Source: Bacillota bacterium (GTDB taxonomy: Bacteria > Bacillota > UBA4882 > UBA10575). Taken from it: DNA of 37,791 bases. Numbering within the stretch: the stretch's first letter is position 1; every line of letters starts with the position of its first letter. This document shows, one piece after another, positions 1 to 37,791 of this stretch. The stretch spans positions 1 through 37,791 of the forward strand of contig JAAYHY010000052.1 of assembly GCA_012735135.1 (NCBI GenBank), given 5' to 3'. The position numbers were made by a program, and so were the translations under genes. Below the pieces are notes generated by a model, which saw only the letters and a program-made list of their open reading frames with translations, did no database searches and was not told the origin of the DNA.

Positions 1-410
1 AGACAGGAATAAACCATTGCCATCTGCGCCTCGGCAATCTCTTTTTCCTTTTTTACTCGCCGTTCGTACTCTTGCCGGTAATAATCGGAGAAAAAACCAA
101 TGACCAGTGCGATCATAACATAAATAACCAACCTTACAATCCAGTTAATTGATTGCTGATGAACATGCATGACCGTATCCAGGGGCATGAACGGCCCAAT
201 CAACAAGGCGCTGATTACCGCATGAATTACCCCTTGCCGCTTACCATGGGTCGACGCGATAATGGCGATCGGAATATACATTAGATTAGCATAGACTTTA
301 TTGGTTCCACCCGTCCAAAAAACAACCAAAGTGATGAGCGCTGAGAGAAAGTATGAAAAGATTCCCACATATATTTTCAGGTGTTTTCTTTTAGATGAAG
401 CCGGGCTCAT
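1..410 (-). CDS. N-terminal part of a membrane-bound signalling protein (partial)
   Basis: The reading frame starts at an ATG (positions 410-408) and stays open to the window edge, so only about 136 N-terminal residues are visible. The start is basic (MSPASSKRKHLKIYVG) and is followed by several hydrophobic segments, including one with the pattern YIPIAIIASTHGKRQG and a small-residue-rich helix ending GPFMPLD. After the last membrane segment comes a charged helix (YYRQEYERRVKKEKEIAEAQ), typical of the linker into a cytoplasmic output domain. This layout is common in diguanylate cyclases, HD-GYP proteins and histidine kinases, but the output domain lies outside the window and the class cannot be decided. 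A GGGAGGG lies about 15 nt upstream of the ATG, further than usual; no other in-frame start is visible there. Confidence 0.6.
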   Translation of the reverse strand, partial: MSPASSKRKHLKIYVGIFSYFLSALITLVVFWTGGTNKVYANLMYIPIAIIASTHGKRQGVIHAVISALLIGPFMPLDTVMHVHQQSINWIVRLVIYVMIALVIGFFSDYYRQEYERRVKKEKEIAEAQMAMVYSC

Positions 411-542
411 CTTGGATTTACGGTCTACCCTCCCTTTCCTGCTTTCCCCGGTTTAGCCGGCCGACCGGCGCATTAATCGCTTTACATATAATTATAACAT
501 AATTTCACCATTTCCTGCTTATAACAGTAATTCCGGATAAAT

Positions 543-576
543 AAAAACCCCTCGTCCATAGGAAAAAGGGGTTTTG
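543..576. terminator. Bidirectional hairpin terminator
   Basis: AAAACCCCT and AGGGGTTTT form an A/T-flanked inverted repeat around a loop of about 13 nt. It lies just downstream of the metallopeptidase gene, which reads leftward, and upstream of the partial membrane gene, so it probably separates those two transcripts. Confidence 0.6.
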
Positions 577-600
577 TCGAACGCTCTTCCTCGGCGTTTC

Positions 601-1302
601 CTAAAACCAACTATTCAATTCTTTTTTAATCTCTTTCCAACCGGGTAAATACTGCGTCAGATAAGCATAAAAACGGCGATTATGATACCTTTCCAACAGG
701 TGAATAAGCTCATGGACAATAATGTACTCCAGACAATGGGGGCTTTTCTTTACCAGTTCCAGATTGAGCCAGATCCGGCGGGCCTGGATGTTACAACTCC
801 CCCATTTTGTCTTCATCCGTTTAACGCCCCATTCTTTAACCGTGACCCCAATCACTTCTTGCCATTTTTGCAGATAACCCGGGATGACCGCTTGCAACTG
901 CCGGCGGTACCATGCATATAAAAGTTTTTGCCGTTCTTCTTTCGTACTTTGGGGACGGACGAATAAAATAATGGATTGGCCGGCGTTTAACTCCACCCGT
1001 GGCCGGCCGGTGGTCTCCAACACCTGTAATTCATAAGGATGACCAAAAAAATAATGGGTCTCCCCATTAATATAGTCCGGAACCGGGGGGAGGGGCCGTG
1101 CCAAGATCTTTGCTTGCTGTCTTTTAATCCAGTCCAGTTTGGCCCGGGCAAAAGAGAGGATCATTTCATGATCCAGGTGTGCGGGGACGGTCATGCGGAC
1201 ATTACCCGCCGGTGGAAGCAGAGAAATATAGATGTGTCTTACCTTCTTCCGGATCACTTCAATCTCCAGATCGTCGACGCGCAAGTTCGCCATCGCCACC
1301 AC
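601..1302 (-). CDS. YgjP-type (DUF45/M48-like) zinc metallopeptidase domain protein
   Basis: A 233-residue soluble protein. Around residues 197-201 it carries HELIH, the HExxH zinc-binding motif, followed by the conserved pattern LLERYHNRRFYAYL, in which the third ligand (the His of YHN) sits where YgjP/DUF45 proteins have it. The preceding block KTKWGSCN near residue 165 is also a family signature (WGSC). Family members are small cytoplasmic proteins related to SprT and M48 peptidases; the substrate is usually unknown, and in bacteria they often sit beside unrelated housekeeping genes. The GTG at 1302 has AAGGA about 10 nt upstream. The ATG at 1293 (MANLRVDD) is an equally reasonable start with GGGGTGG close by. 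It reads in the same direction as the phosphate genes upstream, 41 bases after the DUF47 stop, and may share their transcript. Confidence 0.85.
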   Translation of the reverse strand: MVAMANLRVDDLEIEVIRKKVRHIYISLLPPAGNVRMTVPAHLDHEMILSFARAKLDWIKRQQAKILARPLPPVPDYINGETHYFFGHPYELQVLETTGRPRVELNAGQSIILFVRPQSTKEERQKLLYAWYRRQLQAVIPGYLQKWQEVIGVTVKEWGVKRMKTKWGSCNIQARRIWLNLELVKKSPHCLEYIIVHELIHLLERYHNRRFYAYLTQYLPGWKEIKKELNSWF

Positions 1303-1343
1303 CCCGGCATAATCCTTCGCAACCCGGCCGCACCGGGATTAGG

Positions 1344-1967
1344 CTAAGAATTTTTCATCATTACGCTTTCGATGACTTCCGAAACTTCTTCACAAGCGTC
1401 ACAGCATTTCTCCATATAATCTAAAGTTTCCCGCCAAGCCATAATTTGCACGGGGTCCTTTTCGTTCACAAATAAATTTCTGGTGGCCTTAACAAACAAA
1501 TCGTCGCCTTCTTCTTCCAACCGGTTGATTTCAACGATCAGTTTATGCAAGGATTGGGACTTCCGGAAGTTGGCAAATTCAACCACCGCTTCTTTCAACG
1601 CTTCGCAGCACTCGACAATAAGCGCGGCCATCTTGACCGCATCTTCGCGCATAGCCCGGAAATTAAACATATAAATCCGGAGGAGGACATCTTCGATGGT
1701 GTCGGTCACATTGTCAATCGCATCAGCCAAAGCCACAATGTCTTCCCGTTCAATGGGGGTGATAAACTCCCGGGCCAGCCGCTCCATCATGGCATGGCGG
1801 CCTTTGTCTCCGGCATGTTCGATCTCGTGCATCTCGTCCATCTTGGCTTCGACTTCTTCAGGATTGAAGTTGTTAATGATCCGGTTCAACAGGATCGCGG
1901 CATCGCAAGAATACTGGACCAGTGCGGCAAAAGTAGAAAAATAAGTTTCATCCTTTTTTTTGGCCAA
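1344..1967 (-). CDS. DUF47 family protein (PhoU-like partner of the PiT transporter)
   Basis: A 207-residue, almost entirely helical and acidic protein of the TIGR00153/DUF47 family, a PhoU-fold family. Recognisable blocks are EIEHAGDKGRHAMMERLAREFITPIEREDIVALADAIDNVTD, split here by position: the E/H/D-rich metal-binding helix at about residues 46-54 and the PIEREDI motif at about 71-77. A second helix set near the C-terminus (RLEEEGDDLF) repeats the metal-binding pattern. Members are typically encoded directly before a PiT phosphate transporter and are thought to modulate it. That is the arrangement here: the gene lies 42 bases upstream of the PiT stop in leftward order, so it is the second gene of a pit-DUF47 operon. 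The start is a TTG at 1967 with AAAGGAG about 12 nt upstream. Confidence 0.9.
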   Translation of the reverse strand: MAKKKDETYFSTFAALVQYSCDAAILLNRIINNFNPEEVEAKMDEMHEIEHAGDKGRHAMMERLAREFITPIEREDIVALADAIDNVTDTIEDVLLRIYMFNFRAMREDAVKMAALIVECCEALKEAVVEFANFRKSQSLHKLIVEINRLEEEGDDLFVKATRNLFVNEKDPVQIMAWRETLDYMEKCCDACEEVSEVIESVMMKNS

Positions 1968-2009
1968 CTAGTATCTACTCCTTTCGTAAATCGCGCGGTC
2001 CCCGCTTTT

Positions 2010-3062
2010 TCAAAATATTCGCATGAACAAAAGCGCCATAATAAAACCGATCAACCCGCAACCGGGAAAAGTCAAAACCCACGCCATCACCATCTCTTTA
2101 ACAATGCTCCAGTTCACCGAGGATAGCCGTTTTGCGGCTCCCACACCCATAATTGCGGTGGTTTTGGTATGAGTGGTGCTCACCGGAATGCCGGTCACGG
2201 AGGCCGTGAACAAGGAGATAACCGCCGCCAAATCGGCGGAGAACCCTTGATGCTTGTCCAACTTGACCATATCCATCCCGACGGATTTTATGATCCGGAG
2301 GCCGCCGATGGATGTCCCCAGCGACATTACCAACGAACACAAAAGCATTAACCAGACCGGAATCTGAAACTGGGTCACATTGGCCCGTCCTTGGGCCAAA
2401 AACATCCCCAACATAAAAACGCCCATAAATTTCTGGCCATCTTGGGCGCCGTGCATAAAGGCCATTCCCGCGGCGCCGGTAATCTGGGCTTTCCGAAAAA
2501 AGCCGTTGGTTTTTCGGCGGTCCATCCGGAAACAGATTTTTTCAATCAATTTAACCACCAGCCAACCGGCGCCGAAACCCATGCCTGCTGACAAGAGAAG
2601 CCCGTAAACTACTTTGATCCATTCCTGTGGATTAATCCCGGAAAGCCCTCCCTGGAGGGCAATGGCGGCGCCGGAGATCCCGGCGATGAGCGCATGACTT
2701 TCACTGGTGGGAATCCCAAACCACCAAGCGGCTGTCGCCCATAAGACAATGGCGAGGAGGGCGGCGCAAAGAGCAACTAAGGCTTCATGGGAGTTGCCGC
2801 CAAAATCCACCATTTTATAAATGGTCTGGGCGACCGTGGCATTAACCATCGTCATCACGAAAACGCCAAGGAAATTAAAGATGGCAGCCATCACAATCGC
2901 CGCCCGCGGTCCCAACGAGCGGGTGGAAATACATGTCGCGATCGCATTAGGCGCATCGGTCCACCCATTAACCAATACTACCCCTAAAGTTAAAACTGTC
3001 GTCACCAAAAGAGCCGGAGTGGATGCCAGCTTTTCTAAAAAATCATAAAATAGAACTGTCAT
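2010..3062 (-). CDS. pit: Inorganic phosphate transporter, PiT family
   Basis: A 350-residue polytopic membrane protein with about ten hydrophobic segments. It has the two PiT signature regions: an N-terminal GWTDAPNAIAT, a variant of the family's GxNDxxNA motif, followed by RSLGPRAAI, and a C-terminal GIPVSTTHTKTTAIMGVG. PiT proteins take up phosphate, usually as a metal-phosphate complex, driven by protons or sodium. The ATG at 3062 is preceded by AGGAGGGACAGA, an ideal ribosome binding site. A longer in-frame reading to 3143 has no such site and adds a hydrophilic 27-residue tail unlike the family, so it is rejected. The DUF47 gene follows in the same direction. A second, unrelated phosphate system (NptA plus PhoU) is present at 32617-35004. 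Confidence 0.93.
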   Translation of the reverse strand: MTVLFYDFLEKLASTPALLVTTVLTLGVVLVNGWTDAPNAIATCISTRSLGPRAAIVMAAIFNFLGVFVMTMVNATVAQTIYKMVDFGGNSHEALVALCAALLAIVLWATAAWWFGIPTSESHALIAGISGAAIALQGGLSGINPQEWIKVVYGLLLSAGMGFGAGWLVVKLIEKICFRMDRRKTNGFFRKAQITGAAGMAFMHGAQDGQKFMGVFMLGMFLAQGRANVTQFQIPVWLMLLCSLVMSLGTSIGGLRIIKSVGMDMVKLDKHQGFSADLAAVISLFTASVTGIPVSTTHTKTTAIMGVGAAKRLSSVNWSIVKEMVMAWVLTFPGCGLIGFIMALLFMRIF

Positions 3063-3278
3063 TCTGTCCCTCCTCTGATAGGGTAACCGTATCTGGTGGG
3101 AAGTATAGTTAGGTTTGTCCATTTCGGGACCGCCGATCTTCAACCGGAATTAACCAGATCCGGCGTCCGGACAGAGAAAGCTCACCCCCTCAATTTTAAG
3201 AAAGTTTGGCTATAAAGTAAAGCTAATTGAGGAAAAAGATTGAAAAACGCCGGTTTATTAAACGAGAATTAACATGAA

Positions 3279-3314
3279 AAGACCTACCAAGCAAATTTTC
3301 CCTTGATAGGTCTT
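3279..3314. terminator. Hairpin terminator after the metal operon
   Basis: AAGACCTACCAAG pairs with CTTGATAGGTCTT with one mismatch around a 10-nt loop, and the leftward strand ends in TCTTTTC. It sits in the roughly 370-base gap between the Crp/Fnr gene and pit, downstream of the former. Nothing else recognisable was seen in that gap. Confidence 0.55.
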
Positions 3315-3434
3315 CATTCTACTATCCTCACCATTAACGGAACCCGGTAAACCGCCGGCAATGAGTGACGCCGTTCAGGGAGCGCCCGGTTCCCAAACCA
3401 CAACTGTTGCGCGGAAAACCAATGGTCAAGACCC

Positions 3435-4121
3435 TCACCCAACACCGATCTGTTCCAGTTGGTCCCGGTTTAAAATAACAATCTTCCGCCGTCCTTTAAG
3501 CGCAATCAACCCTCTCTCTTGAAAAGCCGCCAATTTCCGGCTAAGGGTCTCCTGGCTCATCCCCAGCTGGGAGGCGAAATCTCCTTTCGTCATCTCCAAA
3601 GAAAATTCGTTCCGCTCGGCCGCCAAGGTCAGGAGAGCTTCCGCCAACCGCTGTTCCACCGTATTGAGAGTGAGCGTTTGAATCAGCTTTTCCGCCCTTT
3701 CCAGGCGTTGACTCAATTCTTCCATCACTTTAAAGGCAATCGAAGGATATTTCTTCATCAGTTCCTTGAGCTTAACTCCTTCGATCAAACACATAGTGGT
3801 CGCCTCCAAGGCCTCCGCCTGGTCGGTCATGGGCGCCGCGGTAAACAGGGAAAGTTCACCCATGAATTCACCAGGTCCCAGCAGTCGGATCACTTGTTCT
3901 TTTCCGTTGGCGCTCAACCGTGAAATTTTAACGCGGCCACGGTGCAAAACGTAAAGTTTCCCCCCCGGATCCCCGGCCGTATAGATCAGTTGCCCCCGGG
4001 TAAAGGATTGCGCCTTGGTAATCCCGGCGATTTCCCGCCTTTCATCCGGGGATAGATGGCTAAAAATCGGGACCGTTTCGATACAGTCGCCATACCTTTC
4101 CACCGGGCAATGATCAACCAT
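3435..4121 (-). CDS. Crp/Fnr family transcriptional regulator
   Basis: A regulator of about 228 residues. An N-terminal cyclic-nucleotide-binding-type beta-roll (FSHLSPDERREIAGI, GQLIYTAGDPGGKLYVL, LGPGEFMGELSLF) leads into a long dimerisation helix and a C-terminal winged HTH with DFASQLGMSQETLSRKLAAF as recognition region. The beta-roll lacks the full cAMP-binding Arg/Ser signature, so cAMP is not assumed to be the ligand. Two N-terminal cysteines (C5 and C12 from the chosen start, near MVDHCPVERYGDC) resemble the Cys-containing tails of Fnr-like redox or metal sensors. It is the last gene of the HMA-ATPase-regulator operon, 83 bases after the ATPase stop, so control of metal export is the obvious inference. 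The ATG at 4121 has GAGAGGAG 8 nt upstream; the GTG at 4130 would sit too close to it. Confidence 0.88.
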   Translation of the reverse strand: MVDHCPVERYGDCIETVPIFSHLSPDERREIAGITKAQSFTRGQLIYTAGDPGGKLYVLHRGRVKISRLSANGKEQVIRLLGPGEFMGELSLFTAAPMTDQAEALEATTMCLIEGVKLKELMKKYPSIAFKVMEELSQRLERAEKLIQTLTLNTVEQRLAEALLTLAAERNEFSLEMTKGDFASQLGMSQETLSRKLAAFQERGLIALKGRRKIVILNRDQLEQIGVG

Positions 4122-4204
4122 CCCATCCACTCCTCTCCCGCTGTTTGAAGGCCGGGTTCATTTTGGTGTATCATCGGCAAATAACGGCGTCGGCTCTGAA
4201 AAGG

Positions 4205-6064
4205 CTACACTCGATCTTTGTTCCGCCCGTAACCTAGTAACCGGGCGGCGTTGGCAGTCACTAAAAGGACAGAGGCTTCGTGCACCATCATCCCAAAGGA
4301 GAGATTAACGGTTTTCACCAAAACCCCGGCCAGGAGTAAAGCCGCCACCAACAAAGCAAAGGAGATATTCTGTTTCATATTCCGCACCGTTGCCCGGCTT
4401 AAGCCAATGGCGTAGGAGAGTTGGCGCAAAGCGGCCGACATGAGCACCACATCGGCGGTCTCAATGGCCACGTCGGTCCCGGCGCCGCCCACCGCAATCC
4501 CTAAATCGGCAGAAGCCAGCGCGGGGGCATCATTCACCCCATCCCCGACCATCGCCGTCCGGCCGTACCTCTTCCGGAGATCCGCCAAAATATTGACCTT
4601 ATCCTCCGGCAACAGTTCACTATAATATTCATCCAGACCGATTTCGGCCGCGATCGCCGCCGCCGTCCGCCGGTTATCCCCCGTCAGCATGACCACCTTT
4701 TTCACCCCTTGCGCCTTCAGGTCGGTGACCAGCTTTCCGGCTTCAGCCCGGAGCACATCGGCTATGGAGATTATGCCACAGATTCCCGCGGCGGTTCCCA
4801 AGAGAACGGTGGTCCGGCCCTGTTCTTCTTCAGCCCGCAAGTCATCCTCCTCCTGTGGAGTAAGGTTGACCCCGTTACGGGAAAAGAGTTTGCGGTTGCC
4901 CAGATAATATATCTCCCCCGCCCAGCAGAACCTCAGTCCTTGTCCGGTGATGATCTCTGTTTCCTCAGGGGTCTCTTGCACCGGCCCCAGTTCTACCCAA
5001 GCATGATTTATGATGGCTTTCCCCAGAGGATGTTCCGAATAGGCTTCACCAATCGCCGCCAGCTTCAAGACTTCTTTTTCCTCCAAGCCATAGGCCTTAA
5101 CTCCGGTGACCTTCGGCTGCCCGACGGTTAAAGTCCCGGTCTTATCAAAGGCGACCACCTTAATTGTCCCCAGTTTCTCCATGATCTCCCCGCCCTTGAC
5201 CAGCACACCGTGTTTGGCGCCGTTCCCGATCCCGGCGACAATAGACACCGGCGTCGAAATGACCAAAGCTCCGGGGCAGGCAATCACCAGTAAAGTTAAT
5301 GCCAAGGACAGGTCTCCGGTTATTAGGTACATAATAATGGCCAGGAAGATAATCCCCGGTGTATAATATCGGGAAAACTGCTCAAGGAACTTCTGGGTTT
5401 TTGCCTTTTTATCCTGGGCTTCCTCCACCATCGCCAAGATCCGGGCAAAGGTGGTGTCATCCCCGACCCGCTCGGCTTTGATCAATAAGTATCCCGATTC
5501 TATAATCGTCCCGGAGAAGACCGGCTCCCCTGCCCGCCGGCTGACCGGGAATGATTCGCCCGTGATCGCCGCCTGGTTAACATAGGCCGATCCTTCCAGG
5601 ACGGTGCCGTCCACCGCAATCTTCTCCCCGGGCTTAACCACAACCACCTCTCCCGGTCTCACTTCAGCGGGGGTGATTTCCACTTCCACCCCGTCCCGTC
5701 GTACCCGGGCCCGGTCCGGAGCAAGATCGATCAGCGCTTTAATGGAAGAGCGGGTTTTTTCAATGGTTCTGGCCTCCAGATAATCCCCAAGCAAAAAAAG
5801 GAAGGTAACCGCCGCCGCTTCCCAGTACTCACCAATCAACACAGCCCCCGTGACCGCAATCGTCACCAAGGCATCAATTCCGACAATCCGGTATCGTATA
5901 GCTCCGATTGCTTTGACGAAAATGGGGGTACCCGCAATTATCGTCGTGGCGATCATCAGGATCACGGTTGGTGTTTCATAACCAATCAATCTCTTTAAAA
6001 GGTAAGAGGCGGCAATCAACACCCCGGAAATAAAGACCCTTTTTCCCTTCGTTAGTCTGACCAT
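4205..6064 (-). CDS. Heavy-metal-translocating P1B-type ATPase without N-terminal metal-binding domain
   Basis: A 619-residue integral membrane P-type ATPase that exports transition-metal ions. Visible motifs: TGES (168-171) of the actuator domain, DKTGT (307-311) with the phosphorylated Asp, SEHPLGKA of the nucleotide-binding domain and GDGVNDAPAL before the last membrane pair. The metal site is odd. Transmembrane helix 6 reads CPG (263-265) instead of the usual CPC, CPH or SPC. The last helix has MVHEASVLLVTANAARLLG, where Zn/Cd ATPases have a conserved Asp and Co-type (P1B-4) enzymes have an HEGxT motif. The specificity therefore cannot be read off; Zn/Cd/Pb/Co-like export is the best guess. 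There is no N-terminal HMA domain; a free HMA protein is encoded 19 bases upstream. The start ATG follows AGGGGGGAACCGC. Confidence 0.92.
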   Translation of the reverse strand: MVRLTKGKRVFISGVLIAASYLLKRLIGYETPTVILMIATTIIAGTPIFVKAIGAIRYRIVGIDALVTIAVTGAVLIGEYWEAAAVTFLFLLGDYLEARTIEKTRSSIKALIDLAPDRARVRRDGVEVEITPAEVRPGEVVVVKPGEKIAVDGTVLEGSAYVNQAAITGESFPVSRRAGEPVFSGTIIESGYLLIKAERVGDDTTFARILAMVEEAQDKKAKTQKFLEQFSRYYTPGIIFLAIIMYLITGDLSLALTLLVIACPGALVISTPVSIVAGIGNGAKHGVLVKGGEIMEKLGTIKVVAFDKTGTLTVGQPKVTGVKAYGLEEKEVLKLAAIGEAYSEHPLGKAIINHAWVELGPVQETPEETEIITGQGLRFCWAGEIYYLGNRKLFSRNGVNLTPQEEDDLRAEEEQGRTTVLLGTAAGICGIISIADVLRAEAGKLVTDLKAQGVKKVVMLTGDNRRTAAAIAAEIGLDEYYSELLPEDKVNILADLRKRYGRTAMVGDGVNDAPALASADLGIAVGGAGTDVAIETADVVLMSAALRQLSYAIGLSRATVRNMKQNISFALLVAALLLAGVLVKTVNLSFGMMVHEASVLLVTANAARLLGYGRNKDRV

Positions 6065-6083
6065 GCGGTTCCCCCCTCGTTTA

Positions 6084-6299
6084 TTACTTTTCGCCGAGCA
6101 CCTTAAAGCCTAACCCTTCGATTTTATTCCTGATCTCCTCTGCCGAAATGACGTTTTCATCAAAGTTGACCTTTACCCGTGAGGTGTTAAACATGACTTC
6201 AGCTTCGGAAATCCCGGCGGTCTTTTTCAACATCCCCTCGATCTTCGCTACACAACTCGGACAGGTTACCGTCTCCAATTGATAGGTTTTGTTTGCCAT
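6084..6299 (-). CDS. Stand-alone heavy-metal-associated (HMA) domain protein, metallochaperone-like
   Basis: A 71-residue single HMA domain (ferredoxin-like fold) with the metal-binding CxxC as TCPSCVAKIEG near residues 12-16. It is followed by the GISEAEVMFNTSRVKVNFD strand-helix pattern and ends in IEGLGFKV, as in the family. Small HMA proteins bind soft metals through the two Cys and pass them to P1B ATPases. Here it is the first gene of the operon, and the ATPase that follows lacks the HMA domain its relatives carry, so it probably serves as a detached N-terminal domain in trans (inference). AGGAGG lies 8 nt before the ATG at 6299; the in-frame TTG at 6305 is too close to it. Confidence 0.9.
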   Translation of the reverse strand: MANKTYQLETVTCPSCVAKIEGMLKKTAGISEAEVMFNTSRVKVNFDENVISAEEIRNKIEGLGFKVLGEK

Positions 6300-6432
6300 T
6301 GGCAAGACCTCCTCTTTACGTTATTAGTTTTGGTTTCCGCTTTCATTATACCCGACCCGGTGACAAAGAACTTTGACCCGGATCAAAAACAGGAAACTTT
6401 TTCGTTTTATCCCCCGTCTTCCTCCTTTGTTT

Positions 6433-6460
6433 CCATTCGGTTTATACCATTCGGTTTATA
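6433..6460. repeat. Perfect tandem repeat, 2 x 14 bp, in the metal operon leader
   Basis: CCATTCGGTTTATA occurs twice with no gap. On the leftward strand the pair lies immediately downstream of the proposed -10 box (6468-6473), around the expected transcription start. Direct repeats of this size at a start site often bind a regulator. Which one is unknown; the operon's own Crp/Fnr protein is a candidate, although that family usually prefers inverted sites. Confidence 0.8.
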
Positions 6461-6467
6461 TTCCTTT

Positions 6468-6497
6468 ACTATATGTTATATTGTTGATTGTCGACAA
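6468..6497 (-). promoter_or_regulatory. Predicted sigma-A promoter of the HMA-ATPase-Crp operon
   Basis: On the minus strand TTGTCG (6497-6492) and TATAGT (6473-6468) are separated by 18 nt. The -35 hexamer lies inside the ATTGTCGACAAT palindrome. It lies about 170 bases upstream of the HMA start, so the mRNA has a long leader that contains the tandem repeat. Confidence 0.5.
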
Positions 6498-6498
6498 T
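6487..6498. promoter_or_regulatory. Palindromic operator ATTGTCGACAAT, copy 1
   Basis: A perfect 12-bp palindrome of the TTGTnnACAA type typical of FadR/FCD-subfamily GntR regulators. It lies just past the 3' end of the GntR gene and overlaps the proposed -35 of the metal-export operon. The identity extends upstream: TTGTT precedes both this copy and copy 2. Binding here by the neighbouring GntR protein is inferred. Confidence 0.65.
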
Positions 6499-6518
6499 TT
6501 TCACTAAAAAAATAATCA

Positions 6519-7235
6519 TTAAACCCCAACGTGATCCCCATTTTGCTCCCGATTAGTGATCGACTTTTTATTTACCAGGTATTCCAACAAAAGATTACCC
6601 GCCATGATGATATGTTCACGCATCCTCATTTCGGCTTCATCCTGATTCCGTGCGCGTAGTGCTTCCAAAAGGGGTTGATGGGCATTCATTTCACGGTGCA
6701 GCTCAGAATGGGCCGCCAAATGCCATTTGGACATGTTCATAAAAAGCTTGGTTTGAAGCTGAACCCCGTCAATCATCTTTTTCAACTGCGGATGGGCACA
6801 ATGCTGGCAAATGAAATCATGAAACCTCAGATCCAAATCGATAAAAGTATTCACATTATTTTTCAACGCGGCTTCGCCCATTTGATAATTTAACAAATAT
6901 AACTCATTAAGATCAGCCTCAGTTAACCGAAGAACAGCCAACCGGGCCGCTAATCCTTCTAAGTAACTACGGAGCAGATAGATGCCTTCAATGTTTTTCG
7001 GATCTAAAGGAGCAACAAAGGCGCCTTTTCGTGGAATCAACCTTATAATGTCTTGTGCCGCCAACTCGCGGATCGCTTCCCGCACCGGAGCTCTGCTGAT
7101 CTGCATTTGCTGGGCTATATGCTGTTCCACAATATGATCGCCCGGTTTTAACTCCCCCGACACAATCGCATTTATTATTGCGTTAATTACTTCAATATGG
7201 AGCAGGTTATTTTGCGGAGGTTTAAACTCAGCCAT
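6519..7235 (-). CDS. GntR family transcriptional regulator, FCD (FadR) subfamily
   Basis: A 238-residue DNA-binding regulator. The N-terminal winged HTH (residues about 10-75) has GELKPGDHIVEQHIAQQ, then SRAPVREAIRELAAQDII, and ends in RKGAFVAPL. The C-terminal all-helical FCD domain carries DLDLRFHDFICQHCAHPQL and a later HSELHREMNAHQPLLEAL, in which the Asp and His residues would bind a metal that supports an organic-acid ligand. FCD regulators normally control catabolism of carboxylates or sugars acids; no such pathway is adjacent. Identical palindromes lie just upstream (7257-7268) and just downstream (6487-6498), suggesting autoregulation plus control of the metal operon. AAGGGGAAG precedes the ATG at 7235. 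Confidence 0.92.
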   Translation of the reverse strand: MAEFKPPQNNLLHIEVINAIINAIVSGELKPGDHIVEQHIAQQMQISRAPVREAIRELAAQDIIRLIPRKGAFVAPLDPKNIEGIYLLRSYLEGLAARLAVLRLTEADLNELYLLNYQMGEAALKNNVNTFIDLDLRFHDFICQHCAHPQLKKMIDGVQLQTKLFMNMSKWHLAAHSELHREMNAHQPLLEALRARNQDEAEMRMREHIIMAGNLLLEYLVNKKSITNREQNGDHVGV

Positions 7236-7256
7236 TTTCCAACTTCCCCTTTGTTC

Positions 7257-7268
7257 ATTGTCGACAAT
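7257..7268. promoter_or_regulatory. Palindromic operator ATTGTCGACAAT, copy 2 (gntR leader)
   Basis: The same perfect 12-bp palindrome as at 6487-6498, located 21 bases upstream of the GntR start codon. On the minus strand a weak TTGTTA box followed by A/T-rich sequence lies upstream of it, so a protein bound here would sit over or just beyond the transcription start. This is a classic autorepression layout. Confidence 0.65.
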
Positions 7269-7347
7269 CTACTTATTTACACTATTTCTCTATAAACTTA
7301 ACAATTCCTTCTTTTGATGCTAAAAATTTTGATCAATTTTCGTGATC

Positions 7348-7605
7348 TTATTGCGCCGGAAACGGTTTCGAATAAACCGCTTTCGCCGTCACATTGGGCA
7401 ACATACCCAATTTCCCGGAGAGAGCGCTAATCACTTCATTCGGAGCATCCAGCACCACACAGATCACATAGATCCCCCGTTCCCGGTAAGGCACCCCAAG
7501 CCGGCCAATGATATAACTGTTATATTCATGCAGGATATTGTTGAGTCTTTCCACCGCTTGGGAGTTCTCCACAATTATACTGACAACGGCAATTCTGGTC
7601 TCCAT
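7348..7605 (-). CDS. TM1266-family putative regulator of the iron-only hydrogenase system
   Basis: An 85-residue ACT-like domain protein. It begins METRIAVVSIIVENSQAVERLNNILHEY, continues with IIGRLGVPYRERGIYVICVVLDAP and ends with LPNVTAKAVYSK, which is the pattern of the TM_1266 family (TIGR03959). Members are usually encoded beside the [FeFe]-hydrogenase maturases HydE, HydF and HydG and are thought to sense or regulate that system; no maturase gene is in this window. GGGAGG lies 10 nt before the ATG at 7605. A palindrome ATGTAA-TC-TTACAT (7732-7745) lies in its upstream region. Confidence 0.85.
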   Translation of the reverse strand: METRIAVVSIIVENSQAVERLNNILHEYNSYIIGRLGVPYRERGIYVICVVLDAPNEVISALSGKLGMLPNVTAKAVYSKPFPAQ

Positions 7606-7731
7606 TCCTTAATAACCTCCCGAATCAGCAAATATCCTTATACATAACTGTCTAACAGCCTGTTTCTTCATTTGTAACATGCCGGTTTTTCGGAAGCCAG
7701 CATGGACAACTTCCGTCTCTATGTTAATTAT

Positions 7732-7745
7732 ATGTAATCTTACAT
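7732..7745. promoter_or_regulatory. Inverted repeat ATGTAA-TC-TTACAT upstream of the TM1266 gene
   Basis: Perfect 6-bp arms around a 2-bp centre, about 127 bases upstream of the TM1266 start and just past the 3' end of the dipeptidase gene. It could be an operator of the TM1266 transcript; no regulator is assigned. Confidence 0.35.
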
Positions 7746-7776
7746 CTTTTGTATAGTCTGATAAATAACGTAGCAA

Positions 7777-8505
7777 TTATTGAACCACAAAGTCAAAATA
7801 GGTGTTGGGATAGGGCTCATCCTTTAAGCGAAAATGCCACCACTCTTCATCATAGGGGACAAAACCGTGCTTTACCATCACGTCCCTTAAGAGTTTTCTG
7901 TTTTTAAACTGTTCCTCGGAGATTAACGGACTGTTATACCGGGAGATCGGCCCGAAAAAATCAAAGGGACTGCCCATATCCAACTCCTCTTTGGTGGCAA
8001 GACGAATCACCGTAAGATCCACCGTACTACCCCGGGAATGGGCGGATCTGGTCGCAATGTATCCCAATTTAAACAAATCCTTCTTCTCAAGAGCCGGATA
8101 GTATTGCTCCTTCATTTGCTGGTCGGCCGGATCCTCCGCCCACCGGAGGAAATGGGCGACCGCCCGTGTCGGCCGGTAGCCGTCAAAGATCTTTAACCCC
8201 AGGCCCTTCGCTCCCAATTCTTGCTGCACTTTTTGGAGGGCCCCGGCCGCCGCCCGGGTTAGAATTGCCCGGTTGGCCAGATAACCATCGACAGGCCGCC
8301 CCATGAAATTATTGGTCCCGTAATACCTGATCTCTTGAACAAGATCGGGGATTATTTCATCCACATAAACAAAACCTTCCGGCAATGAAGACTGTACTCT
8401 CGTTTGCGCCAGCTCGGAGACCGTAGGAGCAAAAATTACGCACCACAAGCAAAGAACGATTAATCCGGTTGGAAGACACCTTCGCCTCTGTCCAAACCTC
8501 ATCAT
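7777..8505 (-). CDS. D-alanyl-D-alanine dipeptidase, VanX/DdpX family, exported
   Basis: Peptidase M15D protein of about 242 residues that would cleave D-Ala-D-Ala. From the ATG at 8505 the zinc site is visible as SAHSRGSTVDLT (H156, D163) and EEWWHF (catalytic E221, ligand H224), with the conserved Arg in DGYRP (R111). A basic start and a hydrophobic stretch (GLIVLCLWCVIFAPTVSELAQ) form a signal peptide or membrane anchor, so it acts outside the cytoplasmic membrane. This suggests peptidoglycan-fragment recycling rather than vancomycin resistance; no vanH, vanA or van regulators are near. Start choice: GGAGG lies 4 nt before the first of two adjacent ATGs (8505, 8502). The in-frame GTG at 8529 has only a distant GAGGAG and would put hydrophilic residues before the signal. 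Confidence 0.9.
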   Translation of the reverse strand: MMRFGQRRRCLPTGLIVLCLWCVIFAPTVSELAQTRVQSSLPEGFVYVDEIIPDLVQEIRYYGTNNFMGRPVDGYLANRAILTRAAAGALQKVQQELGAKGLGLKIFDGYRPTRAVAHFLRWAEDPADQQMKEQYYPALEKKDLFKLGYIATRSAHSRGSTVDLTVIRLATKEELDMGSPFDFFGPISRYNSPLISEEQFKNRKLLRDVMVKHGFVPYDEEWWHFRLKDEPYPNTYFDFVVQ

Positions 8506-8796
8506 ACAACCTCCTTCTCTACCCGGCACGATCTCCTCATCTATACCACAGCCAATAAACTTTTCTCTATTAACATAGGATATATCCTTCTTTATTTATA
8601 ACTTACATCGATTATAACTCAGATCGTTAATTATAATTGTTCTTTCCCTTGCCTGTTCCAAAAGCTATATGATAATGAAAGAGATCGGACGGGCTACCGC
8701 TGATCTTTGATAATCATCTTGAAAAAATGGTAGGCCTGTGGTAAATTACTTAAAACCCTGAAGTAAAAGGAAGGAAGTTGGATAGGAGGGGTAAGA

Positions 8797-9642
8797 TTGC
8801 GGATCGTAACTCTGGGGCCAAAAGGGACCTTTTCGGAAGAAGCGGCCCTCCTTTATCAGGAACGGATCGCCGGCAAGAACGAGCCGGAAAAAATCAATTT
8901 CGCCAATATCTACGACTGCCTCCAACAGGTCGAATCATACCAGACCGACCGGGCTGTTTTACCCGCCGAAAACATGGTCGACGGGATTATCGGCATCACC
9001 TTTGACGCCCTGATCGAATTTCATGATTTTGTCAAGGTCTGTGATGAGGTCCATGTTAGCATCAAGTACGTACTGGCTGGCCGGATAGAAGATCCAAAAC
9101 AAGTGAAGAAGATTTTTTCGCACCCCTCCGCCCTCAACCAGTGCGCGCACAACCTGGATAAACTGTTTCCCACAATTTTGCAGATCCCGGTCGCTTCCAC
9201 CGCGGAAGCAGCGGTCAAAGCTACGGAAGAACCGGGTATAGCGGCTTTATGTTCGCCAAGAACCGCCCAAGAGTATGGATTGAATATCCTCTATGCTAAC
9301 CTGGCCGATTATCCCAATAACGAAACCCGGTTTTTTGTCTGCGGGTTATCTGATCATCCCCCCACCGGTAACGACCGGACTTTGCTGGCCGTCCGCTTTG
9401 GCGTGAACCGTCCGGGCCAGTTGCATGAGATTACCGGTTACTTTGCGGAAAACGGGATTGACCTGACTTCGGTCCAGTCCCGCCCCTACAAAGTCCGTCC
9501 CCAAGAGTATGTTTTACTCTTTGAAATGGTCGGACATAAGTCGGAGCCGGGATTGAAAAAAGCCTTGCAACAAGTGGAGCAAACGGTACGGACGACCAAC
9601 GGCTGGAAAAAAGTCCTCGGCAGCTATCCCCACCGGAAATAG
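8797..9642 (+). CDS. pheA: Prephenate dehydratase
   Basis: A 281-residue enzyme converting prephenate to phenylpyruvate, the committed step to phenylalanine. The N-terminal catalytic part begins IVTLGPKGTFSEEAA, has the FSHPSALNQCAHNL block (family: HPQAL.QC) and ends with NNETRFFV, which contains the catalytic Thr-Arg-Phe motif. A C-terminal ACT domain (NGIDLTSVQSRPYKVRPQEY) provides phenylalanine feedback inhibition; ESRP is the usual form of the SRP motif here. No chorismate mutase domain is fused. The start is a TTG at 8797 with AGGAGG 8 nt upstream. The gene stands alone on the plus strand, and the 290-base region before it shows no T-box that I can recognise. Confidence 0.95.
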   Translation: MRIVTLGPKGTFSEEAALLYQERIAGKNEPEKINFANIYDCLQQVESYQTDRAVLPAENMVDGIIGITFDALIEFHDFVKVCDEVHVSIKYVLAGRIEDPKQVKKIFSHPSALNQCAHNLDKLFPTILQIPVASTAEAAVKATEEPGIAALCSPRTAQEYGLNILYANLADYPNNETRFFVCGLSDHPPTGNDRTLLAVRFGVNRPGQLHEITGYFAENGIDLTSVQSRPYKVRPQEYVLLFEMVGHKSEPGLKKALQQVEQTVRTTNGWKKVLGSYPHRK

Positions 9643-9902
9643 AACGGATGATTCTTTGTCCTGAGAAAATAAATCCCGTCACTCCAACTCATCGCTCGTT
9701 GCTTAAACAAATGAGCGCTTACCCAGCCGGGGCGGAATGGTGTTCTCCGCTACTTAAGAAAAACCTTCGTTACTTGTCGACTCATCCGGATTTCATTCTT
9801 GATCACTTCGTTGTATTTGCGGTAGCCGGCGAAGTGAGTGCTTATTTCTTCGTAAAGATCTCCGCGAATCGACGCGAATCGGTAGCCAGCGCAAGCCACC
9901 AC
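9643..9902. other. Intergenic stretch between convergent genes, no gene recognised
   Basis: About 260 bases. A frame from the ATG at 9648 is open for 90 codons but has no ribosome binding site, no recognisable similarity, and overlaps the next gene. The stretch contains short imperfect repeats such as GCGAATCGACGCGAATCG near 9863-9881 and two copies of CGGTAGCC (from 9821 and 9880). I see no convincing terminator or RNA gene. Confidence 0.4.
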
Positions 9903-10541
9903 TTACTTACGGAGAAATAAATCCCCGCTTCGCAAACCATTGGCCTTCACCGCCTGTCGCCAGCCAATTTCGCCGGCGAGTTTATATAAAAAGCGGGGAA
10001 AAGCCGGCGTAAAGAAGATTGTTTCTCCGGAAGAACGGTTCAAAGCATGACTAGCCAGTTGGGCAAAGGCCGGCTTCAATTTTTTAAAAGGCCCGCGCCC
10101 CAGAGGAATACTCTTCAGAAACGGTAACATCCCACCGCCGCCGATCGCCAAACCCTGCCCCCACTTCAGTCCGGCCCTTTCCGACCAGTTCTTCATCATC
10201 GCAATGGCCAATTCATTGTGGGCGTCTTCATAAAACCCACAGTTTACTATCGTATAAACCATTATTTCTTTTCCGCCCGGCGCCCGAAAAGCCCCTTCTA
10301 ATTGGCGGAGACAATGCAACAAATGGGAGGGTATCCCGTCCACATAAAGGGGAAAGGCCAAAAGAAGGAGATCGCAGTCCGCAAGTAGCGTGATCTCTTC
10401 TTTCCTTACTTGTGGCTGATCAAAGTGAAATTCATAGATCTGATTATCATCTTTCGCCACAAAAGCCTTGAATATTTCTAAAACCAGACCGGAGGCGCTC
10501 TCTTTCCTTTTGGGGCTGCCGTTAATTAAAGCGATTTTCAC
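9903..10541 (-). CDS. NAD(P)H-dependent FMN reductase-like flavoprotein (flavodoxin fold)
   Basis: A 212-residue protein beginning MKIALINGSPKRKESASG, the phosphate-binding loop for FMN in the flavodoxin-like NADPH-dependent FMN reductase superfamily. The next strand block LLADCDLLLLAFPLYVDGIPSHLLHCLRQLE matches the second FMN contact region (PLYxxxxP). The C-terminal third is less conserved and has a positively charged helix region. The redox partner is unknown. Its start, a GTG, overlaps the stop of the upstream flavoprotein gene (GTGA), so the two are translationally coupled; GGAGGGA lies upstream within that gene. Confidence 0.8.
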   Translation of the reverse strand: MKIALINGSPKRKESASGLVLEIFKAFVAKDDNQIYEFHFDQPQVRKEEITLLADCDLLLLAFPLYVDGIPSHLLHCLRQLEGAFRAPGGKEIMVYTIVNCGFYEDAHNELAIAMMKNWSERAGLKWGQGLAIGGGGMLPFLKSIPLGRGPFKKLKPAFAQLASHALNRSSGETIFFTPAFPRFLYKLAGEIGWRQAVKANGLRSGDLFLRK

Positions 10542-11041
10542 CGGATCCGTCCCTCCATTTCCGCAATGTGCCGCACAAAGGCAACACTGTAATCCGAAGC
10601 ATCCATATTGATGGCATTTGCTTTCACCAATTTCTCCGCGGTCTCTTTCTCCTTGACGGTTATATCTTCACCGTAAAACCAGACCTGGAGATGGAAATGG
10701 TTTTTATACCGTCTGCGGTGGTGCATACGCCCGTTTCTGATGGTAAAGTAAGGGTGAAGATAGGAGATACTCCGGTCCAAGACATTTTTGACAAAAGGAC
10801 TGAAGCCGCCATAGCAACAATGGCTAATAATGATCACTTCCGTGCATTTAGAAAGCATCTCCCCCATATCTCCATATTGATCCCGGATAACACAAACGCC
10901 GGGTGTCTTAACCCAGCACCCAAAACAGCCCAGGCAATGGTGGATCGGACCTTCCTCTTCAAGCCAAATGGTCTCCGCTAATGGCTGAGGAAACAACCGT
11001 CTTCGCTCATCGCGCTCCAAGTCACTAATGATTAGGCGCAT
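10538..11041 (-). CDS. Flavodoxin-fold NAD(P)H/FMN reductase family protein with Cys-rich loop
   Basis: A 167-residue protein related to the downstream one but with the iron-sulphur-flavoprotein-like signature: HHCLGCFGCWVKTPGVCVIRDQ, a spaced cysteine cluster (CxxCxxC then C), followed by ISHCCYGGFSPFVKNVLDRSI, the FMN-binding second loop. Proteins with this pattern are NADPH-dependent FMN reductases of anaerobes. Whether the cysteines carry an Fe-S cluster here cannot be told. The ATG at 11041 is preceded by GGGGGAAGGGGAGAA. An in-frame reading extends to 11089, but the added 16 residues lack a comparable site. It forms a two-gene operon with the next reductase. Confidence 0.8.
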   Translation of the reverse strand: MRLIISDLERDERRRLFPQPLAETIWLEEEGPIHHCLGCFGCWVKTPGVCVIRDQYGDMGEMLSKCTEVIIISHCCYGGFSPFVKNVLDRSISYLHPYFTIRNGRMHHRRRYKNHFHLQVWFYGEDITVKEKETAEKLVKANAINMDASDYSVAFVRHIAEMEGRIR

Positions 11042-11170
11042 TTCTCCCCTTCCCCCCATCCGTGCTCCTGTTTTGTCTATTTTATACAAATCTTTATTTT
11101 CCTGCCCTTTTTATTCTTTAAACAACGAAATTCCATAGTATTCAGTATAAAAGCTGCGCAAGGAGGCACA

Positions 11171-11210
11171 AAAAAACGCCGTCTGGCAAATCTAAATCAA
11201 GACGGCATTG
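11171..11210 (-). terminator. Rho-independent terminator of the asparaginase gene
   Basis: GCCGTCT (11178-11184) and AGACGGC (11200-11206) form the stem. On the minus strand the stem is followed by GTTTTTTTG. It lies 11 bases after the stop of the leftward asparaginase-like gene. Confidence 0.8.
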
Positions 11211-11216
11211 TAAAAC

Positions 11217-11708
11217 TCATGACCTTAACTCGCGAAAAACCCCTTTTTCCCGGTCTTTGAAGACGTTATCCCAAGGAAAAACCCGGCCGTTCATGGTGAT
11301 GTAAACCCCGGGTGGTAAGAGCTGCACGGCAATTAAACTGCAACCCAGGTTAAATAAGGCATCGGAATTCCGGAAGGTATATGGAATCATCGCTCCAGTA
11401 AGCACAATCACTTTGTCGAGCCCAGCTTCCCCAAGGACTTTAGCCGTTTCTGTCATCGTATCGGTGCCGTGAGTAACCACGATATGCCGTTCCGTCGCCT
11501 TGCGGCAAGCCTCTAAAATGTGCAAGCGGTCACCGGGTTGCATCTCCAAACTGTCGATTAACTGGTTAAGTTCCATCTTAATATCCAAAGTACAGCGGAC
11601 CCGCTCCAGAATTTCCGGCAAATGGGTATCCTTAAAAGTAAGGGTTCCTTGAATTTCGTCATACTGTTTATCGAAAGTTCCGCCCGTAATCACAATCCGA
11701 ATCGTCAT
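11217..11708 (-). CDS. Short asparaginase-domain protein (N-terminal domain only)
   Basis: A 163-residue protein consisting of the N-terminal alpha/beta domain of L-asparaginases. Both catalytic Thr regions are present: ITGGTFDK near the N-terminus and VTHGTDTMTETA in the middle, followed by the conserved KVIVLTGAMIPY. Classical enzymes are about 330 residues with a second domain. Short single-domain members of this size exist in many bacteria, so this is probably not a truncation: the C-terminus is followed at once by a good terminator and the start has GAAGGTGGGCTA before the ATG. Activity of the short form is not established. Confidence 0.8.
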   Translation of the reverse strand: MTIRIVITGGTFDKQYDEIQGTLTFKDTHLPEILERVRCTLDIKMELNQLIDSLEMQPGDRLHILEACRKATERHIVVTHGTDTMTETAKVLGEAGLDKVIVLTGAMIPYTFRNSDALFNLGCSLIAVQLLPPGVYITMNGRVFPWDNVFKDREKGVFRELRS

Positions 11709-11849
11709 TAGCCCACCTTCATTGTTAAAACAGCATTCACCAGCTTAGCGTAAACTATTATAAGCCTTTTCTTGTCATTTAACAAGAAGCCTCCTTTTCT
11801 CCTTCACCATTCATTTCTTGTAGAGTGCCAACAGACTCTTTTCAACTCT

Positions 11850-12218
11850 CTACCGGCCGCCCCGGAAGCCCCGTCCACACCGGTGGCGATGACAGCCGCG
11901 GCCGCCACAAACCGGCCCGTACTCGTCGCAAAGTTGGTACTCTCCCCCTTCAATCCGGAGGACTTTGCCATCGACCAAAAAGGATGCCAGCTTTTTTCTA
12001 GCCCCGGCATAAATCCCCTGCACAGTGGTACGGGCCACTTTCATCTGTTCGGCACACTCTTCCTGCGTATAACCCTCCAGATCAATCAGACGAATAGTCT
12101 CATACTCATCGACGGTCATCCGGATATAATCCCCGGGATCAATCCGGGAATCTAAAGGTCCAAAGCGGCTGTTCTCCGGGAGGCAACACACTTTCCGCCA
12201 CTTTCTCGGTCTCGGCAA
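11850..12218 (-). CDS. DUF134 family predicted DNA-binding protein
   Basis: About 122 residues. The start PRPRKWRKVCCLPE and the central MTVDEYETIRLIDLEGYTQEECAEQMKVARTTVQGIY are diagnostic for DUF134 (COG1342), a sigma-70 region 4-like helix-turn-helix (TQEECAEQMKVARTTVQGIY). The C-terminal tail has paired Cys/His (CGGRGCHRHRCGRGFRGGR), plausibly a metal site. DUF134 genes travel with DUF5320 and with NifX/NifB-like and Mrp genes in anaerobes; the role is unknown. Start: the SD-like GAGGTGAT sits 8 nt before a TTG at 12218, giving MPRPRKW as in relatives. A GTG at 12227 is inside the SD. It follows the DUF5320 gene by about 70 bases and shares its promoter, so it may regulate its own operon. 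Confidence 0.88.
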   Translation of the reverse strand: MPRPRKWRKVCCLPENSRFGPLDSRIDPGDYIRMTVDEYETIRLIDLEGYTQEECAEQMKVARTTVQGIYAGARKKLASFLVDGKVLRIEGGEYQLCDEYGPVCGGRGCHRHRCGRGFRGGR

Positions 12219-12289
12219 ATTAATCACCTCAATAATATAAAACTAAAGCGACTGAGGCAACCGGAGCGTCCTCCGGTCGCCTCCACTCG

Positions 12290-12568
12290 CTACTCCAAGT
12301 TCTCCAATTCCTGGTCAATCTTTTGGAGCCGGTTCTGCAAGAACTCCTTTTCCTTTTCTAAAAGTTCTTTCTGGTCCTTCACCGCAAGGGGGGCTGCAAG
12401 AAACCCTCTTCCAAAGCCGCCGAAACCCCTACGGCAGGCAAATCCCCGTCCGAAGCCAACGCCGCAACCGGCGCCATAACCTAAGCCACGGGCATCGGCA
12501 CACCAACCAAAACCTCCTCCCGTCAGCGGGCCGGCGCCCAGCGGCCCGGTGCCATCTCTTCCTGGCAT
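12290..12568 (-). CDS. DUF5320 domain-containing glycine-rich protein
   Basis: A 92-residue protein. It opens MPGRDGTGPLGAGPLTGGGFGWC, the hallmark of DUF5320, continues with Gly/Cys/Phe/Arg-rich low complexity (GAGCGVGFGRGFACRRGFGG) and ends in a coiled-coil helix (KDQKELLEKEKEFLQNRLQKIDQELENLE). Such proteins occur next to DUF134 and dinitrogenase-cofactor-type genes in anaerobes; the function is not known. AGAGGTGAAG lies upstream of the ATG. It is the first gene of the DUF5320-DUF134 operon driven by the consensus promoter at 12618-12645. Confidence 0.9.
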   Translation of the reverse strand: MPGRDGTGPLGAGPLTGGGFGWCADARGLGYGAGCGVGFGRGFACRRGFGGFGRGFLAAPLAVKDQKELLEKEKEFLQNRLQKIDQELENLE

Positions 12569-12593
12569 TATACTTCACCTCTTTTCTGTTTTT

Positions 12594-12607
12594 ATGACAT
12601 ATGTCAT
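12594..12607. promoter_or_regulatory. Palindromic operator ATGACATATGTCAT
   Basis: A perfect 14-bp palindrome in the DUF5320 leader. It lies just downstream of the -10 box, at about +4 to +17 of the expected transcript. A near-copy overlaps the -35 (12633-12644). A repressor bound at both would block the promoter. Confidence 0.7.
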
Positions 12608-12617
12608 TTATAATTTA

Positions 12618-12645
12618 ATTATACCCCATTTTTAACATATGTCAA
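12618..12645 (-). promoter_or_regulatory. Consensus sigma-A promoter of the DUF5320-DUF134 operon, overlapped by a second palindrome
   Basis: On the minus strand TTGACA (12645-12640) and TATAAT (12623-12618) are separated by 16 nt; both hexamers match the consensus fully. The -35 is embedded in TGACATATGTTA (12644-12633), which matches the downstream palindrome core TGACATATGTCA in 11 of 12 positions. Confidence 0.8.
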
Positions 12646-12806
12646 TAATCATCTATGCTTCCCGGCATAATAATCAAACCCTGGCTGGCGGTTTATTTCC
12701 GTATTTCTCAAAACCTTTTCATTATAAGGCGGGTTCTTCCTTGACAAACACCAATTCCTTTCCCTGCTTCATATGATGATTATAATCCTCGAAAGGGGTG
12801 AGCGAT

Positions 12807-13253
12807 ATGTACAATACCTTTCCCCCTTCCCAACCGCCTTGTTATCCCGAATTAAGGGATTACGGACCGGAACCTTTTGTCGTCAATATTGCCAAAGCCA
12901 CCCGGCAAAACAGTAATTTCCGTACCGCATTGTGGACCGGCTGCTATTTACAACTAACCCTCATGAGCATCAATGCCGGCGAAGAGATCGGCTTAGAAAT
13001 CCATCCGTTTACCGATCAGTTCATCCGGATTGAAGAAGGTCAAGGCCTGGTTAGAATGGGGGACAACCAATACAATATGACTTTTGAGCGCCATGTTTCC
13101 GCGGACGATGTAATTCTGATCCCTGCGGGTCAATGGCATAATCTCATTAACACCGGCAACACACCGCTCAAATTATATTCCATCTACGCCCCACCCGAAC
13201 ATCTCCGGGGCACAGTTCATGTCACCAAACCCGAAGTAAACTACACCGGCTGA
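12807..13253 (+). CDS. Cupin domain protein
   Basis: A 148-residue single-domain cupin. Metal-ligand motifs are visible: GEEIGLEIHPFTDQFIRIEEGQG (cupin motif 1; the His and Glu residues) and PAGQWHNLINTG (motif 2 with the second His). It ends with SIYAPPEHLRGTVHVTKPE, common in small mannose-6-phosphate-isomerase-like cupins. The substrate is unknown. The ATG at 12807 has AAAGGGG 8 nt upstream, while the in-frame GTG at 12798 overlaps that site. It is a single-gene unit, closed by the terminator at 13341-13383. Confidence 0.88.
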   Translation: MYNTFPPSQPPCYPELRDYGPEPFVVNIAKATRQNSNFRTALWTGCYLQLTLMSINAGEEIGLEIHPFTDQFIRIEEGQGLVRMGDNQYNMTFERHVSADDVILIPAGQWHNLINTGNTPLKLYSIYAPPEHLRGTVHVTKPEVNYTG

Positions 13254-13340
13254 AGAAACCGGGTGCCAATGTAAACCTTAACACCCATTTTGCTGATTAT
13301 TAACATTAAACCCGCCCTTGGGTAAAACCTGCATGGGAAA

Positions 13341-13383
13341 GCGAAAAAACCGCCGTCCGACTCCAAGACGGCGTTTTTTCGCT
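13341..13383 (+). terminator. Strong Rho-independent terminator after the cupin gene
   Basis: The long stem GCGAAAAAACCGCCGTC / GACGGC-GTTTTTTCGC around a 9-nt loop has a built-in T run. It ends the cupin transcript before speD. Confidence 0.85.
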
Positions 13384-13509
13384 TTTCCAATTCGTATGCT
13401 TCCATTTTTAACCAGTGACTTTTTCGTAGAAAGATCTTAGAATGATGTTGCCATCCAATTCTACAAAAGATATAGAGAGAGATAAATAATCTTTGCGGGG
13501 GGTAGGTAA

Positions 13510-14292
13510 ATGAAAATCAAGCTCCATGGGTTTAATAACCTCACAAAGACTTTATCTTTTTGTATGTATGACATTTGTTATACCAAAACCGTTTCCGACC
13601 GGAATGCTTATATTGCTTATATTGATGAACAGTATAATGCTGAAAGATTGACCCAGATTCTGAAAAAAGTTACCGCAATCATCGGCGCTAATATTTTAAG
13701 CATTGCCAACCAAGATTACGAACCCCAGGGAGCCAGTGTCACACTTTTGGTCTGCGAAGAAACTAACGGCACTCCTCTACAGAAAGAGCAAACCTCCACC
13801 CTTGAGCCGGAGGTCATCCTGGCTCATCTCGACAAAAGCCATATCTCCGTTCATACCTACCCCGAATACCATCCCCACAACGGGGTGTGCACCTTCCGGG
13901 CTGATATTGATGTTTCAACTTGCGGACAAATTTCCCCGCTCAAAGCCCTTAATTTTTTGATTAACAGTTTTGATGCGGATATCATGACCATCGACTACCG
14001 GGTACGCGGCTTTACCCGGGATATCAACGGCCGGAAGATTTTTAATGACCACAAATTTATTTCAATCCAGGACTACATTGACCAAAGTATTTTCGATAAA
14101 TACGAGATGATTGATGTCAATGTTTACCAGGAGAATATCTACCATACGAAATGTAAACTTAAAAATTTTGACTTAGATAATTATCTTTTCGGTTTTTCCC
14201 CCAGCGACATTCACCCGGAAGAAGCTAGGGAAATAACCCGACGGGTGCAAAAGGAAATGGACGAGATCTTTCACGGCCAGAATCTTTTGTGA
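13510..14292 (+). CDS. speD: S-adenosylmethionine decarboxylase proenzyme, E. coli form
   Basis: A 260-residue pyruvoyl enzyme that decarboxylates S-adenosylmethionine to supply the aminopropyl group for spermidine. It is the long E. coli-type form; the short Bacillus/Thermotoga type has about 125 residues. The self-cleavage site is in [19 protein letters not shown]. By analogy with E. coli, cleavage between K109 and S110 turns the Ser into the pyruvoyl group. Other conserved parts are the N-terminal [14 protein letters not shown] and the C-terminal [18 protein letters not shown]-rich site (GCGGGGGGTAGGTAA) precedes the ATG. speE follows after about 150 bases on the same strand, so they likely form an operon. 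No ornithine, arginine or agmatine enzymes are in the window. Confidence 0.96.
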
Positions 14293-14440
14293 ACGCGGCT
14301 TGGAGCCGTTCCCGATCCGGCCCCGATTTGGCCCTATCAAAGCCCAAGGCCCGAAAGGACCTCTCTGAATCCCTTGTTGAACTCATTTTCTATCCGGATT
14401 TGCCAGATCTAAACCCATTGCCCGAAAAGGGGGTAAAATA

Positions 14441-15298
14441 ATGACCGATTTATGGTTCTCCGAATACCATGCCGAAGATGTCCGCTTTTCAATTAAAGTA
14501 GAGCCCCTTTGGTCGGAACAGACTAAGTTTCAAAGGATTGATTTCTTCAAAAGCGCCACCTTTGGCACTTTTTTTACCCTTGATGGTTTCTTGATGGTGA
14601 CCGAAAAAGATGAGTTTATTTACCATGAAATGATCTGTCATCCGGCCTTTGCCACCAATCCCCAGATCCAAAGGGTCTTGATTATCGGGGGCGGTGACGG
14701 AGGGACCGCCCGCGAAGTGGCGCGCTATCCAACGGTCCGGCAGATTGACCAGGTGGAGATCGACGAACGGGTGGTCCGCCTCTGTCAACAGTATTTACCC
14801 CAAACCGCTTCTGTCTTCGAAAACGAACCACGGCTTAAACTGCATTTTGTCGACGGGGTGGAGTTTGTCAAAAACACTCCGGAAGCGACTTATGATTTAA
14901 TTCTGGTTGACTCCACCGATCCGGTCGGTCCGGGGGAAGGCCTCTTTACCCTTGAGTTTTACCAAAATTGTTACCGGGCTTTAAAACCGGACGGGATCTT
15001 AATCAATCAGCATGAAAGCCCTTATTACCCGCAAGATGCCCGGGAGATGAAGCGGGCCCACCAAAAAATTAAAGCCACCTTCCCTATCGCCAAGGTCTAC
15101 CAGTTTTTTATGCCCACCTATTCCTCCGGCCATTGGCTGTTTGGTTTTGCCGCCAAGACCCTCGATCCGGTTGCCGATTTCAAACCCGACCGGTGGCAAC
15201 AATTTAACCTTAAAACCAGGTATTATAACACCGGTTTGCATATACCTGCTTTCGCCCTGCCCACTTATGTCCGGGAGTTGTTGACGGAAGAGGCTTGA
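14441..15298 (+). CDS. speE: Spermidine synthase (polyamine aminopropyltransferase)
   Basis: A 285-residue enzyme that transfers the aminopropyl group from decarboxylated AdoMet to putrescine. It has the family's N-terminal beta-strand domain (WFSEYHAEDVRFSIKV, TLDGFLMVTEKDEFIYHEM). A Rossmann fold follows with VLIIGGGDGGTAREV (about 79-93), the acidic VEIDERVV for the ribose, the catalytic-loop Asp in LILVDSTDPVGPGEGLF, and the late HESPYY. All key positions look intact, including the YHEMICHPAF segment. AAAAGGGGGTAAA precedes the ATG. It is coupled with speD upstream and closed by the hairpin at 15305-15335. Confidence 0.96.
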   Translation: MTDLWFSEYHAEDVRFSIKVEPLWSEQTKFQRIDFFKSATFGTFFTLDGFLMVTEKDEFIYHEMICHPAFATNPQIQRVLIIGGGDGGTAREVARYPTVRQIDQVEIDERVVRLCQQYLPQTASVFENEPRLKLHFVDGVEFVKNTPEATYDLILVDSTDPVGPGEGLFTLEFYQNCYRALKPDGILINQHESPYYPQDAREMKRAHQKIKATFPIAKVYQFFMPTYSSGHWLFGFAAKTLDPVADFKPDRWQQFNLKTRYYNTGLHIPAFALPTYVRELLTEEA

Positions 15299-15304
15299 AA
15301 TATA

Positions 15305-15335
15305 AAAAAGACTGCCCCTCAAGGGCAGCAGTCCC
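15305..15335. terminator. Hairpin terminator between convergent speE and DUF2935 genes
   Basis: CTGCCC / GGGCAG with flanking complementarity (GACTGCCC and GGGCAGCAGTC) forms a short-loop stem. The run of A on the left becomes a U run on the leftward transcript, so it mainly ends the DUF2935 gene. Confidence 0.7.
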
Positions 15336-15350
15336 AAAAAGCTCTGATCC

Positions 15351-16235
15351 TCATTCTACCTTCATTTTATTTAGTTCCCGGTTCACCATCTCCAAATCCC
15401 CCAGGGCCATCTCGGCTTCTCTCAGCACGTGACTGGCCAGCAAGGGGGAGATGAGACTGAGCACCTTACAAGCTTCGATTAATTCCAAAGCCGCCGCTTT
15501 AAAGTCCCGGATTCCCATGGTGGCTTCGATTACTTCTTCGTTGAACCGGCGCAGTCTGGGAATGACGAACGGTTCCGGCAGGTTGTCAAAGCCGGGCGGC
15601 AACGGCCCACCCATCAAATCCGCCGGTAACAGGTGATTTTCAAAGTCCCTCGGGACCAGCATCGATTGTAAATCCAGTCCTTGTAATCGCAGCGTCTCAA
15701 AATCTTTGCCGAACTGGGTCGCCCTTTTGACCAACGGCCTTTCCGAAGGATCTAGCAAATGGGCGATGAACCTGGCGTGATCCCCCATAATCCGGAGCCA
15801 AAAGATCTCTTCCTCCAAGGCCAACTCGGCGATGGGGGTCTGGATGTTATTATTCAGTTTTTCCAAGTTGGTCCGGAAACGGATCGCCTCCCGGCGGATA
15901 TGGTCAATGAGCAAAGGATAGTTAAAACCGCCCATTTGGCAGGTGATCATCCGCTTTAACACAACACTCTTGAAAGCAATGATCCGGTCTAAAGCTTGAA
16001 TCACGTCGCGGTTCAAAGCGCAAACTGCGGCCTGATCCCTTGGCGTCTGGTCAGCGCGGGCTTTCAATTGGGCAAAGAGCCTTTGTAATTCGATGGCTTC
16101 ATTAATCAGTGCCGTTTCCCCGCAGGGCAACCCTTCCCGGATAAAGAGGGCATGTTCCGACATGATCTGCGTCCAGAACCGGTTTTGCCGTAACGACTCG
16201 GTAATGAAATCCGTCCTAATCGGTCTCACCTCCAC
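15351..16235 (-). CDS. DUF2935 domain-containing helical protein
   Basis: A 294-residue, all-helical soluble protein built from two similar halves. The N-terminal RFWTQIMSEHALFIREGLPC and the central IFWLRIMGDHARFIAHLLDP repeat the same W-x-x-IM-x-x-HA-x-FI pattern. This is the mark of DUF2935, a hemerythrin-like/ferritin-like helical-bundle family found in Bacillota. The repeated His and Glu positions could bind a metal, but no function is established. The gene is alone and convergent with speE. Start choice is uncertain: a GTG at 16235 has no SD, while GGAGG inside the first codons would serve a later GTG (16229) or non-standard codon. A TATAAT box at 16261-16256 lies just upstream, so the leader is very short. 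Confidence 0.8.
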   Translation of the reverse strand: MEVRPIRTDFITESLRQNRFWTQIMSEHALFIREGLPCGETALINEAIELQRLFAQLKARADQTPRDQAAVCALNRDVIQALDRIIAFKSVVLKRMITCQMGGFNYPLLIDHIRREAIRFRTNLEKLNNNIQTPIAELALEEEIFWLRIMGDHARFIAHLLDPSERPLVKRATQFGKDFETLRLQGLDLQSMLVPRDFENHLLPADLMGGPLPPGFDNLPEPFVIPRLRRFNEEVIEATMGIRDFKAAALELIEACKVLSLISPLLASHVLREAEMALGDLEMVNRELNKMKVE

Positions 16236-16411
16236 ATCAAACCCGATCTCACTTCATTATAGTAGAGACCGGACGGGGATGTGTTCGTCCACAGTGAGAC
16301 CGAAAGCAGAATTACCGGCCTTCTTCCGCCCTCTCATCAATTCTTCCGCCCCCAGCATTGAAGACCCGGGTGGGTCGACAAGCAGCGAAGACATTTTCTT
16401 AGGACGAGTTG

Positions 16412-16960
16412 CTAGTTCTTTGTAAATACATCCGTATAACCACCGCCGGCAGTTTCATAAATGGCAGTATCACCTTCTCCTCTAATCGAAACATAGAACG
16501 TTAGCTTGTTTCCAACCCATTGTCCATGGGTGAGTTGCACCGTTCCACCTTCCATAGTGTCAAACCCGGCGTCGACGAAAAGAAGGGCGATCCCGTCGTC
16601 GTATTGCTGTACATGGATTGTATCTCTCCTTCCTGCAAGGAGGTTCCACTTATCAGTAATTGCGATTTCCCCGCCTGCAAGCACTGCGCATTTTACCGAA
16701 CCCGCGAAATGATAAACTTTCCCTACAATACTATCCTCGCTTTCCAGAAACTCGGAAATAGTAAATTCCACAGCCGGCTCAACATATGCCGGTGAGACCC
16801 AGGTTCCAATGTATGCTGTTAAATCAATTTCTCCGGGTTTTCCTGAACCCCCTTTTCCGCCCGATCCTGAACCGCTTTTACACCCGGAAAAAACGAGAGA
16901 AAGAACAGTCAGCGCCAGAACCACGACCCAAAAACCTCTAATTTTAAGCAAACCTTTCAC
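16412..16960 (-). CDS. Hypothetical lipoprotein
   Basis: About 182 residues. A basic start and a hydrophobic helix (FWVVVLALTVLSLVFSGC) end in a lipobox, L-V-F-S-G-C, so the mature protein would be lipid-anchored at that Cys. A Gly/Ser/Lys linker (KSGSGSGGKGGSGKPG) leads to a beta-rich domain starting DLTAYIGTWVSP, a pattern seen in small lipocalin-like or 'TYIGTW' surface domains. I do not recognise a family. Start: GGGAGG 7 nt before a GTG at 16960 fits well. The in-frame ATG at 16975 would include that SD within the gene. It has no operon partner. Confidence 0.65.
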   Translation of the reverse strand: MKGLLKIRGFWVVVLALTVLSLVFSGCKSGSGSGGKGGSGKPGEIDLTAYIGTWVSPAYVEPAVEFTISEFLESEDSIVGKVYHFAGSVKCAVLAGGEIAITDKWNLLAGRRDTIHVQQYDDGIALLFVDAGFDTMEGGTVQLTHGQWVGNKLTFYVSIRGEGDTAIYETAGGGYTDVFTKN

Positions 16961-17213
16961 TCTCATACCTCCCATATTTGTTCTTCAGCAGAAGCGCAGC
17001 ATCTTTGTTCTTGCTAACTAATCACTAATCTTTAATTAATCAACCAAATTCGCTGCGCCATAATTTGCTCTGCCAAATTAAATTATAGGAGGGAAAACTA
17101 AACAAAAAATCAACACCCAGCTATCCCCGGTTTCAAAAGCATTGGGCCTCTAATTGATGCTCACCAAACCAATCAACCTCCGCTCTGCCTGTCTTCAGCC
17201 CTGGTCTTTTCTT

Positions 17214-17573
17214 TTAATTGATATCCCATAAGGCCAATGATTCTAAAAATGTTGAATCCTTTTGACTATTATAAATCCTCACCTCGTCAATACTGCCGCT
17301 GAAGAAGGAGGTGCCGTCGCCTTTAGCGCCGATGAGACAAAAGTCGCTGGGGCCGCCGTCCTTGAAGACCTGATCGGTTAACCCCGCCCACATTCCACTA
17401 TGCTTAGCGTTTATATAAAATATAAGGTTACCGCGGTCCCGGGTAACAGCCACATGTGCCCACAGCGTAACGTAATACTATGTTTACTACCGCGCTCTCC
17501 CCAAGATTGTTTCCAATCACACAAAAACCGTGTGCGTACGCCACGGTTCTCTCCCCATAAAGACAGGCGCCGC
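17214..17573 (-). pseudogene. LamG/concanavalin-like domain gene remnant with frameshift
   Basis: The clearest part is the C-terminal 80 residues: WAHVAVTRDRGNLIFYIN and FSGSIDEVRIYNSQK, both classic for laminin-G/concanavalin-type lectin domains of secreted proteins. Directly upstream this frame meets a TAG. In a neighbouring frame, coding-like sequence continues back to about 17573 (FLCDWKQSWGERGSKHSIT). The two frames join if one copy of a tandem 5-bp unit (CGTAACGTAA, 17466-17475) is removed, restoring SKHSITLWAHVAVTRD. The gene thus seems broken by a 5-bp duplication. It also lacks its N-terminus and signal peptide, because the second frame closes at a TGA near the hairpin at 17566-17602. 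No start or SD is present. Confidence 0.6.
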
Positions 17574-17602
17574 CGGAATTTTCAGGAAATACCGGCGGCG
17601 CC
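17566..17602. other. Perfect 11-bp inverted repeat (hairpin)
   Basis: GGCGCCGCCGG and CCGGCGGCGCC are perfect arms around a 15-nt loop. They lie between the CopA stop and the LamG remnant, downstream of copA in its reading direction. There is no T run after either arm, so it is a strong hairpin but not a textbook terminator; it may still stabilise or end the copA mRNA. Confidence 0.6.
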
Positions 17603-17715
17603 TATGCTTATACAGACAAATTGGACGATCCGACTGCCTGCCTATTTTAACTGATGCTAGATTAAATAATCAGATTGACATTTAAAGCATGAAAGGATGA
17701 TTTGGGTTAGTGAGG

Positions 17716-20133
17716 CTATTTTTTATAGGGCTTAAACCGTTTGAGGCTTAACGAATTGGTCACCACCGAAACCGAACTGAAGGCCATGGCACCGCCGGCA
17801 ATGATCGGGTTCAACAAGCCCAGGGCGGCAAAGGGAATCCCGAGCGTGTTATAGATAAAGGCCCAGAAGAGATTCTCCTTGATTTTCCGCATTGTCTGGC
17901 GGGAGAGGCGAATGGCGGCGGGAATGGTCAAGAGATCACCCCGCATCAGCGTGATATCGGCAGCCTCCATCGCCACGTCCGTTCCGGTCCCGATCGCCAT
18001 CCCGATGTCGGCGGTGGCCAGGGCGGGCGCATCGTTGATCCCGTCCCCCACCATGGCGACCACTTTCCCTTGCTTCTTCAGTTTCTCCACTTCTTCCGCC
18101 TTGTGCTCGGGCAATACTTCCGCCAGGACCTTGGCGATCCCCACCTGTTTGCCGATGGCGGCCGCGGTCCGTCGGTTGTCCCCGGTGATCATGTAGACCT
18201 CGATCCCCATCCGCTGCAGTTCGGCAATGGCTTCCTTGGCGTTCTCCTTCACGGTGTCGGCGACCGCGATAATGGCGGCCAGCCGCCGGTCCACCGCCAT
18301 CAACATGGCGGTTTTTCCTTCATCCTCCAGCTTGGCGACGGCCTCTTCACTGGCGCCCAGGGCGATCTCCTGCTCGAGCATGAGCTTTCTGGTGCCGACA
18401 TAGATTTCTTTTCCTGCCACCACCGCCCTGACCCCGCGGCCGGGAAGGGCCGTAAACTGGTCCGGATCGGGAAGACTCCCGTATGCTGCTTTTCCCTTTG
18501 CGTAGATGGCTGCCCCCAACGGATGTTCGGAACTTTTCTCCGCCATCGCCGCCAGACGCAGAATCTGGTCTTCTTCGAGCCCGCCTAAGGGCAGGATATC
18601 GGTCACTTCAGGCTGACCCTTGGTAATCGTCCCGGTCTTATCCAAGACCACCGTATTGATTTTATAGGCCGTTTCCAGGTGTTCGCCGCCTTTAATCAGG
18701 ATCCCGCTTTCCGCCCCTTTGCCGGTGCCAACCATGATCGCCGTCGGGGTAGCCAGGCCCAGGGCGCAAGGGCAGGCAATGACCAGCACGGAAACGGCGT
18801 TGACCAGTCCCGCCGTCCAGTCACCGGCCAGGAGGGACCAAAGGAGAAAGGTCACCGCCGCAATAGCAATAACGGCCGGAACAAAGACCCCGGCTACCCG
18901 GTCGGCAATCTTCTGGATCGGCGCTTTCGATCCTTGGGCGTCCTCCACCAGTTTGATGATCTGGGCGAGGACTGTATCCTTCCCCACTTTCGTCGCTTCA
19001 AACTTAAAAGTGCCGAATTTATTGATCGTCGCCCCCACCACCGGATCGCCGGGTTTCTTCTCCACCGGGAGACTTTCACCGGTTAACATCGACTCGTCAA
19101 TGGCCGAGTTCCCCTCAATAATCTTCCCGTCGACCGGCACTTTTTCCCCCGGCCGGACCACGATGATGTCGCCGACCTGCACTTCGGCGATGGGCAGGTC
19201 GATTTCTTCCCCGTTCCGGATCACCCGCGCCGTTTTCGCCTGTAACCCCATGAGCTTTCTAATGGCCTCCGAGGTTTTTCCCTTGGCGACGGCCTCCAGA
19301 TATTTGCCCAACAGGATCAGGGTGATAATCACCGCGGCCGCTTCAAAATAGAGCTCTTTCATCATCATCCCCGGCATCGCCGGCACGAAGAAACCGTTAT
19401 AGATACTGAAAAAGTAGGCGGCCGAAGTGCCCATGGCAATCAACACATCCATGTTGGGGCTTTTCGCGCGCAGCGCGGAATAGGCATTTTTGTAGAAACG
19501 GAAACCAAGCCCAAACTGCACTGGAGTAGCGATAATGAACTGGAAGTACTCGTTATGAAGAAACGGCACGTCAATCCCGAGCAAACTCAGGATCATCGCC
19601 AGGAGCAGCGGCGAGGTGAGAACGGCGGAGATGGTCAGCTCCTTCCTGAGGCGCCGGATCTCCTTCTCCCGCGCTTCCTTTTCCCGGTCCCGGCTAACTT
19701 CCTCCGCCGGTGCCGCCCGGTACCCCAGAGTTTCCACCGCCTGGCGCAGATCGGCCACTTTGACCTGTGCCGGATCATATTCCACCACCGCTTGTTCAGT
19801 GGCGAGATTGACCGCCGCCCGGGCCACCCCCGCGAGACTGTTTAGCTTCTTCTCAATCCGCGCCGCACAAGCCGCACAACTCATGCCGGTAATTTTGAGG
19901 GTCACCTTTCCTTCCGGTGTTGTTTTGATTATTTCGTAGCCTAGACTTTTAATCACTTCTTCAAACTTTTCTACGTTCACCAGCGCTTCCTCATATTCGA
20001 TAGTCGCCTGTTCAACGGCAAAATTAACGTTGGCCCGCCGGACCCCTTCCAGTTTACGAAGGTTCTTTTCGATCCTGGCCGCACAGGAAGCGCAGGACAT
20101 CCCGGCTATTTTCAGGGAGGTTTTCTTCACCAC
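17716..20133 (-). CDS. copA: Copper-translocating P-type ATPase with two HMA domains
   Basis: An 805-residue P1B-1 ATPase exporting Cu(I). Two N-terminal HMA domains carry [13 protein letters not shown] (C14, C17) and [13 protein letters not shown] (C86, C89). Then follow eight membrane segments, TGES (351-354), the Cu-site CPC in [16 protein letters not shown] (454-456), DKTGT (498-502), [19 protein letters not shown], and the C-terminal [18 protein letters not shown] with the Cu-coordinating Met/Ser of the last helices. All catalytic residues are intact. Starts are GTG (20133 or the next codon) with a distant AAAGG. No CsoR, CopY or CopZ is adjacent. Upstream a short dyad CTAAG-N7-CTTAG (20166-20182) could be an operator. 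It is a single-gene unit. Confidence 0.96.
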
Positions 20134-20545
20134 TTCAATCCCGACCTTTCCGCTATTTATTATTCCTAAGTCTGCACCTTAGAAAATTGGATACTCATCA
20201 GGTCAACAAGAGCAGCCCGTAGCCCGTTGGACTGGTTAACCTCGGGAATAAAATTAAAAACCGACGGTCTTCTTGATCATAACACAAAAGGCCAACAGGA
20301 TCATCATGCAGCTCAAAAGCAGACCGGAAATATCTCCGTCACCACAAAGAGCTTCACGGTAACTTTAAAAAAGCCAAAAGGACCGACTGGAAAAACCCGC
20401 CGGTCCTTTTTTTCGAGTTGCTATTTTAATTACACACATGACCAATAAACCAAAAATATTCTGGAGATCGAATTCTCTTTTCACCCGGTCGGAGATCCCT
20501 AGTTGGATCGGGCGCCATATTCCACCTCTCCGGTGGTAATAAAAT
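20134..20545. other. Intergenic region upstream of copA with a terminator, otherwise empty
   Basis: About 410 bases between copA and the beta-barrel remnant. It contains the dyad CTAAGTCTGCACCTTAG (20166-20182) near the copA start and the terminator at 20376-20413. A 73-codon plus-strand frame at 20227-20448 has no SD and runs through the terminator, so it is not accepted. No riboswitch or tRNA was recognised. Confidence 0.5.
20376..20413. terminator. Bidirectional Rho-independent terminator
   Basis: AAAAGGACCG pairs perfectly with CGGTCCTTTT around a 15-nt loop, with T runs on both strands. It lies downstream of the leftward beta-barrel/LRR transcript and would insulate copA from it. Confidence 0.8.
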
Positions 20546-21300
20546 TTAGAATATTTGCGTCCTCCAGTTCAGATTAAAGCTGTAATCTGTTTGCCGATCA
20601 GAAAAACCCCTGTTCTTACTCCATAAGCTAATTTTACCATAAAAGATGAGGAAATTAGTAGCGCCAATTTTTAACGTGAGGTTTCCTTCAAAATTGATCG
20701 TTTGACACTGATTATTCCCTCCGGAGGAGCTTTTTTCCTTTTTGTTCTGGTAAGCGATGACCAGATAGCTTTTGGCCAGTTCCTGGCGGAAATTCTTTTC
20801 CATGGACACCCGGCCTTCAACCATACTATTCTCCGCGTTTTGCGTCTTTTCTTCATGCGTCCACTGAAGGAAGGCTGTTGAGCGAAAACCGTTCTTGAGA
20901 ACGGGTTGCGTATAGCCAATCTTCCATTGATATTGCCTGGTGTTAATTACGCCTTGGTTCAACATAAACGACAAAGCACCATTCCAATCAGTCTCATTTA
21001 TGCTTCGGGTAAGCCCCAATTTAATCAAATGTTGATTTGTCCGGCTATAAACCTCCCGGCTTCCCCCTTGATAACTGACCTGCCAGCTGAAATCCGAAGC
21101 GATCTTGCCGGTCAAATTCGCTTGCCAATTCTGGTCCCGCCGGGTTCTTTCTTCCTTGCGGTCAAAATTATCAGCCGCCTGGATATAACCAAAACCGATT
21201 GACCTTTGGTCTTTTAGTAGTTTATTAGCGCTGATGCCATACCTGTAAGCGCCGCCTCGACCGGACGGCACCGGTGCATACGCGGCCAACGGAAGGAAAG
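20546..21300 (-). pseudogene. C-terminal fragment of an outer-membrane beta-barrel-like protein
   Basis: About 250 codons of a protein with alternating polar/hydrophobic strands of 8-12 residues separated by short polar turns (for example NWQANLTGKIASDFSWQVSY, QYQWKIGYTQPVLKNGF, DYSFNLNWRTQIF). The final residue is Phe, as in the C-terminal insertion signal of Gram-negative outer-membrane barrels. There is no signal peptide, SD or credible start. Upstream the frame runs straight into leucine-rich-repeat coding sequence read in another frame. It is therefore the 3' part of a larger gene joined to a foreign 5' part. The barrel assignment is by pattern only. A short domain starting LAAYAPVPSGRGGAYRYG precedes the strands. 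Confidence 0.55.
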
Positions 21301-21768
21301 AACCTGCAAGGAAGTACAACCGCTCACATCCAAACCCGTCAGTTGGTTATTTGTACACTCCACTCTCGATAAGGAGGTACAACCGCTCACGTTTATACCT
21401 GTTAATTGATTATCACGACAGATTAACATCCCTAATGAGGTACAACCGCTCAAATCCAGGACGCCTTCGAGCGCTTTATCCGTGAAAAAGAAGTCTTTTA
21501 ACCTTTTCGGGCTGTCCGACGTCCAAGTTACTGACCAGGTCGCCGGATTATCCGGATTATAACCGTCGCCGAAGAGGATGTTCCCGTTTTTCGTTCCGGA
21601 ACTGGTTGTTGTTTCAAAAAAGGTTCTCAATTTTTGGTAGTCATTTTCGTGATAGCCGTCAACTCCATAGGCTGCTTGCGCCGTAAAGGCGAAGCAGAGC
21701 AAGACTACGACCGCCAGCAGAAAAGCTGCTTTGCTCTTGCGTCTCCGCTTGCTTGTGCTTTTTTCCAA
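21214..21768 (-). CDS. Secreted leucine-rich-repeat-like protein, 3' end lost (fusion junction)
   Basis: A predicted exported protein. The basic start KSTSKRRRKSKAAF and hydrophobic VVVLLCFAFTAQAAYG form a signal peptide cleaved near AQA. Then comes a domain with FGDGYNPDNPATWSVTWTSDSPKRLKDF and three 21-residue repeats of the form L-x-V-S-G-C-T-S-L-x-x-L-x-C-x-N-N-Q-L-T-G. Such repeats form short LRR-like solenoids in secreted or surface proteins of anaerobes. In the third repeat, after CTSLQVLS, the sequence changes abruptly and the frame stops 29 codons later while the beta-barrel frame begins, so the native C-terminus is missing. The start is uncertain: a TTG at 21768, with GGAAGGGA about 18 nt upstream. 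Confidence 0.6.
   Translation of the reverse strand: MEKSTSKRRRKSKAAFLLAVVVLLCFAFTAQAAYGVDGYHENDYQKLRTFFETTTSSGTKNGNILFGDGYNPDNPATWSVTWTSDSPKRLKDFFFTDKALEGVLDLSGCTSLGMLICRDNQLTGINVSGCTSLSRVECTNNQLTGLDVSGCTSLQVLSFRWPRMHRCRPVEAALTGMASALINY
21314..21452. repeat. 63-bp coding repeats of the LRR protein
   Basis: GTACAACCGCTCA recurs at 21314, 21377 and 21440, exactly 63 bp apart (21 codons each). The repeats encode SGCT-type LRR units. The third unit in reading order (nearest 21314) is cut by the junction with the beta-barrel sequence. Confidence 0.85.
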
Positions 21769-21960
21769 TAGGTTGTTAATGATAATCCCTTCCTTCTTAG
21801 CAATTCGCCTCTATATTGCCGTGGCAATGTTTTCCATAATCTTACGAAAATTAGAATGGAAGTTATTTCGATTAAAGACAACAATATCCTGCATCAAATT
21901 TAAAATAACGACAAATTTTTACATGTGAAAGCGGTAATTGATAAAGAGGATTTCTTCCTC

Positions 21961-21989
21961 TTGTCCTAAACTCAGGCTTCAGGTATAAT
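21961..21989 (+). promoter_or_regulatory. Predicted promoter of the YiiX-like gene with ~100-nt leader
   Basis: TTGTCC (21961-21966) and TATAAT (21984-21989) are separated by 17 nt. The start codon lies about 110 bases downstream. The leader has short complementary stretches such as CGGGT / ACCCG, but I do not recognise a riboswitch. The rest of the gap from 21769 is A/T-rich with nothing evident. Confidence 0.55.
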
Positions 21990-22099
21990 GAGGTGGTCGC
22001 TCGGGTTGGCTTTGATTATTCACCCGCGCATCGCAAGGGACGAAAGTTTTTCCTACGTGAGCTAAGAAGAAAACCCTAAGTTAATTCCTTTCGAAAGAG

Positions 22100-22669
22100 A
22101 TGGTTATTTCTATGGATCATCCCTCTATCTATTTGGTCTTCAGCAAAACCGGAACCTGGCTTTCCCGGTTAATCACTCTTTTTTCCCCCATGAAATACGC
22201 CCATACGTCCCTCAGTTTTGACCCTACCTTTACCCGAATGTACTCTTTCGGCCGGATCAACCCGGATAACCCCTTCTCCGGCGGGTTTGTCGTGGAAAAC
22301 TTATTTGGCGGCGTCTATAAAAAATTCCCCCGGTGTACCTGCATGATTTATAAAATCCCTGTCACAAATGAACAGTTCCTTTCTCTCCAAGCGCAGGTTG
22401 GTGCATTTTTAAAAGAAAAAGAAAAGTACCGGTATAATCTTTTAGGCTTATTCGGCGTTCTCTTCAACAAGCCGATCAAAAGAAAGAAACACTACTTTTG
22501 CTCGCAATTTGTTTCAGAGTTGTTAATTAAGGGGGGTATCTACGCGAGTTCAAAGGCGCCCGAGTTGATCCGCACCAGCGACCTCTTTACCATCGAAAAC
22601 AAAGAGGTTTTGTATGAGGGGTTGGTCCGGGACTTGCCACCGGGAATCACTAGTCCCCCGGGTAATTAA
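22100..22669 (+). CDS. YiiX/YebB-like permuted papain-fold (NlpC/P60-type) hydrolase
   Basis: About 185-189 residues. The fold signature is a His early in the chain (MKYAHTSLSFD) and a Cys late (HYFCSQFVSELL), the circularly permuted order of the YiiX/LRAT-like NlpC/P60 superfamily (DUF830-type). Between them are KYRYNLLGLFGVLF and similar blocks seen in the family. Members are thought to be cysteine amidases, peptidases or acyltransferases; the substrate here is unknown. There is no signal peptide, so it may be cytoplasmic. Two starts are possible: ATG at 22100, touching the AAAGAG site, or ATG at 22112 with better spacing. It is a lone gene with its own promoter, convergent with the AraC gene. 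Confidence 0.75.
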   Translation: MVISMDHPSIYLVFSKTGTWLSRLITLFSPMKYAHTSLSFDPTFTRMYSFGRINPDNPFSGGFVVENLFGGVYKKFPRCTCMIYKIPVTNEQFLSLQAQVGAFLKEKEKYRYNLLGLFGVLFNKPIKRKKHYFCSQFVSELLIKGGIYASSKAPELIRTSDLFTIENKEVLYEGLVRDLPPGITSPPGN

Positions 22670-22776
22670 ACCATTGGTTACAGGCACAAAAAAAATGCCC
22701 CTTTCGCCAGTGGAGCATCGGCTTCCTGTTGGGTATTCCTCTTAAGACACCAGGCGCCTTTCTTTGCGCAACCGCA

Positions 22777-25056
22777 CTAATTTGCTTTTTGGGCCATACT
22801 CTTATACTTGCCCGGAGAGATCCCCTCCGCTTGAGCAAAGGCCCTGGAAAAGCTCTTTTCATGATAAAAACCACAGAGCGCGGCCACTTGCTTAACTGTA
22901 TAATTGGTCTCCAGCAAAAGCTGCTTTGCCTTTTCCAGGCGGAGCGCATTGATATATTCGGCCAGATTACGGCCGGTTGCATCCTTAAACACTTTACGGA
23001 GATGGGAGTAACTGAGGCCGACATGGTCGGCGATATTTTCGATGGTGATGTTTTCGGAATAATGGTTTTTCACATAGGAAAGGATTTCACCGATATATTT
23101 TCCGTTCGTGCTTTGCTGATAAGCCATAATCTCCGCCACCAAGCCGCAAAACCATTCTCCGGCCTCATCCAGGGTATGGTTCTGCCACAGCTTTTTATAC
23201 ATAAACGCCTTGTCCATCAAGAGTTCTTCAATTTTGATCTTGTGATCAATGGCATACTGGGTTAGCAGCACCACCAACTGACTTAAGATCTGGCTGACGT
23301 AGGTAAAGGAGACGTATTGCTTGGCTTTAATGTCGGCAAACAGTTCCCGGACCCCTTTGATCATCTCTTCCTTTTTCCCGGCCAGCAGACAACTTTGGAT
23401 GTATTTAATCCTCTCGTCCGCATTGTAATGAATGAGGCTTCCATTAATTTCATCGAAAAACAGGATACTGCCAGGACCTTGGACAAAGCGATACTCCAGG
23501 ACACTTTTGGCTTGTTCGAAAGAGAGACGTACACTTCCGCAATCCACCAGACTGCCCACGGCAAAGGTTACCGTGTAATCCATAAGCGCTTTGGCTTCCT
23601 TTTGAATTGAGCGGATTTTTGCGCCGACGGTCTCCGCCAACCCCTCCGGTAGCGAGGGCAGGCTTATAATCGCCACAATCTGATCACAATCGTACCGCAT
23701 GGCTGCGGTCTGCATCCTCTCCCCTGTCATCTCCCGTTCGATCAAACGGAGCAGTAAACGCATGAATGAATCATCGTTTTTCCCTTTTCCGCACGCTTTC
23801 CCCACCTCGTCAATGTTGGCGATCAAACAAACATTGACCGGATACGGCGCGATGGCCTGGACCTCGTCGTCGCCTTCCGGAATTTCTTCGGTTAAGACCC
23901 GTAGAAAGGCCCCGTTACGAAGTTTTTCTCGGCTGGCGGCCGAAAACAGCCGGCGGTCCTCCCGGAGCAGTTCCTCCACCGCACGGTAAATGGCCGACCA
24001 TTCATTCTTTTCAACCGTCATATTCAATTTCCCGCTGATACTTAATTCCCGCACCAGTTTGCCAATGGGGCTATATAACCGGCGGGAAACCATGACCACT
24101 AAAAGCGCCGTCAAGGGTAGAAGTAAGATCAGAAAGGCAAAAAATAGCCTTTGATAATCGGCCGCCCGCTTCATTACCGCGCCTATATCCTCCACACTGA
24201 CCAAAACGAGACGATTTTCTGCCGAACGATAATAGGTATACTGGTCAAAGCCACCGTTTTGGTTAGAAAGATAATAGCCGCTGGATGGGGTCTCTTCATT
24301 CAAGAGCTCTTCCCAATTAAGTTTTAGGTTGAGCGTGTCGATCTCGATTCCTTTTACGCCGGTCAGCCAGTTACCTTCATCATCAAATATGGAGATGTTT
24401 CCCCTTGATGATCTTTCCATGTACATCTCCAATAATTTATCTTCGTAAAGATTAAAGATTAACGCTCCTTCGAATGTGGAGGTAAACAGTGTTATCGGGC
24501 ATATATAGGTCAGACAACGGCGCCAATCGCCGCCCGAGTCCGAGCTTTCAAAACCTACTTTGATCGGACGGGCCGGCAACATCCGGTTCGCCCGGCGGTC
24601 TTGCTGGAGTTGAAGATAACGGTCATACCATCCCAAGTCGGCAAAACGGTCAAGTTTTCCGACACTGCTCCGGGAAGTAACGATATAGTCGCTGTTTTTA
24701 ATGTAAAAATACACCGAATCATACAACATATTAGTACGCACATATTCGTTGAGGAGATTGATCACCCGGACTAGACAGTTCATATGGTCGGTGTTGCCCG
24801 GGAAAAGATCCAGACTTATGTGCTCCCCCAACAACTGCACCTGTGGTTCCAAGGAGAAGCGAAGCGCCGTTTGCTCCATATTCTCAATGATAAGTTGATT
24901 AATGCTGTTTACTGCCTGTAAACGGTTTACTTCCTGCGCACTGACAAAGGCACAGAATTGATCCAACGTAATGTAGTTGGTAATCCCAAAGACGATTGTA
25001 CAAGGGATCAGGACTGACAAAAGCAGCAGGATCAAAACCCTGGCATAATAACCCAT
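22777..25056 (-). CDS. Membrane-bound AraC-family regulator of the sugar-transport cluster
   Basis: About 759 residues with the YesN/two-membrane-segment layout seen next to CUT1 sugar transporters. An N-terminal membrane helix (VLILLLLSVLIPCTIVFGI), a large extracytoplasmic sensor region with cache-like features, a second helix (LFFAFLILLLPLTALLVVMV), a cytoplasmic linker and a C-terminal AraC HTH pair follow in order. The HTH reads IADHVGLSYSHLRKVFKDATG, then VAALCGFYHEKSFSRAFAQAEGISPGKYK. It probably senses extracellular sugar or binding-protein state and activates the transporter genes. It is the last gene of the leftward permease operon, 150 bases after the second permease. The ATG at 25056 has AAGGTGAT 9 nt upstream; the GTG at 25065 is closer to it. 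Confidence 0.9.
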   Translation of the reverse strand: MGYYARVLILLLLSVLIPCTIVFGITNYITLDQFCAFVSAQEVNRLQAVNSINQLIIENMEQTALRFSLEPQVQLLGEHISLDLFPGNTDHMNCLVRVINLLNEYVRTNMLYDSVYFYIKNSDYIVTSRSSVGKLDRFADLGWYDRYLQLQQDRRANRMLPARPIKVGFESSDSGGDWRRCLTYICPITLFTSTFEGALIFNLYEDKLLEMYMERSSRGNISIFDDEGNWLTGVKGIEIDTLNLKLNWEELLNEETPSSGYYLSNQNGGFDQYTYYRSAENRLVLVSVEDIGAVMKRAADYQRLFFAFLILLLPLTALLVVMVSRRLYSPIGKLVRELSISGKLNMTVEKNEWSAIYRAVEELLREDRRLFSAASREKLRNGAFLRVLTEEIPEGDDEVQAIAPYPVNVCLIANIDEVGKACGKGKNDDSFMRLLLRLIEREMTGERMQTAAMRYDCDQIVAIISLPSLPEGLAETVGAKIRSIQKEAKALMDYTVTFAVGSLVDCGSVRLSFEQAKSVLEYRFVQGPGSILFFDEINGSLIHYNADERIKYIQSCLLAGKKEEMIKGVRELFADIKAKQYVSFTYVSQILSQLVVLLTQYAIDHKIKIEELLMDKAFMYKKLWQNHTLDEAGEWFCGLVAEIMAYQQSTNGKYIGEILSYVKNHYSENITIENIADHVGLSYSHLRKVFKDATGRNLAEYINALRLEKAKQLLLETNYTVKQVAALCGFYHEKSFSRAFAQAEGISPGKYKSMAQKAN
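24917..24930. promoter_or_regulatory. cre-like palindrome inside the AraC gene
   Basis: TGTAAACGGTTTAC matches the CcpA catabolite-responsive element (TGNAANCGNTTNCA) at most positions and contains the perfect dyad GTAAAC-G-GTTTAC read across the centre. It lies about 130 bases into the coding sequence, a position used by some real cre sites. Chance coding sequence is possible. Confidence 0.25.
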
Positions 25057-25205
25057 CGTTCGCACATCACCTTTTCAAACCAATACAGTGCGCCGGCAAC
25101 GCAGAGCGCACTGTATTGATCGTACTCAGGGGCTGACCATCAGTTACAAGCATCCATCTTCACAAGGCGAGCCCGCAGCAGGCCAAGGCTTGCTCAATAA
25201 AAAGA

Positions 25206-26129
25206 TCAGCCCATAGGCATCGAGCGTTGAAAGGAATCAGTGGTTCTCATCCCACCAACGTTGACGCTCGTCAATACACTCCTGTCCGCCGGCCGAGAGC
25301 CATTCCTTAATCCCTGCATCGTATACGGCATCATCTTTACGGCCACCCCCTCCATATTGGATTCCGCCGCCGCCAAATTGTTGATGATCTGGTACAACTT
25401 AAACTGGATCGGATATAGTTCGCGACTGGAGATGTAAAGTCGCGCATCCTCAAAGCCGTTCCAGCGGCCAACAGCGTAAAACAAGGTTAAAGTGGCCAGC
25501 GCCGGTTTGGAGAGGGGTAGGTAAATGCGGGTTAAGATTGTCCAATGGGATGCGCCGTCAATTTCCGCCGATTCCCGGAGGCTTTGGGGAATGCTCTGGA
25601 AGAACGATTTAAGAATAATCATATTGAATACACTGATCCCGACGGGAAGGACCATCACCCAAAAATTATCTAAAAGACCGAGGCGTTTGATGTTTATATA
25701 ATTGGGTATCATTCCCGGATTAAAATACATCGTAATGATAATCATCGTACTAAATAAACCACGGCCCACAAATTTCTCTTGGGACAGCGGGTATGCGCAC
25801 AAGATGGTCATCAGCATGGAGAAGGCGGCACTGACCACGGTAAGAATCGCTGTCAGCCGCAAAGAACGCATCATACTTACGTCTCTTAAAACACTTTTAT
25901 ATGCTTCAAAGTCAATATCCACCGGCCAAAAGTAGACTTGACGGTTGATGATGGCCAGCTCCGAGCTGAGGGAAGTGGCCGCCACATTAAGCATGGGAAG
26001 TAGACAAACCAGCACCAGTAGAAAGACGATCAGGAGAAAAATAATATTCATCACCCGGTTGGGGCTGAATTTTTTCGAACCGGGAAAACCACTTCTCTGC
26101 CCGGGAAGGCGCATTATATTTCGCTCCAT
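25206..26129 (-). CDS. CUT1 carbohydrate ABC permease (YtcP type) with lost C-terminus
   Basis: A binding-protein-dependent transport permease with five visible membrane segments: an N-terminal VMNIIFLLIVFLLVLVCLLPM, LSQEKFVGRGLFSTMIIITMYF, NFWVMVLPVGISVFNMIIL, and others. It has the cytoplasmic EAA loop as ESAEIDGASHWTILTRIYLPLSKP. It pairs with the permease encoded just upstream. The C-terminus is abnormal. After VAVKMMPYTMQ the usual last membrane helix (ending VKGxxxGAxKG in relatives) is missing and a hydrophilic, non-family tail follows. In the next frame the same DNA encodes YDAGIKEWLSAGGQECID, then ERQRWWDENH and a stop, which looks like the tail of a sugar-binding protein. So about 40 residues are lost in a junction. 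SD: AAGGGGG, 7 nt before the ATG. Confidence 0.85.
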   Translation of the reverse strand: MERNIMRLPGQRSGFPGSKKFSPNRVMNIIFLLIVFLLVLVCLLPMLNVAATSLSSELAIINRQVYFWPVDIDFEAYKSVLRDVSMMRSLRLTAILTVVSAAFSMLMTILCAYPLSQEKFVGRGLFSTMIIITMYFNPGMIPNYINIKRLGLLDNFWVMVLPVGISVFNMIILKSFFQSIPQSLRESAEIDGASHWTILTRIYLPLSKPALATLTLFYAVGRWNGFEDARLYISSRELYPIQFKLYQIINNLAAAESNMEGVAVKMMPYTMQGLRNGSRPADRSVLTSVNVGGMRTTDSFQRSMPMG

Positions 26130-26154
26130 TTCAATACCCCCTTACTGTTACCCG

Positions 26155-27126
26155 TTACCAAATCCCCCGTTCACCCAGGCGTTCACAGATAATGTTCGCC
26201 GTCACCAAAAAAATGACACACACCACCGACTGAAACAAGCCGACCGCCGTAGCCAGCGAAAACTGTTGTGATTCGATCCCGACCCGATAAACATAGGTAC
26301 TAATCACATCAGAAACGTCCCGCACCAGATAGTTACCCATCGTGTAGGGGCGTTCAAAGGAGATGTTCAGAATCCGTCCCAGGTTCAAAATGAGCATCAC
26401 CACAATCGTCGGGCGGATACCTGGAAGGGTAACATGCCAAATCTTTCGTAAACGCCCTGCTCCGTCCATTTCGGCCGCTTCGTATAGTTCGGGATTTATG
26501 CCGGCAATAGCTGCCAGATAGACGATGGCGGTATAACCGGCGCTTTGCCAAATCCCTAAACCAACGTAGGTGGCAATCCAAAGATATTTATTACTCAAAA
26601 ACGGTATGGTTTTGGCCCCCATCCGGCTCAGCAGAATATTAACAAGACCGTTTTCCGGCGCCAAAACAAGCATGGCCATCCCACTGATAATCGTCCATGA
26701 CAGAAAATGGGGCATATACAAAACAGTTTGGGCAAAGCGCTTAAAACGCTTAAAGACCGTAACCTCATTCAGGAGGAGCGCAATCATGATGGGAACGGGA
26801 AAACCGACGAGCAGATCCAAAAAATTCAGAACAATCGTATTCCGAAGCGCACGCAAAAAATCCTTTGAAGAAAAGGCCATCTTAAAGTACTTTAGTAAAT
26901 CTTTCGCCCAGGGACTGCTCCAAACCGTTTGGAACATATTATAGTCCTTAAAGGAGACAACGATATCGGTCATCGGTATGTACTTAAAGATAAAAAAGTA
27001 AAGCAGAGGAAGGAAAATCATGATATATAAAGCATAATCGCTTTTTCTAATCTTCCACCATCTTCTCTTTTCTAACCCCGGCCCTGATAAAACCATCCGT
27101 CTTTGCTGTTTCGTCAAGACTGCCAC
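26155..27126 (-). CDS. CUT1 carbohydrate ABC permease (LplB/YteP type)
   Basis: A 323-residue integral membrane permease with six predicted helices. The basic start KRRWWKIRKSDYALYIMIFLPLLYFFIFKYIPM is typical of LplB-like proteins. The EAA loop is EAAEMDGAGRLRKIWHVTLPGIRP, and the C-terminus TANIICERLGERGIW is the normal family ending, so this gene is complete. Together with the next permease it forms the membrane channel of a CUT1 importer for an oligosaccharide or uronate-type sugar. The ATPase is probably a shared MsmX-like protein encoded elsewhere. The start is a GTG at 27126 with AAAGGAAGGG upstream; the second permease begins 25 bases after the stop. No solute-binding-protein gene precedes or follows it intact. 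Confidence 0.93.
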   Translation of the reverse strand: MAVLTKQQRRMVLSGPGLEKRRWWKIRKSDYALYIMIFLPLLYFFIFKYIPMTDIVVSFKDYNMFQTVWSSPWAKDLLKYFKMAFSSKDFLRALRNTIVLNFLDLLVGFPVPIMIALLLNEVTVFKRFKRFAQTVLYMPHFLSWTIISGMAMLVLAPENGLVNILLSRMGAKTIPFLSNKYLWIATYVGLGIWQSAGYTAIVYLAAIAGINPELYEAAEMDGAGRLRKIWHVTLPGIRPTIVVMLILNLGRILNISFERPYTMGNYLVRDVSDVISTYVYRVGIESQQFSLATAVGLFQSVVCVIFLVTANIICERLGERGIW

Positions 27127-27287
27127 CGGCCACTCACCCTTCCTTTAACATTTAGCTATAAATATATTTAAATTTTATTTACGTTTAACTAAATCTAATT
27201 TATCATGTTCCGTTTTTGGCAGGCAACGGACAGTTTTAACTAAAGGAAGGGTAAATTTTTGACTGTCTTACCTAAAAGCCGCTGTTA

Positions 27288-28082
27288 TTAATGGGTATTA
27301 TCAAGAATTTCCCGCTTCGTTCCCCCCGTTGAAAAGGTGGCCAATTTAGCCCGGTACTTACTTGGCGAAACACCCATCAAACGCTTAAAGGTTGCGCTAA
27401 AATAATAAACATCATTAAACCCACACATGTAGGCAATATCGGAGATCCGGTGAGCGCCTTCTTCCAGCAGAGTAACCGCCCTGTCCACCCGGATACGATT
27501 GACATACTCGGCAATGGTCATTCCTTGCGTCTTACGGAACAACGCGCCACAGTAAACCGGGTTCAGCCCGACCAAGGCGGCCAAGGTCCTCAGGCTAAGC
27601 CGTTCGGTCAGATGCTCCACGATATACCGTTTAATCTTCTCCACATGAATGTTGGTCCCAGTAATCTCCCGCCCGTAAAGCAACGCATGGAGCACCAAAA
27701 GAAACAAGGCGCCGCATTTTAATTGGTAACCGGGTTTTTTTTCTAACCATTCATACTGAAATTCCCGGAGCAGACGGTCAAGCTCTTGCGTCCAGACAAA
27801 GCGGGAAACCACCGGCAATCCAAATTCATCATTATCTACTACAAAATCAATGGCGGCGCAGGTCATCCCGGTGGTGGTCGCCGCCCGGAGATCTCCGGGA
27901 TGGACATAAACCAAATCGCCGGCCGTAACTTGATATTTCTGCTTATTAATCCAATAGCACGCGTTGCCATCCAAAACGAGAACAAGGCCGTGAAGCAAAA
28001 ATTCATTTTCTTCCAGCCGCCAAGCCGGACTGCAAACCTTATACACAAAATACTTGACCTCTAAATTAAGCAGCTCTTTCAT
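27288..28082 (-). CDS. AraC family transcriptional regulator (cupin sensor plus HTH)
   Basis: A 264-residue soluble regulator. The N-terminal beta-barrel (arabinose-binding/cupin-like) reads LHGLVLVLDGNACYWINKQKYQVTAGDLVYVHPGDLRAA. The C-terminal pair of HTHs reads LRTLAALVGLNPVYCGALFRKTQGMTIAEYVNRIRV, then ISDIAYMCGFNDVYYFSATFKRLMGVSPSKYR. It likely responds to a sugar or its breakdown product and controls the divergent oxidoreductase genes and the permease operon. The ATG has AAGGAGGATCGTTT before it. The gene is 161 bases upstream of the permease operon on the same strand and divergent from the Gfo/Idh/MocA genes. Confidence 0.93.
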   Translation of the reverse strand: MKELLNLEVKYFVYKVCSPAWRLEENEFLLHGLVLVLDGNACYWINKQKYQVTAGDLVYVHPGDLRAATTTGMTCAAIDFVVDNDEFGLPVVSRFVWTQELDRLLREFQYEWLEKKPGYQLKCGALFLLVLHALLYGREITGTNIHVEKIKRYIVEHLTERLSLRTLAALVGLNPVYCGALFRKTQGMTIAEYVNRIRVDRAVTLLEEGAHRISDIAYMCGFNDVYYFSATFKRLMGVSPSKYRAKLATFSTGGTKREILDNTH

Positions 28083-28260
28083 AAACGATCCTCCTTAAGG
28101 CGCATTTGGGACAGAAAGCCGGGAGAAGTTACCATCCCCGGCCTTCATAAAATAGAATACCAAAACATATCTTTAATTCACACAAATCTTTATTTATTTA
28201 CTCTATTTTGGGATCTCCTGCAACATGTTATTGTTAAAGTAATATGTTAAAGGAGGCATT

Positions 28261-29397
28261 GAAGCTTTTAAGGCTTTCCCTGAACGCTGTGAAATCGTCG
28301 CGCTTGTGGATATCTATCCGGAAAAAGCTCAATTATGCCGGGAGTGCTCTGGACTGAATAAAGCAAAAGTATTTAATTCCCACAAAATGATCCTCGCTGA
28401 TCCCGGCATTGATCTGGTCAGTATCTGCACTCCGCCCCATGATCATGCGGCAATCGCGATTGACTGCTTAAACCACGGCAAACATGTGCTGGTCGAAAAG
28501 CCGATGGCCGTTTCGCTCCTGGAGTGTGACGCCATGATCGCCGCCGCCCAGCAAAACCGCAAGGTTTTATCGGTCGTTGCCCAGAACCGGTTTTCCGATC
28601 CCATCATGAAGCTGAAAAAAACACTGGACAGCGGATTAATCGGCCGGGTCCTCCATGCCCAGGTGGACTCCTTGTGGTGGCGTGGCCGGAGCTACTATGA
28701 TCTGTGGTGGCGCGGGCTGTGGGAAAAAGAGGGGGGCGGCTGCACCCTCAATCATGCGGTTCACCATATCGACATGCTAATCTGGATGCTTGGAATGCCA
28801 AATAAAGTTACTGCCGTCCTCGCCAACGCTGCCCACGACAATTCCGAGGTAGAGGATGTGTCGGTTGCGGTGATGCAGTACGGCCAGGGAACGCTGGCCC
28901 AAGTCACCAGCTCCGTCATCCACCACGGCCAGGAGCAGCAGCTTATCTTCCAAGGAGAGAAGGCGCGGATCTCAGCGCCATGGAAAGTTGTCGCTTCCCG
29001 GGCGCAAGAGAACGGATTCCCCCTTCCCTACCCGGAGCTGGAGGAAAAAATCGAAGCTTTTTACCGGGGACTACCAGCGTTGAAATACACGGGCCATACG
29101 GGACAGATCGATGATATCCTTACGGCCATTGAAACCAACGGGGAACCTTTGATCACCGGCGAACAGGGGCGGATGACCATCGAACTGATCACCGCCATCT
29201 ATAAAGCCGGGGCGGAGCAACGTACCATCGACCTGCCCATCCGGCAAAACGACCCCTTTTATACGGTGGAGGGGATCCGGCAAAACGTCCCCCATTTCCA
29301 CCAAAAAACCGGCTCCCTCCCTCAACTCGACGGCAAAATCACGGTGGGCAGCGACTATCTGCCAGATCCGGACAAAACAGGAGGGAGCGGATCATGA
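28261..29397 (+). CDS. Gfo/Idh/MocA family oxidoreductase, 5'-truncated
   Basis: A dehydrogenase of the Gfo/Idh/MocA family that would oxidise or epimerise a sugar with NAD(P). Visible parts: AFPERCEIVALVDIYPEKAQ (end of the second strand with the cofactor-selecting Asp), DLVSICTPPHDHAAIAIDCL, the catalytic EKP in GKHVLVEKPMAVS, and the C-terminal beta domain with GGGCTLNHAVHHIDMLIWMLG. The first 20-30 residues are missing, including the glycine-rich GxGxxG strand that binds the nucleotide. The frame opens only after a TAA at 28240-28242. A perfect SD (AAAGGAGG, 28249-28256) sits right before the truncated frame, with no proper start. The first usable start is GTG at 28306, well inside the fold. 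The next dehydrogenase overlaps its stop (ATGA). Confidence 0.8.
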   Translation, partial: EAFKAFPERCEIVALVDIYPEKAQLCRECSGLNKAKVFNSHKMILADPGIDLVSICTPPHDHAAIAIDCLNHGKHVLVEKPMAVSLLECDAMIAAAQQNRKVLSVVAQNRFSDPIMKLKKTLDSGLIGRVLHAQVDSLWWRGRSYYDLWWRGLWEKEGGGCTLNHAVHHIDMLIWMLGMPNKVTAVLANAAHDNSEVEDVSVAVMQYGQGTLAQVTSSVIHHGQEQQLIFQGEKARISAPWKVVASRAQENGFPLPYPELEEKIEAFYRGLPALKYTGHTGQIDDILTAIETNGEPLITGEQGRMTIELITAIYKAGAEQRTIDLPIRQNDPFYTVEGIRQNVPHFHQKTGSLPQLDGKITVGSDYLPDPDKTGGSGS

Positions 29398-30500
29398 CCA
29401 ACCGCAGCGACGGAATGAACTATGCGCCGCAAGGAAAACCCCGGCCGGTCGTCAAACCCGGCGAGTTCATTTTTGCGGCGGTGGCGCTTGACCACGGTCA
29501 TATCTATGGGATGTGCAACGGCCTGATCGAGGCGGGCGCCACGCTGAAAAGCGTGTATGATCCGGACCCGGCCAAAGTGGCCGCCTTTTGCCAAAGGTAT
29601 CCGGGGGTAAAGCCGGCCGCCAGTGAAATGGAGATTCTGGAAGATCCGGAGGTAATGCTGGTGGCCGGCGCCGCCGTTCCCTCCGAGCGTTGCGCCCTTG
29701 GCTTGCGGGTGTTGGAAGCCGGTAAGGACTATTTTACCGACAAAGCGCCCCTCACCACACTGGAACAGTTGGCCGCCGCCAAAGCAAAGGTGGCCCAAAC
29801 CGGGAAAAAATACATGGTCTATTACTCGGAGCGGATCCATGTGGAAACCGCCGTCTTCGCCGGCCAACTCATCGCCGAAGGAGCGATCGGCCGGGTAATC
29901 CAGGTGCTTGGGCTCGGTCCCCACCGTTTGAATGCCAAAAGCCGTCCCGACTGGTTTTTTATCAAGGAAAAGTACGGCGGCATCCTTTGCGACATCGGCA
30001 GCCACCAGATCGAGCAGATCTTGTTTTACACCGGGGCCAAAGACGCCACGATCGCCTACAGCCAGATCGGCAACTTCAACCATCCGTCCTATCCCGAATT
30101 GGATGATTTTGGCGACGCCATCCTGGTAACGGATAACGGCGCGACGGGTTATTTCCGGGTGGACTGGTTTACACCGGACGCTTTACAAACCTGGGGGGAC
30201 GGACGTTGCATTATCCTCGGGACCAAAGGCTATCTTGAACAGCGCAAGTATATGAATATCGGCGCCAATGACGGCCCGGACCATCTATTCTTAGCCAATG
30301 ACGAAGGGGAAACCCATTTCACCCTCGCCGGTAAAGTAGGTTTCCCCTTCTTCGGCCAACTGATCCTTGATTGTCTGCACCGCACCGAAACGGCAATGAC
30401 CCAGGAACATGCCTTTAAAGCTGCCGAACTGGCGATCAAAGCCCAATTGCAGGCGGTCGTCATCCAAGAAAGACCAACGCCCCCCGCCAGCCGGCCGTAA
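29394..30500 (+). CDS. Gfo/Idh/MocA family oxidoreductase
   Basis: A 368-residue NAD(P)-dependent dehydrogenase-like protein. The N-terminal Rossmann part reads FIFAAVALDHGHIYGMCNGLIEAGATLKSVYDPDPAKV, a family variant in which DHGH replaces the standard GxGxxG. The usual EKP position reads DKAPLTTLEQL, so Lys is kept but flanked differently. Later blocks are YSERIHVETAVFAG and GGILCDIGSHQIEQILFYTG. Members with these features are often found in operons for myo-inositol, sugar acids or glycosides. The ATG overlaps the previous stop by four bases and the SD is GGAGGGAGCGG. It is complete, unlike the first dehydrogenase. Confidence 0.9.
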   Translation: MTNRSDGMNYAPQGKPRPVVKPGEFIFAAVALDHGHIYGMCNGLIEAGATLKSVYDPDPAKVAAFCQRYPGVKPAASEMEILEDPEVMLVAGAAVPSERCALGLRVLEAGKDYFTDKAPLTTLEQLAAAKAKVAQTGKKYMVYYSERIHVETAVFAGQLIAEGAIGRVIQVLGLGPHRLNAKSRPDWFFIKEKYGGILCDIGSHQIEQILFYTGAKDATIAYSQIGNFNHPSYPELDDFGDAILVTDNGATGYFRVDWFTPDALQTWGDGRCIILGTKGYLEQRKYMNIGANDGPDHLFLANDEGETHFTLAGKVGFPFFGQLILDCLHRTETAMTQEHAFKAAELAIKAQLQAVVIQERPTPPASRP

Positions 30501-30521
30501 CATCGCCGGCCAACCAACAGC

Positions 30522-31283
30522 TTAGAATTCCACCTTCTTCTCCATCACCCACCCGGAGACAAAGAATAAAAGGGTAAACTCAATGAGCAGGGCAAGAGAG
30601 ACAGAGAAGGAGGCGGATTGGAGGAGCCTTATGTCCAGATTGGGCGAAGGGTCTTCTATACTAATAAAAGGAAGAAAAGTTAAGATCTCGGCCAGCAATT
30701 CACTCCCTTTAGAGGTAAGGTAAACCAAAAGGATGGTTGAGGCCAAACTGACCAGTCCGGTAAAGCGATTGACTAACCGTCCCAGCAAAAAAGAGAGTTG
30801 GCAAATGACAGCCCCCAAAAGGATACCTATCACATAGGTTAGTCCAATCATCATCATGAGCTTAAGAGTCTCCGTCCAGGATGTTACCTTCATGAGCGGC
30901 AACCTTTCCGCCCCGAACAAAGGAGCAGCCGCATAAAACAACCCGGAAAGAAGGAAGGTCGCCAGGTTAAGACCAACCCACTCCGTAAAGGCCGCCAGGA
31001 GTTTGGCGCCAAGGATCCGCCAACCGTCGACCGGCAATGACCGGAGAAAGGGCGCCGTTCCTTCTTTCCATTCCCCCCTGGTCAAGGCGAGGGGCCGGAA
31101 AATCCCCCAAAAGCAGAGGAAAGCCAAAGGCAAAAAAGATAAGCCAAAGACCAGATTGTAACCTAAAGACTTAATCCGGAAAGTCAAAAAAACATCGAAG
31201 CCAAAAATCAGCCCGAGAAGCGTCAGAAAGGTATTCCTTGCTCCGCTCAGTTCTTTGCGATATAAGGCGTAAAACATTTTCAT
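30522..31283 (-). CDS. ABC-2 type transporter permease
   Basis: A 253-residue membrane protein with about six hydrophobic segments. The N-terminal cytoplasmic MKMFYALYRKELSGARNTF is typical of ABC-2 permeases of bacterial export systems, and the C-terminal VFSGW-like segment (LLFFVSGWVMEKKVEF) ends in charged residues. Its start overlaps the upstream ATPase gene by four bases (ATGA), so the two subunits form one exporter. In YtrA-type loci such transporters respond to cell-wall-active compounds, but the substrate here is unknown. SD: GGGGAGG, just within the ATPase gene. Confidence 0.85.
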   Translation of the reverse strand: MKMFYALYRKELSGARNTFLTLLGLIFGFDVFLTFRIKSLGYNLVFGLSFLPLAFLCFWGIFRPLALTRGEWKEGTAPFLRSLPVDGWRILGAKLLAAFTEWVGLNLATFLLSGLFYAAAPLFGAERLPLMKVTSWTETLKLMMMIGLTYVIGILLGAVICQLSFLLGRLVNRFTGLVSLASTILLVYLTSKGSELLAEILTFLPFISIEDPSPNLDIRLLQSASFSVSLALLIEFTLLFFVSGWVMEKKVEF

Positions 31284-31981
31284 TCCAATACCTCCCCAAA
31301 AAGTTCCTCCATTGAATGGCCGGTTTCCGCCCGGAGGGTTTCCGCTTCGCCTTCCAGTACGATGCGGCCTTTACGCAGGAAAACCACGTGGTCAAAAATG
31401 GCCTCCGCTTCCTTGACTTCATGGGTGGAGATGATGATCGTCTGACCTTCTTGCCGGAATTCACCGACCAGGGCCTCAAGGATACGGGCCCGGGACGGCG
31501 GGTCGATTCCGGCTAAAGGCTCATCGAGGAGCATTAGGTCGGCTTGACGGGCAAGGCCTACCACCAGTTTCAACCGGGCTTGCTGCCCTTTGGATAAGGC
31601 CCCGATTTTCACCGCTCCGTTCAGGTTCATAAAGGTTTTGAGCCCGGCGGCCTTTTCCAGATCCAAATCGGGATGGAAGGCTTTAACAAAATTGATTAGT
31701 TCATCGACGGTCATCCACCCGTAATAGGTGTTAACCTCCGGTAAATATGCCACCCGCTTTTTGGTCTCCACCCCGGGCGCCAGACCAAAGACCCGCACCC
31801 GGCCATTGGTGGGGTTCTTTAAGCCGGCGATAATCTTCAGGAGGGTGGTTTTTCCGCTTCCGTTATGTCCAAGGAGCCCCACCACCTGACCACGGTCAAT
31901 GGTCAAACTTACCCCGTCCAACGCCTTGGTTAACGGGTATCGCTTTTCTACCTTTTCCAGCATCACCACAGGATGACTCAT
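31280..31981 (-). CDS. ABC transporter ATP-binding protein (YtrB-like)
   Basis: A 233-residue nucleotide-binding subunit with Walker A GHNGSGKTT (about residues 38-46), the signature LSKGQQARLK, Walker B LMLLDEPLAGID, and a switch His in ISTHEV. It energises the membrane protein encoded next. It is the middle gene of the GntR-ATPase-permease operon. SD: AAAGGAGG, at the end of the GntR gene, with an ATG at 31981. Confidence 0.95.
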   Translation of the reverse strand: MSHPVVMLEKVEKRYPLTKALDGVSLTIDRGQVVGLLGHNGSGKTTLLKIIAGLKNPTNGRVRVFGLAPGVETKKRVAYLPEVNTYYGWMTVDELINFVKAFHPDLDLEKAAGLKTFMNLNGAVKIGALSKGQQARLKLVVGLARQADLMLLDEPLAGIDPPSRARILEALVGEFRQEGQTIIISTHEVKEAEAIFDHVVFLRKGRIVLEGEAETLRAETGHSMEELFGEVLE

Positions 31982-31987
31982 TCTTCC

Positions 31988-32350
31988 TTATTCCTCCTTT
32001 AGTTCGGCCGCCAAACGCCGAACTTCTTCATTGGTAAAACCAAGCTCCCGCATTTTCCGTAAAAAATCGGTCCAGATTTCCCGGGCGGTTTTTTCCCGGC
32101 ACGCTTTGATTGCCTCAGTATCAGTAGTCACAAAGGTGCCTTCCCCCCGCCGGGTCTCGGCCAATCCGGTCCTCTCCAGTTCCTGAAAGGCCCGGGCCAC
32201 GGTGTTCGGGTTAACCCGCGCCGCTGCGGCCACTTCCCGGATGGACGGTAATTTCCCCCCGGGGGGCCATTCCCCGCAGGCGATCTGCCGGATCAAGGCC
32301 TCGACAATCTGCCGGTAGATCGGTTGCCGTTCATCAATTTCAAAACGCAC
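31988..32350 (-). CDS. GntR family regulator, YtrA subfamily
   Basis: A 120-residue regulator with the winged HTH (YRQIVEALIRQIACGEWPPGGKLPSIREVAAAARVNPNTVARAFQELER) and a short C-terminal dimerisation tail (DFLRKMRELGFTNEEVRRLAAELKEE). This is the layout of the YtrA subfamily, which lacks a ligand domain. It would repress its own operon with the ABC exporter. The start is a GTG at 32350 with GAGGGG before it. A dyad with half-sites GTATTAG and CTAGTAC (32368-32385) lies between it and a consensus promoter. Confidence 0.92.
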   Translation of the reverse strand: MRFEIDERQPIYRQIVEALIRQIACGEWPPGGKLPSIREVAAAARVNPNTVARAFQELERTGLAETRRGEGTFVTTDTEAIKACREKTAREIWTDFLRKMRELGFTNEEVRRLAAELKEE

Positions 32351-32367
32351 TACCCCACCCCTCTATT

Positions 32368-32385
32368 GTATTAGTTATCTAGTAC
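32368..32385. promoter_or_regulatory. Operator dyad of the YtrA-type regulator
   Basis: GTATTAG-TTAT-CTAGTAC has 6 of 7 half-site positions matching when read as an inverted repeat. It lies at about +1 to +18 of the transcript from the promoter at 32392-32420, a classic autorepression position. Confidence 0.6.
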
Positions 32386-32391
32386 ACTATG

Positions 32392-32420
32392 ATTATAAAC
32401 AGTCATCCCTTCTTTGTCAA
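32392..32420 (-). promoter_or_regulatory. Consensus sigma-A promoter of the GntR-ABC operon
   Basis: On the minus strand TTGACA (32420-32415) and TATAAT (32397-32392) are separated by exactly 17 nt; both hexamers match the consensus. The transcription start would fall near 32385, inside the operator dyad. Confidence 0.85.
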
Positions 32421-32485
32421 GAAAAAAGACCTTTTCTTGTGTTGATTCTATGTTAAGGCCATATTGAGACTATCCCGCTAAAATG

Positions 32486-32500
32486 CCACTCTAAGAGTGG
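32486..32500. other. Short hairpin CCACTC-TAA-GAGTGG
   Basis: Perfect 6-bp arms with a 3-nt loop, between the GntR promoter and the terminator at 32521. There is no T run. Possibly part of the insulation between the two leftward operons. Confidence 0.35.
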
Positions 32501-32520
32501 ACTAAACACAGGAATAATAA

Positions 32521-32545
32521 AAAAAGACCCGCTTGGGTCTTTTTT
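32521..32545. terminator. Bidirectional Rho-independent terminator
   Basis: AAAAAGACCC-GCTT-GGGTCTTTTT forms a tight 10-bp hairpin with A and T runs on its sides. It lies downstream of the leftward NptA gene. Confidence 0.85.
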
Positions 32546-32616
32546 CGAATCCTTTTTTACCTTGGGCAAAGACTTAACCTTTACAAGAAAGAATCTCCCC
32601 GGCCCGGTTCAGATAT

Positions 32617-34233
32617 TCAACCCATCCCCAATACCGTATAGGCAATATTCATCGCATGATTCTCGACCCGGCGGAAGGACTCAATTAGATCCAGATGAAT
32701 GGCGCTGGTGGCCAAGGTCCTTTCATTACCCTCTCTTATCCTTTCAAAATGTTTATACCTTAATTTATTTTCCAAACGAAGAAGCTTTGGGTGCTCCTTA
32801 ATCACTTGCGTCGCCAATTCCCTATTGGAATCTGCGAATGCTTGGAGGGCCAAAGCCAAACTGGTATCCGCCTTTTCATACATGAGTTCCAACTCCTGGA
32901 CCCCCTCCCCCGAAAATTCCATTCTCCCCTGGGTAAATTTACGCGCCAGGTTGATGACGTTGATTAAAAGGTCACCAATATGCTCCAAATCATTGGCGGT
33001 ATATAAGATCTGGATGGTGCGCTCCGCCAAATCCTCCGGTAAGGTGTGGCGCCTGATTTTGGCCACATAAGCACATATTTTTTGGTAGATGGAATCAAGG
33101 GCGACTTCCGCTTTTTTAATTCCTTCAATCGCCTCTTTTTTATACGCCCGAAAGGCATAAAGTAAATGCTTTAACATTTCTTCCCGGGCGATTCTTCCCA
33201 TCTCCACCGTCTGCAGTTTGGCTTGGTTAACCGCAATTTCCGGTATTTCCAGAAAACTTTCATTCAGGTATTTTGCCGTTTCCAGGACGGGTAATCTTTT
33301 CTTGCCGTCAGGGACCAGTAGTTTGCCGAAAAGCGCCAGTTGGTTGGTGAAGGGTAAAAACAAAAGGATCAGGAGGATATTAAAGAAGGTATGGGCATTG
33401 GCAATTTGCCGGGCTACCGAATCGGAGGTTACCCTCACCGCTGTACTGAACCCGTGTATAAACGGGAGCAGAAGCAACGTGCCGATAACTTTGGTCAAAA
33501 TGTTAATCACCGCAACCCGCTTTGCTTCACGGGAAGTCCCGATCCAGGACAAAGCTCCGGTCGCACAGGCGGTTCCAATGTTCGCTCCTAAAATTAATGG
33601 CATGGCCGTTTCAATGGTGATCATTCCCTGCGTCGCCAGGGAAATAAGGAGCCCGATTGTGGCAGCGCTACTGTGAATGAGGCCACTAAAAACAGTAGAG
33701 ACCAAAATACCCAACAAAGGGTTTTTTCCAAAACCAACAAAGAGGTCGTGAAAATAGGGGCTGTTCCGCAGCGGGGATACCGTCTCCGCCATTAATTTCA
33801 ACCCGTAAAACAAAAAACCGATCCCCAGGAGTACCCGGCCCGTATGGATCAATTTGTTGTTTTTATTGCCAATGATCATCATAAAGGCCGCCAGCCCAAT
33901 GAGGAGCAATGCATAATCGGCAATATTAAAAGCCAGTAATTGCACGGTCACCGCTGTGCCGACGCCCGATCCCAAAAGCACACCAACGGCTTGCCCCACC
34001 GTCATTAGAGAAGCGCTCACCAAGCCGACTAACATGATAATGGCCGCACCGCTGCTATTTAAAATTACCGTTATGACGAACCCGAAGAGCAACGCCACAA
34101 TCCGGTTGCGCGTAAGGGTCCCTATAGCATTCCGGAATTTATAATTCGTGACCAATTGCAAACTTTCGGAGGTCAATTGCATCCCATAAAGGAATAAGCC
34201 TAAACTGCCAATCAAGCCGCATAAGATATGCAT
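32617..34233 (-). CDS. Na/Pi cotransporter family protein (NptA type) with PhoU-like C-terminus
   Basis: A 538-residue membrane protein. The N-terminal 330 residues carry two inverted Na/Pi cotransporter repeats with the QSS-like motifs VILNSSGAAIIML (first) and SGLIHSSAATIGLL (second). The C-terminal 200 residues are a cytoplasmic PhoU-like helical domain (LAERTIQILYTANDLEHIGDLLINVINLA). The protein would bring in phosphate coupled to sodium; the PhoU part probably regulates it. Here the motifs use NSS and HSS instead of QSS, a variation seen in the bacterial group. The ATG is preceded by GGAAGAGCG. A phoU gene lies 99 bases upstream in the same direction, so the two are likely co-transcribed. 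Confidence 0.93.
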   Translation of the reverse strand: MHILCGLIGSLGLFLYGMQLTSESLQLVTNYKFRNAIGTLTRNRIVALLFGFVITVILNSSGAAIIMLVGLVSASLMTVGQAVGVLLGSGVGTAVTVQLLAFNIADYALLLIGLAAFMMIIGNKNNKLIHTGRVLLGIGFLFYGLKLMAETVSPLRNSPYFHDLFVGFGKNPLLGILVSTVFSGLIHSSAATIGLLISLATQGMITIETAMPLILGANIGTACATGALSWIGTSREAKRVAVINILTKVIGTLLLLPFIHGFSTAVRVTSDSVARQIANAHTFFNILLILLFLPFTNQLALFGKLLVPDGKKRLPVLETAKYLNESFLEIPEIAVNQAKLQTVEMGRIAREEMLKHLLYAFRAYKKEAIEGIKKAEVALDSIYQKICAYVAKIRRHTLPEDLAERTIQILYTANDLEHIGDLLINVINLARKFTQGRMEFSGEGVQELELMYEKADTSLALALQAFADSNRELATQVIKEHPKLLRLENKLRYKHFERIREGNERTLATSAIHLDLIESFRRVENHAMNIAYTVLGMG

Positions 34234-34332
34234 GGCGCTCTTCCTTTCTTTTATTTATTCCGGATCGTAATTTTACAGACCCAGGGTCCTGCAACCAAAC
34301 CCCAACCCAGCTGGGGCCGAATGTATCCCCGC

Positions 34333-35004
34333 CTATCCCCGATACTTAAACGGATGGCGTTCGCCCGTTTCCGCAAAGATCGTCATTTCGGCAATATTCA
34401 CAATGTGATCCCCGATCCGCTCCAAGGATCTGGCCACCAGTAACAAATTACTGGCTTGCTTCACACAATCGGCCCTTTCTATCATGTAAGCGGTTAATTC
34501 ATGAAACAAAACTCCGAAGAGGCGGTCGACCTCATCATCATCCGCATCCAACTCCATGGCAATATCGGTGTTTTTAGCCAAAAAGGCCGAAACCCCTTTT
34601 TCCATCATTCCAGTTACCAGCCGGCCCATTCTGGAAATATCCTCGAGCGGCTTAAAGTAGGGGCCGTCCTTGGCCAAATGCGCGGCAACCTCAGCGATAT
34701 CACAAGCGTAATCCCCGATGCGTTCCAATTCATGACTAATCTTAATCACGGAAGCCAAAAACCGTAGTTCCTGATCCACGGGTTGTTGCAAGGAGATTAG
34801 TTCTAAGACGCTCATCTCGACCGCCTCTTCCAGCGCATCAACCTCATCGTCCCTGGTGATGATGGTAAGCGCGAGCTCCCGATCTTGATTTACCAAAGAG
34901 CGCATTGCTTCGCTAATTTTCTCCCCCACCAGCTCGCTTAAGTCCGCCAATCGGTGGTTGATCTCGATCAACGCCCGTTGATACCAGTCAATATAGTCCG
35001 CCAT
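34333..35004 (-). CDS. phoU: Phosphate signalling complex protein PhoU
   Basis: A 223-residue cytoplasmic protein made of two similar three-helix bundles. The metal-binding patterns are present in both halves: [18 protein letters not shown] and [21 protein letters not shown]. PhoU normally links the Pst transporter to the PhoR kinase; no pst or phoBR genes are in the window. Its neighbour is the NptA transporter, so it may work with that. The SD GGAGGATTAAAG precedes the ATG at 35004. Upstream is the divergent Fe-transport operon. Confidence 0.95.
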
Positions 35005-35105
35005 CTTTAATCCTCCGGAATTTTCTCCATATCCGCCTAAGGTTAATAATAATTTAATCTGGTTTCATTTTAATTTATCGCCATCCTCATTTAAAGGCTT
35101 TTATT

Positions 35106-35206
35106 CTATTATTTTGTTGATAAAAATGAACAATCCGTCCTCCGCCCCTTTTCTGGCTGGATTTAGATCATCCGGAATTTGTTCAGGATTATCAACAAAA
35201 TAATAG
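35106..35206. promoter_or_regulatory. Nested inverted repeats between phoU and the Fe-type ABC operon
   Basis: CTATTATTTTGTTGATAA (35106-35123) is perfectly inverted at 35189-35206; with a 3-nt mismatch block the pairing extends inward by TGAACAA. Each arm also contains its own dyad, TTGTTGA-N6-TGAACAA (35114-35133) and TTGTTCA-N6-TCAACAA (35179-35198), 65 bp apart centre to centre. This fits paired operators for a looping repressor, or one large cruciform. The gap from 35005 to 35344 shows nothing else definite apart from an AAAGGAGG ribosome site. Confidence 0.7.
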
Positions 35207-35344
35207 CTTTGTCTGATTTTTTTCCTGTTTCCTTTATGTTATTTTTTAATTGATAATTAGTAAAGGGGGTGTGGATCCGCTTTAGCTGTCATTCCCGCTA
35301 GTAAAACTATGAGGCGAATAATGAGAATAAAGGAGGTTTTTCAT

Positions 35345-36283
35345 TTGAAAAAATTCAGTTATGCGCTGGTCATTATCTTGGTCTGTGTTTTGGTTTTTTC
35401 ACTTTCTGGTTTAACTGCCGAAAGGTTGACGGCATATGTCAGCTTGGATGAGGAAATCGCCCGGGCTGTCCTCTCCGCTTTCCAAAAACAAACTGGCATT
35501 CAGGTAGACTGGGTCCGGCTCAGCACCGGTGAAGCTGCGGCCAGAATCGAAGCGGAAAAGCAGAACCCGCAAGCCAGCATTTGGCTGGGCGGTGTGGGCT
35601 TAAACCACATCGAAGCGAAAAACAACGGTTTAACGACACCTTATACCTCACCCAACGCGAAAAATGTCCCGCCTCAATTTAAGGATCCCGATAATTACTG
35701 GTGTGGTCTCTATGCCGGAGCGCTTTGTTTTGTCTATAACACGGAAATACTGAAAGAACTTAACCTCCCGGCGCCCAAATCTTGGGCTGATTTAATTAAA
35801 CCGATTTATAAAGGACATATTCAGATGGCCAGTCCGCAAACCTCCGGCACGGCCTATAATGTGATCACGACCATTGTTTTCCTTTACAACCGGAACGAAA
35901 CCTTAGCCTTTGAATACCTGAAAGAATTGGATAAAAATATTAGCCAGTATACAAAATCGGGCTCCGCTCCCGGTCGCGCCGCCGCCATTGGCGAAACCGC
36001 AATTGGTTTAGGTTATTCCCACGATCAAGTTAAACTGATCGCCCAAGGTTATCCTCTGGAAATCGCTTTCCCGCAGGAAGGGACCGGTTTCGAGGTAGCA
36101 TCGATGTCGTTAATTAAAGGCGGTCCCCAATTGGAAACTGCGAAAAAACTTTACGACTGGATGCTGACCGACGAAGCCGCAAAAATCCTGGCCGATAATT
36201 ACCTCTCCGGCCTTATCGGTCATCCTCTTGTTGGGAAAAAACGGTTTGATCACCAAAACATTATTGGGGATCACCAACTTTGA
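35345..36283 (+). CDS. Fe(III)-type ABC transporter substrate-binding protein, C-terminus lost
   Basis: An exported periplasmic-type binding protein of the AfuA/FutA/FbpA family (cluster D, Fe(III); related proteins bind 2-aminoethylphosphonate). A signal peptide, MKKFSYALVIILVCVLVFSLSGLTA, is followed by LTAYVSLDEEIARAVLSAFQKQTGI and the family pattern PQASIWLGGVGLNHIEAKN, then GLYAGALCFVYNTEILKELNLPAPKSWADL. The start is a TTG at 35345 with AAAGGAGG 8 nt upstream; an in-frame ATG at 35309 precedes the SD and is rejected. After LADNYLSGLIGHP the frame passes into permease coding sequence read in another frame and stops at 36283. The native last 40-50 residues of the family are absent, so the product may be unstable. 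Confidence 0.85.
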   Translation: MKKFSYALVIILVCVLVFSLSGLTAERLTAYVSLDEEIARAVLSAFQKQTGIQVDWVRLSTGEAAARIEAEKQNPQASIWLGGVGLNHIEAKNNGLTTPYTSPNAKNVPPQFKDPDNYWCGLYAGALCFVYNTEILKELNLPAPKSWADLIKPIYKGHIQMASPQTSGTAYNVITTIVFLYNRNETLAFEYLKELDKNISQYTKSGSAPGRAAAIGETAIGLGYSHDQVKLIAQGYPLEIAFPQEGTGFEVASMSLIKGGPQLETAKKLYDWMLTDEAAKILADNYLSGLIGHPLVGKKRFDHQNIIGDHQL

Positions 36284-37517
36284 TATTTACGGTTTCAAGG
36301 GGCTGGTGCTTGTCCAGGCTTTAAGCATGTTCCCCATCGCCTATCTCGTCCTGGACGGCGTATTAAAAGGAATCAATCCCGAATTGGAAGACTCCGCTTT
36401 TAACCTTGGAGCCAACCGGCGACTAGTCTTTCGCACCGTAACCCTTCCGCTCTCAAGACAAGGCATCGCCTCCGCCTGGTTGTTGGTGTTTGTAACCTCC
36501 CTGGCGGATTTCGGTAATCCGGTGATTATAGGGGGGAACTTCGATGTCCTCTCTGTTCAAGCCTACTTGCAAGTAACTGGCATGTTTAATACCCCGCGTG
36601 GAGCGGCCATCGCTTTTGTCCTCTTAGTTCCGGCGCTGATCGCCTTTTTTCTCCAGCGTAATTTAAGTAAAAAATCACTGGTTACGGTCACTGGTAAACC
36701 GTCAACTTCCGGGTTGATGAAAGCCCATCCCCTGACGAAGTACGCCTTGGCCATTTTGATGTCGCTCATCTCGTTAATCACCATCGCCTTTTACGGGGTG
36801 ATCATCTACGGTTGTTTTGTCAAACTATGGGGTTACAATTGGTCGTTAACTCTCGAGCATTTTATCTACGCTTGGGATGTCGGCAAGTTAAGTATTGGCG
36901 CTACGGTGATCATGGCGGGACTGGCAACGGTCATCGCCGGTATCCTTGCCATGATTATCGCCTTTATTTTAGTGCGCAAAGAGTTCCCCGGGAAAAAAAT
37001 CATGAACTTTGTCACCTTGCTTGGTTACGCCATCCCCGGAACACTGGTGGGGATCGGTTATATTCTGGCGTTTAATACTCCTCCGTTCTTATTAACCGGT
37101 ACCATGTGGATCATCGTCTTCTGTTTCGTTTTCCGCGAGATCCCCGTCGGGATCGAATCAGGGGTGGCCACGCTAAGCCAGATTGATCCTTCCATCGAAG
37201 AAGCCTCACGCAATCTCGGTGCTTCGACCAGGTATACCTTTACCCATGTCATCCTCCCTTTAATTAAACCGGCCTTCTTCGCCAGTCTGGCCTATAGTTT
37301 CGTCCGGAGTATGACGGCGGTTTCTGCCGTAATTTTCCTGGTGACCGCCCGCTGGAACCATTTAACCTCGCTTGTGTTGGCGCAAACAGAAATTATGCGG
37401 CTTGGTCCGGCCAGTGTTTTATCTTTGATCACAATTATTATTGTCTTTGCGGTTTTTGCCCTTATCCGTCTCTGTTTGGGTCAAACAAGCTATACCGCGC
37501 CTAGAATTGGAGGTTGA
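36228..37517 (+). CDS. Fe(III)-type ABC transporter permease, N-terminal part missing
   Basis: A 429-codon frame of a two-domain permease (FbpB/SfuB-like, normally about 550 residues, 12 helices). The first visible coding is LGKNGLITKTLLGITNFDIYGFKGLVLVQALSMFPIAYL, which lies in the middle of the first half in relatives. The first EAA loop (NPELEDSAFNLGANRRLVFRTVTLPL) and the second (DPSIEEASRNLGASTRYTFTHVILPLIKP) are both intact. About 120 N-terminal residues, the start and the SD are missing, and the frame overlaps the end of the binding-protein frame. The lost DNA would span the binding protein's end, an intergenic gap and the permease start. ATPase coding follows after 5 bases, so the operon order is binding protein, permease, ATPase. 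Confidence 0.85.
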   Translation: MLGKNGLITKTLLGITNFDIYGFKGLVLVQALSMFPIAYLVLDGVLKGINPELEDSAFNLGANRRLVFRTVTLPLSRQGIASAWLLVFVTSLADFGNPVIIGGNFDVLSVQAYLQVTGMFNTPRGAAIAFVLLVPALIAFFLQRNLSKKSLVTVTGKPSTSGLMKAHPLTKYALAILMSLISLITIAFYGVIIYGCFVKLWGYNWSLTLEHFIYAWDVGKLSIGATVIMAGLATVIAGILAMIIAFILVRKEFPGKKIMNFVTLLGYAIPGTLVGIGYILAFNTPPFLLTGTMWIIVFCFVFREIPVGIESGVATLSQIDPSIEEASRNLGASTRYTFTHVILPLIKPAFFASLAYSFVRSMTAVSAVIFLVTARWNHLTSLVLAQTEIMRLGPASVLSLITIIIVFAVFALIRLCLGQTSYTAPRIGG

Positions 37518-37522
37518 AGAGA

Positions 37523-37791
37523 ATGAGTGTCAGTGTAAAATTGGAAAACATCTCGAAAAGATTTAAAGCACCCGGGGGAGGCTCGGTTACGGCTGTCGAC
37601 AACCTGAGTTTGTCCATCCAAAAAGGCTCCTTCGTCACCCTGCTGGGCCCTTCCGGGTGCGGTAAAACCACGACCTTAAGAATTATTGCCGGCTTCGAAA
37701 ACCCGGATCAGGGCCGGATCTTTCTTGATGGGGCCGATATCACCTACCTGCCGCCGGACCAACGGGGATTGGCGATGGTTTTCCTAAGTTA
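37523..37791 (+). CDS. Fe(III)-type ABC transporter ATP-binding protein (partial)
   Basis: The first 89 codons of a FbpC/PotA-like ATPase. Walker A is GPSGCGKTT, followed by LRIIAGFENPDQGRI and the usual DITYLPPDQRGLAMVF. The next codon, where relatives have the Q-loop Gln (MVFQxYALFPH), is CTA (Leu), then AGT TA before the window ends. GGAGG lies 9 nt before the ATG. It is the third gene of the uptake operon. Confidence 0.9.
   Translation, partial: MSVSVKLENISKRFKAPGGGSVTAVDNLSLSIQKGSFVTLLGPSGCGKTTTLRIIAGFENPDQGRIFLDGADITYLPPDQRGLAMVFLS

Follow-up and report, generated by a model that had tools for sequence, protein, structure and literature searches.

Two inverted copies of a conserved element between phoU and a transporter operon in a Bacillota bacterium: candidate boxes of a YesN-like response regulator

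The window analyzed in this work, i.e. the whole stretch of 37,791 nucleotides from contig JAAYHY010000052.1 of a Bacillota bacterium (assembly GCA_012735135.1, G000 in the following), carries close to its end two divergent groups of genes. Phosphate genes are found on the minus strand and the genes of a predicted ABC transporter operon on the plus strand:

32617-34233, minus strand: nptA-like Na/Pi symporter gene with a C-terminal PhoU domain (NF037997 above cut-off, PF02690, PF01895)
34333-35004, minus strand: phoU (TIGR02135 with 190 bits at a cut-off of 130; PF01895)
35345-36283, plus strand: gene of an AfuA-like solute-binding protein (listed ORF 35309-36283, likely start TTG 35345; PDB 8x1a, 4r72, 6wce)
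36228-37517, plus strand: ABC permease gene, N-terminus shortened by about 130 residues (match to TIGR03262 from profile position 114)
37514-37789, plus strand: ABC ATPase gene, running off the contig end

The start of the binding-protein gene and the truncation were placed by alignment with L027, the orthologous locus of genome G012. The alignment of the window permease begins at residue 133 of the L027 permease, and near 36200-36225, at the junction of the binding-protein and permease genes, the window is about 570 nt shorter than L027. Between 36190 and 36290 these two genes overlap in different frames, with the C-terminus of the one and the N-terminus of the other lost. The missing segment may reflect a real deletion or decay, or an assembly fault; if the deletion is real, transport has likely been lost in this strain, and the boxes described below may be relics. 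The rest of the ATPase gene opens contig C87, which shares a 4-base overlap with the window end. At this contig end (37770-37791) the ATPase reads VFLS as compared to VFQS in its relatives, a site which we take to be the Q-loop; VFLS is probably a contig-end error. On the far side of the locus, TTAACA-like hexamers in 11-bp steps on the minus strand (32440-32467), upstream of GntR-ABC genes, resemble a Pho box. Such loose matches number 31 in the window as compared to 20.6 expected, and none of 100 shuffles reached 31.

The intergenic stretch between phoU and the likely start of the binding-protein gene contains a large inverted repeat, the right arm of which is part of a longer conserved element:

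35106-35133, minus strand: left arm, an inverted copy of element columns 1-28 before phoU, identical to the right arm at 25 of 28 positions
35179-35218, plus strand: conserved element, consisting of the right arm (35179-35206, columns 1-28) and 35207-35218, kept at four related loci
35209-35218, plus strand: second, promoter-proximal part of the element, on the transporter side only (TTnTC at columns 11-15 and 31-35)

The two arms of 28 nt each lie 45 nt apart and are 89% complementary (25/28 paired). Their outer 18 bp pair perfectly; the next three positions (element columns 8-10) form a single mismatch block, after which seven further pairs follow, in full agreement with the initial annotation, which had also correctly placed the repeat between divergent phoU and transporter genes. 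In the whole window this is the sole perfect inverted repeat of at least 14 bp with a gap of up to 200. When the 342-bp intergenic stretch was shuffled 2000 times with dinucleotide composition preserved, the longest perfect inverted repeat obtained was 14 bp (mean 8.4), and 18 was never reached.

Each arm had initially been read as an operator of the form TTGTTSA-N6-TSAACAA. Both 20-bp matches are present (35114-35133 and 35179-35198), and they are the only sites without mismatch in the genome. Their reading as operators is not supported, since the inner dyads are not conserved while the 40-bp element is kept. Within each window dyad six of the seven positions pair, the S positions being non-complementary to one another; in the copies of the four related loci, 4, 5, 4 and 3 of the seven positions pair. 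The two centres are indeed 65 bp apart, which at 10.5 bp per turn corresponds to 6.2 turns and thus not clearly to the six helical turns that had been proposed. A genome-wide search for further sites of this form gave 73 places with up to two mismatches as compared to 25 for the reversed pattern. Thirteen places outside the arms were sampled (four with one and nine with two mismatches); nine of them lie in ORFs of at least 100 aa and four outside (L014, L016, L023, L025). This threefold excess in G000 might stem from a dyad regulon of the CRP/FNR-like or another type.

The inverted-repeat unit is present in a single copy in the 2.56-Mb assembly. Its best other match in the genome (82% over about 30 nt) falls, judged by eye, inside an apparent ABC ATPase gene. 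A MITE or repeated hairpin, which had been named as the finding that would overturn the regulatory reading of the 100-bp unit, was rejected since there is one copy per genome and the next match reads as coding. The statement that the site is not a typical Fur box likewise stands: within three mismatches of the 19-bp Fur consensus, no match occurs in the window, although looser boxes may be present.

Orthologues of the binding protein are 75-76% identical in UBA5388 (G012, locus L027) and UBA5486 (G011, locus L028), and 64-68% identical at two loci of G021 (L079, L080), a genome from another family of the same class. The element is kept upstream of the orthologous gene at all four loci, which together with the window gives five copies in three related genomes and this one, from two families. 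Its consensus, GTTCAnnnTTnTCnACAAAAnnnnAGnTTTGTCYGATT, is non-palindromic and shows single departures such as GTGCA in L028. Over 38 bases, L027 agrees with the window at up to 34 positions, L028 at up to 31 and each of the G021 copies at up to 27, all of these best alignments being placed at 35180-35181. With 500 shuffles per pair, at most 27 (L027), 26 (L028) and 26 and 25 (G021 loci) identities were reached; the G021 comparisons exceed the shuffles by one and two bases only, yet land in the same register. TTnTC is found at columns 11-15 and again 20 bp further on, at columns 31-35, in all five copies. When the element was compared with itself, offset 20 gave 42% identity, the highest value among offsets 5-27; offsets 28 and 29 gave 42% and 47%.

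Besides the five copies, a matrix scan of the loci analyzed gave, at 20 bits or more, only the left arm (24.9 bits) and one site in L096 of G017 (21.9 bits), and the same scan of the four related loci revealed no second, inverted copy in any of them. With up to one mismatch, only the two arms match the half element in G000. Across 29 genomes of the class this half-element scan gave 32 places in 19 genomes as compared to 32 for a reversed control, and thus by itself shows nothing. Seven places are exact. Five of these are the element copies, and the remaining two, in G007 and G003, have identical sequences; that in G007 lies within the start of an exporter ORF. The element is absent upstream of the binding-protein genes of seven further genomes of the phylum (in L122 of G246 only 227 bp are readable) and at the more distant relatives L029-L031, L035, L064 and L066-L068; the matrix scan of whole loci L032-L034 and L036-L040 gave no match of at least 20 bits. 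When the intergenic stretch was compared at the DNA level with its own genome and 60 relatives, the best match after that of L027 was one of 28/31 bases on the left-arm side in G022 (L043, E 8e-5), inside an ORF, and most other matches were at chance level. Two further observations were made at these loci: in G012 (contig C117; L066/L071) the gene of a 45% identical binding protein, which lacks the element, is preceded at about 2.3 kb by a second phoU in the same orientation, and in spirochaete relatives (L030-L033, L035) what by eye appears to be a tRNA gene lies just upstream of the binding-protein gene on the other strand.

The left arm is a partial copy. It has the first TTnTC only, columns 31-35 reading TAAAA. 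Its 24.9 bits were obtained with the matrix built from the five other copies, i.e. with the left arm outside the training set, whereas the training copies score 45.9-51.5 bits by construction. Within columns 1-28, 13 columns vary among the five copies, and the left arm agrees with the right one at 10 of them, which points to recent copying in inverted orientation and not to gradual convergence. None of the four related loci has a divergent phoU, and no element was found upstream of phoU in G001 (only 79 bp), in G011 or at the two phoU genes of G012. The left arm has no promoter-proximal repeat; it may bind its factor weakly or not at all, and left-arm binding is the weakest link of a reading with two boxes.

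The five copies and the left arm were aligned without gaps on the element, the offset of the promoter hexamers being chosen by eye from the G021 copies. This places the following predicted promoter elements:

35217-35222, plus strand: -35 position of the transporter genes, TTTTTT, very weak, from the ungapped alignment on the element
35240-35245, plus strand: -10 position of the transporter genes, TATTTT, with T, A and the last T invariant in all copies
35090-35095, minus strand: -35 of phoU, TTTAAA, at the same offset from its box as on the transporter side
35067-35072, minus strand: -10 of phoU, TAAAAT, after a 17-bp spacer

All six copies have T in columns 62 and 67 and A in column 63, i.e. 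TAnnnT occurs at one fixed distance from the box. The -10 hexamers read TATTTT, TAATGT, TAATAT, TAAGAT and TACGAT, and TAAAAT before phoU. The hexamers 17 bases before them are TTTTTT in the window, TTTATT in L027 and L028, TTGAGT and TTGAAC in G021, and TTTAAA before phoU. At the fixed offset, the phoU promoter matches the consensus hexamers at 9 of 12 positions and the G021 copies at 8 each; the right copy of the window and L027 reach 6 and L028 reaches 7, with other spacings there scoring up to 8 or 9. In shuffles, a 9/12 match at one fixed offset has a probability of 0.0014, and TAnnnT alone one of 0.036. A consensus scan of the stretch gave four matches on the minus strand, where 1.3 were expected, one of them being the phoU promoter (35095-35067), and no match on the plus strand. 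The predicted transcription starts lie near 35252 on the transporter side and near 35060 on the phoU side. The end of the element reaches the predicted -35 position. An activator would be expected at this place, and a weak -35 would depend on one.

AraC-type activator sites are direct repeats overlapping the -35 with a period of 21. The element of the window may be of this kind, with two TTnTC occurrences and its end at the predicted -35, but the period would be 20, and the left box has one half only. In our literature search nothing was found on direct repeats for YesN, HptR-uhpT or AraC-type response regulators.

The transporter had been labeled as Fe-type, and the depositors' names of the two best solved matches to the binding protein do say iron. 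The best three solved chains are 8x1a, the closest one, deposited as an iron(III) compound binder, 4r72 (AfuA; E 1.5e-56) and 6wce (E 9.4e-46). AfuA is reported to bind hexose phosphates and not iron, AfuABC having first been annotated as ferric, with Ser37 and Thr150 contacting the phosphate and His205, Asp206 and Glu229 the sugar (PMC4546632). To bring the His-Asp pair into line with this report, the AfuA chain numbering was shifted by 2. At the corresponding sites the window protein has Thr twice, followed by His, Asp and Glu, i.e. four of five are identical and Ser37 is replaced by Thr. The window locus shares with AfuABC most of the ligand residues and the first label as ferric, and differs in its linkage to a two-component system and phosphate genes. 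The third chain, P5PA (6wce), is an AfuA relative reported to bind another phosphorylated ligand, pyridoxal phosphate (PMC8427247). It has His-Ala where AfuA and the window protein have His-Asp. NCBIfam models for aminoethylphosphonate transport were the best named ones, but far below their cut-offs for a 2-aminoethylphosphonate transporter of the PhnS2/PhnU2 type: PhnS2 with 218 versus 393 bits and PhnU2 with 253 versus 593 bits, the longer L027 proteins giving 236 and 314 bits. Because the binding protein keeps four of the five AfuA sugar-phosphate residues, the label Fe-type is doubtful, and the transporter likely imports a phosphorylated compound.

A candidate for the factor acting on the element is encoded close by. 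In L027 and L028 the genes follow each other on one strand in the order binding protein, permease, ATPase, histidine kinase, AraC-type response regulator. In G000, contig C87 continues after the ATPase remainder with a kinase of 582 aa, a regulator and an iron-type alcohol dehydrogenase (L116, 3678-5063), whose best NCBIfam name, PsrA (Phn_Fe-ADH), is far below cut-off. The gap between the ATPase and kinase genes amounts to about 396 bp (L027), 224 bp (L028) and 289 bp (C87), and with such distances of 224-396 bp the kinase genes may have their own promoter. On contig C32 of G021, binding protein, permease, ATPase, phoU, nptA, a HAD hydrolase, kinase and regulator are encoded on one strand. 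Three of the four related loci thus encode a YesM-type kinase and an AraC-type regulator downstream, in the same orientation; in G000 these two are found on C87 after the ATPase. The kinase contains His_kinase (PF06580), HAMP and HATPase domains and a sub-threshold dCache domain; the regulator consists of a receiver and an AraC helix-turn-helix domain. At the fourth locus (G021 contig C34, L080) the element precedes a lone binding-protein gene (2140-3304). A PocR-AraC gene and a different kinase-regulator pair are its neighbors, and neither ABC genes nor a regulator of the C32 type were found within the 9.5 kb read. The lone gene perhaps encodes a sensor-only binding protein, as HptA is.

Among the 29 genomes of the class, an orthologue of the regulator (E up to 1e-60) is present in four, the same four that have the binding protein at E up to 1e-70. 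Among 398 genomes of the phylum, nine have the binding protein at E up to 1e-85, namely G000, G021 and seven others. In these seven, all from outside the class, the regulator is absent at E up to 1e-60, the nearest being a 41% identical protein in G381 at 2.4e-57. The regulator is thus present in 4/4 genomes with the element and in 0/7 with the binding protein but without the element, a clear association that follows taxonomy and is confounded with descent. Its stretch SESYLSRLFK, taken as the first recognition helix of the AraC helix-turn-helix, is identical in the regulators of G000, G011, G012 and G021 C32; its counterpart is SKSYLFRIFK in the other regulator of G021 (C17), and the closest protein of G381 has SSTHLNQKFK.

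That a regulatory feature common to the two divergent units lies here, as the initial annotation had assumed, is very likely. On the strength of promoter spacing, conservation and gene content, we consider it probable that the arms are two boxes of one regulator, the C87-type YesN-like response regulator, which would activate two divergent promoters. The looping repressor originally suggested is not supported, since the boxes stand directly upstream of the -35 positions, the usual place of an activator, and the dyad follows from the two copies. A bridging arrangement in another form, with the regulator or another factor joining the full right site to the left half site and shutting or coupling both promoters, would make use of a full and a half site that face each other in opposite orientation around a common centre, and AraC itself loops between araI1 and araO2. 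It would, however, demand a very tight loop over the 65 bp (6.2 turns), each box stands at the activator position of its own promoter, and the right box is kept at related loci without a left one, all of which makes bridging quite unlikely, although the geometry itself would allow it without calling for it. A structural RNA, a terminator hairpin or a MITE-like repeat is highly improbable: 35095-35260 does fold better than all of 200 shuffles (z -4.8) and one terminator-like site lies inside the stretch, but the stretch lies upstream of both predicted starts, so that neither unit would transcribe it, it has no Rfam match at the gathering threshold, the unit is single-copy, and related loci keep one arm only.

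The most serious competitor, which we regard as possible but clearly less probable than two working boxes, is that the right arm works alone, the left one having arisen recently by template switching as an inverted duplicate of neutral effect. Its agreement with the right arm at the variable columns and its missing second half would be expected in that case; the 9/12 promoter at exactly the same offset from the left copy speaks against it, given how rarely chance would produce one. Somewhat less probable still is binding of the boxes by another regulator, for example one of the PhoB/PhoP type responding to phosphate starvation. The phosphate genes phoU and nptA are one of the two targets, and the element on G021 C34 adjoins a different two-component pair and a PocR-AraC gene. 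On the other hand, neither arm matches the TTHACA-N5-TTHACA box with up to two mismatches, and the restriction of the half element, at up to one mismatch, to two places in the genome would be expected of a local regulator more than of one acting on all phosphate genes.

Under the preferred reading with two boxes of a YesN-like regulator, an outside phosphorylated compound would activate the YesM-like kinase, with or without the AfuA-like binding protein. The regulator, composed of a receiver and an AraC-type domain and encoded with this kinase downstream of the transporter genes, would then be phosphorylated, bind the boxes just upstream of the two -35 positions and recruit RNA polymerase to the transporter operon, which has the full two-part box and the weak -35. 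The same regulator would act on the phoU-nptA promoter, with its half box and better -35 and -10. The large inverted repeat would be a by-product, existing because two box copies stand before divergent promoters. While phoU-nptA lies behind a single box on G021 C32, it would here form a separate divergent unit with its own, probably copied, box. A further step, in which the two-component system captured phoU-nptA by inverted duplication of the box and the full and half sites form a bridged switch setting the ratio of organophosphate uptake to Pi symport, is speculative and in our estimate improbable.

HptS and HptR are of the YesM and AraC kinds, respectively. The HptRSA system of Staphylococcus aureus comprises the binding protein HptA, the kinase HptS and the regulator HptR with the target uhpT, upstream of which the HptR site spans -67 to -96 (PMC6291074). 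The window system resembles it in having a binding-protein gene in a predicted operon with kinase and regulator, and in the putative control of uptake of a phosphorylated compound. HptA-HptS-HptR also offers a model for a binding protein that senses a phosphorylated sugar and is encoded together with a two-component pair (PMC6291074). It differs in the ABC genes after the binding protein and in the second box facing phoU-nptA. Our literature search found nothing on UBA5388 or UBA5486.

Overall, the proposed mechanism is of a familiar kind, and the dyad is mostly ordinary in its explanation. The analysis provides a candidate box, a candidate regulator and two candidate target promoters for a YesMN branch for which no described target was found in the literature search. 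It furthermore moves the label of the transporter from iron to a likely phosphorylated compound. Finally, the box seems to have followed the phosphate genes into a new transcription unit.
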